In this document: positions 1 through 64,000 of the stretch, piece after piece | Layout: every line of letters starts with the position of its first letter | How positions within the stretch are numbered: the first letter of the stretch is position 1 | From: Malachius bipustulatus | Taxonomy: Eukaryota > Arthropoda > Insecta > Coleoptera > Melyridae | NCBI GenBank assembly: GCA_910589415.1 | Contig: OU342630.1 | Coordinates: forward strand, 18,261,867 to 18,325,866 | Length of the DNA stretch: 64,000 bases | Direction of reading: 5' to 3' | Position numbers and translations under genes: made by a program | Notes under the pieces: generated by a model | What the model was told of the DNA's origin: nothing | The model's database searches: none | What the model saw: the letters and a program-made list of their open reading frames with translations, nothing else

Positions 1-301
1 AGGGTGGTCCTTTTATAAAATCACAACATCGCAACTTTCTTATTTTAAATACGAGGGTACAATTTCTTTTCAAGTTTTGGATTGAGATCTAATTTCTGAG
101 TAAAATGACATAATGTTACCTTCACCAACCCTCCCGGTTTATGCACTATGTCAATTTTTCTGAAAAATAATTCAAATGTAACCGTCCAGAAAACTAATAA
201 AATCAATTTCGTTTTTCATTATTAAAAATTCTCGCATCATGCACCAACAAGGTGACACATGAAGGTATTTAAATATCTATTGGGAAGTTTAATTTTTTAT
301 A

Positions 302-1357
302 CAGGGTGTTCAAAAGCCAGCTACAAACTTTGAAGATTTCGAATCGATTTTTCTTGTTTATTTTAAATACAACGCCCTGTATATTATTACGTCATCAATT
401 AGGTATTGAAGTCCTCCTTCAACCTATTGTAGGGTTTCTTATACCTAACTCTTATAGTTTAGAAGTTTGAAAGATTTCTTTGGAAAATATTGGAAAATAA
501 CAAAAATTGATAATCAACAACAACCAATGTCAATCGTCAGTATAAACGTATAGGGCGGCATTGTTGGAGTTTGAAGGAAATCATATGTTATAAGGCCACA
601 TTTTATCGATGGTAATGTCAACAATGTGTAGCATCCAAATTTTCTAGAAGATGCATTATTTATTTATAATTACCTCAAAATGATGCAAAATGTCCTACAA
701 AATTTTCTAGAAAACCTGCGGTTTCAACACGATGGTGCTCCTGTCAATTATTCTCTTGTCGTGAGAACTTTTTTAAACCAAAAGTATGAAAATAGATGGA
801 TGGGCAGGGCGGGGAGCCACATCAACCTGACCAGCCAGTTCACCAGACCTAACTAAGATGAATTTCTTTTTTTGGGCACGTGTTGACGATATTGTCTATC
901 AGACGCCTGCTACTACTCCAAAAGACTCGACATGAAAAATACAAGAATCGTTTATGGAAAATACAAGAATCGTTTAAGTGGGTTACAATTGAGACGTTAA
1001 TGGAAGTGAGAAGGGCATTTTGAAGACCTCAAAAGTGTGTTGAGCATAATGGTGGACAGTTTGAACATTTATTATAAATTTTTGTAATGTGTAAGGTAAT
1101 GTAGGATTATGTTGGCAGTATTTTGATGTTTTTGTTTGTTGTTGATTATCAATTTTAGGTTATTTTTCAATATTTTTCAAAGAAATCTTTCTAACTTCTA
1201 AACTTTAAGAGTTAGGTATAGGAAACCCTATAATAGGTTGAAAGAGGACTTCAATACCTAATTGATGACGTGATAATATACAGAGCGTTGTGTTTAAAAT
1301 AAACAAGAAAAATAGATTCGAAATCTTCAAAGTTTGTAGCTGGCTTTTGACACCCTG
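302..1357 (+). mobile_element. Mariner-like element with about 220-bp terminal inverted repeats, inserted in the outer MITE
   Basis: It starts CAGGGTGTTCAAAAGCCAGC and ends with the inverted equivalent GCTGGCTTTTGACACCCTG, flanked on both sides by TA. The inverted repeats run from about 302-526 and 1136-1357, unusually long for mariner relatives. The middle carries a decayed transposase on the plus strand. Inferred to have inserted into the central TA of a pre-existing palindromic MITE. Confidence 0.75.
600..1077 (+). pseudogene. Broken Tc1/mariner-superfamily transposase (C-terminal part)
   Basis: Recognisable pieces in shifting frames. RFQHDGAPVNYSLVVR near 719 holds the second catalytic Asp of the DDE/D domain. 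NRWMGRAG follows. SPDLTKMNFFFW near 840 is the third-Asp block, but the expected catalytic Asp is Asn. The C-terminus is CVEHNGGQFEHLL and a stop at 1075-1077, matching the (I/V)E.(N/G)GG.FEHLL ending typical of this insect transposase group. Frameshifts separate the blocks, in-frame stops occur, and the N-terminal DNA-binding half is missing. It cannot encode an active enzyme. Confidence 0.8.
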
Positions 1358-1657
1358 TATAAAAAATTAAACTTCCCAATAGATATTTAAACATCTTCAT
1401 GTGTATTCTTGTTGGTGCATGATGAGAGAATTTTTAATAATGAAAAACGAAATTGATTTTATTAGTTTTCTGGACGGTCACATTTGAATTATTTTTCAAA
1501 AAAATTGACATAGCGCATAAACCGGGAGGGTTGGTGAAGGTAACATTATGTCATTTTACTCAGAAATTAGATCTCAATCCAAAACTGGAAAAAAAATTGT
1601 ACCCTCGTATTTAAAATAAGAAAGTTGATGTTGTGATTTTATAAAAGGACCACCCTG

Positions 1658-2791
1658 TATATTACAAAAATATTTTTAAAAAGTGGAGAAAATCGTACTT
1701 GGTGGAGCGGCATATAAGTTTTTTTAGAATTATTTAGAATTCTAGTATAAAAGCTACTTTGCCGCACTAATGAGCAACCCTGTATAATGGAGACTATGAG
1801 CTGGCTTGTGTTTAACAGCACTCATGGTTCCATTGCATTGATAATATTGGTGATATTGATGGTAATTATTATTTAAAAAAATGTTGTTATGTTCTAAAAG
1901 TGCTGGGAAAGGTAAAAATAAGTATTTTTCGTTGGGGATTGTTATTTAATTCGATGTAGGTATGTATTTACTAAATAAAGAAACGAAACCAAGTCAAGTA
2001 GCGCCCCACCATGTATAGAATCATTCTCCTGAGTAATGATTGAGCACCCAGTAGATTTTGTGCATATTTCCCAAATAAATCCATCTTTCCGTGATCGAAA
2101 ATAATAAATTTGTCCATTGCCTTTTTTTTTAAGATTCTTATAATGTTTGCCAATGTCTGTTTGCCATTTTGGTATTTGGCAAACAGAATTTTTTTCATAT
2201 TTATTATTGGATACGTGACGCACACCAATAACAGATGCAAATAGAAAGCCAATATGGCGAAGACTGGTGAAAAGAGGGACTAGAGGAACAGAGAATAATC
2301 ATGCGGGTTAGAGTAAGAAAATGCACCATGCCTCTGTCTGCAAGAACATACATAACTTTGTTTTATTGTACCTGAATTTTGTATTAGATTCTTAATAATA
2401 AGTATGAGATTGTGTATAGCAGCTTTTCTCTAATTTAATTGACCTTGCAACTGGGGCTATAGTACAGCCTGTATATTAGACCATGCAATATGGATGTGAT
2501 TTAAGCTTCGTGGGCTTTTTATCAAATAATTATTTATTAGATAGTTTAGCTTATAGGAACACAAATCAGCTCATTAAAAATTTAACTTTTCCGAGAAAAC
2601 TCTCCAAAGAGTAGATATACTACGTCATCACTAAGCGTAAGTTTGAGATTATATTATAACTTGCGACTTGGCAGTGTGATTTAGACACCCTTTCGCAGCG
2701 AAGTCAATATCTAAACTGAATTAATCAAGTATTATGTAAGCCTTGATGAAGTATGGAGTTGGAATTAGTGAACTGTGATGAGTTAGCAATA
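1658..2791. other. Intergenic, no supported gene
   Basis: AT-rich. An end-like sequence GCAACCCTGTATA near 1772 hints at another decayed TA-inserting element, but no partner end was found. Overlapping minus-strand frames of about 90 codons at 1942-2252 resemble no family I know and are treated as chance. Confidence 0.5.
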
Positions 2792-2795
2792 TATT
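2792..2795. repeat. Target-site duplication TATT, left copy
   Basis: TATT directly before the TGTAACG start of the left LTR is matched by TATT at 11363-11366 directly after the right LTR. A 4-bp AT-rich duplication fits insect gypsy-type insertion. Reading it as 5 bp (ATATT) is also possible, because the base before is shared with the LTR end. Confidence 0.75.
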
Positions 2796-4237
2796 TGTAA
2801 CGTTTGGTTTTCCACCTACGTCACTTAAAACCATACAATTAAGTATGCAAATAAAGAAAATAATTTGAGCTCAGAGACTCTTACGTGATATAGGGTAAAG
2901 CCCCGATTACGGCAGGCCACGATATCGTCTGTCCTGCCAAACAAAACAAAAAAAAAAAAAACAAAACAAGGAAGAGAAAACAAGAGCTTTTATTATCTTA
3001 GGTTATAGGCTGTATTTATCAATTTATTCTCTATGAACGCTATGATAACACTATTATAACACTATAAAATTCGGTTATTAAATAATACCTCCGGAGCAGC
3101 GCTACCTCGATGGTTTACAACATTGCGTAGGTATCTACCTACCTAGGTATATCAGCCTAATTGAAATGATAGAATAACCGGTAAGTACTTATAAATTAAT
3201 ACATAATAACAAACATTAGGAAAATCAAGTTCATCACTGACGTCGGAATTCTTCCCGAGGCTAGTATGGCCCCAATGACTGTAGTGCGTGTATGACTGGA
3301 TAGTTTTTAACGTCGTACTTTTAGTGGCAGAATTGACGGTGGTTAAATAATTGGAACGTTCCTACCTTGAACGACTGGACCGCTTACGAACAAGACTTCT
3401 AGGGAAGCGGTGGCCTGGGGCGCAGTTGATGTGGCCCGGACCAACTATCTGCCGACAAGGAGTAGCCCCTTCTGTGAAGACGAGGTCGATACCAGGAGGT
3501 TGGACAGGTACCAGGTGTTCGGTCCCGAGTAGTATCACCGAAGCTCGAGATGAGGTAAGACAGCTCCCCAAAATTCAACGAAAAGGGAAAACAAAAACTC
3601 TACAAGAACAAATTAGAATATTAGACAGTGGTCTGTAATGGAGATTTTGCTCAATCGACTTACCCCTAGTCCCTAGGGAGTTTTGTTTAGGCACTTTAGG
3701 TGGTGTAAGAAGACACAAACAACAGCTTTTCTATCCCTGTACAGGAATGGTTCCCTTAAACTATCCTTAAAACAACCAAGGATACCCGATGAACCAATTC
3801 TCGTGTGGGCCTACTAAATCCCCGAAGGTACAATTGAAACAAATTGTTACACAAGGCCAACACTAGCTGCTCTGGTCTCTTATGCCCGTAGTAATTAGCT
3901 AATAATTAACTGAGAATTGAAAAATCTCCAAAAATGAATATATCAAATTATAATAATTATTAATTCCAATTATCTCTTGCAGATAACACTGATAAAGAGA
4001 AATCTAAATACGGAGGTGAGCATGGACTGTCCAACAAGAGAGAAACTGAATGAAAAGCAAGACAGAAAGAAAATACAACAATTTCTATACTATCCAGGAG
4101 GTGATATACAGGATGGTCCTAAACCCTAAGCTTGACTCTAATATCAACTAACCAAAACATAAATAAAACAAATCACAGAATCAAACACATAAATAATGCT
4201 TCCTTTTTTTTTCTTATTATAATTTACAAGTGTTACA
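2796..4237 (-). repeat. 3' LTR of the gypsy element (left side of the window)
   Basis: 1442 bp, beginning TGTAACG and ending GTTACA on the plus strand, so bounded by TG...CA. It contains a GC-richer block at about 3360-3560 within otherwise AT-rich sequence. It differs from the right LTR only around 3056-3063, by one indel and one substitution. Open frames of 95 (plus) and 69 (minus) codons in this block start at TTG, not ATG, and are not called as genes. Confidence 0.95.
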
Positions 4238-4252
4238 CCCCACCTCCTCTTC
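4238..4252 (-). other. Polypurine tract of the gypsy element
   Basis: On the element strand this reads GAAGAGGAGGTGGGG immediately before the 3' LTR. It is the expected primer site for plus-strand DNA synthesis in reverse transcription. Confidence 0.85.
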
Positions 4253-4323
4253 GACAGAGGAAAAACTTCATCAGGTGAAGATTTTCCGGAGAATGGGAGG
4301 ACCCGAGTGTTGGTGGTGATAAT

Positions 4324-7300
4324 TTACCCTGGTTCAAAGTCTTTAGCGATGTACGGTTTCAAGTCCTGCACGTTCCAAATTCCCTTTGATCTTCCATTTT
4401 CATCGCTCAATTCATAGGTCCAACGGCCCACCTTCTCCTTGACGGTGAACGGCCCTTGATATTTAGGAGCTAACTTCGCGTTGATGGCTTGTGCGGCATC
4501 AGAGAGTATCTTACTCCTCCTCCAGACCTGGTCTCCTTGCTGAAAGTGGACAGGTCTTCGACGTAGGTTGTAGGTCTTCTGGTAGCGTTCATTTGCAGCT
4601 TTCAAACGCTTCGCTATGTCCTCATACATCTTTTGAAACCCTATCCGTCGTTTTTCAACTTCCGAGTCCAAGGTGAGAGTCTCAGCAGTATCACTCCCCG
4701 ATTGATGCCCTTGGCCATCACCGATATAGTTCCGACCAAAATTGACAAAGAACGGCGAGTATCCCGTAACCTCGCTGCGAGCTGTTCGTAGAGCGCAACC
4801 TAGTGCCGCTAAATTGTCATCCCACTTCCGATGGTTATCTTTAACATAGCAGGCTATCATCGTCTTGACCGTCTTATTGACTCTTTCACACGGGTTGGCT
4901 CTGGGATAGTACAGAGGGGTAAACATCAAATCCGCATGATACTGACTACATAATTTCTGGAACTCTCTACTCTTCATTTGCACTCCATTATCACAAATAA
5001 TGTTTTTAGGGACTCCATATACCAGGAAGACACCCTCTTCAACACAACGGCAAAGCACTTTGGAGGTGGCGGAACGTACCGGAAATAGGAGGACATATTT
5101 ACTGAAATAGTCACTGACCACTAACATATGCGTGTTCATTTTGCTTGACCTTGGCAGTGGGCCCACAAAATCCAAACTAATGGTCTGCCAGGGCTGCGTG
5201 ACGACCGGTCTACTTCCCATCAGGCCTGCAGGTGCTTTTTGTTCGGGCTTATTCGCCGCACAGACTTGACAAGAGCGGACATACTTCGCAACGTCCGCCT
5301 GCATCTTCGGCCAAGTGTACTTTTCGTACAGCTTCCAGTACACCTTATATGATCCAAGATGACCGGAAGTTACGTCATCGTGGTAGGTGTGGAGAATGTC
5401 CTTGCGGTGGTCCTTTGGCACCACAACTTTCCATTTCTCTGCATCAACGGCCAATTCTGGTAGTCGAGACTTCACGTATTTGTAGAGTGTTCCTCCTTCG
5501 ACTCGGAACTGGGGATACCTTCGTGGACTATCCTGTACCTTCTCGACCATTCTTCGGTACCAAGGATCTTTAGCCATGTCGAAAGAGCCTACGTGAAGGT
5601 GAATGGACTCAACTTGAGGAACGCTCCGCGATAGGAAGTCCGGAACAATATGGTCCTTCCCTTTTCGATGCACGATAGTGTAGTCGAAGGGTTGGAGTCG
5701 TATAGCCCATCGTGCCAGACGTCCTGTTGGATCCTTTTGGCGGTCGAGCCACACCAAAGAGAAATGATCGGTGATAATGGTGAAGTGAACTCCTTCCAAA
5801 TAGTGACGAAGCTTTTCCACGGCCCATAATACAGCTAAACACTCACGTTCGGTCGTGGTGTAACGTCTTTCCGGTTTCGTCAGAGATCTGGATAGGTAAC
5901 AGATCACTCTCTCTCCATCCTCGAAGTTCTGCGACAGCACGGCTCCAAGGCCAAAGGCTGAGGCATCTGTCTGTAGGACAAATGGTCGTTCAAAATCAGG
6001 ACAAGTCAAGATTGGGGCCGATACTAAATGGTCCTTGATTCTTCGGAAGGCCTCCTCACACAACTTTGTCCATAAGAAAGGCACGGACTTCTGGGTGAGT
6101 CTTGTCAACGGTGCCACAACCGTAGAGAAGTCAGGTATGAACCTTCTATACCATCCACAAACTCCTAGGAATGAACGTACCTGGGGTGCTGTTGACGGGA
6201 CTGGTATATTTAAGATGGCTTCCACTTTCTCGGGGTCTACTCTAAGACCGGTTGAGTCGACGACATACCCCAGATATTTCAGGGAGGGTCTACAAAAATT
6301 GCACTTCTCCCGCTTGAGAGTGAGTCCAGCGGCAGTGAGGCGATCAAAAACTTTGCCGAGGATTTCCAGGTGGGTTTTAAAATCTGGACTGATGATTATG
6401 ACATCGTCGAGATAAACAAACACATGGGGTTCTAGATCCGCACCCAAAACAGTGTCTACAAGTCGAGACCAGGTGGCAGGGGCATTGGTCAGTCCGAAAG
6501 GCATTCGCCGGAACTGGAACAATCCCCTCCCAGGAACTGTGAAGGCGGTAAATTCACGACTAGACTCCTTCATTCCTACCTGCCAATAGGCACTCCGAAT
6601 GTCCATGGAACTCAAAAACTTTGCTCCTCTAAGGCGGTCTAGTATAGCTGACACATAAGGAATGGGATATGCGTCCTTTTTCGTGACAGCGTTCAATGCT
6701 CTATAATCGACACATACCCTATAGCTGTTATCCTTCTTGGGTATTAAGAGCAATGGTGACGACCATGGACTCTTTGAAGGCTCCACAACACCAAGCTCGA
6801 GCATCTTCGTCAGCTCTTCATCAATTATCTTCTGCTTCACCGGGGACATGGGATAGTAGCGTTGTTTAATAGGTCTCGCATCCGTCACTATCTCATGTTC
6901 GACCAAGGTAGTGTGACCTAAATGGGTTCCCATCTCGAGGAATTTTTCTTCTAAGAGCTTGGTCAACTCGGATTCCTGCACAGGTGTTAGGTGTCCTTCA
7001 GCCAAAATTCCGCAAATGGAAGGGCTCATCTCTCCCCGACCAAAATGCCACACGTCGTTTCGAAGATCAGGAACAATATTCATGGTAACCCAAAAATCCG
7101 CTCCCAGAATCAACGTCTGCGGTAGCTCAGGTATTACCAGCATTTCCATCACGTGAACCTGGTCCAACAAACGAATCGGTGCACTGATCACGCCAAGACT
7201 GGCGCACGAGCCTCCATTGGCGACAGTAACTGAGATCGAACTGGGCTGAAGTTTCAAACCAAGCTTCCTAAGGAGATCATATCCAGTCTGTCCTACGCAG

Positions 7301-7491
7301 GTTGTTGTTGCACCTGAGTCCAACAAACCAAGCATTTTGCAGCCAAAAACAGAAACTTCCACGTAAGGGCGGCAGTCTCCCTTAGCATGGGATAACACAT
7401 ATTCCAATATACAATGAATGTTGGGGTTAGCCGGTTTAGCAGATCCACAGTCATTCAGCCGGCTTACTGATGACTTCGCTCGGCGTTTCCC
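4324..7491 (-). CDS. pol: Pol polyprotein (protease, reverse transcriptase, RNase H, integrase) of a gypsy-type retrotransposon
   Basis: The open frame runs from about 7506 to the stop at 4324, 1060 codons counted from a non-ATG TTG, so it is almost certainly expressed as a Gag-Pol fusion by -1 frameshifting at 7485-7491. Using residue numbers from 7506: protease DSG at 63-65 (LLDSGATTTC); RT with CVDYRALN at about 265, MPFGLTNAPATW at 335 and YLDD at 365-368; RNase H with LQTDAS at 511-516; integrase zinc region with H709, H716, C746 and C749; catalytic D779, D839 and E874. The D839-E874 spacing is exactly DX35E. A GPY/F-type module follows (KLAPKYQGPF near 1011). No chromodomain is seen. 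All catalytic residues are present and there is no internal stop. Confidence 0.95.
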   Translation of the reverse strand, partial: GKRRAKSSVSRLNDCGSAKPANPNIHCILEYVLSHAKGDCRPYVEVSVFGCKMLGLLDSGATTTCVGQTGYDLLRKLGLKLQPSSISVTVANGGSCASLGVISAPIRLLDQVHVMEMLVIPELPQTLILGADFWVTMNIVPDLRNDVWHFGRGEMSPSICGILAEGHLTPVQESELTKLLEEKFLEMGTHLGHTTLVEHEIVTDARPIKQRYYPMSPVKQKIIDEELTKMLELGVVEPSKSPWSSPLLLIPKKDNSYRVCVDYRALNAVTKKDAYPIPYVSAILDRLRGAKFLSSMDIRSAYWQVGMKESSREFTAFTVPGRGLFQFRRMPFGLTNAPATWSRLVDTVLGADLEPHVFVYLDDVIIISPDFKTHLEILGKVFDRLTAAGLTLKREKCNFCRPSLKYLGYVVDSTGLRVDPEKVEAILNIPVPSTAPQVRSFLGVCGWYRRFIPDFSTVVAPLTRLTQKSVPFLWTKLCEEAFRRIKDHLVSAPILTCPDFERPFVLQTDASAFGLGAVLSQNFEDGERVICYLSRSLTKPERRYTTTERECLAVLWAVEKLRHYLEGVHFTIITDHFSLVWLDRQKDPTGRLARWAIRLQPFDYTIVHRKGKDHIVPDFLSRSVPQVESIHLHVGSFDMAKDPWYRRMVEKVQDSPRRYPQFRVEGGTLYKYVKSRLPELAVDAEKWKVVVPKDHRKDILHTYHDDVTSGHLGSYKVYWKLYEKYTWPKMQADVAKYVRSCQVCAANKPEQKAPAGLMGSRPVVTQPWQTISLDFVGPLPRSSKMNTHMLVVSDYFSKYVLLFPVRSATSKVLCRCVEEGVFLVYGVPKNIICDNGVQMKSREFQKLCSQYHADLMFTPLYYPRANPCERVNKTVKTMIACYVKDNHRKWDDNLAALGCALRTARSEVTGYSPFFVNFGRNYIGDGQGHQSGSDTAETLTLDSEVEKRRIGFQKMYEDIAKRLKAANERYQKTYNLRRRPVHFQQGDQVWRRSKILSDAAQAINAKLAPKYQGPFTVKEKVGRWTYELSDENGRSKGIWNVQDLKPYIAKDFEPG
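7449..7491 (-). promoter_or_regulatory. -1 ribosomal frameshift signal between gag and pol
   Basis: On the element strand the slippery heptamer GGGAAAC (7491-7485) is in register as G GGA AAC in the gag frame, and slipping back one base yields GGG AAA C in the pol frame. A 9-nt spacer follows, then a stem-loop at 7475-7449: AGTCATCAG pairs with CTG-A-ATGACT, nine pairs with one bulged A and an 8-nt loop. The gag stop TAA (7466-7464) lies in the loop. This is the textbook layout of a -1 frameshift element. Confidence 0.85.
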
Positions 7492-9140
7492 GAGCAGGTC
7501 GGACAATTTTGAACGGTGTATCCCTTAGTCCCACACCGATAGCATGTCAAGGTCGACGCTTGCGGACAGGAAGATCTCATGTGTCCAGTTTGTTTGCATC
7601 GCCAGCAGATGAGATTGGCGTTACGAACTTGGGTCTCGGGATTTGACGGATTCTTCTGTATCGCCGCTAATTTCCTAGGGCGGTTGGAGTTCAGAGGGTG
7701 GTAAGCTAAGCTAGGCTCCTGCAGCAAATTGGCATTGGTGGTGGGGGGACAGTACTGTTTTGCCCTCCATCGCGATTCTTCAATGACTCTGCCTAACTTC
7801 AACAACTCGTCTATAGTCTGAATTTCTTGCAGCGCCAGGGCCGTGTGCAAGTACGGGAGCAAATTTCTTCGGATGAAGTGAACCTGCTCTTCCTCAGAAG
7901 GCGGACTTGCCAACTTGCCAAACATGCCCTGCATGCGAGAGACGAACAATACCAGTTTCTCATCCGGTCCCTGTGTCCTCCTCCTTATATCTTCCAGCAG
8001 GTTAGCTTCGTAGTCCGGCGGTAAGAAGGCATCTCTTAGTTTCCTTTTAAAATCCATCCAGTCTCGGAACTCGTACTTCCTAGGTCGATACCACAGCAGG
8101 GCATCTCCTTTCAGGAATTCCGACGCGGCAAGGAATAATTCCTTCGGGGAAACTCCTCGAGCCTCTGCCATTTCTTCGAGGTCTTCCAGAAATGATGTCA
8201 CACTTCCACTACCATCGAAGGTCAACTTCCATTTCCAAAAGTCGCGATAAGTTATGTGGGCTCCACCTGGGCGAACTCCTATTCTTCCTGAATATGGTTC
8301 CAGAAAAGTTGACGAAGACTGAAGACGATCAGAGGGTGGAAACTCGACAACAGGATTCTCTTGTGGATATGCAGAGAAGGAAACGCGTCTATTTTGACAC
8401 CCATCCGCATTCTCCGACCCTGAAGGAAAATGCATTCGATTCAGCTGTCGAGATATCTGCTCTGCACCTCGGACACAGGACTCTCTTTGTGCTACATTAG
8501 GTCCATGGTGGTTGTCGTGAGAGACTGTTGCCACACAAGTTGAACTAACATTCACCTCTGGAGCTAGACCGAAATCGATTAAGTCTGCTACTGGAAGATG
8601 GGGCTCTTCCTGAAACGAATGGCTAGACGTATTATTCGGTGTTGCGCCACGGTTCCCAGAGGACCTAGATACAATCGAGGGTAATAAGAGATTAGGCTCA
8701 TCTAAGATGGACCTCTCCGAGGATTTATTTGTCCCGAGTTGAGCTATCTTCAACGCATCCTCCAAAGCTTCAAATAATCCATTATAAAACATGAATAAAT
8801 TACTCTTCTTCCTTTCTTCTACCGGTGTTGTCGTAGCTATTCGTCTAAGTCGACCTTCTATGTGAAGCAATCTGGATTTGATTCTACGATAGTCGTTATC
8901 AAAGTTCTCATTATCGAAGTCCTGGATGCACCCCGTGAGATCATCAAGTTTTGCCGAGCAAATATCAAGCTCACCACCTGAGTCACATTTGTATTCGGAG
9001 GTGAATGGTACTCCATTCTTTTCCGACTGAAGCGCTTGTCGAAGCAAATTTCGTTTTTCAGCGACGGTAGCGCCTAATTCGCAACCTCTTACCAGCAGTT
9101 CATATGTCAACTCATCACCAAGCAAGCGATTTACCTCCAT
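7464..9140 (-). CDS. gag: Gag polyprotein of the gypsy-type retrotransposon
   Basis: 558 codons from ATG at 9140 to TAA at 7466-7464. The N-terminus (EVNRLLGDELTYELLVRG) resembles the SAP-like helical start seen in many insect gypsy Gags. A capsid-type region lies around residues 290-470 (LTFDGSGSVTSFLEDL onward, with LLWYRPRK). The nucleocapsid end carries CWRCKQTGHMRSSC at 512-525, a canonical CX2CX4HX4C zinc knuckle, and CYRCGTKGYTVQNC at 533-546, where the zinc-binding His is replaced by Tyr. The frame overlaps pol by 43 nt in the -1 register. The role, particle formation and RNA packaging, is inferred from the family. Confidence 0.92.
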   Translation of the reverse strand: MEVNRLLGDELTYELLVRGCELGATVAEKRNLLRQALQSEKNGVPFTSEYKCDSGGELDICSAKLDDLTGCIQDFDNENFDNDYRRIKSRLLHIEGRLRRIATTTPVEERKKSNLFMFYNGLFEALEDALKIAQLGTNKSSERSILDEPNLLLPSIVSRSSGNRGATPNNTSSHSFQEEPHLPVADLIDFGLAPEVNVSSTCVATVSHDNHHGPNVAQRESCVRGAEQISRQLNRMHFPSGSENADGCQNRRVSFSAYPQENPVVEFPPSDRLQSSSTFLEPYSGRIGVRPGGAHITYRDFWKWKLTFDGSGSVTSFLEDLEEMAEARGVSPKELFLAASEFLKGDALLWYRPRKYEFRDWMDFKRKLRDAFLPPDYEANLLEDIRRRTQGPDEKLVLFVSRMQGMFGKLASPPSEEEQVHFIRRNLLPYLHTALALQEIQTIDELLKLGRVIEESRWRAKQYCPPTTNANLLQEPSLAYHPLNSNRPRKLAAIQKNPSNPETQVRNANLICWRCKQTGHMRSSCPQASTLTCYRCGTKGYTVQNCPTCSGNAERSHQ

Positions 9141-9906
9141 AGCGAAAAGTTACGTTATAAAATCCCAACGAGAAAACTCAACACTAAACGTGTTAATAAT
9201 TTGTATATAATGTAAATATGTAAATAATTGCTAGTTATTGAATTAAAGTAAATATTTATGACAGGGATTGGTAGATTATCTATTTATCGGAGTGCATAAT
9301 TTATTTCCCCAGTTAGAATTAATCTTTATTCTAAATATCTTCCTAATTTATCGCTGGATTTAACTTATTTATTAATTAAATATATTATCAAATAATATTA
9401 TTATCACTATGTACAATTACCCACAAAATTCCAATCAAAATAAAGATATATTTACAACGACTTTATTTAAACCTAATTACTCGCATTTAAATCATTATCA
9501 ATTCAAGCACAAATTCTTCAGATAAAACCATGGGGAAAAAAAAACTAAATTATCAGGACTATTATTATCACTTCCCCATAAACTACAATAAATTTTACCT
9601 TGATTCTAGGATTTAATATATTAGCAAAATCTAAAAAAAAAATCCTGTATACCCCCACCCTTCCTTAGAAGAGGTGAAGAAAAAGAGAAAAAAAATGAGG
9701 TACCTATCACTAGTAACCTAGACACACCTATGTAAAAAAAAATCCAACAATTATTATATACAGACACCAACCAAAATATAGTAATCACAAAGCAGATGAA
9801 ATATAAGTTTATCATCAACCAAAAAAAAAAATATCAAGTAGGTAGGTACTATCCAGTCCACCGAATTTTTGAAAAAAAAAGTAAACTTGAACGGGCAATA
9901 ATTATT
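9141..9906 (-). other. 5' untranslated leader of the gypsy element
   Basis: About 770 bp between the primer-binding site and the gag ATG, very AT-rich with several A or T homopolymers and no convincing ORF. Packaging signals would be expected here, but none can be named from sequence alone. Confidence 0.7.
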
Positions 9907-9919
9907 ACGTTGGGCGCCA
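9907..9919 (-). other. Primer-binding site matching tRNA-Lys
   Basis: The element strand reads TGGCGCCCAACGT two bases downstream of the 5' LTR. This is complementary to the 3' end of insect tRNA-Lys(CUU), which ends ACGTTGGGCGCCA. The match is 13 nt and then stops. Confidence 0.85.
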
Positions 9920-9921
9920 GA

Positions 9922-11362
9922 TGTAACGTTTGGTTTTCCACCTACGTCACTTAAAACCATACAATTAAGTATGCAAATAAAGAAAATAATTTGAGCTCAG
10001 AGACTCTTACGTGATATAGGGTAAAGCCCCGATTACGGCAGGCCACGATATCGTCTGTCCTGCCAAACAAAACAAAAAAAAAAAAAACAAAACAAGGAAG
10101 AGAAAACAAGAGCTTTTATTATCTTAGGTTATAGGCTGTATTTATCAATTTATTCTCTATGAACGCTATGATAACACTATTATATACTATAAAATTCGGT
10201 TATTAAATAATACCTCCGGAGCAGCGCTACCTCGATGGTTTACAACATTGCGTAGGTATCTACCTACCTAGGTATATCAGCCTAATTGAAATGATAGAAT
10301 AACCGGTAAGTACTTATAAATTAATACATAATAACAAACATTAGGAAAATCAAGTTCATCACTGACGTCGGAATTCTTCCCGAGGCTAGTATGGCCCCAA
10401 TGACTGTAGTGCGTGTATGACTGGATAGTTTTTAACGTCGTACTTTTAGTGGCAGAATTGACGGTGGTTAAATAATTGGAACGTTCCTACCTTGAACGAC
10501 TGGACCGCTTACGAACAAGACTTCTAGGGAAGCGGTGGCCTGGGGCGCAGTTGATGTGGCCCGGACCAACTATCTGCCGACAAGGAGTAGCCCCTTCTGT
10601 GAAGACGAGGTCGATACCAGGAGGTTGGACAGGTACCAGGTGTTCGGTCCCGAGTAGTATCACCGAAGCTCGAGATGAGGTAAGACAGCTCCCCAAAATT
10701 CAACGAAAAGGGAAAACAAAAACTCTACAAGAACAAATTAGAATATTAGACAGTGGTCTGTAATGGAGATTTTGCTCAATCGACTTACCCCTAGTCCCTA
10801 GGGAGTTTTGTTTAGGCACTTTAGGTGGTGTAAGAAGACACAAACAACAGCTTTTCTATCCCTGTACAGGAATGGTTCCCTTAAACTATCCTTAAAACAA
10901 CCAAGGATACCCGATGAACCAATTCTCGTGTGGGCCTACTAAATCCCCGAAGGTACAATTGAAACAAATTGTTACACAAGGCCAACACTAGCTGCTCTGG
11001 TCTCTTATGCCCGTAGTAATTAGCTAATAATTAACTGAGAATTGAAAAATCTCCAAAAATGAATATATCAAATTATAATAATTATTAATTCCAATTATCT
11101 CTTGCAGATAACACTGATAAAGAGAAATCTAAATACGGAGGTGAGCATGGACTGTCCAACAAGAGAGAAACTGAATGAAAAGCAAGACAGAAAGAAAATA
11201 CAACAATTTCTATACTATCCAGGAGGTGATATACAGGATGGTCCTAAACCCTAAGCTTGACTCTAATATCAACTAACCAAAACATAAATAAAACAAATCA
11301 CAGAATCAAACACATAAATAATGCTTCCTTTTTTTTTCTTATTATAATTTACAAGTGTTACA
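9922..11362 (-). repeat. 5' LTR of the gypsy element (right side of the window)
   Basis: 1441 bp, TGTAACG...GTTACA. It carries the promoter for the minus-strand element transcript by analogy with other LTR elements. It is essentially identical to the LTR at 2796-4237, including the GC-rich block now at 10485-10690. The only difference seen is near 10182-10188 (TATATACTAT here against TATAACACTAT in the other copy). Confidence 0.95.
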
Positions 11363-11366
11363 TATT
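11363..11366. repeat. Target-site duplication TATT, right copy
   Basis: Pairs with TATT at 2792-2795 on the other side of the LTR retrotransposon. Confidence 0.75.
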
Positions 11367-13371
11367 TTATGTAGTGCTTTTGAGGGATAATTTTAGAATA
11401 CGATTACTACTACCAACTTTCGTAGTCGTTGGGTAGCTTTTATTAACCCATATATGCTTATAAAGAGGCAGAATAGTTTCTTTGGTTTTGTACAAATTAA
11501 TAACAGTGAATATAAATCAAATAAGTAATGATTGCACCAAAGTAATAAAATATACTTTATTACTTACATAAAATGCAAGAGAACAAAAAATATGGACAAA
11601 GATCGACATACCACATTATAAAAACTGCCATCAATTTTACGCTATATTATTAGCTCATGTCGATCATTCAGTTTAGTATGTATATAGGTACAATACAGAG
11701 TTTGCAAGAAATTAAATTTCGATTGTTATGTCATCGGATAAAATCGAGTGGTTGCGTACACATTTTTATAACCTGAATACACAAATTTCGTTCCATTGGC
11801 TGATTAAACATTTATTAGAGCGATAGCGATCGTGAGAATTTGAGCACTTAGACTAAGTAATTGTGTCATGTATACTTAACGAAAAGAATCACAAAACATG
11901 GAAAGTCACTCCGAGTTTAGTTCGACACTTGCATTACATTCGGTTTCATACATACGAGTGGAATTAATTTAGCTAATGCTTGAGACATTTCATCATTTTG
12001 TATGCATTCTTCACAGGCAACATACTGTTTGAAATAAATCTATCGCTGATCTTTACTGTTTATTGCAACACTTTCACAAACGGTAGTAAAAAACATCATC
12101 GTGATGCACAGGTTTCTCATCGTTTATGACATGGCCACCAGGAAGATCGATATTATTTACATTCCAGGTTAGAAGAGTTAATCCATCCCTGGATAACTGT
12201 TTTTAACTCATTTACAAAAACACCCTAAAAAGGGAAAGTTAATTTCAATGAGTCATATATTTTAACAAAACAAAAATATGGTATCATTGCTACCACTGCC
12301 TCAACTATAATAGGTCCCTAAACCTTTCATTTCCATTTACCTCTATATTTAAAACTTAAGTGCCTTGTTGAGTGGCATGCAGAACAAAGAAGAATATTCC
12401 GCCGTTTAGGTCTTTTCCAACCAGCGAAAAAAGACTTATCATCTTTAGAACAATCGAAAGCCCTAAATCTCCTCCAAGAACTAGAATTGGATGGGGTGCT
12501 ATAATCGAATAGTCACCAGAAAAGGAGACAAAAAATATCTACTAGGCCGCGTTGTTTAATATTCGTATGCATCCCCATATATTATTTTCGCGTTTCCAAA
12601 AAGAGTTAGGTATCAAATTTACATTATTTCTACCTAACTACCTAACTAATCGATTGTCCTCCTAAGGATGTTAATGACGTCTTAAACACTGTTTGTTTCA
12701 GCTAACTAAAAAAGATTTTTGAAGTTTTAACATATTCAAATAAATTTTCCATTTAATTTTTAATATAAAAATGTTCTGAACGAGTAGTGGACCTCTTACC
12801 ACTTATTGCTGGGAAATATTTTCGAGCGAATAGTATCGGTTTCTTCTGACAACCCCAGAAACCATTATTTAGGTACTTGTCAAAGTTACTTTACCACAAA
12901 GGCAGTCGTCAATGATGAAAATGTTCAAGTGCATTATGTAGGTAGATTGTGCCGGGAACGGTCAATTTGGTAATGGAAACTCTCCAGACTTGGATGGGAG
13001 CGTTTCCGACAACCCTCCAGTTGCCTGATTTCAATGCTTGCCAAATTGCCTCTATCATATCTACGAAACAATTAAGTAATTAATCGATATATTTAATGCG
13101 ATTATGCTATTGATGTTGAAAATACTGAAAAATGTTAACTCCACCGAATTCCTATCTGAAAATTTGAGTGAGAGGTGCAGCACGGAGAGATTGCTTAGCA
13201 AAGAAATAAATCGAAATATCAAAACCCAACAATACTGGACACTTCTATACCCAATGCATTGTGTTTATCTAGGACAATTGCAGCAGCGCTGTCAAGCGTA
13301 TGTGAGTGACACTAAACGGCATATTTCTTGAAACATAGCGGGGGCCTTGAATATCACCACTAAATATACTA
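11367..13371. other. Intergenic, no supported gene
   Basis: AT-rich. Around 12375-12500 one plus frame reads AEQRRIFRRLGLFQPAKKD and onward for about 40 codons with coding-like composition, but I do not recognise it and it ends in a stop. Near 13010 a frame reads LQLPDFNACQIASI, loosely like the SPDLNP block of Tc1-type transposases; too weak to call. Confidence 0.45.
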
Positions 13372-14113
13372 CAGTGCTTCCCAAAAGTAACGGATAAATT
13401 CGATAAAACGGAGAGGGCTGTTTTTTTGAAAAAATAAAAAAACAGGTCGATTTTGTTTTTGAGTTGTTCAACTTTTGACATAATATTTGGGTATACAGGG
13501 TGATGCGCGAAAAAGTGGTGACGTCATCGGCATTTTTTTAAATGGCAACCCTTATTTTTTATTCCATTTTTTGATACTTCATTTAATTGCCAGTATGGTA
13601 ATGTAATCAATTTGTAACCTTAAATAAGGAAATTTCTGAGAAACAGCTTGTGAGTCGAAATTGTGCACTTTTTACTGATGTGAAAATCGGAACATTAGCG
13701 ATAAAAATAAAAAAATATCAAATAAAAATTACTGTTTCCATGGTAATTTTATAAGATCTGTCAATTAAATTAAGTCTATCAAATTGAATCTGTTAAATTA
13801 AATTAAATTAAATCTATTAAATCTGTGGAAATTAAGTTATTTTCTCCGAAATTTCCTTTATAAACGTTACAAAATGATGACATTACCGTATTGGCAATTG
13901 GATGAAGTATCAAAAAATTTAATAAAAAATAAGGGTTGCCATTTAAAAAAATGCCGATGACGTCACCACTTTTTCGTGCATCACCCTGTATACCCAAATA
14001 TTATGTCAAAAGTTGAACAACTCAAAAACAAAATCGACCTGTTTTTTTTATTTTTTCAAAAAAACAGCCCTCTCCGTTTTATCGAATTTATCCGTTACTT
14101 TTGGGAAGCACTG
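13372..14113. mobile_element. Palindromic MITE (CAGTGCTTCCC ends), TA flanks
   Basis: The ends CAGTGCTTCCCAAAAGTAAC and their complement at the right (GTTACTTTTGGGAAGCACTG) are flanked by TA. The arms 13372-13495 and 13989-14113 are inverted copies of each other over about 124 bp. Their junction, once the inner element is removed, is a palindrome centred on GGGTATATACCC. A second MITE is inserted at that centre. Confidence 0.8.
13496..13988. mobile_element. MITE inserted at the centre of the 13372-14113 palindrome
   Basis: 493 bp, starting CAGGGTGATGCGCGAAAAAG and ending with the inverse, flanked by TA. The inverted repeats extend for roughly 100 bp (GTGGTGACGTCATCGGCATT at the left, its complement at the right). 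Non-coding. Ends and target are Tc1/mariner-type. Confidence 0.8.
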
Positions 14114-14231
14114 TATATATACTACTAAATATAAGTATAATTAGATGGATGGAATTAGTATTGTAATTTAGTGCAACAATATATGAAAAAGTCTGCAATA
14201 ATTATAGGTAGTTTAATTACAATAATAAGTA

Positions 14232-16155
14232 TAGGGTGGTCCAGATTTTATCTGCGAAAATGCACATAAAAAATTGCTGATTGGAGTAATTTGAAAGTTC
14301 TCAAAATTACTTATTATTATTTTTTGATTAATGGAAATATCAGTGTCGATATCTCAAGCTAGTTAAGACAAAAAAAGTTTAATAGTGATAATGTATTTCG
14401 AATTTAAGAAACTTAAATTAATTTAGATGAGAACAATACCGAAAACAAACAATTATTAATTACAACTAAAGCAGCTGCTCAAAATGTCTTCCGCCAGCAT
14501 CGATACATCTGCGACATCTTCTGATTAAAGAGTTGATAGCGGCGGCCACTTGATGCCAATTTTCCCTCATTTCCAGGCAAGCTTGTTGGATTCTACCAAG
14601 AAGATCATCTCTAGTTGTAATGGGCGTGTAGCATACACATTTTCTTACACAAACCCCATACATAAAAATCTAAGGGTGTAAGATCTGGTGATTTTGGAGA
14701 CCAATGGGCCTCTTCCTATTTGTGGGTTGTTATTATCAAAGCGGCCTTATCCATCGCTCAGGATAATTCGCATACATCCATTCGCGAACCATATGCGTGG
14801 AGTGCGCAGGCGCACCGTCTAGCTGCATCCAACTCTCATTTCATAAATCTATTGGTACGTTTTTCATCAATTCAAATAGATGATTTTCCAGAAAATCGTG
14901 GAATAATTCACCATTATCTTTGTGGCAAGACATACGCACCACAAACGTAGCCATTTATGATGCCCAGCCATATATCACACTAAATTCTTGTTGAAATGAT
15001 CGAGGGCGATCTTCATGTGGATTTTCTTGTGTCCACACATGCAGGTTGTGATAGTTAACTATTCCAGCTCTGGTGAAAGTTACCTCGTCGGTCCCACAAT
15101 ATCTTATGCAAAATATCTGGAGTGACTACCAATGAGTTTAACAGCAGCCACTGACAGAAATTCACGCGTTTTTGTTCCTCCCCGGAATGTAGATGGCAGC
15201 ACTGGCTGCAAATGGTAAGCTCTCCGGTGATCACCATGTAAATCACGTAGCACTTTTGACTTTGATACTTGTAATTGTCTAGCAACTCTGCGAGAAACTT
15301 TGTCTTGGATTGTTGTCAAATACTCTTAGGATATTTCTTTCACGTATTCTCTCTCTGATAAGTATTGCTTGACGTCTTCTCAAACCGAGCTCTCGACAAC
15401 GACGATGAGTTAAAAAAAAAAACATGACGATTTAGACATGTTCTGTTTGGATATCGCCGACGGTATTCTTGAACTGCTGCTACGGCATTGCCATCACAAT
15501 ATCCGTAAATAAAATGAATGTCGGCATATTCCTCATTGGTAAGCCTAATTGGCATCTTGCAATTATTATTACTGACTATGTAAATACTAACAAGACTTAA
15601 CAACACAATTAATTATTGGTAAGTTTGACAGGTAGTAAATAAAAACAATGCAATGTGATAGATAACCCGGCCTGTTGTTGTCAATTAAAATGAACTTGTG
15701 GTATTTTCTGTAATTTGACCTTAGTTCATAAATGGAAGAATACTTTGAAAACAGTTGTTGCTACAAAAAAATATAAAAGACAGTTTTTTGTCTAAATTGA
15801 TTAAATAAATCTATTAAAATAATCAAAACTGTATTTTATTTAGTGGCGGAGAAATTATTTAAAAACAAGTGTAACGACATATCGAAATCTTCGCCACTGG
15901 ATTAGATAATAAATTACTATGAATGGTAGACTGTAGAACCCATTTAGCATTGTAATTTTGAGAACTTTCAAATTATTCCAATCATCAATTTTTTATATAT
16001 TCTCATCAAACTGGAATTTTTTTAAAACTTAAACACCCTGTATCTCGAAAACTAAAGCTCTGAGGACTTTTTTTTTAACATAAAAATTTTTATGTTTTAA
16101 ATTAACTTGAAGAATTGCCATGTGCATTTTCGCAGATAAAATCTGTACCGCCCTG
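14232..16155 (-). mobile_element. Mariner-like element, 1.9 kb, with a decayed transposase
   Basis: Ends (T/C)AGGG(T/C)GGT.CAGATTTTA at both termini flanked by TA; the repeat continues as TCTGCGAAAATGCACAT. The transposase runs on the minus strand. The right third holds an internal stretch (AACACCCTGTATCTCGAAAA near 16029) that recurs at 25600-25650, so a second divergent fragment of this family exists in the window. Confidence 0.8.
14466..15555 (-). pseudogene. Decayed full-length Tc1/mariner-superfamily transposase
   Basis: Pieces of one transposase follow in order on the minus strand but in different frames. N-terminus MPIRLTNEEYADIHFIYGYC at 15555. Helix-turn-helix region RVARQLQVSKSKVLRDLHG near 15280. 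First catalytic Asp in DEVTFTRAGIVNYHNLHVW near 15090. Second Asp in MQLDGAPAHS near 14830. Third Asp in SPDLTPLDFYVWG near 14690. C-terminus CRRCIDAGGRHFEQLL with the stop at 14466-14468. All three catalytic Asp are still readable, but several frameshifts (one at the A-run near 15412) and stops break the gene. Confidence 0.85.
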
Positions 16156-16314
16156 TATTATAATATGCCTCCTTGAATCGCTTGAATTATATTGTATGAT
16201 TTGAGATTTCTTGGGATTTAGGTTCTAGTTTAACTTGCCATCAGTTGCCACTATAGGTTCTTAGCAAAACAAATTAAGAAAATTTTCGCACAGCATGAAG
16301 GATGAAACTGAAGA

Positions 16315-16360
16315 CATGGACGGTACCGCTTTGTCCTTGTCATGGACTCCTCAGCATGTC
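16315..16360 (-). ncRNA. Degenerate hammerhead ribozyme motif
   Basis: On the minus strand: stem I GACATG/CATGTC (6 bp), then CTGAGGA (position 7 may be any base), stem II GTCC/GGAC, then AAAG where an active core needs GAAA, then a short stem III and a GTC-type cleavage site. The loss of G12 and change of A15.1 should inactivate it. It is the inverted partner of the better copy at 16433-16480. Confidence 0.55.
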
Positions 16361-16432
16361 ATATCATCACGAGACAGGGATAAATATTACTTCCAAATTT
16401 CGTATGTTATGTGTAGTGTGTGTCTGACGTCT

Positions 16433-16480
16433 GACATCCTGATGAGTCAGTAAAAAGGACGAAACGGTACCGTCCATGTC
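16433..16480 (+). ncRNA. Type I hammerhead ribozyme motif
   Basis: Core CTGATGA (16439-16445), stem II GTC/GAC with a 9-nt loop, GAAA (16461-16464), stem III ACG/CGT closed by GTAC, and cleavage triplet GTC ending at 16474. Stem I pairs GACAT (16433-16437) with ATGTC (16476-16480), but the pair next to the core is a C-C mismatch. All invariant core bases are present. Activity may be lowered by the mismatch. Confidence 0.7.
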
Positions 16481-16597
16481 TTCAGTTTCACCTCACATGC
16501 TGTGCGAAAGTTTTCTAACTTGTTCTGCAGAGAACCTATAAAGACAAGTTAAATAATAACCTAAATCCTCGCCTAAATCAAAAGAAATCGCAAATCC

Positions 16598-17803
16598 AAT
16601 TAACAATAAGTGATACCCATTGCCGCATGAGGGCGCTGTGAATCTTGTCCTTTGATTTAGGTGAGGGAAAACGTCCGGTAATGTTAGTTGAGCGTATTTG
16701 ATAAACCGACGGATTATACATACCAAATATAAAACAGACAAAGTGATCAGTTGTCGATTTAACATCAACAATACGTCTAAAATTTCAAAATCGGGGAGTA
16801 TTTTTTTTATTATATTTTATAGTTTGAACACAATAAAATAACAAGCATATCTATGGATGATAAATCTTCAGATATATGTAAATGAATAAAATTATTCATA
16901 TAAAATATTAAAACATTTGTGTTTTATTAATCATCCATCAGTATGCAGAGATTCTACAAAGTAAGGGCTGAAAACATAAATTTGAACAATCATATCAAAT
17001 ATTTTTAGCAACATACAAGAAAAATGGGAACCGACGGGCGTACCAATAATAACTAGAGGATCTTTAATGTTTATTTCCTTTGTTTCCTATCTTGATTGAT
17101 ACTGGCCACTATTTTTGTAGCAACCTTTTCAGGGGTTATCCAATAAAGGAATAAATCTTCGATGAAACACTATCAATGAAAGAAAACTCCGCCTCAGGGA
17201 GAACTCTCGTGAGAGGTACAATTTTACAGCCTCGTTTGTCTCAGAAGAACGTTTATTGTATTCTCTGAACTGGAAACATAAATTTTCCTTATTAAAGAAC
17301 GTTTTAGACGCCGCGTCAGTAAAAGCGACGAATCGAAGGGCACAACAAACATGGAAAGATGAGCATTAATTTATTGTGCCTTCAGAAACGTTTCTAATCA
17401 AATTTCTCATGAATCTTGAACGTGAGAAATGATACAAACTCCAAGATTTTTTTTTTATTTATTTACATTATCAACTTCATTAAAATGAAGGTTTAATGAA
17501 ACTTTTTTCCACTGTGCGGCATTTTCGTAAAACACTGCTATATCCAATGTCAATAACTGTTCACCCCTCAGTTTTTTTTTTTCTTATTATGGAGCGTTAT
17601 GCTTAGGTGCAAATAAAAGCGCCACCAATTATTTCTTCCAATTTAAGTGTTCGCGTATTTTTACCCTCTAGTAGGTATGAGGGTATTATTTTATTTTGAA
17701 TTACATTTATGATAAATAAGTCTAAAACAAAATTGTCCCTATGTTTTAGGAATATTTTTTCTGGACTACATATTTTATAAAATGTTGCCTCTATTATGTA
17801 AAT
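16598..17803. other. Intergenic, nothing recognised
   Basis: AT-rich sequence with poly-T runs. No ORF with family resemblance and no clear inverted repeat pair were found. Confidence 0.5.
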
Positions 17804-19188
17804 CTGCGGAGTGAGTCGGAAGGAACGAACTAAACTCCAAGAATGGATTATACATAAATGAAAAGAATGAGAAATAATTAAAATGTTGTTATCCGATTTT
17901 CATTTTTTGTTTTCAAATTAGAGTTTTTACAAAATTCTCTGTCATTATATCTCATTCTAGCCTTCGTGCAGTGAATGGTGTTATTCTCGTTTGTTTACAT
18001 TTCACGGGGTATTAAATAAATCAAAGTTTGATAAAATTATTCATTTGATTAAAAGCGGAGTTCTTTACCAAAAAAATGTTTATCGATAAAGTGTTTGTGA
18101 AAAAATCAGAAAATCAAAAAGTCACTGGTGATATTTTTGAATAATTTAATAATAATTAAAGAACACAATGATTAGAACGATGCCTGTTCAGCGAATTTTG
18201 TTATACAGTGTGTCCTTATTTCAGAGCTCTTCATTGGTATCTCCTATAAACGCTAAGGGATACAGGATCCGTTAAATTAGAGAAAAGCTGCTCTATTTTA
18301 TGACCATCTCGAATCCGTCGAGACATTTAAAATACTGAGACCGTTCCTGATATATCCTGAAAAAAAACTTAAAAATAGATATTTATTATTTTTACCATAT
18401 TATCTTTTTTATTATTGGAAATTTTTTAATAATTTTTTGTAGGCCGTTAAGAGCTATCTATCTGACATTTCAAAAATTTTCAAAGCCAAAACTAGATCCC
18501 ACAGTATTCATAGTCATCTTCTGTTTTTCTTATAGCCGCCATATTGGATTTTCATGTCATTCTGTATTAAAAAAAATAAGGAAACTAGAAATCTATCACA
18601 TTCAAAATCAAATTTCAAAATTTTATTCTTCTTTAAAAAAAAATAATAACCTTTCTTCGAGCGATTGTCATTATTAACTAAGTCAAGCAATGTCACCTCA
18701 TATTGGGACGTCACACGACATCGTTTGGTGATCAAATTTGGTTTTTGTTTTCGAAAAAAGAAGAAAATTTTGAAGAATTTTTTTTAATATGATTAATTTT
18801 TGGTTTCCTTAATTTTTTTTAACACAGGATGACATGAAAATTCAATAAGGCGGCCATGAGAAAAACAAAAGTTGACTATGAATACTCTGGGATCTTAGTT
18901 GGCTTTTAACGGCCTACAAAAATTATTTATTAATCTCCAATAATAAAAAAGATATGGAAAAAATAAGAAATCTCGATTTTCCAGTTTTTTTCTCTCTTAG
19001 CGTTTTGAAGATACAAATGGTGAGCTCTGAAATAAGAACACACTGCATAATGACTGAAAATTTTTCATAACGATCTAATTTGACAACAAAAAATGAAAAT
19101 TGGATAACAACAATTTAATTATTTTTCATTCTTTTCAAGTCTAAAAATCTATTCCTAAAGTTTGGTGAGTTCCTCCCGGCTCACCCTG
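17804..19188. mobile_element. Outer inverted-repeat element with CACCCTG end, interrupted by a second MITE
   Basis: The right end CCGGCTCACCCTG at 19188 is followed by TA. Its inner sequence (19060-19188) is the inverted match of 17804-17935 (GAGTGAGTCGGAAGGAAC, then AATGAGAAATAATTAAAATG). The left terminus is degraded. The element at 18206-19045 lies between the arms. Confidence 0.6.
18206..19045. mobile_element. Palindromic MITE (CAGTGTGTCCTTATTTCAGA ends)
   Basis: 840 bp and palindromic over most of its length: the start CAGTGTGTCCTTATTTCAGA is inverted at 19025-19045, and long internal blocks mirror each other (GTAGGCCGTTAAGAGC at 18441 with its complement near 18905). The left flank is TA; the right flank has decayed to CA. 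Partial copies lie at 19960-20340 and 40684-40880. Confidence 0.75.
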
Positions 19189-19959
19189 TATAAAACGGTG
19201 AATTATTGTGCTTGTGCATGTTATCAGTATTAAATTTCACAAGTGATAGAATTTTCGCATTACAGGTATTTCATAATTTTCAACTTACCTACGTCTTGTT
19301 AAGAATTGCAAATTAATGATACCTACATATTATAGGTACATATTATTTACATTTGTTAAAGATTACAGTTCATACAGTTCATAATTTATTTGCATTATAT
19401 TATAATGAATACCTTTGAAATGCGAATTTAAAACTGCAACGCCTTTTTCATTGCGTATTTCCGACACGACCAGCCGATTCTCATGGATCAATTCACCCAC
19501 TATAGGAATGTTAATGATACGTTAGGATGCAATACATAATATTATGTCTCCCACAAATTCTCCTACATTACGTTCCACAACTAATAAGTTCAAATAAATC
19601 AATTATTTCGCTTTAGTAGTTTCATTGACATCAAAAATTATAAATATTTATAATTTGGATATGGTATTTCCAGATTGCAACAGTGCATTAAGGTTTAGTA
19701 ACTGTTATCTATATTATCGAAATTTCCAAAATTAATTTTTTATGCGATTTAGTAAAAAAAAAATTAAAACCAAAAGTCTATTGCATTAAAGAAAAATGAA
19801 AATGTTATTCTTGTCTTTTCGAAAAATATTTTTTAATCCGTGGAACTATTAAAAAAAAATCATAAGGTGAACCATATTACGTAGGTATTGAAGTCATATT
19901 GAATTGATTCTATGAAAAAAATAGTTTTTTTGCGGAAAAAGAAGAATAATTATTTTTTT

Positions 19960-20339
19960 TTATTTTAAATAAATTTTTCCGACTGTGATAGATAAATGGT
20001 TTCCTTGATTTTTTTATAGCAAATGACATGAAAAAACAATAGGCATGACGGTCATAAAAAACCAAAAGTTTGTGAAAATAAGTGAAAACTTATGATTTGG
20101 TCGCCTTTGAAAATTATTGTTAAAATGTTAGATGGATTACCTAGTTCATGTAAATCATTTATGTAAACCTACAAAAATATAATTTATTTATTTTCAATAA
20201 TAATTAAAAAAGTACAATATGAATGGGTCTCGATATTTACGTTATTATTTATCTCGTTATTTACGTTTTTCAGCATATTTCAGCAATGACTGAAGTTATC
20301 AAAAATTTTGTTGATCGTAACGAAATAGCTATCACCCTG
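19960..20339. mobile_element. Partial, diverged copy of the 18206 family
   Basis: Shares the order of blocks seen at 18830-19045 (ATGACATGAAAA..CAATA.G, then CCTACAAAAAT, then TCTCGAT) and ends ATCACCCTG plus TA at 20340. The left half is missing. Confidence 0.5.
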
Positions 20340-20540
20340 TATTTAACTTCTTCCCGCTTTTTCTAGATTGCTGATTTGATATAAATATTTACTTGAATCC
20401 GAGATCGTGCTGCTAATGAAATTATCTTTTAATTTCTTCTTTTATTTTCAGGTAATTTAATGCAAAAGCTGAAGTCTTCAGCAACCTGGTAAAAGAGTGA
20501 CCAAATGCCACCAAAAGTAAGTTATAGTTATTTTCTCGAA

Positions 20541-20898
20541 ACGTCAGTAAATCAGACAATACTCAACTCAGTAGCCGGCGGCGAAAATTCACTTTTCCTC
20601 CGCCGGAGGTTTGCTATTCGTTTTTCTTCCGCCGGAGGTTTACTTTTCAATATCCCTCCGCCGGAGGAAAAGGGTTGTCATAACAACATTAACATACAAA
20701 CACATAGGTACCTATATTAAGAATCAACAATTGAAATTTTATTAGAATTCGCCAATAAAATTTTAGCATAAGATATTATGAAACTCTCTAGTTTATTACT
20801 ATCTGAGATTAAAAGGGATTCGGTATTATTCAAAAATATCTTTGGGTTATACCGACACCGAACCGAAGTAATTCTGTGAAACGTCATAACCCGAAGCC
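20541..20898 (+). repeat. Dispersed repeat with CCTCCGCCGGAGG core, copy A
   Basis: A repeat of about 360 bp also present inverted at 54510-54863. The shared start is ACGTCAGTAAATCAGACA and the shared end ACGTCATAACCCGAAGCC, with GATTCTTAATA.. and AAATTTTATT blocks between. This copy holds three near-identical 13-bp units (CCTCCGCCGGAGG, CTTCCGCCGGAGG, CCTCCGCCGGAGG), each a 6-bp arm palindrome around one base and very CpG-rich for this genome. Non-coding; class unknown. Confidence 0.6.
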
Positions 20899-21173
20899 GA
20901 TGCCTGGCATAATAGTCCAAGAGTTAGCGACAAAAAAGTGCAAGAGTTTTGGAAAGGCTGATACTTTCAGCTCGGACTATACTGGTACTCGTCATAAAAA
21001 GCCACAGTGTAGTCATCACTCCAGGTGTTTGGATATAAGGCAGGGGGCACTTTTAATTTTTTGAAACAAAATATCTGAAAATTCTCTTCAAATTAATTGT
21101 TTAATGACAAAAACTGTCAACGGAATAATTCAAAACAATACTAACAGCGGATTATAAAGGCTCATTAAGTTAA

Positions 21174-21330
21174 CGGGCAGATTTCTGTGGTCATTTCTGA
21201 AGAAGGTATCGAAACTAAGTGTAATTTTTTTAAATTTATCTATTCTTGACATGAAAGTAATTACAAAAATGTTATTAAAAGTTATTTGACATCGATATTA
21301 GCTTCAAAAACGAGCACGGAAATCTGCCCG
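21174..21330. mobile_element. Short MITE with TAA duplication, PIF/Harbinger-like
   Basis: 157 bp, starting CGGGCAGATTTCTGTG and ending with the near-perfect complement CACGGAAATCTGCCCG, flanked on both sides by TAA. A 3-bp T(T/A)A duplication suggests PIF/Harbinger; there is no transposase to confirm it. Removing it restores sequence matching the other arm of the host element. Confidence 0.6.
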
Positions 21331-21885
21331 TAATGGGGCCCACAGACGATGCAATTTGTCGTACTACCGATCGTACAATCGGTTGCCCTGTAAAATCGTT
21401 ACGACAGATCGTACAACGTTTTGTCCACAGACGTGAAATGATCACAAGCGATCGGTTGTACAACTAGTTTAGTTTACAGGCTGATTGATTGAAACGGCTC
21501 ATTAGAAAAAGTTAGAGTTCCAAATGATCCAGGAATCTGAAATTTGGCACTTAGGCAGCATACCTAATAACGAATCAAAATGAAATATTACCAAGATGGC
21601 AGCACATTTAAAAATGGCGAAAGCAATGGCCATCTTTGTTTTTTTTAAATGGGACACCCCATACATTATTGCATTTTCAGATTGTCTGAGAAAATGTAAT
21701 AACAATGGTCTTATAGTTGTATTTTTAATTGAGTAGGCTTTGAGTTATCAACAAGTGAAAATTATGATTTTCCAACTTTAAAGACATTTACCACAAAAAC
21801 GGTTCAAGATATCAGAAAAAAGCTTACATGTCCTTATCTTAACTTGTTCATTTATACATCAGGTGTCCCAGCTTATTCGAAGCGG

Positions 21886-22395
21886 TCTCTGTAGGCCAAA
21901 CGATGGACTTTTTCAAAAAACTTTTTGAAAATTCCAGTACAGAATCACAATGGCCATAATTTAAGATTATTTTGGAGTATATAGAGTGTCCCATATGACA
22001 GTGGCATATCAAAGTTTTTTTTTTTTAATGGATTATGCTCCTATGTTATTGCATTTTTAGATGGTCGGAGAAGAGAAAATAAGATTGGCTTTTACAGTTG
22101 GTGTTAAAATTCAGAAGTTTTTGAGTTATAAACAAGTGAAAATCGTCATTTTTCAAGTTCAAGGCCCTGTACAACGAAAATGGCTGAAGATAGAGAAAAA
22201 CGGCTTACATGTCCCTATTTTAACTTTTCATGTTCTATCCTATGATGTAGATGAAATGATTTGAAACTTTGATATGTCACTATCATATGGGACACTCTAT
22301 ATACTCCAAAATAATCTTAAATTATGGCCATTGTGATTCTGTACTTGAATTTTCAAAAAGTTTTTTGAAAAAGTCCATCGTTTGGACTGTATAGT
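21886..22395. mobile_element. Palindromic repeat of the TGTAGGCCAAACGATGG family
   Basis: 510 bp. TGTAGGCCAAACGATGGAC at the left is mirrored by GTCCATCGTTTGGACTGTA at the right, and AGAGTGTCCCATATGACAG is mirrored at about 22280. The same element, better preserved, forms the core of the palindrome at 52180-53642. Diverged relatives lie at 21650-21860, 31971-32230, 47820-47960 and 55317-55580. Non-coding. Confidence 0.7.
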
Positions 22396-22818
22396 TTTTT
22401 TAGGACCAGCTCGGTATCTACGCAATACTTCCGTACTCACTGATTAGTCCCTGAAATCGAATCGGCGAATAGACACACACCTTCAAACTTGTCGTATATC
22501 CAACTAGTTGTACGACAGATTTTTAAACATGCTAAACTTCCGAACGACTCGACCGCGTCGTACGATTAGTTGTACTACAGCACCACACACGTTTCAATTA
22601 TCGTTCAGACGGTTGAACCGACCAAGATCGTACAACTTGTACGACAAATTGCATCGTCTGTGGGCCGTTTTAGCCTAATGAGCCTTTATAATATTGGCTG
22701 TAAGTGGCTTAATTATCTAAAAATATAAGACAATGAACAAGCAGACATAACAACACTTTCATGAAAAGTTTTGTTATTTTCAACTACACAATTTTTTAGG
22801 TGTAGTGGGAACAATAAG

Positions 22819-22966
22819 TAAAAATTCACGTAAACATGAGCGAAACGGGTGAGCGCGTGAGCGTGAGAGTGAATGTAGAACAGTGCTTGTATTGGCCTTC
22901 CCTCTGCTGTTCTACCCCCTCTCGCGCGCTCGGTCGTTTTCGCTCATGTTTGCGTGCAATTTTTAC
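22819..22966. repeat. 148-bp GC-rich fold-back repeat
   Basis: GTAAAAATT.CACG.AAACATGAGCGAAA-type arm at the left is mirrored by TTTCGCTCATGTTTGCGTGC-type sequence at the right. The arms are about 60 bp with a loop of about 20 bp, rich in CpG (GAGCGCGTGAGCGTGAG) compared with its surroundings. No target duplication seen. Confidence 0.6.
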
Positions 22967-25184
22967 CTTTTTTTAACATTTAAATTTAAAACGAAGAGGG
23001 ATGTTTTATAGGCGAATACTTATACTTTTTAAATCCGTTTGATAAATTCGAATCGGACGACCTCCAGATCAACCAGCCTCACCGCAAAATATGGTATGAT
23101 GAACTCCTGATTGCAATGACGAGAAAACTTATCTGACAGCGTCTGGGTTTTGCACGCAGGAAGTACTTATCAGTATCGACTATCTCGCAAAGACCCGATA
23201 TTTATATTATTTTACTATTAACATAATCAATGATGTCAATATTTTATTAATACATATTATATTCAAAAAATGACGACGTTGCGTTACTTACCTCTTTGTG
23301 AACTAAAACCGTAATTTTTTCGTTTTCTTTTTTCTTTGTTTACTCATATAGTTTGGACACATTATAATTATTATATTAATAAAATTAATTTGAACATTAG
23401 AACATTATTGGAATACTGTCACTTTGTGAGCCTATACGTATAAAAATACCTCATACAATATCCAATATACTTTTAGAAATTTAGATTTTATTTTATATCA
23501 GGCTTATTGAATTTCTATGCTGTAGGATTACCTTAATTTTTTTTTAATTTTGTTACATCCTGATCATTACGAGTAAATCTTTCCGAGGTAATATACTTGT
23601 GTAAAATAATTCCCGTGAGGAACAATTAAAAAGCTTCTCCAAAGCGAAGCTTTTGAGAAGCTCGTTTTACAATTCAATTTATTTCTAAATCTCCGTTGAA
23701 AGCTTTCCAGATGTACACCGCCAGTATAAGCTCGCTAAGTTAAACAAATATACCTGTGTAACAAAATTTGAGTATGATTTATTTATTCAAACCGGGGCTT
23801 ATCGCATTAACTAATTTTTCAACCTCTTTATTACGGGATACAAAAAAGAAGTTTTACGAGATATAACTTGATATTACATGTTTTCAGAATCCTGGTATAA
23901 TAATATATAAATTTAAGTTTGTGTAACATGAATTTTCTGTTGATAGCCAATGTTATGAAAAGTAGGAAATACGTTCTGAAATATACATCGATTTTTTTTA
24001 AGTTTTGCCATAAGGGGTTTCATGTTGAAAATCACACAACATGTTAACTCATGTTGACCGGGCAACTTACAATCGTTTTTAATTTTCAATAGTATGTATT
24101 TAATGTCTGAATAAAAGTAAAACATTCAGTGATTGGCCTCTCGCAAGGCATAACAATTTGCAAATCTTTAGCAGGTATGGAAATTAAAATGCCAATCTAT
24201 TTTGCTGGTAAATGCATATCTGTTATTCACGTTAATGCTGACAATTTTAATTTTTTTTTTCTACAAAATATTAAATTAAGGCCTTTAACATACTCACTAC
24301 ATAAAAGCAGTTATTAAACTGATTTTGGTAGTGATTGGCCCAAACATTTGGTAGTTTTTGGCGTAGTTGTACTATGGTAATTCTAGTAATTGGCCCAAAT
24401 ATTTTTGTAAGTTATTAGCCAGGGAACAACATAAAATAAAGTTGAATACTAATTATAGGAACCAACAAATTTATCAATTTATTAAATATGAGTTTCTTTC
24501 TTATTTATTTTATTTTTTTAATACAAAATAAGTACTTCTGAATTTCTTTATACCAAGTTCTCCAAGGCGGTTATTGGCGAATGTTTTTTTTTCTGAGATT
24601 CTGATAACTACAAAAATTTAATTTTTTTAATGGATTCTTAACAGAAGTCTTCTTTGCGACACGGAGAACCTCTTTTATGATTTTCGTATATTCAGGTGAC
24701 CAAAGTTACCTTTGAACGTCGTTGGACAGCAGGATAGGGTTGGAAACGAAACCCAATTTTAAGTATTTTTCCCTTTTTCTGAATTCTTATATCGCCTCGA
24801 ATATCGCTATACTCATATTATGTATTTTGAAACGTCTTGGCACCTCTCTAAAATGCAATCCATTTTCTTATTTCTTAAGGAGCATTCTGAAGGTTTTCTT
24901 CGGTGTATATTTTTATATATTAATTTATCCCCATTTTGGGCTTGCCTAATAATTTGGCAATGAAACACTATTTTATAACCAAAAATATACATTTCAAACG
25001 AGAAATCATTCAAAACCAACCACAACATTCTACACAATGTACGAAACCGAAATAATAAAAATCAATGATAATGGGTACGTACTTCCAGAAATAACAAATA
25101 AACAGTGCATCATACGGCAAAAAGTAAGGTGGCTTTTCTCATTTAAACAACATGATTTCCATTAAAGTCAGTGGCGTAAAATAT
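22967..25184. other. Intergenic, nothing recognised
   Basis: AT-rich. Several short open frames exist but none has recognisable domains or codon structure. No repeat ends were identified. Confidence 0.45.
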
Positions 25185-25680
25185 ATTTTAAAAAAGGTAA
25201 CGACACACCCAGATATACTCCACTGAATTAAAATTTTTTAATTATGTAGGTACTTCAATTAGTACAACAACTGTCAAAAATTTCGAATTATTCTGATCAG
25301 CCAATTTTTATACAGGGTGATTCAAAATTCAGTGCAAATATTTTAGGGGCGTATTTACAAGTAAAAAAAAAAAAAAAAAATTATCATATAATAAAAAAAA
25401 AAATAAAAGAGTACTTAATTAATAAAAAATCGATTTTTTTTCAAAATTTTACCTAGTATCTAGAAAACGAAGCAAGTTAGGACATACGATTATATGATAA
25501 TTTTTTTTTATTTTTGACTGGTAAATACGCCCCTAAAATATTTGCACTGAATTTTGAATCATCCTGTATAAGTATCTATTAAAAAAATAATACATTTTTC
25601 TAAGAACTTTAACACTTTGTATCTCGAAAACTAAAGCTCCAAAGACGCCTACAGGGAATATTTCGCATATTTTTGCATTT
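25185..25680 (-). mobile_element. Diverged fragment of the 14232-16155 mariner family, split by a MITE
   Basis: Blocks AACGACA, TCGAATTATTCTGATCAGCC and TATCTCGAAAACTAAAGCTC occur in the same order as in 15870-16060. They are interrupted at a TA by the element at 25313-25566. Only the terminal non-coding part of the family is present. Confidence 0.5.
25313..25566. mobile_element. 254-bp palindromic MITE (CAGGGTGATTCAAAATTCAG)
   Basis: TA-flanked, with the end sequence mirrored at 25547-25566 (CTGAATTTTGAATCATCCTG). The arms continue as TGCAAATATTTTAGGGGCGT. The interior is A- and T-rich homopolymer sequence. Confidence 0.75.
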
Positions 25681-26533
25681 CCTATACACCGTGTTTTATA
25701 TTAAGTCGGAACTATTGCTACCTTCGTTATTATTCAAGCTAGAAAGTCGGTTAAATTAGCAAACTAGTAGTATTTTTTCTCCTGAATAAAATGGCGAAAG
25801 CAGAAAAACAATTGAACATCACGATTTCGAGATATTTAAAAAAAAATGTAAATTTTTTAATGGAATTGTGGTTTTTTTTTGATGTGATAAATTTTGGATG
25901 GATTGGTTGCAAATTTTTTTTGAAAGGAAAATGTCTTTATGCACTATGATCCTAAAATAATAAATTCATTAATTATTATTGATCATTTTATTACTCCCAA
26001 AGTAGCCTGCGACTATTAGGTATTGTAATTTAGTGTACTTACCTACGTAATGTAAGGTAAAAAAATTATGTCGTCCTCCATAGTGTATTTTTTGATTAAA
26101 AAATATACTAAAAATAAGAGTTGTTATCTTGAAAACGATTTAATTTTAAATAAACTAATAAAAGAACTTGTTTCTGTTGTAAAATTTTTATTATTTTAGG
26201 ATCATAGTGCATAGACTTTTTCCTTTAAAAAATAATTTGCAGCCGATCCACCTAAAAATATACAGGGTGTTCCATTAAAAAATATCCATTTTTTTAAATA
26301 TATCGAAAACGCGATGTTCAATTGTTTTCCTGTTTTCATCGTTTTATGCAGGAGAAAAAATACTACTAGTTTGCTAAATTAACCAACTTTCTAGCTCAAA
26401 TAATAACGAAGTTAGCAATAGTGCCGACTTAATTTAAAACACGGACAAGTTCTGTTATTTGTTTATTTAAAATTAAATCCTTTTCAATATAACAACTTTT
26501 TTTTTGTGTATTTTTTATTGAAAAATACTTAAT

Positions 26534-26631
26534 CGAGACGACATCATTTTTTTACCTTACATTACGTAGCTAGGTACACAATTTAGTGTACCTAGCTACG
26601 TAATGTAAGGTAAAAAAATGATGTCGTCTCG
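26534..26631. repeat. 98-bp perfect hairpin
   Basis: Two 46-nt arms separated by a 6-nt loop (AATTTA). The arm starts CGAGACGACATCATTTTTTT and includes CCTTACATTACGTAGCTAGG. Cruciform- or hairpin-forming potential is evident. Confidence 0.85.
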
Positions 26632-26913
26632 ATAATAATAACAACAATAATTCTCGCAGCCTACTGTGGGAGTAATAAAATAATGAATAATTAATGAATT
26701 TATTATTTTAGGATCATAGTGCATAAAATCATTTTTTTACCTTACATTACGTAGCTAGGTACACAATTTAGTGTACCTAGCTACGTAATGTAAGGTAAAA
26801 AAATGATGTCGTCTCGATAATAATAACAACAATAATTCTCGCAGCCTACTGTGGGAGTAATAAAATAATGAATAATTAATGAATTTATTATTTTAGGATC
26901 ATAGTGCATAAAA
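26544..26913. repeat. 185-bp tandem duplication (two units)
   Basis: The unit beginning TCATTTTTTTACCTTACATT at 26544 begins again at 26729, with near-identical sequence including the hairpin and GCAGCCTACTGTGGGAGT. The lack of visible divergence suggests a recent event. Confidence 0.8.
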
Positions 26914-27565
26914 ACTTTTTCATTTAAAAAAAAATTTGCAACCGATCCATCCAAAAATATACAGGATGTTCCATTAAAAAATTTACATTTTTTTAAATAT
27001 CTCGAAATAGCGATGTTCAATTGTTTTTCTGCTTTCGCCATTTTATTCAGGAAAAGAAATACTACTAGTTTGCTAATTTAACCGACTTTCTAGCTTAAAT
27101 AATAACGAAGTTAGCAATAGTGCCGAATTAATATAAAACACGGTGTATATGCCCTTTTCAAGTTAAAAAAAAATTATACTTTAGGTACTTCAAAGATCTT
27201 GTGGAGTGGTTTTACACACCTTCTTCGGCTGTTACCTGTTCTTACCTGTGTTAGAGACATGCGCACAGAAACTTTTGATTTAGAACGTGTGCCGCGACCA
27301 CGAACAGAGCACCGATCCATCTGTGTGGATAATAATAATTATTATTATAATATAGTAAAGGACACTGTCAGTGATCTGTCAAGGTGGAGAGCATCGATAT
27401 GATAGTAGTCAAGCTTAAAGTTTTTTTGTTGTCCCAATTCATTTTAGATCACAAACTGTCAAATATTATTTTAATTATGTGAATTTTGAAATCTATAGTA
27501 TTAGATAAATTGGACAAGACAGAAGAAACGAGGTGAGAAAAACATAAAAGGTATAAAGGTACACG

Positions 27566-28380
27566 CTGTCCACTGAGAGTTGTCCGTTGTCATGCCACAC
27601 TGATTCTGACTAAACAATTTCATTTAATTCGATTTGAATCGTACACTTATTTCTAAGTCGAACCAGATGTGGTATCGCAGTTCGTGTCAGTGGCGTATGT
27701 TGAGGAATAATGAATATCCTACAAATGTATTATTTCGACAAGTTATTGACGAAGTAGAGCCTTGCAACTTTTTGATAACAAATATATATAATGCAAGTAA
27801 ATAAGAATGATAATAATTATTGTTATCATCATCATGATAGAAATATCATGTCACCTACCTGCTGGTTGCCGTTTAAAAGAAAGAATAACACCTCCGTTTT
27901 CTTATTCTGCATGCAAGTAAAATATTCCAGCAATTTAACCACAAGACCACGTACTAGGGAGTTCAATCGTTTCCCAGGCAAAACAAGGAAATATATTTTT
28001 AGGCATTTGCGTAATTAATAAGTAACTCATAGTTTATCACACCGTCGTACAATATTACAGGTAATTCTGCTAATTTCGTATTAAAAACGGTTCAAATCAC
28101 AACAAAAACCTTATTAGTATATTTAACGCTGACACTGACACTACTGATAGTAGTGACGGCAATCTTATCGTAATATCGTATCAATCTAAGCGTATCAAGA
28201 CGCGGTCGGTACTTCCGTCTCACTCTCGCTCATCTTTTTATAATTGCTGACGATTCAAACGTATTTCTGACAACACGTCCCATTTTAACTCGATTGACTA
28301 TGCAATGCAATAGAAGGAGTAAGAAATATAACGAGATGATGTATCCTTAGTTATCACAACAGACAACTCTCAGTGTACAG
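27566..28380. mobile_element. Inverted-repeat element with CTGTCCACTGAGAGTTGTC ends
   Basis: An imperfect terminal inverted repeat of about 25 bp: CTGTCCACTGAGAGTTGTCC at the left, complement ACAACTCTCAGTG-type sequence at 28356-28380. Internal ORFs are short and unrecognised. No target duplication was found, so the class is open. Confidence 0.5.
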
Positions 28381-30187
28381 ACTTTATGTCGTTTACATAT
28401 ATTCAAATGTTTCTTTGAAGTACCCATCGGATGACATTCGAACTGCTTCGGCTCATGCGTCGCACAACCACACGCAGTTTGCCACGCCTCGGCAACACGT
28501 CTACATAATATGTATGCTCGTTCGGCCTCGCCTTGCCTCATTCCCGTTCGTGCTCACTGCTCACATGAGTACGCGCCTTAATGTATAAAGACTCAGTGGT
28601 CACAGAGCACGTAACACAGCCATAATATGTAGCTGTTTTATATGTTTTATAACGGCAATAATTGATTTAATCGTTACCGTTTTTGTAATTTTTTTCCAGT
28701 TTTATCATAAGTATTTTATTATGAAAAACATGGCTATGTAGACTAATTTCCGATTTGAAATCAATCCAGCCAAATCCATTACTTGTTTCTGCATATCTGC
28801 ACTTGCATCAGTATAGCCGCGATACTGCTGTTCATAAAGTACAGTACAGATCTGCTGGTAAGGGCGGCCTACAAAGAGCATACGTTGTACCCTAAACCAA
28901 ATTTGACCATCGTTCCAGACAACACTATTTAATATTAAAATACTTTATTGTTGCGATAAATTTATTTTGTTCAATATAATAATTTTCCCTATAACTAAAA
29001 CATAAATCACCTCTCACCTGTCTTGATCAAGTGAGTACATGGCCATCAGCAGTAACCTCTTCAATCGTCAGGTAATAATTATATTCAAGCAGCTTCACGT
29101 TATTGCTTTTATAAGTAGGAGGAAGTGTTGAATTAATGTCCTGCATGACACACCATAATTACAGAAACAATAACGACAATCATTAGTGTTTAAACTGTAA
29201 AAGAAGTTATAGAGAAATAAATACCACTGGTTGGCATTATACCTTTCCAGGACCACCATGCATGTTGCAAAACGATGCCTCAAGTATATACTTGCCGCGT
29301 TTAGTGACATAATTGAGAACCTGTCTTTTTTTGGCATTCAGAACTAGGGGTGGGTCAGTATGCAGTATGTATTGTGTAATAAATACATCTGCAAGACAAC
29401 ATACTCATACCAATTTCTTAAGGCAATTAGCAATTATTGTTTTTGTTGACATTTACTGCAAATAGCGTATACTTGAAAATTATTTCTTCATAATAGGTAC
29501 TGTTGTTCAATTTATCTTACAGCTTACAGTTTGTTGCAGGTACCTTACTACAGCTGTCGCAAAATAAGCATAATGTCAACTGGATATTTAGGAAGTAATT
29601 ACGTGGACAATCCTCTTTTTGCAGTTATTGCGATAAGAAAAGTGTAAAAATACTACCTCAGTCCATTATTTCTAAAATTGACCAACTGTTTAGTTTTTTC
29701 TACATGATTTTTGAAATAATATTATTTTGCATCTTTGTGTAAATGATTTATTTGTTTGCACTTTGGATATTAAATTACTAGTACCTACAGGCAGCATGGA
29801 GATTTTTCCTATGTGAATGTGGAAACATAGTCTATCTACCTCGCTGAATTTAGGCATACGCTTTTAGGCCCCTCTCAGTATCCCAAATTCACGAAAGTCT
29901 ACAATTTTTACGTTACGGGGGGACCGGCAGGGTTCTGGAAGGTGTAGAATTTGTTTTCCAGTTTTCTCGACTTTTATTATAGCTATAAGAAAAAAAACTT
30001 ATACCAGCGTAGAGGAACCGCCAATCACTACAAGTTTGTTTATTATAACTTTTGTCGTAACTGCAAAGCTTACCAATTATTATTAAGGGCGACGGCGCAA
30101 ACTTATTTGTAGAATTTTTTTATTAAAATAACCTGCCGTGAGGTAATACCCTTTCACACAAGGAGATTAAATCTTCAGAGAGGTTAT
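28381..30187. other. Intergenic, nothing recognised
   Basis: A GC-richer stretch at 28430-28590 stands out from the AT-rich background, but its open frames are unrecognised. The rest shows no ORF or repeat structure that I can support. Confidence 0.45.
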
Positions 30188-30472
30188 ACGATTTTTTTAA
30201 ATCGAGACATATCTAGCACGCCGAAAACAATATAATATCATAACAAACGAGGGTTGGCAAGGAATAACAATTAACATTTAATATGACATTAAAATCACAG
30301 AAGCAATTATTATTATTAACGCCTATACCAGTAACACCGGTATTACTAGTTAAGGTGGTTCGAAGAAACATTAACACAAAAAAAAGCAATTACAACTCCT
30401 TGACAACCCTCGTTTGTTATGATATTATATTGTTTTCGGCGTGCTAGATATGTCTCGATTTAAAAAAATCGT
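30188..30472. mobile_element. 285-bp palindromic MITE
   Basis: Arms of about 80 bp: ACGATTTTTTTAAATCGAGA, then GCACGCCGAAAACAATATAA and CAAACGAGGGTTG, with the full complement at 30395-30472. The arm tip ATTTTTTTAAAT is itself partly self-complementary. Confidence 0.75.
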
Positions 30473-31970
30473 GTGACATTGTATTCAGAAAAAAGTCAAC
30501 AATCCTGTCGAGCAAAAAAAAAATGGGGGTGTCATTTGAAAAAAAAAGTAGGGGATGATTACTTAAGGGTGGAAAGGCGTAAAGCGGCATTAAGGATGCA
30601 GCTGCAAAGCCTTAGGGGTATGGTTGAAATTTCCCGAATTTCATTTGTTTATTTTTTGAAATAACGCGGATATCCCTTGATAAAGAAACCTTGGGACACC
30701 CTGTATAGAGAGTTTTACTAAATACAATCCTTTTATAACATACATGTTTTTGCCTCCAAGAACAAAGACTGACAAAAAAGAGAACATCTGCAAAAAATGC
30801 GACTCATCTCGCTTGTCTGAAGAGCCATAAAGCGCCTTCGCAGGCTCAGCTCATGTCATATCTCACTTGACTTCTGGACTGTGGATGGTCACATTTTACG
30901 ATGCTCTCTGCATTTTATTGTTGCACATCCAGTCCACGCATATCATTTAGCTGCATAGGACGGAGAGGCAAATGAAATTTTTGTGAAGGAATGCGGAGGT
31001 AAATAATTTTGTATTGGAGGGAGAAGTTATGTATGATAACAATACATTTCACATAACTCCTACAGGATTTAAATTTTCTTTGGAATTAGTTTTCTCTTTT
31101 TATTATTCTTAATTTTGAATGCCTACTTTATTTTATATATTATACTCTAGAAACTCCCAAGTTTTAAGTTTTTGACTGAGTAAACATTTGACATGTTTAA
31201 AGCGCACTTAACTCAGAAAAAAATAAGGTACCGGTTGTATCAAATAAGGTCACCTTTAGGAGTAAGATGGTTTTATTTTAAAACCATCAGTTGATCATCC
31301 ATTGTCCAAATAATTATTATCACGCATCGCCTATAGTATTAAGTAACTAATTTAACTCTTATTTTTTATTTTTTATTACACATCAGTAGGTACATAGATA
31401 TGCCATAAAAATTACTTTGTTGTTGAACATAGCGTTCATAATAAGGCCAAAATTTATAAAAGTGCAAAAATAAAAATAAAAACTTTTACTGTGAACATCT
31501 GGGATAGGAACAAAAATGTCGTGGTCTTTTTTGGTAAGACCGACTTTTTTCTCATTTACATAATTTATAAAAGACATATGAAGAAATACAAAGATTTTGG
31601 AAGATCCGACATTAGGAGTACTGAAAAAAAATACTTATGACTCGTCAATACAAGAATGCGTACGTATAGTGCGATCTTTGTGGCATTATTGGACTTGTGC
31701 CACGTCTTAATAAGGCCACGTCTACATTTGTCATGTGCCCATGTGGCTTGAATAACATATGTTAAAAAATAATAATAACTCTTAGGGAATATTAAGAGTT
31801 CTCACTCACTAGGTTAACACTGTTTACTTACCACATCGACCACCTCTAACATCTGCTATATACAGAGCTATTCACGGTATACGGGACGGACTTTGATTTT
31901 AAGATAATTTTGTCATTGAAAAGGATACAGACCCGCTAAAGGGAGATTTTAAAATTATATTCATAATGTA
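30473..31970. other. Intergenic with one solo element end
   Basis: GGGACACCCTGTATA at 30694-30708 is a single CACCCTG-type end without a partner. No gene recognised. Confidence 0.45.
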
Positions 31971-33076
31971 CAGTGTGTCTCAAAAATATGAAACATATCA
32001 AAGTTATGTTTTTTGTTAATGACATGCTCCTATGTTATTGCATTTTTAGATTGACCGAAATGAAAAAACTATGAATGTTTTTTAAAGTTGGAGTTTAGAT
32101 TGAAGGCTTTTGAGTTATTAACAAGTGAAAATCGCAATTTTCGAAGTTCATGACAGTGTACAACGGAAACGGCTCCGAATATTGGAAACGGCTTGTATGT
32201 CCCTATCTTGATTATGTACTATTGCATGGTACAGAATAAGAACAGAATAAACACTGAACAGGGTACCGCTACACGATCTTATTTAACTTCAAGAAAATTA
32301 ACTTAAAAAATTAACTTTCAAGTGAATGACCATGGGTTGTTTCACTCCGAAATCTATGTATCTATGTGCTATAAAAAAAATCAGAGAACACTAATCTAAA
32401 CAGTTCAAAATAATAATGGTTGAAAATGTACAAAGGGCATTACTTAGGTGATAATGCCCGAGGTCGACGTGATCCAGCCCGAGGGCTTTTGGCCCTCGGG
32501 AAGGATGTCGACCGATGGGCATTGTCATTCAGTAATGTCAGTGGGCTTACAAGACTTTATTTTATTTTATTTTTTTTTCAATTAGGTACATCGAGAAAAT
32601 TAAAACTCAATGAAACTAAATGCACGAAAATTAAACCAAATGCAAAGATTTTGGTACATAATTAATGAATATGTAGGGATTCTAGGATATCAAGTAACTT
32701 TTGAGTTGCTTGGTAAGCCGATTTTTGTGTATGTGTCACTATATTATTGTAATGACACATGCCGGCATTATTGATTATAACTTCAGCTTATATCGCCCTG
32801 GTTGTTATGAAATGGTATATGTGTCTCGTAGCTAGACTGTTATTGACATATATCTGAGTAATTGAAAAAAATAAATAAACCAAAATCTGTCAAAACCAGG
32901 CGACTAATGAAAAAGTTATTGCAAAAAATTAATTTTCAATCCTCAACTTTAGGAGATAAAGTATGTAGGGGTGCCTCGGTGAGAATTTTTTCATAGATTT
33001 TATTTTCAAATTATTTTTACAAAAGCTACCCAAATACGTACGGGACATTGTTCACACATATTTATGGGACACTCTG
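31971..33076. mobile_element. TA-flanked element with CAGTGTGTCTCAAAAATATG ends
   Basis: CAGTGTGTCTCA(A)AAATATG is mirrored at 33055-33076 (CATATTTATGGGACACTCTG), with TA on both sides. The left part (31990-32230) is a diverged member of the family at 21886 and 52510. A 100-bp hairpin is inserted at 32438. Confidence 0.6.
32438..32537. repeat. 100-bp GC-rich hairpin element
   Basis: CATTACT.. at the left is mirrored by ..AGTAATG at 32530-32537, with arms carrying ATAATGCCCGAGGTCGACGT and CAGCCCGAGGGC around the loop TTTTG. GC content far exceeds the flanks. Confidence 0.75.
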
Positions 33077-33518
33077 TATACATATTATTTTTTATTTAAT
33101 TTCAGAAAGTAGCATTGATAATCCTACAAATAAAGAATTTGACAACAAAGCCAGTTACTCTTATCATAGATCTATTGTTCTTAGAGACTGCTGTTGTCAA
33201 AAGTTTTCGTTGTAGTTCTGAATAATCTTCAAACTATTGGTGATTTTATACCTATACACATAAGAAGACAATAATATGACCTTGCATGTGCAGATAATTA
33301 AAAATTGAATTTCACATTAGTACATTTTCGATTTTTCCAACTGCCTTGTTATTATAATTAAATACTGTTTCCTAACGTTCTTGATTTGAGCTTTGTGGTA
33401 TCCATTAATGAATTAAATTCAAAATCCATCCAATATTTTTTTTGATCTATAAATTCCTATTACTCTATCAATATTTATAGGTTCTCAAACCGATATATGT
33501 ATATTCAAATATTCTTAA

Positions 33519-34466
33519 CCCGCGAGTGGTTGCTAGATGAGCGTTTAGCTCACCATTGTCTTTAAACTGTAATTATTATGTTATTTGAACTCGTACAATC
33601 TTGTCGATTTTTCTAGCTTAGTTTATAGCCTTAAGAAGAAACATAGAAAGGATTTTGTAATGAAAATCGGGTAAATTTATTTTTTATGGACACTTCATTC
33701 ACCGCAGTTGCCGCCGCGCGAGCTAAACGCTCATTAGCAACCACCCATGTCACTCAACTGCTCTTATGTTTAGGTCTGCTAGCCATATGCAAGGGTTACT
33801 GTAATTTCTCTATCTGAAGTTATTTGTTGTTTTTATGGTATATGGTATTAGCTTAGTTAAGAATCGAATCAGTTTGTGTTATTTAATGTAAAAAAATCCT
33901 ATAGTTATATGTATACCAAAAAAAAATGATATTGGCAAGTTAACATTATTCCTCCTTATTTTAAAATACCTACAACAAATATTGCCAATACAGGGTGTTA
34001 GGTTATCGGACAGCCTAAATAAAATTTCATATACAAAACCGCATCATAAGCATAAAAAAGAATAATTTTTTCCTGATCGGGCTTCGTTCAGGAAATATTT
34101 CCAAAAATCTAAAATTAAATCATGTGTAAATATTTTATTTTTTTAAGTACATAGACAGCCAAATTAAAATTTCATCAAAAATTTAATTAAAATTTAAATT
34201 TTTATTTGTCTTATTAAAAAATAACAACTTTTTCCAGGTAGGGCTTTGTTTAGGAAATACTCGGGTAAAAAAAACAACGCCTGATCTGGAAATTCTTATG
34301 CTTCTAATGCGGTTTTGTAAATTTAATTTTAGATGTTCGATCACCAAACACCCTGTATTGTAATTCATAGTGCTGTTTATTTCACATTTGCTTGTTGAAT
34401 CTACATGCGAGCGAAACGCTCGCTAGCGACCACTGTGTTACAATGCACCTAGCGACCAATGCCGGG
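33519..34466. mobile_element. piggyBac-like element with TTAA duplication
   Basis: TTAA at 33515-33518 and 34467-34470 flank ends that read CCCGCGAGTGGTTGCTAG (left) and CCCGGCATTGGTCGCTAG (complement of right). CCC ends plus TTAA are the piggyBac signature. Subterminal copies of GGT(C/T)GCTA..GAGCGTTT.GCTC recur near both ends (33527, 33715, 34405). No transposase remains. A mariner-type MITE is nested at 33991-34355. Confidence 0.7.
33991..34355. mobile_element. 365-bp MITE nested in the piggyBac-like element
   Basis: CAGGGTGTTAGGTTATCGGA at the left; the complement of the right end is CAGGGTGTTTGGTGATCGAA. TA on both sides. The arms stay similar for about 110 bp (ACAAAACCGCAT, TCCTGATCGGGCTT). 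Confidence 0.8.
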
Positions 34467-35693
34467 TTAAGGAATGTTTGATGTTGAGGAATTTTGAATA
34501 TTGATATTGTTGAAACAATATCAATTGAAACAAGCAAGAGACGTATATTCCAGAAGGGTCGATAATCCTTTAGTGTAATTCGTAAATTAAACTTGAAGTG
34601 ATCTCGTCTGAATAACCTTTGGAACACTTATTTCCGTAATGAAACAAGAATATTTGTCAATCTTGGTCTGAATCTTCTAGATGTCTTTCACTAACCGTAT
34701 ATATGTCTTTGATATAATCTCACATAATACCCTCTAAAGTTTCGTTTCCGCATTTGTAAACTCTGGAAGACTTATTCACTTTGAAAGGACGACATTTTAG
34801 AAGAACATGTCCGGCGACTCTTTTCAAGTTTTGGAAGCTCTTTGGCATTCTTTTGTATAACTAGCATTATCCACATCGCTCCGCCTACTATAGGTACTGA
34901 TGCTCTTTCATCTTACATCACAAAAAGAAGTGAACTCCGACGTTCATCTATAAACGCCGTCCGTCCTTATAGCCGCATTTAATATGTATGTTTATTTACT
35001 GAGATTGAAGATATACCCATATATCATGAAAAAGTATTCGCAATTCATACCACAGGTTTTCTCAAGCTGCATATATCTCCAAACTACAAATAAATGACAG
35101 AATCACACTGCTGGATTAATAATTGATTACTAGGGGGATCTCTTTACAGTCGTACCAAGTGAATGTTACATATAGGTAGGTACCGCCTTGAAATTATGTA
35201 CAAAATTAATATTCAGTTGTTTTAAGCTCTCTGTAAGTTCGCTGAAGCATTATGTAAATAGTCAGCTTATCTAAGTCCAAAGTTGCTTCGTTTGGCCACT
35301 AGAAGACGCCAAAATGTCCATTCTGAAATTGTTATTTGACTACAAAACCTAAACTTAAGTGATTTTGATTGAATTTGGTACGACGTTATGGTTTCATGGG
35401 ACAAAAAGTCCATTTCAGTTTCAGTCTCACTCATTTAAAATTTGATAAACCTAAAAGATGGGGTACACTTTTTCAGTATGCTAATATAAGACATCAGTAA
35501 GTACCATACCTACCGTCCAAACATCTGAGACTGCAAGAAGATGTTTGTGTATGGCGGACACACCACATCCGTTATTCAAACCAATAATATGACGCATAAT
35601 GAAGAATGAAACTGTGCATGTGCAAACAACAAGCAATATCTATTAGATTTCACAAGTAAATTCGTAGTAATAAAACAGTAAATTGGCATTAAT
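34467..35693. other. Intergenic, nothing recognised
   Basis: AT-rich, without a supported ORF or repeat pair, ending in an (ATAATA)n simple repeat that belongs to the LINE tail below. Confidence 0.5.
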
Positions 35694-36035
35694 AATAATA
35701 ATCATAATAATAATAATCTTTATTCACCTACATTTGCATAAAATTTTGGTTGTAGCAAGTCAAAAGGCGTACTAAATACGCACAAATAATAGTACAATGT
35801 ACTTAATCACACATATAAATGCAAATAAACAAAATTTAGTAGTCACAGAGAAAAGCAAATCACATACAATGATAAAAACATACAAAGCATAGACATAATA
35901 GGTAATAATGTATAAGTAAGAACAAAAACACCCCCAACCTAGTTCTCGTGTCGTGACTAAAGGTCTGCACTTAGGGGCAACGGCGCGGCGCCGGAGAATG
36001 TCCGAATGTTGGCTCTCCGTTGAACCGTATATCAT
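35694..36035 (-). mobile_element. 3' end of a non-LTR retrotransposon (LINE)
   Basis: On the minus strand the sequence ends AATAAAG followed by an (ATT)n tract at 35694-35722, the tail type of several insect LINE clades. Upstream a frame reads SDILRRRAVAPKCRPLVTTR with GC-rich coding composition before a hydrophobic AT-rich run that is probably 3' UTR. No RT motif is retained, so the clade is not assignable. Confidence 0.5.
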
Positions 36036-36676
36036 TCTGTGTCGTGGACATGCTCGCGCACAGGAAGATGTGGGGGTCTTAGCCTAACCGACCTGACTGC
36101 GTGGATGGGGCACCACTATAAAAAAACTCCCCAATATCATGGTATTGCGTGCGCTCAAGAGATGCATGACTGTGGTAGCTCAGGCTTAGCGGCAAACATA
36201 ACCTCGGGGCACCGACCGCACCCCGTTATATTGAGCCTTACTCATTGCATTAGGGCTCTGCGGAGAGTGCACCAACCTTTTCTAGTCACTCTTGGGACAT
36301 CCATGGAGTGTGTAAAAGAAATATGCTCTGACGAGGAGAGCCAAAACCTCGATCTCCAGGCAAATGAAGAAGCTATGGAGATCGGTTCTAATCCGACTCA
36401 AAGAAACAGCTCGATTCCGCTAGACAAGGAGGAGAAACAAATCTCCCCTGAGAACAAGTAAGATGAATAACCAGATTACAATCCTTCGGGAAAGACTTTC
36501 TCACATCATAGAACCTGGATATATTGGCAAAAGTCAAGATGGTCAGCTTTCTTAGAGAGGCGGACCTGATGGGGTTAATGTAGCACGACTCTAGATGTGA
36601 GCCACAATAGACCTACGGTCGCAGTGGTGGTGTCATAATGGCCCACTCAAAAGAAATCTAATCTAATCTAGCAACA
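36036..36676 (+). mobile_element. Retroposon-like segment with an (ATCTA)n tail
   Basis: GC-richer than the flanks, with a 140-codon plus frame (36039-36461; acidic C-terminal half, for example EEAMEIGSNPTQ) that starts at ATG and ends near ENK. It is followed by GACCTGATGGGGTTAATGTAG and GGTGGTGTCATAATGGCCCA, and then by ATCTAATCTAATCTA at the 3' end. A short tandem tail is typical of LINE or SINE insertion. I do not recognise the protein. Confidence 0.45.
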
Positions 36677-36689
36677 AAAACAAATCAAG

Positions 36690-37165
36690 GTCTCGGGGCA
36701 TAAGCACATCGGTGAGCACTGTCCCAACAGACCACCTCGTCCAGATATTAATTGATTGAGTAAAAACAGTGGCTTTGGCTTTGAGCGCACTTTTAAACCT
36801 CTAAGCGTCAAGAAGCTTCACACATCCAGGCAGTGCATATTCACACATCCAATAGTCCATAATTAAGACTAGTCTTCCGAGATTTTGTCAATCTAAAGCG
36901 ATCTGTCCGAATATCGTCCACATCACGTATGAAGTAGCTACGAATGTCTGACTGATTTATTAACTGGTCAGTTTTTCATGGATGTTAAGGAGAACATTAA
37001 ATATATACAGGGATGGTAACGGAAGTATCCTAACTTTTTAAACAATGGCCTGCAGAGATGACTGAAAGGTGCAGTAGCTAATATACGAATTGCCCTTTCT
37101 TGTAACCGAAAAATATGTGTAGTCTCTGTAGCAGCGCTCGAGTGGAATAGAGAAGAATAGATCAC
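36690..37165 (-). pseudogene. LINE ORF2 C-terminal remnant
   Basis: HIFRLQERAIRILATAPF, CRPLFKKLG and, after a frameshift, IRTDRFRLTKSRKTSLNYG match the region downstream of the reverse-transcriptase core in jockey/CR1-type LINEs (LQKRAVRI, CRPLFKKL, TRxxxxxxxP blocks). Frameshifts and stops are present. It is probably the 3' part of the same minus-strand LINE as 37905-39180. Confidence 0.65.
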
Positions 37166-37169
37166 TGGT

Positions 37170-37826
37170 GGCCAGAACCAATGCTGAATCTCAGCCTGCG
37201 AATCAGAAAAAATAGAATAACTGTACCTAAATATAACACGAAGCTCTTTCAAGGCTCGTTTTCATATTGCATCGCAAAATATTATAATCTAGTTCCTCAG
37301 GATTACAAAGGTAACTCAAGTAACCTTTTTAAACGTAAGTGTAAGAATTATCTGTACGAAAACACTGCTGTTTTTGGAGATTATTATTGCGCTATGCTCC
37401 TACCCCTCTAGGTGTGCTGCACGGGGTTAAATAATTACTAGTCGCCATGGCTGCTATATTTTGGTTTGTTTTTCATTTCTATTCATTATTTATCCTTTGA
37501 ACTCGTAACGGTGTTGGGCGCCTCAGCGCGGGTCCATGATGTGTCCGTCTGATCAGTGTTGGGAGCGCTGTGTTGCTGAAATCTTCAACTGCGTAATTTT
37601 GTTAATTTTGTTAATTTTGTTAATTTTTGCCGATGTTGTGAGCATCATACTGTTGTAGTACCTAATTATTTAATTTGTTAGGACGAGTGGAAGAGCAAAC
37701 ATCTGTTCAAACCCTTACACTTTGATATACAAGTAGCGAAGCAAATTATTGTATTATATTATATGAGTATGTTATTTCTGTATGTCTGCTTGGATGTCAA
37801 TAAATCATTATTATTATTATTATTCA
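37170..37826 (+). mobile_element. 5'-truncated LINE, 3' end with (ATT)n tail
   Basis: The coding end LRIRKNRITVPKYNTKLFQG, YYNLVPQDYKG, LFKRKCKNYLYE is the C-terminus of a LINE ORF2. A stop and about 400 bp of 3' UTR follow (with GTTAATTTT repeated three times at 37600), then AATAAA and an (ATT)n tail at 37801-37825. The frame is open over about 75 codons, so it is younger than its minus-strand neighbours. Confidence 0.7.
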
Positions 37827-37904
37827 ATTAAATGCTTCACTTAGCTTCAGGCTAAGGTATTTAAAATATTCGCTACAGTAAACACCGGGTGCAAACCATG
37901 CTCC

Positions 37905-39180
37905 TAAGGTGAAACACCTTGGGCTAAAAGAAATTTGGACGGATGACTATTGTTCAGCGCTACAAAATGTTCCGTAAAATGTGCGCTGTACTTAGCACTC
38001 CGAGCAATCCGTTTACATCTAGACATCCCGAGTTTTTGAGGGAACGCATAACGTCCAAAACATCTGCCTTTATAACCGGCCGGAAAAAAAGGAATTTCTC
38101 GGCTCGGGGAATTATTATAGGCAAAAAAATCAGGATCAGATGCTGACGGAAGCGGTTTTATGATATTCTCCGTTATATTTGCAAAATACTCGTTAAAAGA
38201 GTTGGGGGAAATGTGATCATAGTTATAATTTCTCGCGAAATTAATTAACTTCCAGCAATCCTCTGATTTGTTTCCAGGTGACAGAATGAAGTTATCGTAG
38301 GCCGAGTCGTAGGCCAACTTTTAGCATATTTTATGCGTTCACTATACTCTGCATTGTAAGTTTTATACCCTTTCACATCATTAGAACTTCCGATCACATC
38401 AGCTATAATAAGTTTGATGCCAGACAGTGTATTTCTCATTGCTCTCAGATCGTCCCCATACCAGAGAACTAGGGATTTCTTGTTCTTTAATAAATTACAA
38501 CATGCACCTGCATTGCAAAAAACTTGCTCACCAAGGAACCAAGTGTATTAGTTATACACATAAGAAGCAAGAAAATTTACACCACTGCTGACGCAGACAT
38601 CACCCCAATCAAGACCAGTCAAAACCTGGGTCGTTCATTTTGAACCTTTCCTAGTTATGACTCTATTGGAGGTCGTACAGTCCCCCGCATGTTGTCTCCT
38701 CAAGTATTATATACTGACCACGGTGATCAGCAATACCGAGTTCAACAACTCCAGTTTGAATGGACTGTGCATTAAGGTCAGTTAAAATATTATCAACACA
38801 GGTAGCAGACCTATGGTTGTAACTCTGGTATAGTAGGAGATAGTATGAGTTAGGTCAAATGAACCCTACGGAGACTTAGCTTCTCTTAATGCGGCGAATC
38901 AATGATAAAGTCAATGTCGCCCATAATTATAATTTCCATGTTAGGTTTCATCATATCGCTCAACAAGTTCTCAAAGCTGGCAAGGAATACATCTAGATTT
39001 CTCAAACCAGATTTAAAGCCACGAATCCAAGACTTCTCTTAACAGAAAATGCCGTCCCACCATGTCCCATTTTCTCCATACAAAAAGCACTGGTAAGTAC
39101 ATAGCCGTCCAGGTTCACAGCATTCAGTTCCACCCAACCAGTGTTCGAAAACAGAGAGTAGGTACCTACGTCAAATACAT
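37905..39180 (-). pseudogene. LINE ORF2 remnant: endonuclease and pre-RT region
   Basis: Minus strand. LDVFLASFENLLSDMMKP followed by EIIIMGDIDFI near 38930 is the endonuclease (GDFN) block with N changed to I/D. Further down, YKTYNAEYSERIKYAK (near 38370) and KSEDCWKLINFA, FNEYFANITENI (38260-38130) match the linker before the reverse transcriptase. The RT core is absent. Multiple frameshifts. With 36690-37165 it looks like one LINE interrupted by the plus-strand insertion at 37170-37826. Confidence 0.65.
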
Positions 39181-40683
39181 ACTCTGAAAGAATGTCGAAT
39201 TTTTTGATCTTATTTGAGCGTTCACATGTAACATGCTCACCGATGTGTTACAATTTATAATAATACATTACAGTCATTCCTGATGTTTTGTAATCAAATA
39301 TTTCAGTTGATAAGAAACGTCAAAAATAGTTACATTGTCAATGTCAATAATATCAATAAATACTAAATCAAAGACAATATTTAATAAATTGATTTCTTTA
39401 GGGAATTTTGTTAAATTTCAGTAACTATGGTACAATTTTATGGAAACTATTGAACAAATACAATATATTGCGTGTGACACTCGTTTCGATTATAACAAGT
39501 TTATGAATTTTACACATTATGTTCCCTCATAAGATGAAATTTTGCATTATTCGGCATATCGTGTATCCTGCGTAGTATCCTAGAAAACTTTGTAGTTTCC
39601 AAGGGAACCGGATTTTTGAAAAGATGTCATAATTTATTGTCAAAGTATTTCTAAAATATATTCTTTTACACGTATTCCTTATGTTACTTTTTCTATGCAA
39701 CACAGTGTATAAGCATGTAGTATACAAAAATTAACATTTCTACCGATTAATGTTTTTGTTTTTTTCTAAGTTAACTGAAGTAGTAGTCCAGTTTGTGAAG
39801 TGAATAATCGATATCAGACAGCGCACTAACTCCAAACGCGATTAATTTTGATTGTCATTTTATTTTAGAAAAAACATTCTATTACGCACTTGTGCTAAAA
39901 AGTGAAAAAAATCCAATTAAAAGCAAGTTTTTATGAAGCCTGTCATTTTGACATTATAAAATATCAATTTCTAAAGCTCACATTTTCACCTTCGTGACAC
40001 AATACGGTGCTTATTCAAAATAAAACGTTTAAATAGACTTTTGTGTATCCTTTACCTTTAGAAAACTTAATATATTATCGCAAATATATCTAACAACTTA
40101 TTTCCTGACCTGGACCTTATTTTGTGGGACCCCAGAACCGCTAATTAACGTAACACAATTTTAGAGTCCTGTAGTAATCAGAGCTTCGACACGCGACTAA
40201 GAAACGTGCCATTTCAAATCAGCACACGGTCACAGCAGAATAAAAATGTGTGCTTTCTTTTGAAAACACGCGATTGTAAACGTGTGTTTTTTTGTTTGAA
40301 GATTCCTGCTTTCATCCGACAGTGGCTTAAAAAAATTCGAGAGAAATATTTTCACATTCCTTTTTGTAAATTGGGTAGTATTCCCAAGTGGATGGAAATA
40401 TTGAACAATAATTACTGCTCCGCTAGTTGAGACGACTTTAATCATGGAGTCAATAAAGATTTTTACAGAGCCTCATAAGCTTCGCCTTCTAGCTCGTTGT
40501 CACTGAGGATGTCGTTCGAAGTTACAGATGAACCTTAGATCTAAACTTCGCTTCACCATTACACACTCGTGTGTCGAACTTTGAATATTTGACATCGCGT
40601 TGGGTTATAGCTTATAACAGATCATTTTTTTATCTCTCTCACCGTCTCACCACTGTTTAATTTATTTTGAATTAGCAGAAATA
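39181..40683. other. Intergenic, nothing recognised
   Basis: AT-rich. A block near 39930-39990 (GCCTGTCATTTTGACATTATAAA) resembles one at 55730-55765, hinting at another dispersed repeat. No gene. Confidence 0.4.
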
Positions 40684-40880
40684 CAGGGTTGGTTAAATTA
40701 GAGAAAAGTTGCACAATTTATAGTTCTGAATCTGAAATCAAATTTAGGACAACTTCAATAATTGCTGAAGTAGGTATGTTAAAAAAACTTGGAAATCGAG
40801 ATTTCTTATTTTATCAATATCTTTTTGATTATCGAAAACATATAGGTGGATTCCAAAGTTTTCTTCCAACGACGTCAAGA
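40684..40880. mobile_element. Fragment of the 18206 MITE family
   Basis: GTTAAATTAGAGAAAAG.TGC and GAAATCGAGATTTCTTATTT are shared with the element at 18206-19045. It starts with ACAGGGTTGG after TA. The right side is lost. Confidence 0.5.
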
Positions 40881-41479
40881 TGAAATTATATTTTTTGCCC
40901 TATAGTTTTTTTTATTTTTTTTATTTATCTACTTATCTACTAATTTCTACTATTTTTTTTTCTCTTGTTGAGCTTTGGTTCTTCAAGTTGTTCAACTCTC
41001 TCTTTTTCTGAGGTGCTAGGGAATATTATAGATTCACCTGACCTGCTATTTTTTCTAGTTCATTTCCTTGGGCCAACCTTTGCCAATGGTTTTATAATAA
41101 GTGGAGTTATGACTTTTGATTTATTGACCATATCTTGAGAATTCGAATGAATAATTATAATGTAGACAATACTAAGCTGCTTCACGTCCATCACTAGTGA
41201 TTATTAATATGTTGGAAATAATGTAAATTAAATTACCTGTCCAGAGCCTCTGTTTGTTGTATGAGGACATGCTTGATTCATTTCCAGCTGAGTAGTATTG
41301 GAATACGAGTATGATTGTTGTGGTACTTCAGTTAAATAGGCTGCAACATAGTCTTCATTTTGGAAGATAAACCCATTGATTGGCCACATACCTGAATTTT
41401 CATTTTATTTGAATTTTTTACATGAACGACAACAAATATGGCTCAGTAGACAAACGAGGAACATCGTCAGTTTTTATAT
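40881..41479. other. Flank of the pogo-like transposase remnant, no supported gene
   Basis: AT-rich, possibly containing the eroded 3' end of the transposon below. No terminal repeat could be paired. Confidence 0.4.
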
Positions 41480-42320
41480 GAATTCGAGATTTCATAAGCA
41501 TGTAATCATTGATTGAAGTTTTGAGTCTACTTTTGAAATGGCCAAAAACTCCTATGTCCAGCGGCTGCATCCTGCGTGTGCAGTGTCTATACCATTGTCT
41601 ATAGAAAAATGAATTGCCGCTAAAAATTGGTTGTCAAGAATTAAAAGAATAGGTTTTTCTCTACTAACATCAAGTGTGGTTTTGAATATGCAGTAGAAGT
41701 TCAATGAATATCGTGTTTATCTAACCATTTTTTGAACCATAAAAGACACTTACTGGTACAATATCTACAAGTAAGACATCTTTCATTCTTACTCTTGGAA
41801 GTATATACAGCGGCGGAATACTGGACCCAGTTGCTTTGATGTAGAACAAAAAGTCACCAAAGTCATTCTTTCTTGTGAGACAATTACTTGGCCCACTTGT
41901 TGCCCGCTGGTGCAATTACTTCAGATGCCTGTAAAACTGTATAAATAGAAGTCTCATCAGCATTCAATATTCAATCTACTTTAAAGTGTTACTCTTTCTG
42001 TCGTTCAATATAATTATTAAAAAACCCTACATATTGGGTTCATTGGAAGCAGTAGCTCTGTCCAAACTTGTGATTTAGGGTTTCCTGTGTGAGACATCTG
42101 GATGCATTTTCATAAAGTTTCATATCCACTCTTTACCAGCTTTCTTGTTAATATTTAACGAATTGGTAAATTTTAGTTTTAGTCCAGAGCAGCAAACTGA
42201 TACTCCAAGGATCACCAACGAAGACCAGCCAACGAGGTCTTCAAATAATCAACCAATACATTTTCTTGATGCTTCGTGAAAACTTGCTGGCAACCATATT
42301 ACTTAGAAAAACATTTTAGG
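41480..42320 (-). pseudogene. Decayed pogo/Tigger-type (CENP-B-like) transposase
   Basis: Blocks in order on the minus strand. KHQENVLVDYLKTSLAGLRW, GKEWI and NFMKMHPDVSHRKP form the CENP-B/HTH-type region. FNNYIERQKE precedes ILNADETSIYTV, the first DDE Asp. ATGSSIPPLYILPRVRMKD is the characteristic IPP.(Y/F)I(F/L)PR block. PILLILDNQF holds the second Asp, and a C-terminal CSRWT/F.HF block stands where MQPLD.G.F is expected. Stops and frame changes separate these. Family identity is strong; function is lost. Confidence 0.75.
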
Positions 42321-43061
42321 TTTTCTTCAACGCTATTTTCAATCCCATAGAGTCGTCTGCAAATGCACCCTAAAGTTCAGGTTTTACCCCGAAGTAATAG
42401 TTTTGTATTTTTTGAGTCATTGAGATCTATTTTACATTTAATGGCACGGACACGGGCTGGGTGTTCAATGAATTTTTAATAGCTGGATTTGTTAATATAA
42501 AAGAACGTCTACGTTGAACACCCGGGTCATGTCCGTACCGTTAAATTTTAATAGACCTCAATAGCTCAAAAAAATACAAAGATATTTAAAACCGTTTAAA
42601 AGTTCTTTGAAGACTTTTTAATTCAATGTGAACTAAGTATATGTATATAGGGTGTCCAAATATTCCATGGACATGGAGCAACCACAGATTACTGAGGTAA
42701 AAAAAATCGCTCGGACCAAACTTATCTCTATACCAAAATTCTTCGTTTGTCTGTGAAAGGGCTTCAAAGTCTTTTGAAAATTTTATTTTTTTTGAAATTG
42801 CTCATAGTCGGCTGATTCCAATTAGATGAAATTTGGCAGGTAAATTTCTTATTAAAAGTACTAATTTCTGATGTACATGATAATTTGACGGAAACCCGGG
42901 AAGGGTTGAAAGTACCCCTCCCCTACCCTCCATTAAAATAGATCGTAATTATTATTGATAGGGTAGCAGAAACGCTGTTCATGTTTTTTTGTTTGAAAAA
43001 TACATCGTTTTAGCCCATTGTTGAATGTGATAATGTGCCCAAAGATGTGATAATAGTTATT

Positions 43062-43184
43062 TATTATACAAGAGAAAAAAGTGATAGATTTTAGCTCGAG
43101 ATGTGATTTCGTCCCCGACGCGTTTAGCGGAGGGGACAAACACATCGAGAGCTAAAATCGCACTTTTTTCTCGTGTGTAATATA
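43062..43184. repeat. About 120-bp hairpin element
   Basis: ATTATACAAGAGAAAAAAGTG at the left is mirrored by CACTTTTTTCTCGTGTGTAA at the right. The arms continue through TTTTAGCTCGAGATGTG and GTCCCC to a loop around GACGCGTTTAGCGG. CpG-rich centre. Confidence 0.7.
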
Positions 43185-43696
43185 CAATTTTTTTCTGCGA
43201 GAAGAAATATCTGTGTTAGAATGTCGAAAAACGTAGTTAGATAACTGAAAATTATGTCGGAAAAATGATTTATGTTAAACTTGGATTTTAAAACTGTCTT
43301 TTATCGTAATTAACGTTGCCTGGGTAACGAAACGATTTAATTATTACATAAACGTCATATTAATGTAATTAAAATTGAAGACAGTTTTGTGAAGATTCTT
43401 GTTAGTTTTCGATGAGTGAATTTATTAATATGGATAGTGTTTGTTATGAAAATTCCCTTAATAATTGCCATTTGGATAATAAGGTAACTTTCCTTTACGT
43501 ATATTTGATATAAATTTAATGATATCTGAGTGTTAATAGTAGCTATACCTAAGCCGCCATTTCGGGGAAATAAGTATACATTTATTTCCCTGCTAATTCA
43601 TTTATTTCCCCGATAAGATGCAGCTCATATAATGAGGCATTTTTCTACCTGTCAACGGGGAAAAAAGGTCAAACTTATAGCCCGTCGCAGAAAAAA

Positions 43697-44060
43697 ATAA
43701 ATTAGTCGATGGTACCTAACCAAAATTTTATTTCATTCTTTTAATTTGAAATCAAATGTAAAATTGTCAGGTGATTATTTTATCTAATCTCATAAAAGAT
43801 GTTTAATATGGTTCGGTTTTTTTCCAGGTGTTTGCAAACTTTTTTTTTTCAAACGTAGTAAACAGTTTGCAAAACGACGAGGTTCTAAGAAGAGTTCAAA
43901 TAATTTTTTTGCGCGTTGACTAGGGTCCAAACCGGCACCCACATCGAGCATCTTTTATAAGATTAGATCAAATAATCACCTGACAATTGAAAATTTGATT
44001 TCATTATTAAAAGAATGAAATAAAATTTTGGTTAGGTACCATCGACTAATTTATTTTCAT
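43697..44060. repeat. Inverted repeat pair inside the 42648 element
   Basis: TTAGTCGATGGTACCTAACC (43704) through GTCAGGTGATTATTTTATCT is mirrored at 43955-44055, with arms of about 130 bp around a 100-bp unpaired centre. Probably another nested non-autonomous element; no target duplication established. Confidence 0.6.
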
Positions 44061-44394
44061 AGCACCTCGGAAAGATACAGATTTTTGTAGGAGACCAACA
44101 ATTGGCTAAAACGATGTATCTTTCAAACAAAAAAACATGAACAGCGGTCCTGCTACCCTATCAATAATTACGATCGATTTTAATGAAGGGTAGGGGAGGT
44201 AGTTTCACCCCTTCCCGGGTTTCCGTCAAATTATCATGTACATCAGAAATTAGTACTTTTAATAAGAAATTTACATACCCTCTAACGGACAAACGTAGAA
44301 TTTTGGTACAGAGATAAGTTTGGTCCGAGCGTTTTTTTTTTACCTCAGTAATCTGTGGTTGTTCCATGTCCATGGAATATTGGGACATCCTGTA

Positions 44395-44552
44395 TATTGC
44401 CAAAATTTTATTAATATTGTTCGAGCCAGTTTTGATTTTGTTTTTGTAATGTTGATTGTTGTAATTATTTTGATTGTATTGCTGACGTCTTTAAACTTTA
44501 GTTCCTTTTGTATGTTATTATTGTTTAAATAAATTTTATTATTATTATTATT
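44395..44552 (+). mobile_element. LINE 3' tail fragment
   Basis: A T-rich UTR-like stretch ends AATAAATTTT followed by (ATT)n at 44537-44552, the same tail type as at 37801. Only the very 3' end is present. Confidence 0.45.
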
Positions 44553-45972
44553 GCTTTTTCAAATGATTGTGGTATTTTTCATAAATTTAGTCAATAGTGC
44601 GTGACGTCACAACGTTCCAATTTCCGTGGTTATACTATTTTAATAAATGGATATTGCATACAATTTCAATAAATTATAGTAGGATTAACTTTAAAAAGTC
44701 AGATGTGACGTCTTACTAACCGTCCGAATTAATATTTTTAATTTCACCAGAAAATGTCAAACAGTTAATTGTCAAGTTGTGAACGAGCGTAATTATTGAA
44801 GGAATCATTCAAACAATGAATTGAACCGCTTACGTCAGTTTGAGAGCCACTGACAACTACATAAAATTTATTCACGTAATGACATTCTATCATCTGTGTT
44901 GTGCATTTAATTCTCATTCAAAACCAATGTTGACGTATACTTATTTATGCGGGATGGAGTGTTTAGACAAACTAGACGGTTACTATAAAAACACGTACAT
45001 GAAACAAAATAAATCGAACTATCAAAAGGATGTGTATTCTTAATCGATACGTATGACTTTTTAGACTTTATTGGACTATATTTTGCATTGATAAGATAGT
45101 AGGAATTGAAAATCATACGAGCGGGAATGGTTTTTTTAATTCATAACAATTTCAAAACATTTTAAATATTTTCGCACAGTAAGAAAATCTTATAAATGTT
45201 ATAAATGTCTGAAAGTGAATATAACATTTATGAGTACAGGTTTTTTATGAACGTAGCACATGGTACACTAGGCATCTTATTAACGTAATACCTGAGCTAG
45301 CTAATAAAAGAAATATCTTAAACGCGCTGAGTTATTTATAAAATTATACCCAGGAGACAAGCTGGTTGTTTTATTAAAAAACTTCCCAGACTTCATTAAC
45401 CGTCTACAGAGGTTCAGTTACTTTGTACGTTTCTTTGGAAAAACTTTAAACGGAAAAATAATGATCAAATTAAAAGAACATCTATATGTGCTTTTTAAAA
45501 CTCCAAATGGAGAATCTGTTTCTGCATCTGTATCTAATATCTGTCTTTGTGACTAATATTCGTATTTGCGATATATTAGTAAATATAGCGCAAATATAAA
45601 GTAGAAAGGGAGGCAGGAATAATTGTTGTAGGAATGAGAGTTACCTAAAAAATAATGTTAATTACCTACCAAAAGTTATAGAGTTACTTTTAAGTAAAAG
45701 TCATGTTAAAAAAAAACTCAGTTTCGGAGTCACTGATTAAGAATCCGATTTACTATTTTCAGAAAAAAAAAACTATACCTAGGTATGCTGGATCTTTTTT
45801 TTATTATTATTATTGAAAATGCACATGCACTGTAGAGGAATCCCTAACGTTCTGGGAGCGGTGCATGAGCGGAGACATCGCGTCATTTTGGCTTTGAATC
45901 GTTGCAGGTTGTATTCCTCAGGAAGCTTCCTCAGGAAAATGATATTCCAAAGTTATGAGGTTCTATGTATAT
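44553..45972. other. Intergenic, nothing recognised
   Basis: AT-rich. A GC-richer patch at 45835-45930 (GGAGCGGTGCATGAGCGG) is unexplained. Confidence 0.4.
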
Positions 45973-46353
45973 CTCACCGGCTGCAATAGTGGCACAACTC
46001 AAAAATAGTAATATTGGAGATATTTGAGTTTAAAGATTTATAAATAAATAAATTTATATCAAATAATAAAACTCGTAATCTACAGGCACAAATCAAAAGT
46101 GTCACTATTGTACGTACATAAGAAGACATCCTCCTACAAAGTCAGTGACATACTGAAAATGTGCATTGGTCCGACTTAGAAGCACAAATTGTTATAATGC
46201 TTTAGTGACAAATTCGCCATACCGGGAAATCTATGATACCTAACTTTGTGCCAGTCTTGTTGCAAGGAAGAGTATTAAATTTAACATTTTTTGATGCAAC
46301 AGTTAGTGCGATTTTAAGGATTTTTGAGTTGTGCCACTATTGCAGCCGGTGAG
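45973..46353. mobile_element. 381-bp MITE with CTCACCGGCTGCAATAGTGG ends
   Basis: A near-perfect terminal inverted repeat of about 33 bp: CTCACCGGCTGCAATAGTGG at the left, CCACTATTGCAGCCGGTGAG at the right. No clear target duplication, so the superfamily is open. Non-coding. Confidence 0.75.
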
Positions 46354-47819
46354 CGAATATGATGTCTTTTGAACATTTTTCATAAAAATATCTGTAAAAC
46401 AGGCTAAGATCAGCTACTTTTTTTCGATGTTTAAGACTAAAAGAAAAAAGATCTAAATTTTAAGTTAATGCCGGATCCCAAATCAAGTAGATGACTCTTT
46501 TCAGGGTATGTTTAGGTGTTGAGCAAGAATAGGTAATAAACTGATAAAATAAAGTAAGTGTTATCAAAAAGACAAAACAAGAAAAAAAAAAGCAACCAGA
46601 AAAAAATCTTCGATGTTAAAAAAAAATCATGATTAGCAGTCATAATTAAATGACCATTTATCAAACTAAAACTCAAACCCAATTGTTAAACTATCTAGTT
46701 TATTAGTTTGAGAAATAAAATTAAATTAAATCAAAAAAACAAAAAAAAAATGAATACATAATTTTGAAAAGTACAAGTATCCGAATTTTCTTTTCCCAGC
46801 AGAAATAACCGAGCTCGTCAAGAAGGTTGTCAAGAAGAATTAAGTGCTCGCAAAATTCTTATGCTTAAGGAATAAATTGATGAAGAAAACATGTAAGAAA
46901 TAAGACCAGAAGATAGAACCAAATAACAAAATAAATGTTCTGACAATGAAAAAAATTGATCAATGAAAGAAATGAATCGTTGCTAGAAGACAAGAATAGG
47001 AATTTCGAACGAGTTGGAATGAGTATCTCGTGATTAATTGAAGATAGGGTATAACTCGCTTCATCCTGAATAAAGTCTATTACGCGAATTTCTTGAATGG
47101 TAGAAGCATTCGTTACTTTGTAACACTATTTTGGAACAATAATCTAGCATAACACGTCAGTGACATCCAGTATTTCGCATCCCTACCTTTAATCTTTACA
47201 GCTTCTTATTGTGGTAGTTAATGAAACGGTTTGGAAATAATACTGAGAACATGAATATACAAAGAATAAAAAAAAATATAAAAAGTGAAGAGGAGATGAA
47301 ATAACAAACGCAGGGAGTAAAATATTTTCAGACGCTAGTCTTGTCATTCCGGAGTTGGTTTGTGCCTCTGATTGAGCATGGGTTTCCATAATCTGCCAAT
47401 TCCGTCGATGTGAACAAACAGGCATTGTGTATGTATAGCCAAGATACGTGAACTTCATGAAATGTTCAATAACCGTAAAGACCATAACTCGGCACAAATG
47501 GGTTTGTTGTTCAACTTTTCTCTAAAATAAAAACATGACGGAATAGCTCAATTGTCTTTTTACTTATGCGCTTTAATGGAGTATTACTGGGACTCTCTGA
47601 GCCTTTGAGGAAATTTTTCTGTATAAATGCAATTTTTGTTTGTCTACCAATCCTATTTCATTGAAATTCGAAAATCTCTTAAGCTACCTACATACGTTGC
47701 GCCTGAGAAGTGAAATAATAATTTATTTTTGAAAATAGGTATGAGCCAAACGGTTATTTTTTTGTAATTCACATACAGAATCATAATAACTATAATTTAA
47801 AATTATTTTGGGTTAGACA
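46354..47819. other. Intergenic, nothing recognised
   Basis: A-rich sequence with a tract of purine-rich repeats at 46560-46760. A 102-codon minus frame at 47189-47497 has no recognisable domain and is not called. Confidence 0.4.
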
Positions 47820-47960
47820 GAGTGTCCTACTTATATGAGAGTGACATACTTAACAAAGTTATATTTTTATAAATGGAATTCTCATATATGTTGTTGCATT
47901 TCTGGATTGTTGAGAAGGAAAAATACGGCTTGCTTTTACAATTATTGGAGTTTAAATGGA
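47820..47960. mobile_element. Diverged fragment of the TGTAGGCCAAACG family
   Basis: AGAGTGTCCTACTTATATGA, GTGACATACTTAACAAAGTT and TTGTTGCATTTCTGGATTGT parallel the blocks at 52600-52680. Confidence 0.45.
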
Positions 47961-48351
47961 GAAGTTTAGGAATATGTATAGGTAATATAGAAATGCAAAG
48001 CGCAAGTTTTGAAGAAGTGTATGTACCGGGTGGCTGACCATACTTCTGCGCAAAGGACCTTGTCTAATAATATAATCAACATTATTAACAATACATCTAA
48101 ATACTTTGACAATAGGAAAACATGAATTTCGTTAACATGAAACTTATTTTGTATTATTAGGCAATACTTTATGTACAAAGGTATGGTAAGACACCCGGTA
48201 TATATCTAAAACGGTTTAAGTTTTAGTTCCCAATCCAAAGTTTGTCTTTTCTATTTCATGGAATAGAAACATTTTTGGAATATACTAATTTTTTTTTAGC
48301 GAGTAGCGGCAGCTCGGAATTATTATGTGTTCTACATGATAGGATAGTATA

Positions 48352-49660
48352 CAGGGTGATTCACCAGCGAACCAATATAGCTTAAGGGTAGGTGTAGTTT
48401 TTCAAGGCGATTCAGGATCTGGTTTTGAAATTGTTCTGAGGCCATTCGTTTCGATGTTACACGGTGATTCATGGATTTTGCCGAAATTTTTTATGAGCAG
48501 TATCTTTTGAACGAATTGATGGAATTTAATGAAATTTGACAGATATGCTCCACCAATGACACTTAACACCTCGCATCTTTAGCCGTTTCGAAAACTGCAG
48601 GGCCGTACTTAATTTTTCAGATCTCAATCGGTTTTGTCCTGCTATGCATTTTCGTCAGAGTTTAGTATCATTGTTTAAAACTAGATGAAAAATGCTACAA
48701 TTGCGGTAAAAATTACTTGGCACCATTAAACTGAATCGAGAAGAAAATAAAAACTTTTAGTTTTTTCAGGATTTCAATTCATGGTTGTTAATAGTTTCGG
48801 AAAAATCAAATGTGATTTTTCAAAACTTGCGTATTTTGTAGTTATTTCATGAGTATCGCTTGATCTACATTTACCCAAGATTAGGGACCGTTCTAGATTT
48901 TTTCGAGCTAAATATAAGTTTTAGTAAGAAAAGCAAATGAAAGAAGAAATGGTAATTTTTATGACAACCAAACACATAAGCGTATTACACAATTTAACAC
49001 ATTAACTCATAAACAAATAAGCGAAACAAAAAAAAAATATCAACACAAAATGTTTGGAAGAAAAACTACAATTCAGTACAGGTAATGTTCAAACAGGCCA
49101 CCATCAAACTCGACACATTTTCTTGACCTTTTCATGAAATCGTTGGTTGTCCTGCGCATTACTTCTTCTTATTTGATTAGATGACGTGATAATTATGCGC
49201 CTCAGTTCCTCAACTGTGTCCACTTCATCTTCATTCATGTACCCCCAAAAGAAATAACCTAGTGGCGGTTATCAAGCGACCTGGAGGGCCAAGCATACGG
49301 ACCTCCGCGACCTATCCATCGGTTGTGATACATTGTGTCAAGATAGTTTCGGACAGCTAAGGAAAAATGAGCCGGCGCCTCATCGTGTTGGAAGATCAAT
49401 CCTCTCTGGTTTGTGTTCCTTGTTTCCAACAGACTAGCCAGTCTTGTCAGTCTTTTTTCTAAAAAGTGGGGGCCAATGAGTCATGGTGCCCTTCCAGGCA
49501 GCATGACCTAACAAAAAAAGATTTTCCTTCTGCATTGATTTTCACGGTTTTGTAAAATAGATCATGCAGATAATATGCTTGATGGGATGCAGTATACTGA
49601 TGAGATGCAATATTCATTCTTCTGTATAAGATCTCACTAGTATACCTTAGCTCTAAAATT
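48352..49660 (-). mobile_element. Mariner-like element, one end only, with transposase remnant
   Basis: The left end CAGGGTGATTCACCAGCG follows TA at 48350-48351. The transposase lies on the minus strand further in. The matching right end was not found, so the 5' part is lost or the boundary has decayed; the right limit is approximate. Confidence 0.55.
49073..49560 (-). pseudogene. Broken Tc1/mariner-superfamily transposase (C-terminal half)
   Basis: Readable minus-strand pieces: QHDEAPAHFSLAVRNYL (second catalytic Asp retained, but the usual Gly after it is Glu), NRWIGRGGP, AWPSRS then a broken SPDLTPLD block, and the C-terminal CVEFDGGLFEHYLY with its stop at 49075-49073. Frameshifts lie between the blocks, and the N-terminal half is missing. 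Confidence 0.75.
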
Positions 49661-49679
49661 TAAAAGGATGAATCAATAG

Positions 49680-49780
49680 TTATTATTGTATCAAGGGAGT
49701 TATGAGGATTAGTCCCTCATCGGGATTGTTAAGCTGCCCGAGGCTATTAACATCCAATAACTTACGTGATACATAATTTA
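49680..49780. repeat. Imperfect fold-back repeat of about 100 bp
   Basis: TATTATTGTATCAAGGGAGT at the left roughly mirrors ACTTACGTGATACATAATTT at the right. The loop region holds CATCGGGATTG and CTGCCCGAGG. AGGGAGTTATG also recurs at 50000 and 50029. Mispairs make this an old copy. Confidence 0.45.
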
Positions 49781-50788
49781 TTTTATTTCATACAAAATGA
49801 AATATAAAAACCAAATCTGTTGGTTTTTAAAATCAAACGAATGTTTTTAATAATTGAGTAAGCATGATTATTGATTACTATGGATATATCAACTGAAAAG
49901 TTTATAGAAAATGACATATGAATTCCAAATATCCAACCAACAATGCAATAACAAAACCAACATCCAATGGTTACCAGAATTAAACAAATAGTAATAATAG
50001 AGGGAGTTATGGATTCATAACAGTCCCAAGGGAGTTATGAATATGTTTATAGTTACGGTAACCAAGCGTTTATCTAGTTAAGTATAATGTTTTAGTATGA
50101 AATAAAAGAAATAATCGAATCTCAGGTTTTCACCATTGGAATCCCTATTATGATGCCGTGGTGAAAATCATCAGCTGAACCATACATATTTTCAAATGTA
50201 CTTTTTTAAGATACCTATCTACTTCAATTTGTAATACATTAGTAATACCGCTGATGCAAGAAGGGGTGTTTAAGAAAGATGTAAAAAATTAGGCGGTATA
50301 TTAAAATCGTTACCACCTACACTTGAAATGAACTATTGACGTTGGACGTCAATTGAAACGAATTATTTTACCCTTGGAGGGGAAAAATAACCGTTGAGAG
50401 CATGAGACAAGAGAAACAAGGGTCGTAGGTTGAGTCGCTAATCCAAGAGGGTCAACAATAACAAGCGGGTCAGCAGAACAACAGGTACTCTTTATTAAAA
50501 AAAAATCACAGTTATTATTATCACAATGGAACTCTTGAGCGTGGTTAACAATTGATAGTAAAACAAGAGCGTGGAGTTCAGCAGAATGAAATGGTGGTGT
50601 ATTAAAGGGCCAGCTAAGGACACTTAACTTCGGTTATTCTCTTCCGCTGGAAGATGGAGGGTTTTAGCCGGGGGTACTGGAACTTCACAGGTTCGGCTGC
50701 TAGCTACTGGTATATGTTCGTGCTATGATGGTGAAAGCGGCAGCTCCGGTAGTCCAGGTGTGTTCCAAATGAAAAAAAATAATGTACT
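49781..50788. other. Intergenic, possible eroded LTR or transposon sequence
   Basis: The stretch 50380-50760 is GC-richer and carries an AATAAAGAGTACC on the minus strand that could be a polyadenylation signal, but no paired LTR, ends or ORF could be found. Confidence 0.35.
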
Positions 50789-50910
50789 CCAGTCTTGGCT
50801 GGTCGGAAAAATCTGGCTGGTCGAAAATAAGCTTGGCTGGTCGGAAAACAATGACTGCCGGAAAAAGCAAACACTGGTCGAAAAAAATCTTGGCTGGTCG
50901 GAAAAAGCTG
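50789..50910. repeat. Minisatellite with unit about CTTGGCTGGTCGGAAAAA
   Basis: Five to six imperfect copies (GGCTGGTCGGAAAA, GGCTGGTCGAAAA, CACTGGTCGAAAA) of a 16-25-bp unit. In one frame it would read WSEN/LGWSEN repeats, but there is no gene context. Confidence 0.7.
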
Positions 50911-51247
50911 GAAGTTCAGTGCAAATCAGACACACTCTAGATTGTATTAACGGTCCGATCGAGTCTGGCCTACCAAGGGTACATAAAATTACGTCCCATC
51001 CTCAAGAGAATTAAGATCAAAATGTGATCAACAAATTTTACATGCGGACAGCCATGAGCGAAACTCGATCGGATTAATTGCTGTAATTAAAATAGCATAT
51101 TGTATTAAAAGGAAATATGATCTGCACAATTCAAGCATAAATAAAGGAACCATTTTAGGTCACTCACCAAGCCAAAAACGTGGATGATGTTCGTGATAAT
51201 TTAACGGAAAATTCAAAACGCCATTACAGATTAATTATTTGCGACAG

Positions 51248-51488
51248 GTGTTTTCGTGAAGGCGATGTTCCTTCCGCAATTTCCCAGAACAGAAAAGATT
51301 CGACAATTAAAAGTCGGATCTCAGGTATCGGCGTACAAGATCGAAATTCGACAATCGAGGTCGACGAAACTCGAGGGCTCCAGCCAGGCGCGTTTGCACC
51401 GCCGTCGACTGACCGAACTAAAGGCCACCATCACTCACTTATGCGACGCGCGCAACGCGGTTGTCTACGGTCGCTGGCATTTAGCCAG
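51248..51488 (+). CDS. Possible exon of an unidentified host gene
   Basis: One frame stays open through a GC-richer block encoding pieces such as KIEIRQSRSTKLEG, RLTELKATITHLCDARNAVV and YGRWHLA, directly followed by a consensus splice donor GTAAGT at 51489. A possible acceptor AG lies at 51246-51247, with a weak pyrimidine tract; an upstream stop in this frame (51232-51234) demands an acceptor after it. Codon use is unlike the surrounding AT-rich noise. I do not recognise the protein. A different frame across the same region is also open, so the assignment is tentative. Confidence 0.4.
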
Positions 51489-51874
51489 TAAGTACAAAAT
51501 GTACATTACACACTAAAGCGATTTTTCTGAAGAATTTATACTAGCATAATATTTATATCTGTAATAAATAATTACCACAGAATAGGTACAATCAGAATAT
51601 AAAATTCAATAAAAATACCGAGTTCGCGCATCTACTCGGCGCATAGAGATCCGCCATGATTTGAGATGAGCTTTCATTAGTTTTGAATGCGGGCCCACAG
51701 AACAGAATTGTACTTATTCTGTGGCGGGCATGCGTTTCTACTCTGAAGCAATGGCCGCTAGAGGTGTGGCTTGTCTCTACAAGATCAAAGGCGCCGCCGG
51801 CGAGTTTAGCTTCTGATTGTATCTATTGTGTGTAATTAAAATACAACGAAGTGAAGACTTATTCGAGCCAATAC

Positions 51875-52120
51875 CGTCACTTACACAGATGTCACTACTT
51901 GATACAAGTCCCGGAGTTCCATGTGAATTATCCATATATAGTATCAACTGATCTTTAGCTAGAAGTAGACAATCACGATTGTTGACATGCCGATGAGCTC
52001 TAAGAAGAGCGAAATGGCCATCCATGTCTTCAGCATTGTTTTTTTCTGCTTTTGACTTGAGATCAGTATTATCAATGAGCCCTAGAACCCAAACATACGT
52101 CTTCTTTTTACTTAATGTAA
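51875..52120 (-). CDS. Possible minus-strand exon, unidentified
   Basis: The minus frame reads VLGLIDNTDLKSKAEKNN, MDGHFALLRAHRHVNN and LLLAKDQLILYMDNSHG, balanced in composition, and ends at a GTAAGT donor (minus strand, about 51878-51883). The upstream boundary is unclear (AAAAAG before AAGACG is a poor acceptor). There is no recognisable domain. It could equally be a transposon-derived exon. Confidence 0.3.
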
Positions 52121-52179
52121 TAAATAATATACAGTAATATACTATTATTGACATGAATTTTAAACTTTCTCATGTACTT

Positions 52180-53642
52180 ATAGTAGCGTGTGTGAGTCGG
52201 AAAAAAACCCGAAAATTGTAAATATTTTGAGCCGGAACAAGATTACTTCCCCCCTCCGTTTTAGATGATGCTGAACACGATGACGTTGTCAGAATTTCTC
52301 TTTGGGGTTGCGCAACCCCTCAAAACGGCCCAAAACCACCCCCTAGAGAGATAAACCGCGCTTCAATCCATTTCCCTGCAAAAAAACCTTCCCCCCGTTT
52401 TCGAGGATGCTGAGCACAATGGAGGTGCTGGACATCGCGTGCGACTCCGACCAACCCCTCCACCGGCCAATACTCACCCCCGAAATGGGTGATTTTTTTT
52501 TTGTATATGTAGGCCAAACGATGGACTTTTTCGAAAAACTTTTTGAAAATTCAAGTACAGAATCACAATGGCCATAATTTAAAATTATCTTGGAGTATAA
52601 AGAGTGTCCCATATGACAGTGACATATCAAAGTTATGTTTTTTTAAATGGAATGCTCCTATGTTATTGCATTTTTAGATTGTCTGAGAAGAGGAAATTAA
52701 ATTGGCTTTTACAGTTGGTGTTTAAATTCAGAAGTTTTTGAGTTATAAACAAGTGAAAATCGTCATTTTTCGAGTTCAAGGCCCTGTACAACGAAATCGG
52801 TTCAATATAGAGAAAAACGGCTTACATGTCCCTATTTTAACTTTTTATGTACTATCCTATGGTATAGTTTGTACTTTCTTTGATTTTTTTATTTGGCGAA
52901 GCGTGGAGAAATCTCATATTTTTTCAAATTTTTTATCACCCTGTATAAACATTTCATCCACATCATAGGATAGTACATGAAAAGTTAAAATAGGGACATG
53001 TAAGCCATTTTTCTCTATCTTAAGCCGTTTTCCTTGTACAGGGCCTTGAACTTGAAAAATGACGATTTTCACTTGTTTATAACTCAAAAACTTCTGAATT
53101 TAAACACCAACTGTAAAAGCCAATCTCATTTCCTCTTCTCAGACAATCTAAAAATGCAATAACATAGGAGCATTCCATTTAAAAAAACATAACTTTGATA
53201 TGTCACTGTCATATGGGACACTCTTTATACTCCAAGATAATTTTAAATTATGGTCATTGTGATTCTGTACTTGAATTTTCAAAAAGTTTTTCGAAAAAGT
53301 CCATCGTTTGGCCTACATATACAAAAAAAAAAATCACCCATTTCGGGGGTGAGTATTGGCCGGTGGAGGGGTTGGTCGGGGTCGCACGCGATGTCCAGCA
53401 CCTCCATTGTGCTCAGCATCCTCGAAAACGGGGGAAAGGTTTTTTTTTTTTGCAGGGAAATGGATTGAAGCGCGGTTTATCTCTCTAGGGGGTGGTTTTT
53501 GGCCGTTTTGAGGGGTTGCGCAACCCCAAAGAGAAATTCTGACAACGGCATCGTGTTCAGCATCCTCGAAAAGGGGGGGAGGAAGTAATCTTGTTCCGGC
53601 TCAAAATATTTACATGTTCGTCCGACTCACACACGCCACTAT
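52180..53642. mobile_element. 1.46-kb near-perfect palindrome: GC-rich MITE with a second palindromic element at its centre
   Basis: ATAGTAGCGTGTGTGAGTCG at the left is mirrored at 53623-53642. The outer arms of about 325 bp (52180-52506 and 53322-53642) are GC-rich, contain the perfect palindrome GGGGTTGCGCAACCCC, and carry a twice-repeated block like TTTTCGAGGATGCTGAGCAC. The inner 52507-53321 is a copy of the family at 21886-22395. The centre, about 52865-52960, is unpaired and contains ATCACCCTGTATAAA. Open frames of 76-97 codons on both strands are mirror images and not genes. Confidence 0.85.
52507..53321. mobile_element. Inner palindromic element of the TGTAGGCCAAACGATGG family
   Basis: ATGTAGGCCAAACGATGGAC at the left and its complement at 53300-53321, flanked by TATA on both sides, sit at the symmetric centre of the GC-rich arms. 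Blocks such as AGAGTGTCCCATATGACAGT, CTCCTATGTTATTGCATTTT and GGCTTACATGTCCCTATTTT are shared with 21886-22395 and the older copies. Confidence 0.8.
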
Positions 53643-53714
53643 TATTAGTGGGTGCAAGTTGTTATAGATATCTGTGAAATATCTATGATTTTAAAAATAT
53701 AAGTTCTTTGTCAT

Positions 53715-53850
53715 AATAGTATATTATTTTATACGGAGGGAAAGTGACACTTTTCATGGCGCGCTCGTGTTTATCAGCCGAACGAAGTGAGGCTGATAAT
53801 AGAGAGCAAGCCATGAAAAGTCACTTTTCCTCCAAATAAAATATACTATT
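53715..53850. repeat. 136-bp hairpin element
   Basis: AATAGTATATTATTTTATAC at the left is mirrored at 53831-53850. The arms continue through GGAGGGAAAGTGAC and CTTTTCATGGC, with a loop around TTATCAGCCGAACGAAGTGA. It resembles in build, not in sequence, the hairpins at 32438 and 43062. Confidence 0.7.
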
Positions 53851-54509
53851 TTTTCTTCAAACGTGGGCAAATTTAAGCAAGAACATCATTTTTAATTGAA
53901 GGAAAGCGAATTTTCAAAAGGTTTGGAATGGTATAAGTAGGTGAGTATGGAGTATGGGCTGCTTCTATAGAAACGCGGCGCTGTCAAATTGACACTGTCA
54001 TCAACGTCAGTGAAGTGACATCGAGAAATTATTATTGAAATTATTAAAGAAAAATAATAAAATAATAATTATGTAACTAAACTACTAATCATCGCAAAAT
54101 CGAAATTAAAAACGTTATAAAAGTTTGTAAGTAAGTTATAAAATTAATGATAACATCTACCTACCTCTTGCTAGACCCTGCTTGGTCAATTTTTTCATTT
54201 TCTGTTAATGATGATGCCAGTCAGTCAGAAGTTGAATGTTAAATATGTAGGTCATTGTATAGGTAGGTACCTTTAACTGTGCACTAATACCTACCTAATA
54301 ATAAAAATATAAGATGTTGGATTCCTTTATGTACCTAGGTATATGGTTATAATTATTATCCTTGTGTTCAATATTCAAATTTCAATACGGAATAATAATT
54401 ATTTTTGTTTACCTCGCAATAACCCAACTTTTTTTCTGACGTTTGAGCCGACTGAGCCGACTGAGCCGAGCACGAGCTCGACTCGACTGAAGCCGACTGT
54501 CGACCGTCC

Positions 54510-54863
54510 GGCTTCGGGTATAATTATGACGTTTCACAGAATTACTTCGTTTCGGTGTAGATTTTCCAAAGATTATGTTTGATTAATACCAAATTCCTTT
54601 TAACCTTATTAGATAATAATAAACTAGAGAGTTTTCATATCTTAGGTTGAATTTTATTGATGAATATACGGGCCTACATTAATAAAATTTCAATAGTTGA
54701 TTCTTAATACAGGTAGCTATTTGTTTGTATGTTGATGTTGCTATGGCACCACTTTAGCTCCGGCGGAGGTAAAGTGTTGCTTGGCAACACTTTAGCTCCG
54801 GCGGAGGAAAAGTGAAACTTTGAGACCGGCTACTGAGTCGAGTAATGTCTGATTTACTGACGT
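54510..54863 (-). repeat. Dispersed repeat with CCTCCGCCGGAGG core, copy B
   Basis: Inverted relative to copy A at 20541-20898. Shared blocks include GGCTTCGGGT.TAATTATGACG, TTTCACAGAATTACTTCG and GTCTGATTTACTGACGT. Two GC-rich units (CTCCGGCGGAGG) remain here instead of three. A separate GC-rich stretch just left (54450-54509, GAGCCGACTGAGCCGACTGA) is not shared. Confidence 0.6.
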
Positions 54864-56003
54864 TTGAAGAAAAAAGTAATTTATGAGAGATGGACAGAAA
54901 GTTTTCACGTTATTGTATATATAGTAACATCACAACGACAAACTTTAACCGAAAAAGTTTTAATGATGTCGATACCTAAATTAGGAAACTTGGAAAAGAC
55001 GATTCGATTATCTTTTTAAATTTCCAACGCCTTCGATTATGATTCTTTTACAATCGTTTGGTCGCTATCGAATTCATTAATAGCTATACTCCCTTGGGTC
55101 ACGTTAATTCATAATGATAAGACGCCTGGAATATAAAATTGTACAAGGTGTCATCTAACTTGTCCCTCTACTTTACCTGAACGTGGTACGAAAAGATATT
55201 TCGAATAAATGTTGTTTTGGATAATGAGATCTTTTTTATATACGTACTAATTTTAAAATTATCGACTACTTATTATATACCTACAGTTTTTTTTTTTAAT
55301 ACAAATAAAACCATACACAGGGTGAATAAAAAAATATAAAAAAGGGACATGTAAGCCGTTTTCGTTGTACTACGAAAATTGCTATTTTCACTTTTTTATA
55401 ACTCACAATCTTCTCATTTTAAATTCTGTAAGAAAACACTGTACAACTTTAATAATTAATCTTGTTTTTTCTTCTCAGACGATCTAAAATTGCAAGAACA
55501 TTCTCATTTACCGAGAATTTACCGCATTTGATTTAAGAAAACAATAATTTGATATGCCATTTTCATGGCACGACCTGTACAGTAGTCATAAGTTACCTCG
55601 ACTTCGTCTCGTACCACGATATTTTCACACTCGTGAGAAATATGCTACTTTGTGCACTTGTTTCACAATATAATATTGTTAAATTGTTTCTTCACAAGTA
55701 CTGATGCTTAAAAGTGACAGAAACGCAAGTTTTAATGGAGACTGTCACTTTGACAATATAAATTACCAATCGGCGACTTAGAATTCATAAACTAAATTTT
55801 TTTTGCCTCTTTATAAAATATCTTGTATAACATGCGTTGGAAAAGGAGTGTTTCAAGCACTAGACGATTGTCAAACTTGGCCTTTGGCATTGTTTGATAA
55901 ATTTGCTTCGCGTCCTTAAAACACTCGTGTTTTGCAACTTGTGTCACAATTACTCGTAGTTATAATTATAAATAATCAAGGTTCTTAAAACAAGGAGATA
56001 AGT
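54864..56003. other. Intergenic with an eroded repeat fragment
   Basis: 55317-55580 (CAGGGTGAATAAAAAAATAT, GGGACATGTAAGCCGTTTTC, CTTCTCAGACGATCTAAAAT) is a diverged inverted fragment of the family at 52507-53321. Otherwise nothing recognised. Confidence 0.5.
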
Positions 56004-56608
56004 GGCATAAGCATAGAGATAGAATAGAGAGGAGACGACATGACGTGACACAAATGGGATCAGGTCCGCCATATTGATACCACTTTTATGTCAAACTTAT
56101 GTTATGACATAAGTGAACGCTTTTTATTGAATTTCATTTGATTTAAGGACTGTCTTTAAGATTTTTGGTGTTAAATTGAAAAGCCAAAGATGGTTTCTTG
56201 TGCAGTTCGTACCTGCTGTAGTAGAGACTGCGTTGATAAAAGAAAATCCTCCAAAATAACATTCCAAAGGTAAGTGTCAACAATATACAGGACCGTGCCT
56301 ATTTGCATAGTACACTAAAAATCTAAAATTGAAAATGACCATTTATGATTATTTGCCGGATATTTTACATTCTTATATTGACTTGAAAAACACAAAAGTC
56401 TGCAATATCTATCTGAAGACGTGTTAAAAATATGTATGAAATGTGAGAAACATTTTTATTTATGAAAATTTTACAAATTAAAATTAAGTCTGACCCTGTC
56501 AAGACGCCATATTGTTACTCCTATAAGCTCCACCCAGTGATGCCGTTTTTTAATGTACTATTAGGTGATCATAGCGGCTCCTCTCTATTCTATCTCTATG
56601 GGCATAAG
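56004..56608 (+). mobile_element. P-element-like non-autonomous transposon with 8-bp duplication
   Basis: GGCATAAG at 56004-56011 and 56601-56608 is an exact 8-bp target duplication. Inside it a perfect 23-bp terminal inverted repeat starts CATAGAGATAGAATAGAG at 56012 and is mirrored to 56600, so the element is 589 bp. An 8-bp duplication, ends starting CAT.., and a THAP-type first exon together point to the P superfamily. The transposase body is absent. Confidence 0.8.
56190..56465 (+). pseudogene. THAP-type zinc-finger remnant (two exons) of a P-like transposase
   Basis: Exon 1 runs from ATG at 56190 to 56269 (MVSCAVRTCCSRDCVDKRKS in front) and is followed by a consensus donor GTAAGTG. An AG at 56397-56398 permits in-frame splicing to 56399-56465, which ends KCEKHFYL and a stop. 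The pattern C-X4-C in exon 1 and C-X2-H in exon 2 matches the C2CH order of THAP domains; the spacing between the pairs is slightly short and the later AVPTIF-type motif is cut off by the stop. DNA binding is unproven. Confidence 0.6.
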
Positions 56609-57823
56609 GGATTAGCAAGTAAAACTGACGTGCAAAATAGACGTGTTTTTAAACAAGCAACGAAAATTGTCAAACACGGCGGAATGCCGAGTTGTCATGT
56701 AACATAATATGTCATTGAATTCGTTTTTAAGGGGGACTTTTCCATGAGCCGATGTAATTTAGGACCTGTCATTTTAAAAATTGAGGAAAATCAGCACTTT
56801 GTAAAACCTGGCAACATTGCATTAGGATGGAACATTTAACATTTTTTCGCAAAATATTAAGGAAGACTAATGTGACAACCTCTTGGTGAAAGAGGTGTTA
56901 AAAATGTCAAATAACAGTCTACACGTAGTGCTTCTAAAGTTGAGCTATTTTTAGCTGAGGGCCAATAGCTAAATTATTTTTTTTTTTTGGAGGTTATGAT
57001 AGATCAACAAATTATTTGTTATTAAAACAATGCCATTGAGCACCCATAGTTTCCTTCCACCTTGCACCAGATAGAAAAATAAAAAAAGTTATGACAAGTC
57101 AAACACAATAATAAAAACCCGATATACTATGCCTGATCCAAACGCAACATGTTCCTGATATTATCCTGATGCATCCTCGATATCCATTTCGTAACATTTT
57201 TTTGAAAAACAAATTTATTTTTATTCAGCTTAAGTTCTGCTGGCATAGCAATATACAGTCTAAGTGCAAGTAGATGTAGTATCTTTTACCTAATTATTTT
57301 TTTGCTCTTAACGTTTTCAATAATTCCCTCTTACTGCCTTTATTAAGTATTGCATATACTTCTGGTGCATATACCTCTAGTGCATATACTTATACTTATA
57401 ATAATTCTAAAATAAGAATGTACACGCTATATACTTTTGGATAGGTATACCAATATCTCTTAAACCTAGTAAAATTTACGCTTATTAAATGTAATAAGTA
57501 CTCACAAGTAGTTATGTAACAGTATTGTTGTAAAAATGATTTCCACATTGTTTCTCTTAAGGTGTTCTAAGAAACATTTAATTTAAACGTCAACTGATAT
57601 TAGGTACCTATACACGTGTGTACACCCAATAAAACTTTCTTTGCTTATGTCATAAATGTTAAATACTCTATGGAAGTAAAAATCATTGTTAAAAATCTTA
57701 TAAATTTTAAATATGAATCTTGATTTGAACTGTAAAATTGGAGTCATGGTGTTTTTACTTCATCATTTTCGAACGAACGGGAAATCAATGGGATGAAAGA
57801 ACTCCGATTTTCAGCTCTTTATA
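56609..57823. other. Intergenic, nothing recognised
   Basis: AT-rich, with local TGCATATACTT repeats near 57350-57395. No gene or paired repeat ends. Confidence 0.45.
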
Positions 57824-58177
57824 ATGAATATAACAAATTGGGGAACTCCTAAATCATCTATGAGAAAAACTTCGAAGAAAAACGTATCGGATAGTTTCCG
57901 ACTCGCCAAACACGGTAGCGACATTTCGAATACGCCAACAAAAACTCTCGAGTTACTCTCAGATTCCAGTTTAACAGCTTCAATGTGCGATGGAGAATTC
58001 TTGAAGGTTTTCAGGAATATGGAATCGTTTCTGCATTGGAAACAAAAATATGACGACATTTACACGTCTCCTGCTAATGCGCTCGTTCTTGGTGACAAAT
58101 CTATAATTTATTCTTTATGCACATTCTTTTTATTTTGGAAGTCACAGCTGTTGCACTTCTACATAACTTTTCCATAA
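57824..58177 (+). CDS. Hypothetical protein or exon, 117 codons
   Basis: ATG to TAA, with balanced codon use over the first about 95 codons (pieces: MNITNWGTPKSSMRKTSKKN, SDSFRLAKHGSDISNTPTKT, FLKVFRNMESFLHWKQKYDD). The N-terminus is basic and Ser/Thr-rich; the last 25 residues are hydrophobic and look like intron or noise, so the true coding end may be earlier by splicing. No signal peptide, membrane segment in the first part, or known domain. It stands alone between transposons. Confidence 0.4.
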   Translation: MNITNWGTPKSSMRKTSKKNVSDSFRLAKHGSDISNTPTKTLELLSDSSLTASMCDGEFLKVFRNMESFLHWKQKYDDIYTSPANALVLGDKSIIYSLCTFFLFWKSQLLHFYITFP

Positions 58178-58322
58178 TCGAAATGTCTAAGATTCATTAT
58201 CAAAATGTTTTATTAGTGTAATTTTGTGTGTAAGAAATATGTAATTTTCTGTTTATCTGACAAGTAGTGCCTTGAGTAGTTTATTTTTTTAATGTAATAG
58301 GTAATTAGTGTTTCATACTTAA

Positions 58323-58929
58323 CCCTGAACTGGTATCGTGTTTTCACGAAACGTAACTGGTATCGTGGGGTGTTCTGACACCCCAAATACAATATTATTT
58401 TAAAATTGAAACGACTTTTGCTTTTAAATCTTTTTTTTTGATTATTTACTTTTATGAACTATAACCTAAGTATGGAATATAAAAAACAAAACATTTTTCG
58501 TCAATAACAACATAAAATAACAATTTACTCAACTTATTGCATAAAACTATAAATAAAATCGGCATTCTTTGTTAATCATCACAATGAGTCTTATAATGTT
58601 AAATTAAAAAAATCGTGTACTTATAATAAATCTTGAAGGTCCATTCTTACAAACTGAATAAAAAAACAATTTTATATATAATTTTAATGGCCATATAAGA
58701 ACAATAGTAATATATTGGGAACTTTAACTGGTATCGTGGGGTCGTTGCACACCCCAAGTTTTTTCACAAAATTTTTAATTTTCTATAGTCAAATGCAACA
58801 CTGTTTCATAGATGACTTTAAGTTAGGAGAATACCTGAAACAACAAAACAAATAAATAAATTGAACCACTTCATTTTACAAAAATGTAGACCCTGGGGTG
58901 TCAAAACACCCCACGATACCAGTTCAGGA
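58323..58929. mobile_element. piggyBac-like MITE with TTAA duplication
   Basis: TTAA at 58319-58322 and 58930-58933. Ends CCCTGAACTGGTATCGTG (left) and TCCTGAACTGGTATCGTG (complement of right). The motif AACTGGTATCGTGGGG is repeated inside at 58360 and 58728, and GGGGTGT..(G)ACACCCC forms small hairpins next to it. Non-coding. Confidence 0.8.
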
Positions 58930-59375
58930 TTAAGACCGACCATGCTAACATGAGCTCTATATAGATCTCATTAATGGCTGTCAATGTATATTTGAAGATG
59001 GGTTAGAATTAGAGTAATTTCAACAAAAATTTTTTGTTATGTAAATCAGTACCAGGTTCTTCGTTTCTGCGTGTACCACCTAATTATTTCACCGACTAGG
59101 AATTCTTTTAACATATCATCCTTAAAAAGTGATTTCCGGAAAGAAGTTGACTACTTATATTATAAGTTTTTTCTACTCTGGTGGATCAATCAAAATTTGT
59201 AAATTTGATAAAGAGAGCAAAGCTGTGAATAAGAACGATAACTGACATTTCTCAGAATCCACGCGTGCGCAGTCGCTACTCAGTACTGGAATTACCTACT
59301 GCTTATTCCAGGCAGTAAAATAAATATCAAAAAAATTTATTAAAAAAAAAAAAAATTGATAACATTTTTTTTATA

Positions 59376-59940
59376 CAGAGTGATCAGTAACTCGCGCACT
59401 CAGACCATGTTGCGGTAGACTTCACTTTTTAAGAGTGGTAAATATTCTTACTGCAGTATTGTAAGTTCTTTTCTTCCAAAGATATGACCATTTTTGTAAA
59501 AAAAAGGTGGCAACATTGCACTGAACATGTGAATAAGTTCGGGCTAGAAGGTATTGTTATTATTTTTATTTACATAGCAACGAAAGCATTTGAATATTTT
59601 ATATTTATTCTAGGTTGAGTTTAGGCTGTTGCCAAACTTCAAATTTCGTTCAGATTTAGGTATGGTATCAATTTCCAACATTCTCAATTCCTCTGTAAAG
59701 AGGTTTTGTGGAAAAAAATTTATGAATTATATGGTATCCGTTCCAGACATTACAGTAACCTAAATTTTTCATTAATTTTTATCACGGTTATTGAAAAAAA
59801 TACCTTTAAACTTGGATGAGGGAAACTCTGTAACTTGAAAACCAACCGTTGGCTTAAATTTTTTTTTTGCAGAATATCCTTAATTTTAATGGGCTCTATA
59901 TCGCCCTGTATTCGGAGTGCGCGAGTTACTGATCAATATG
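59376..59940. mobile_element. TA-flanked element with GATCAGTAACTCGCGCACTC ends
   Basis: 565 bp. A terminal inverted repeat of about 26 bp with three mismatches near the tips; the shared core is TGATCAGTAACTCGCGCACTC-like, shown here as GATCAGTAACTCGCGCACTC. TA on both sides. No coding sequence. Confidence 0.7.
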
Positions 59941-59958
59941 TATATAAGGGTCAAGTCA

Positions 59959-60608
59959 ACTCAACGATTAATTAAAAATAAAAGAACGAAGGTAGGTCAT
60001 ATGAGTATAAGTATAAAGCACATAAAGTGCAATTACTAGCCTATTAGGTGGGATCGGAGAATACCTCCATCGCCCATAGCAGTTGTCCTGCTGGCAGTTA
60101 TTTTATTTTTAATTAATCGTTGAGTACTTATGCTTGCCATTTTTCTCTTATTCATGATTGTCAATCGACTGGCATTGGTGGTGTCTGAAACTGTAATAAA
60201 CTTTGAGTGAACTCACGGTTAGTTCTTTAGAATGACCGCTACATGTCGCTCTACTTTACACCACACGGAGATCCTGGCAACACACGGTGTTACTGGCTTA
60301 TTTGAGATAGCCAAACTTCCATTGATCCAGCAGCATCCTCCGGATACTCCAGATGCAGCACACTGAAGAGCCCCAGTAGGGCGAAACACGTGTCTGTGCT
60401 TGTTCTGGTACTCTAGCTGGCTCTGCTGTTGGATGTGGAAGCTCTCTAGATTGAAGTTTTGGGCACTGCTAGCATGACAACTGTTATGGGCGATGGAGGA
60501 ATTCTCCGACCACACCTAACAGGCTAGAAATTGCACTTTATGTGCTTTATACTTATAGGTACTCATATGACCTAGCTTCGTTCTTTTATTTTTAATTAAT
60601 CGTTGAGT
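59959..60608. mobile_element. Inverted-repeat cassette carrying an intact hammerhead motif, possibly Penelope-derived
   Basis: The left arm from ACTCAACGATTAATTAAAAA (59959 to about 60090) is mirrored at about 60475-60608, including AAGCACATAAAGTGCAATT and CTCCATCGCCCATA. The block TTTTTAATTAATCGTTGAGT also occurs directly repeated at 60108 and 60588. Mixed inverted and direct terminal repeats around a hammerhead resemble pseudo-LTRs of Penelope-like elements; no GIY-YIG or RT coding remains, so this is inference. Confidence 0.55.
60357..60400 (+). ncRNA. Type I hammerhead ribozyme
   Basis: Stem I AGCACA (60357-60362) pairs with TGTGCT (60395-60400). The core is CTGAAGA (60363-60369; position 7 is free). 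Stem II is GCCC/GGGC with a 5-nt loop. GAAA lies at 60383-60386, a 2-bp stem III AC/GT is closed by ACGT, and the cleavage triplet GTC ends at 60394. Every invariant core base is present and all stems pair perfectly. The very short stem III is as described for hammerheads in Penelope-like elements and retrozymes. Confidence 0.8.
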
Positions 60609-60636
60609 ATACTTGCCATTTTTCTCTTATAAATAC

Positions 60637-60875
60637 ATTGATTTGTCGGAAACATAGTGACTTGCAAGGCAAATGCCATCTAACGACTGAAAGTATACAA
60701 CTTTCAATACGTCATTAGAGATTCTCTCAGAAAAATTTACAATTTTTCACTGCCATTTCTGACCGTTCATCGAGAAAGCAATTACCTTGCGAATCTCAAT
60801 AAATAAATCTCAATAATACTTTCAGTCGTTAGATGGAATTTGCCTTGCAAGTCACTATGTTTCCGACAAATCAAT
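60637..60875. mobile_element. 239-bp palindromic MITE (ATTGATTTGTCGGAAACATA)
   Basis: ATTGATTTGTCGGAAACATA at the left is mirrored at 60856-60875. The arms of about 63 bp continue through GTGACTTGCAAGGCAAAT and CTAACGACTGAAAGTAT, with a loop of about 110 bp. No target duplication recognised. Confidence 0.75.
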
Positions 60876-63100
60876 ATTCTTAAGTATGTTGGTTTTCTTT
60901 CTGCTTTGACATACTTCTCTGATGGTGATAATATTATGTCAGACTGATGGGCTGGAAATAACCAGTGATCATCGATGTCTCTGTCTTTTTCATACCATTA
61001 GGGTTGTGTCGTTCAGAAAACGTTATTGTTTCTTAATAATCGAAATGCTGGTAATGGATATGACTTAATTATTGTATCAATTTGTTTCTTAGTTCTCATT
61101 AGTTCCATCAATAGCTTGATGTCGTTCGAATATCGCCTTGAATTACTTAAATTTCGATGCAATTTTCTAAGTGCTGTTGGAAATATTGATAAGACGCCAA
61201 GAAAAATCATCCCATATCTAGCTATTGATCCGTATGTGAAATAATATTCTATGAATAAAATTGTTATTTTAAACAGGCAATGATGATAGAAGTAAGCGTT
61301 GTAAAAGCTCCCGAAGAGATAATTTTATGCTTTCCCGGTAATTCAGTACAACATGGGGGACAGGATCCAATCAGATAACTGATTCCCGTGGGAAATTCTT
61401 TTCGTTCCAAGTTTGAGAAAGTAATCCAGGAGAAAGTCTTAAAACTCCAACACTAAATAATCATCATTACGATGTAAATTTCGGGTTGATTTTGCCAGAA
61501 TTATTTCACCACTTACCAAATTATCCGGATAAAAAGCTTAAGAAGTATCTGGCTACCCATTTTAATTACAAATTCGTATAATAAAGGGTAAGCTCTGGTT
61601 TTTATATTTTAATTACTTGCGGAGTAAATTACCCAATTTATAAGGATTTACATTCAAGGCCTAGCAATAAAATTCCCCAAGGAAAATACCGCGTGGGGCC
61701 TTCCATTTGAGAGAAGCAGACAACTAACTTCCTAAGCCTCTGTCTGCTGCTGGCGACAAAGTGCAATAAGGCGGGTATTCTGTCTGACAACTTCTCCAAC
61801 TAGTTAAAATACTGAGAAAGTTTTTTAGGACAAGTTATTGATGTTTACAAAATAAAAGAAATCTGTTGCGACATTAGCTGTTCATCCAAATCTGCGCTAT
61901 AACTTACATCGCTTTGAAGTGAACTTAAAGCTAGTTCGACAGGTATGGCCAATAGCAGTCTAAAATTGATTCTCGAAGTTTATAATTTAGATTTGGAACA
62001 TCCGACAAATTTTGTTATAAGTAACAGAGATATGTTCGAAACTTATTAAAACTTAGGTGGAATGACAACAAGATTAATGTTTCAGTAGGTAGGTACTTAA
62101 TTCAGCTCACTGAAGATAATTTTGCCATCAATCGAAATCTTGTTACATGATGTTCGATTTAATTTTTTCTAATTATTCTCCAAACAACATGCCTATTGCT
62201 AAAAAAAATAAGTTCAATACGAGCAGGTGTAAGCCATGAAACCATGAAAGATCAAAGACAAGAGTAAAAATGAAAAGATAAACTCTGATGTAAATCATTT
62301 TGTATCAGGTTGGCAAAAAAGATCATTTCACTTCGAAGTTATCGCCTCCATGAGACAAGCAAGCGCTGATCTCCCACGGGTTGAACTAGTTTTGTTCCGC
62401 CCGTGGTGCACACAGTACCTACTTTTTTAGCACGTGACATAAGAAACGTCACATTTCGTTAAGATACAGCCGGCGAAATGAAGGCAATAACGCGACCGCT
62501 CACTTCACTAGCAGATGACTAGATTCACTTCAGCACGCTTCTGTTTGATTTTAAATCGATTTCGTCTAGATCGAAATTTGTCGCAAAATTTTCATTTCAC
62601 AACGACGACACTTGTCAGATTGCCAGTTGATCCCATAATGATACACTGTGGGGTGCACGAACGTCTATTAAAAGTGATTATTCAATTATTATTACAAATG
62701 ATTAACGCGTAAATCATTGAACAATCATTTTTACCAAGCGTTCTATAAATTTACAAGCGTTAAATAAGTATACCACGGGCGGATGAACAGAATTACTATT
62801 ACAATTCGTATAATTAAATTAAAACAAATACTTGATTATGAAGGGATTTCTTTCAGCGATTTTCTTGCGACGGTTTTCGATGCAATTTATTTAGCGTCCA
62901 ACAATGACAACTTACAAATGAGCAGCATTCATGCAAAAGCTGATACATTCACTTTTAATGGAAAATGAGTTAGATACCGTTTCCTATTAATTTAAAGGTC
63001 CACTATCGATTTATCAACTCTGATTCAAGCAAAAACCGATACTTCCCATGTAAAGTTGGACAGTTCGAACAAATACCGATTAATCCCATATTCTTTGCAA
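60876..63100. other. Intergenic, nothing firmly recognised
   Basis: CGCCCGTGGTG at 62398 and CCACGGGCGG at 62773 form a weak inverted pair. Short ORFs (for example at 61026 and 62515) lack domains. No gene supported. Confidence 0.4.
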
Positions 63101-63373
63101 AACCCTGTAAATCTATGTTTTCAACCCTTACTTCGTAGAATCTCTGCATACTTATTGATTATGAATAAAACACTAATGTTTTATAAAATTCTACTATATA
63201 TTGATCACTTAGGTAATACTGTTGCTATGTTACTGTATCAATAATTTTATTTACGTCTGAAGATGCTACATGAAAAGTAGCGAAACACGTGTAACGTTTC
63301 TACCATCCATCAATATATAGTAGAATTTTATAAAACATTAGTGTTTTATTCATAATCAATAACCCTGTAAATC
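63101..63373 (+). mobile_element. Small hammerhead cassette with 51-bp perfect inverted repeats and 13-bp direct repeats
   Basis: The direct repeat AACCCTGTAAATC is at 63101-63113 and 63361-63373, likely a target duplication. Inside, 63155-63205 (TTGATTATGAATAAAACACT in front) and 63309-63359 are exact inverted copies over 51 bp. A hammerhead motif lies in the 103-bp loop. No ORF. Looks like a complete non-autonomous element of about 250 bp. Confidence 0.65.
63253..63297 (+). ncRNA. Hammerhead ribozyme motif (one extra base at stem II)
   Basis: Stem I ACGT (63253-63256) pairs with ACGT (63294-63297). The core is CTGAAGA (63257-63263), then one unpaired T, stem II GCTAC/GTAGC, GAAA at 63282-63285, stem III AC/GT closed by ACGT, and cleavage triplet GTA ending at 63293. 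Core bases are all present; the inserted T between core and stem II may weaken or abolish cleavage. Confidence 0.65.
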
Positions 63374-64000
63374 CCTGTTGCTACACGTATTGCCATCTGT
63401 TTTTGTAATATACTTGATATAAGTTATGCAATAGTCTTCAGTTCTTGTATAAAAGATTACTAGAACGGCAGAATACCCATTGTAGTACTCTATATGCATG
63501 ATTGTGATATTTCTGATGTTTTTCTCTTAATTTCGCGGCAACTTTGACTTGCTGTAAGTAAGATTTCGTAAAGATACGTTTGACTTCAAATAGTTCACAA
63601 ATATGCATGCACAAGGAATAGAAAATAACAGTGAAACCAATATTTTGATGCGAGTCGCCAATCAGGGTAAAAGTAACGGGCGTAAATATGAAAATAATAA
63701 GATACTAAAAATTATAAAATGAAATTTTAAAAGCATTTCTCTATCATAGTCTAGCGGACGAAAACTTGCAATATGAACATGTTGTGAGCCGTTTTTCTAT
63801 ATTTTTGGTCGCAACTATGTCATAGACCTCTGTGCGCAGTAGTTACAGGAAAAGATGCACCGCCAACGCAGGTCAAAAAAGATATTTTCAGACAGCCAAG
63901 TGGCTCTAAAAACCCGTAGTTCCAGCCACTGTAAGTCCCAGTTGGCCTAGAACTGTCAACTAACCTTGAATGTTCTAGCAAAGGAGCCAAATCTGATTTA
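63374..64000. other. Intergenic to window end, nothing recognised
   Basis: AT-rich, without ORF or repeat structure that I can support. Confidence 0.5.

Follow-up and report, generated by a model that had tools for sequence, protein, structure and literature searches.

Previously, PLEs have been described by an RT combined with GIY-YIG, by pLTRs that also occur inverted, and by a short tail (available text of PMC3846280, PMC8969392, and PMC11167929). Pen2a of Adineta vaga, for instance, has an RT and GIY-YIG frame, a pLTR and an inverted pLTR, a tail of 31 bp that is called optional, and a short duplication of 9 bp; self-priming on an antisense template has been proposed for rotifer PLEs (both from portions of PMC3846280). 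In vitro, the lizard PLE Poseidon of Anolis (PAc) cuts and extends both strands, with two adjacent start sites that bound the tail and are alike on the top and bottom strand, and insertion works without the hammerhead, which lies at the pLTR-ORF junction (PMC11167929, in part). Further steps of PLE insertion await validation, according to portions of the same report. Metazoan non-LTR retrozymes are short and low in G+C, and consist of tandem units with a type-I hammerhead and duplications of more than 4 bp (PMC7229834, in part).

The present study concerns an element in a window of 64,000 nucleotides, the window being the whole stretch of DNA analyzed. Judged by its sequence, this element is a very short, severely 5′-truncated, two-armed copy of a PLE of the RT and GIY-YIG type. 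Like Pen2a, its family combines such a frame with a pLTR, an inverted pLTR, a short tail, and a short duplication. Unlike Pen2a, the window copy has no coding part, being made of two 3′-end pieces of the PLE and nothing else; its tail measures 43 nt instead of 31 bp, and where the Pen2a tail is optional, the tail here stands on exactly one end of each two-ended copy. The likeness to PAc lies in the two start sites that bound the tail and in the cutting and extension of both strands, as we propose below. However, PAc shows no strand difference in vitro, whereas here the sites are divided between the arms of each genomic copy. Small size, low G+C, a type-I hammerhead-like motif, and a duplication longer than 4 bp are shared with retrozymes, but those are tandem hammerhead units, and the window element is an inverted pair of pLTR pieces. 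The original prediction had suggested a new class of mobile unit; this suggestion falls away. The available text of PMC3846280 already describes inverted pLTRs in PLEs, accompanied by a tail and a short duplication.

Layout and family of the window element

Features of the window element and of one relative, in window coordinates
Feature	Position	Strand or sequence	Basis or remark
Target-site duplication, left copy	63101..63113	AACCCTGTAAATC	Exact repeat; string varies among related copies
Target-site duplication, right copy	63361..63373	AACCCTGTAAATC	Exact match to left copy
PLE tail, 43 nt, outer end of left arm	63109..63151	-	Same 43 nt 3′ of pLTR at one end of relatives
Left arm, 97 nt, PLE 3′ end with tail, reversed	63109..63205	-	BLAST against longer copy; reaches -54 from no-tail end
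Joint of arms, TGAT common to both	63202..63205		BLAST alignment to longer copy
Right arm, 161 nt, PLE 3′ end (pLTR piece) without tail	63202..63362	+	BLAST against longer copy; reaches -161
Inverted repeat, 54 bp, left half, common to both arms	63152..63205	-	Exact match
Inverted repeat, 54 bp, right half	63309..63362	+	Exact match
Hammerhead-like motif of PLE kind, expected cleavage after 63293	63253..63297	+	Core letters; recurs in family; no Rfam match
Fragment of second copy of the element's family, 75 bp	16909..16983	-	89% identical to 63109-63183

The 13-bp direct repeat of the original prediction is exact on both flanks. The perfect inverted repeat also exists, although it was given as 51 bp and matches over 54/54 positions, which is the stretch covered by both 3′-end pieces of the PLE. 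Exact inverted repeats with arms up to 400 bp apart reached at most 14 to 28 bp per window in 15 second-order Markov simulations; therefore, chance origin of the 54-bp repeat is excluded. The window holds nine further inverted repeats of at least 38 bp, so long inverted repeats are common there. A stretch of 38 bp (63114-63151) separates the left direct repeat from the inverted repeat, whereas the right half touches its direct repeat, and the two ends of the element are thus unlike. The outer end of the tail overlaps the last bases of the left target-site duplication. Other repeats of the window have TACAGGG ends, which CCCTGTA in this duplication resembles; the resemblance was dropped as a short match.

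A 38-mer from the arm, searched with up to 3 mismatches in the window's own 544-Mb genome, has 974 places (494 forward and 480 reverse; a two-armed copy contributes two), while its reversed control has none. Among 100 exact 38-mer places listed from one contig were 29 close pairs and 42 singles, and the pairs were head-to-head in 29/29 cases. A genome search with a tail-bearing query gave at least 87 matches, with 40 of 2189 candidates scored. In longer copies, the arm sequence stands 3′ of a reading frame. One such frame (L024, 405 aa) carries RVT_1 (E 7.1e-09) and GIY-YIG (E 1.8e-05), i.e., both PLE domains in one frame beside the repeat; GIY-YIG alone was found in frames of L014, L009, and L035, and no Pfam domain was found in L022. 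A protein search gave 214 relatives. The best among the 120 listed carry RVT_1 together with PF26215, with GIY-YIG present as well in some, and those named include the beetles Harmonia, Onthophagus, and Diabrotica. A 1058-aa open frame at L032 (1570-4743, minus strand) was considered as a PLE protein and rejected. It consists of a LINE-like reverse transcriptase with a 5′-truncated PLE inserted in frame, and its RVT_1 match was not used.

Tails, arms, and joints of the sister copies

Exactly one end carries the tail in 45/45 copies that have a PLE 3′ end at both ends, a count made of 43 copies scored by script (39/41 and 4/4) and two settled by reading. The 41 copies of the scripted set came from the tail-bearing query (18, L035 among them) and from the 38-mer (23), and the script placed the tail on the right only in 25, on the left only in 14, and on neither end in 2. 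Reading of the latter two showed a tail at one end each, hidden by deletions; their duplications are 15 bp (L047, by script) and 9 bp (L071, by eye). Four further copies (L099-L102) have one tail each. The tail-bearing query could favor tailed copies, whereas the 38-mer pattern is without tail; 34/45 two-ended copies come from the 38-mer list, and one tail is present in 34/34 of them. These 34 comprise 27/29 exact pairs and 7 listed singles with a differing partner arm, the pairs 45858845/45862015 and 51892548/51896713 being left out of the copy count. Loci retrieved twice were counted once, 21 single-ended loci were counted apart, and all counts come from one genome and essentially one family. 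In the portions of the PLE literature consulted, the one-tail rule was not found; it may be partly known (Arkhipova 2006; Evgen'ev and Arkhipova 2005; Craig 2021).

Target-site duplications of 8 to 16 bp, most frequently 12 bp, flank 43/45 two-ended copies, close to the 8 to 15 bp or so expected of PLEs, and the window copy is among them. The 43 strings are all different and 75% A+T; two copies (L017, L062) have 5 bp only and no convincing duplication. Of the original prediction, the discrete insertion and the genuine target-site duplication hold, the direct repeat lying outside the family consensus. What does not survive is the stand-alone unit of 247 bp with its own termini, since the two-ended relatives span 173 to 2031 bp with joints at differing places.

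Measured from the no-tail end, arms extend 34 to 1361 nt upstream (39 copies). Within one copy the two lengths are independent of each other (54 and 848 nt or 253 and 1073 nt, for example), and over the 39 copies they are correlated, with a Spearman coefficient of 0.61. The joints vary: some contain AT-rich filler, and at others the arms share as many as 13 bases; exact sizes depend on the ends of the BLAST alignments. Comparison of the two arms within each copy at 8 variable sites gave 210/219 agreements against 132 expected (L047, whose right arm is misassigned there, is included), and arms differ by 0.8% within copies against 2.3% between copies. Furthermore, both arms stop at the same template base in 4/39 copies, against 0.27 expected, and 0/5000 permutations reached 4. 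These four (L007, L023, L029, L083) look as if both cDNAs had run off the 5′ end of one RNA. The agreement of subfamily bases, the correlated arm lengths, and the same-base ends together argue that both arms came from one RNA or from RNAs of one source, and in some copies perhaps from one RNA with a given 5′ end.

By script, 21 loci show one PLE 3′ end, 17 without and 4 with the tail, and 15 of the 21 were read by eye. An inverted internal PLE piece that falls short of the 3′ end is present in five (5/21; L016, L030, L033, L034, L046); there the second strand may prime elsewhere, or pieces may get lost. These five depart from the simple rule and count against it. A clear inverted tail stub stands at the other end, inside the duplication, in L036 and L045, and a short one of about 9 nt in L037; L041 is ambiguous. 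Three loci (L009, L040, L042) appear one-armed, with a duplication and no tail, and two (L010, L015) have one arm and a tail, with no clear duplication. Weakly, this hints that the no-tail start is seldom the missing one.

The hammerhead-like motif and other elements of the window

A central hammerhead had been proposed for the element. Its core letters are present, as read by eye: CUGAAGA, stem II GCUAC/GUAGC, GAA, stem III ACAC/GUGU, A17, and a 4-bp stem I ACGU/ACGU. However, one additional U sits between A9 and stem II, the motif failed a strict hammerhead grammar (2 matches in the window; 0.05 per simulated window), and it had no Rfam match at gathering thresholds, at E≤5 on 58000-64000, or at E≤10 on the whole window. 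The exact 37-mer that includes the extra U recurs in 43/58 distinct sequence contexts among family loci; therefore, the extra U is a form of the family and not decay of the window copy. Of the minimal type-I hammerhead that characterizes PLE pLTRs, the family shows the core letters, together with this U.

Compared with the expected cut, the arm ends lie beyond it in 71/78 arms, short of it in 6, and within 3 nt in 1 (39 copies; L047 and L071 left out, L099-L102 not included). Hammerhead cleavage as the source of the arm ends, and with it the suggested processing of the element by its own ribozyme, is not supported, given these arms that run past the cut. The hammerhead would rather be a passenger in the pLTR than a motor, and cleavage need not occur for insertion.

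Other hammerhead-like motifs in the window belong to other families. One of them, at 60357-60400, matches Rfam Hammerhead_1 with 34.7 bits and lies in 59952-60630, which consists of an inverted piece followed by a partial tandem of about 480 bp. A genome search gave at least 47 matches to it, with 40 candidates scored. Its relatives stand head-to-head, with preferred arm ends at query positions of about 131 to 133 or 165 to 171, about 35 nt apart. Three loci (L089, L096, L097), with one arm end of each kind, fit the pattern of the first family, whereas in L098 and in the window copy the ends lie elsewhere; the remaining loci of L088-L098 show a tandem run-on or a single visible end. L088-L098 yielded no reading frame of the first PLE family.

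The palindromic stretch 16198-16596 carries a hammerhead-like motif in each arm (16433-16481, plus; 16309-16363, minus). Its relatives, 81% identical, are arranged in tandem at 573 to 574 bp and in mirrored groups (plus plus minus minus), and look as if retrozyme-like tandems had also been inserted two-armed. A further motif at 51984-52028 has complete stems and one core change (CCGATGA), and lies 150 bp before a 1.46-kb palindrome (52180-53642). The window also contains a long-terminal-repeat retrotransposon (2796-11362) with repeats of 1442 bp that are 99.9% identical and two long minus-strand frames (4324-7524 and 7464-9149), which we take to be Gypsy-like by its motifs, and palindromic repeats with TACAGGGTG-like ends (25308-25571, 33986-34360) that are apparently common in the window.

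Proposed insertion from both target strands and its rivals

Across the two-ended copies, the PLE 3′ end anchors both arms, which stand head-to-head and meet at an arbitrary point, with the duplication outside; the outer (tail) site is the start of one arm, and the start of the other lies 43 nt inward. Given two fixed start sites, a staggered cut, the same template, and a free joint, two target-primed reactions, one per strand, are the simplest explanation, which agrees with the cutting and extension of both strands and the two start sites of PAc in vitro. The PLE enzyme would nick the two strands of the target about 12 bp apart, and each target 3′ end would then prime reverse transcription, the two strands using different ones of the two adjacent start sites. 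One RNA, or RNAs from one source, would serve as template for both cDNAs, whose ends would be united by end joining with few shared bases or AT-rich filler, and gap filling would yield the target-site duplication. Such an insertion would leave the inverted repeat, and with it the resemblance to a complete mobile unit, as by-products. That two-armed copies arise by reverse transcription primed from both target nicks, with two start sites, the same template, and end joining, is in our judgment likely.

L1 twin priming, where two target ends prime on one RNA and an inverted segment results, resembles what is seen in the window element. In L1, however, the second primer lands inside the RNA, whereas in the 45 copies here both arms begin at the 3′ end; internal pieces appear in the five other loci described above.

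A single cDNA could also produce an inverted arm by snap-back self-priming, its end folding back and being copied. The near identity of the arms within a copy, the same template base reached by both arms in more copies than expected, and the many joints with short shared bases would suit this route. Yet snap-back predicts equal outer ends, and the tail makes them differ in every two-ended copy; arm lengths are often hundreds of nt apart, and filler lies at many joints. We therefore regard it as unlikely. A later inversion or gene conversion in a one-armed PLE copy, for which the perfect arm identity of the window element would indicate a recent event, is scarcely credible, as the same order recurs within a separate duplication in 43/45 copies and thus points to a step at the time of insertion.

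Both remaining rivals assign the element to another class. As a metazoan retrozyme, it would be a small non-autonomous retroelement spread through hammerhead-made circular RNA, which its size, low G+C, type-I hammerhead-like motif, and duplication of more than 4 bp would allow (PMC7229834, in part), and the relatives of 16198-16596 provide a tandem arrangement in another family of the window. Instead of a tandem of 150- to 450-bp hammerhead units, however, the element is an inverted pair with one motif that Rfam does not match, its family has a protein-coding part, and few arms end near the cleavage site, making a retrozyme very improbable. A long perfect inverted repeat with a flanking duplication would likewise be expected of a transposase-driven MITE or fold-back DNA transposon. 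But the left repeat lies 38 bp inside and the ends are unlike, the duplication length is not fixed, the inner joint differs in every copy shown, and relatives carry RT and GIY-YIG, with no transposase gene seen between the same ends; we give this origin next to no weight.

The sister copies suggest that PLEs can enter the genome by copying from both cut DNA strands at once. Within this bilateral target-primed reverse transcription there would be a division of labor: per insertion, priming would occur at the tail site for one strand and at the no-tail site for the other, on the same or sister RNAs. The two subunits of an enzyme dimer would probably carry this out, and the cDNAs would be joined head-to-head. 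The use of one site per strand within one insertion is what we infer from the genomic copies; the equal start-site use on both strands in vitro (available text of PMC11167929) counts against it. We lean only slightly toward this division, against which the five loci with internal pieces also weigh.

The present study also calls for caution, as a truncated PLE with a hammerhead, inverted repeats, and a flanking duplication can mimic a new mobile class. If the division of labor is true, the "optional" tail and the inverted pLTR would be a single built-in asymmetry and not two separate oddities. Through the single tail of each two-ended copy, the arms from the same template, and the free joints, these two known oddities become a rule open to testing, both in bench experiments and in other genomes.
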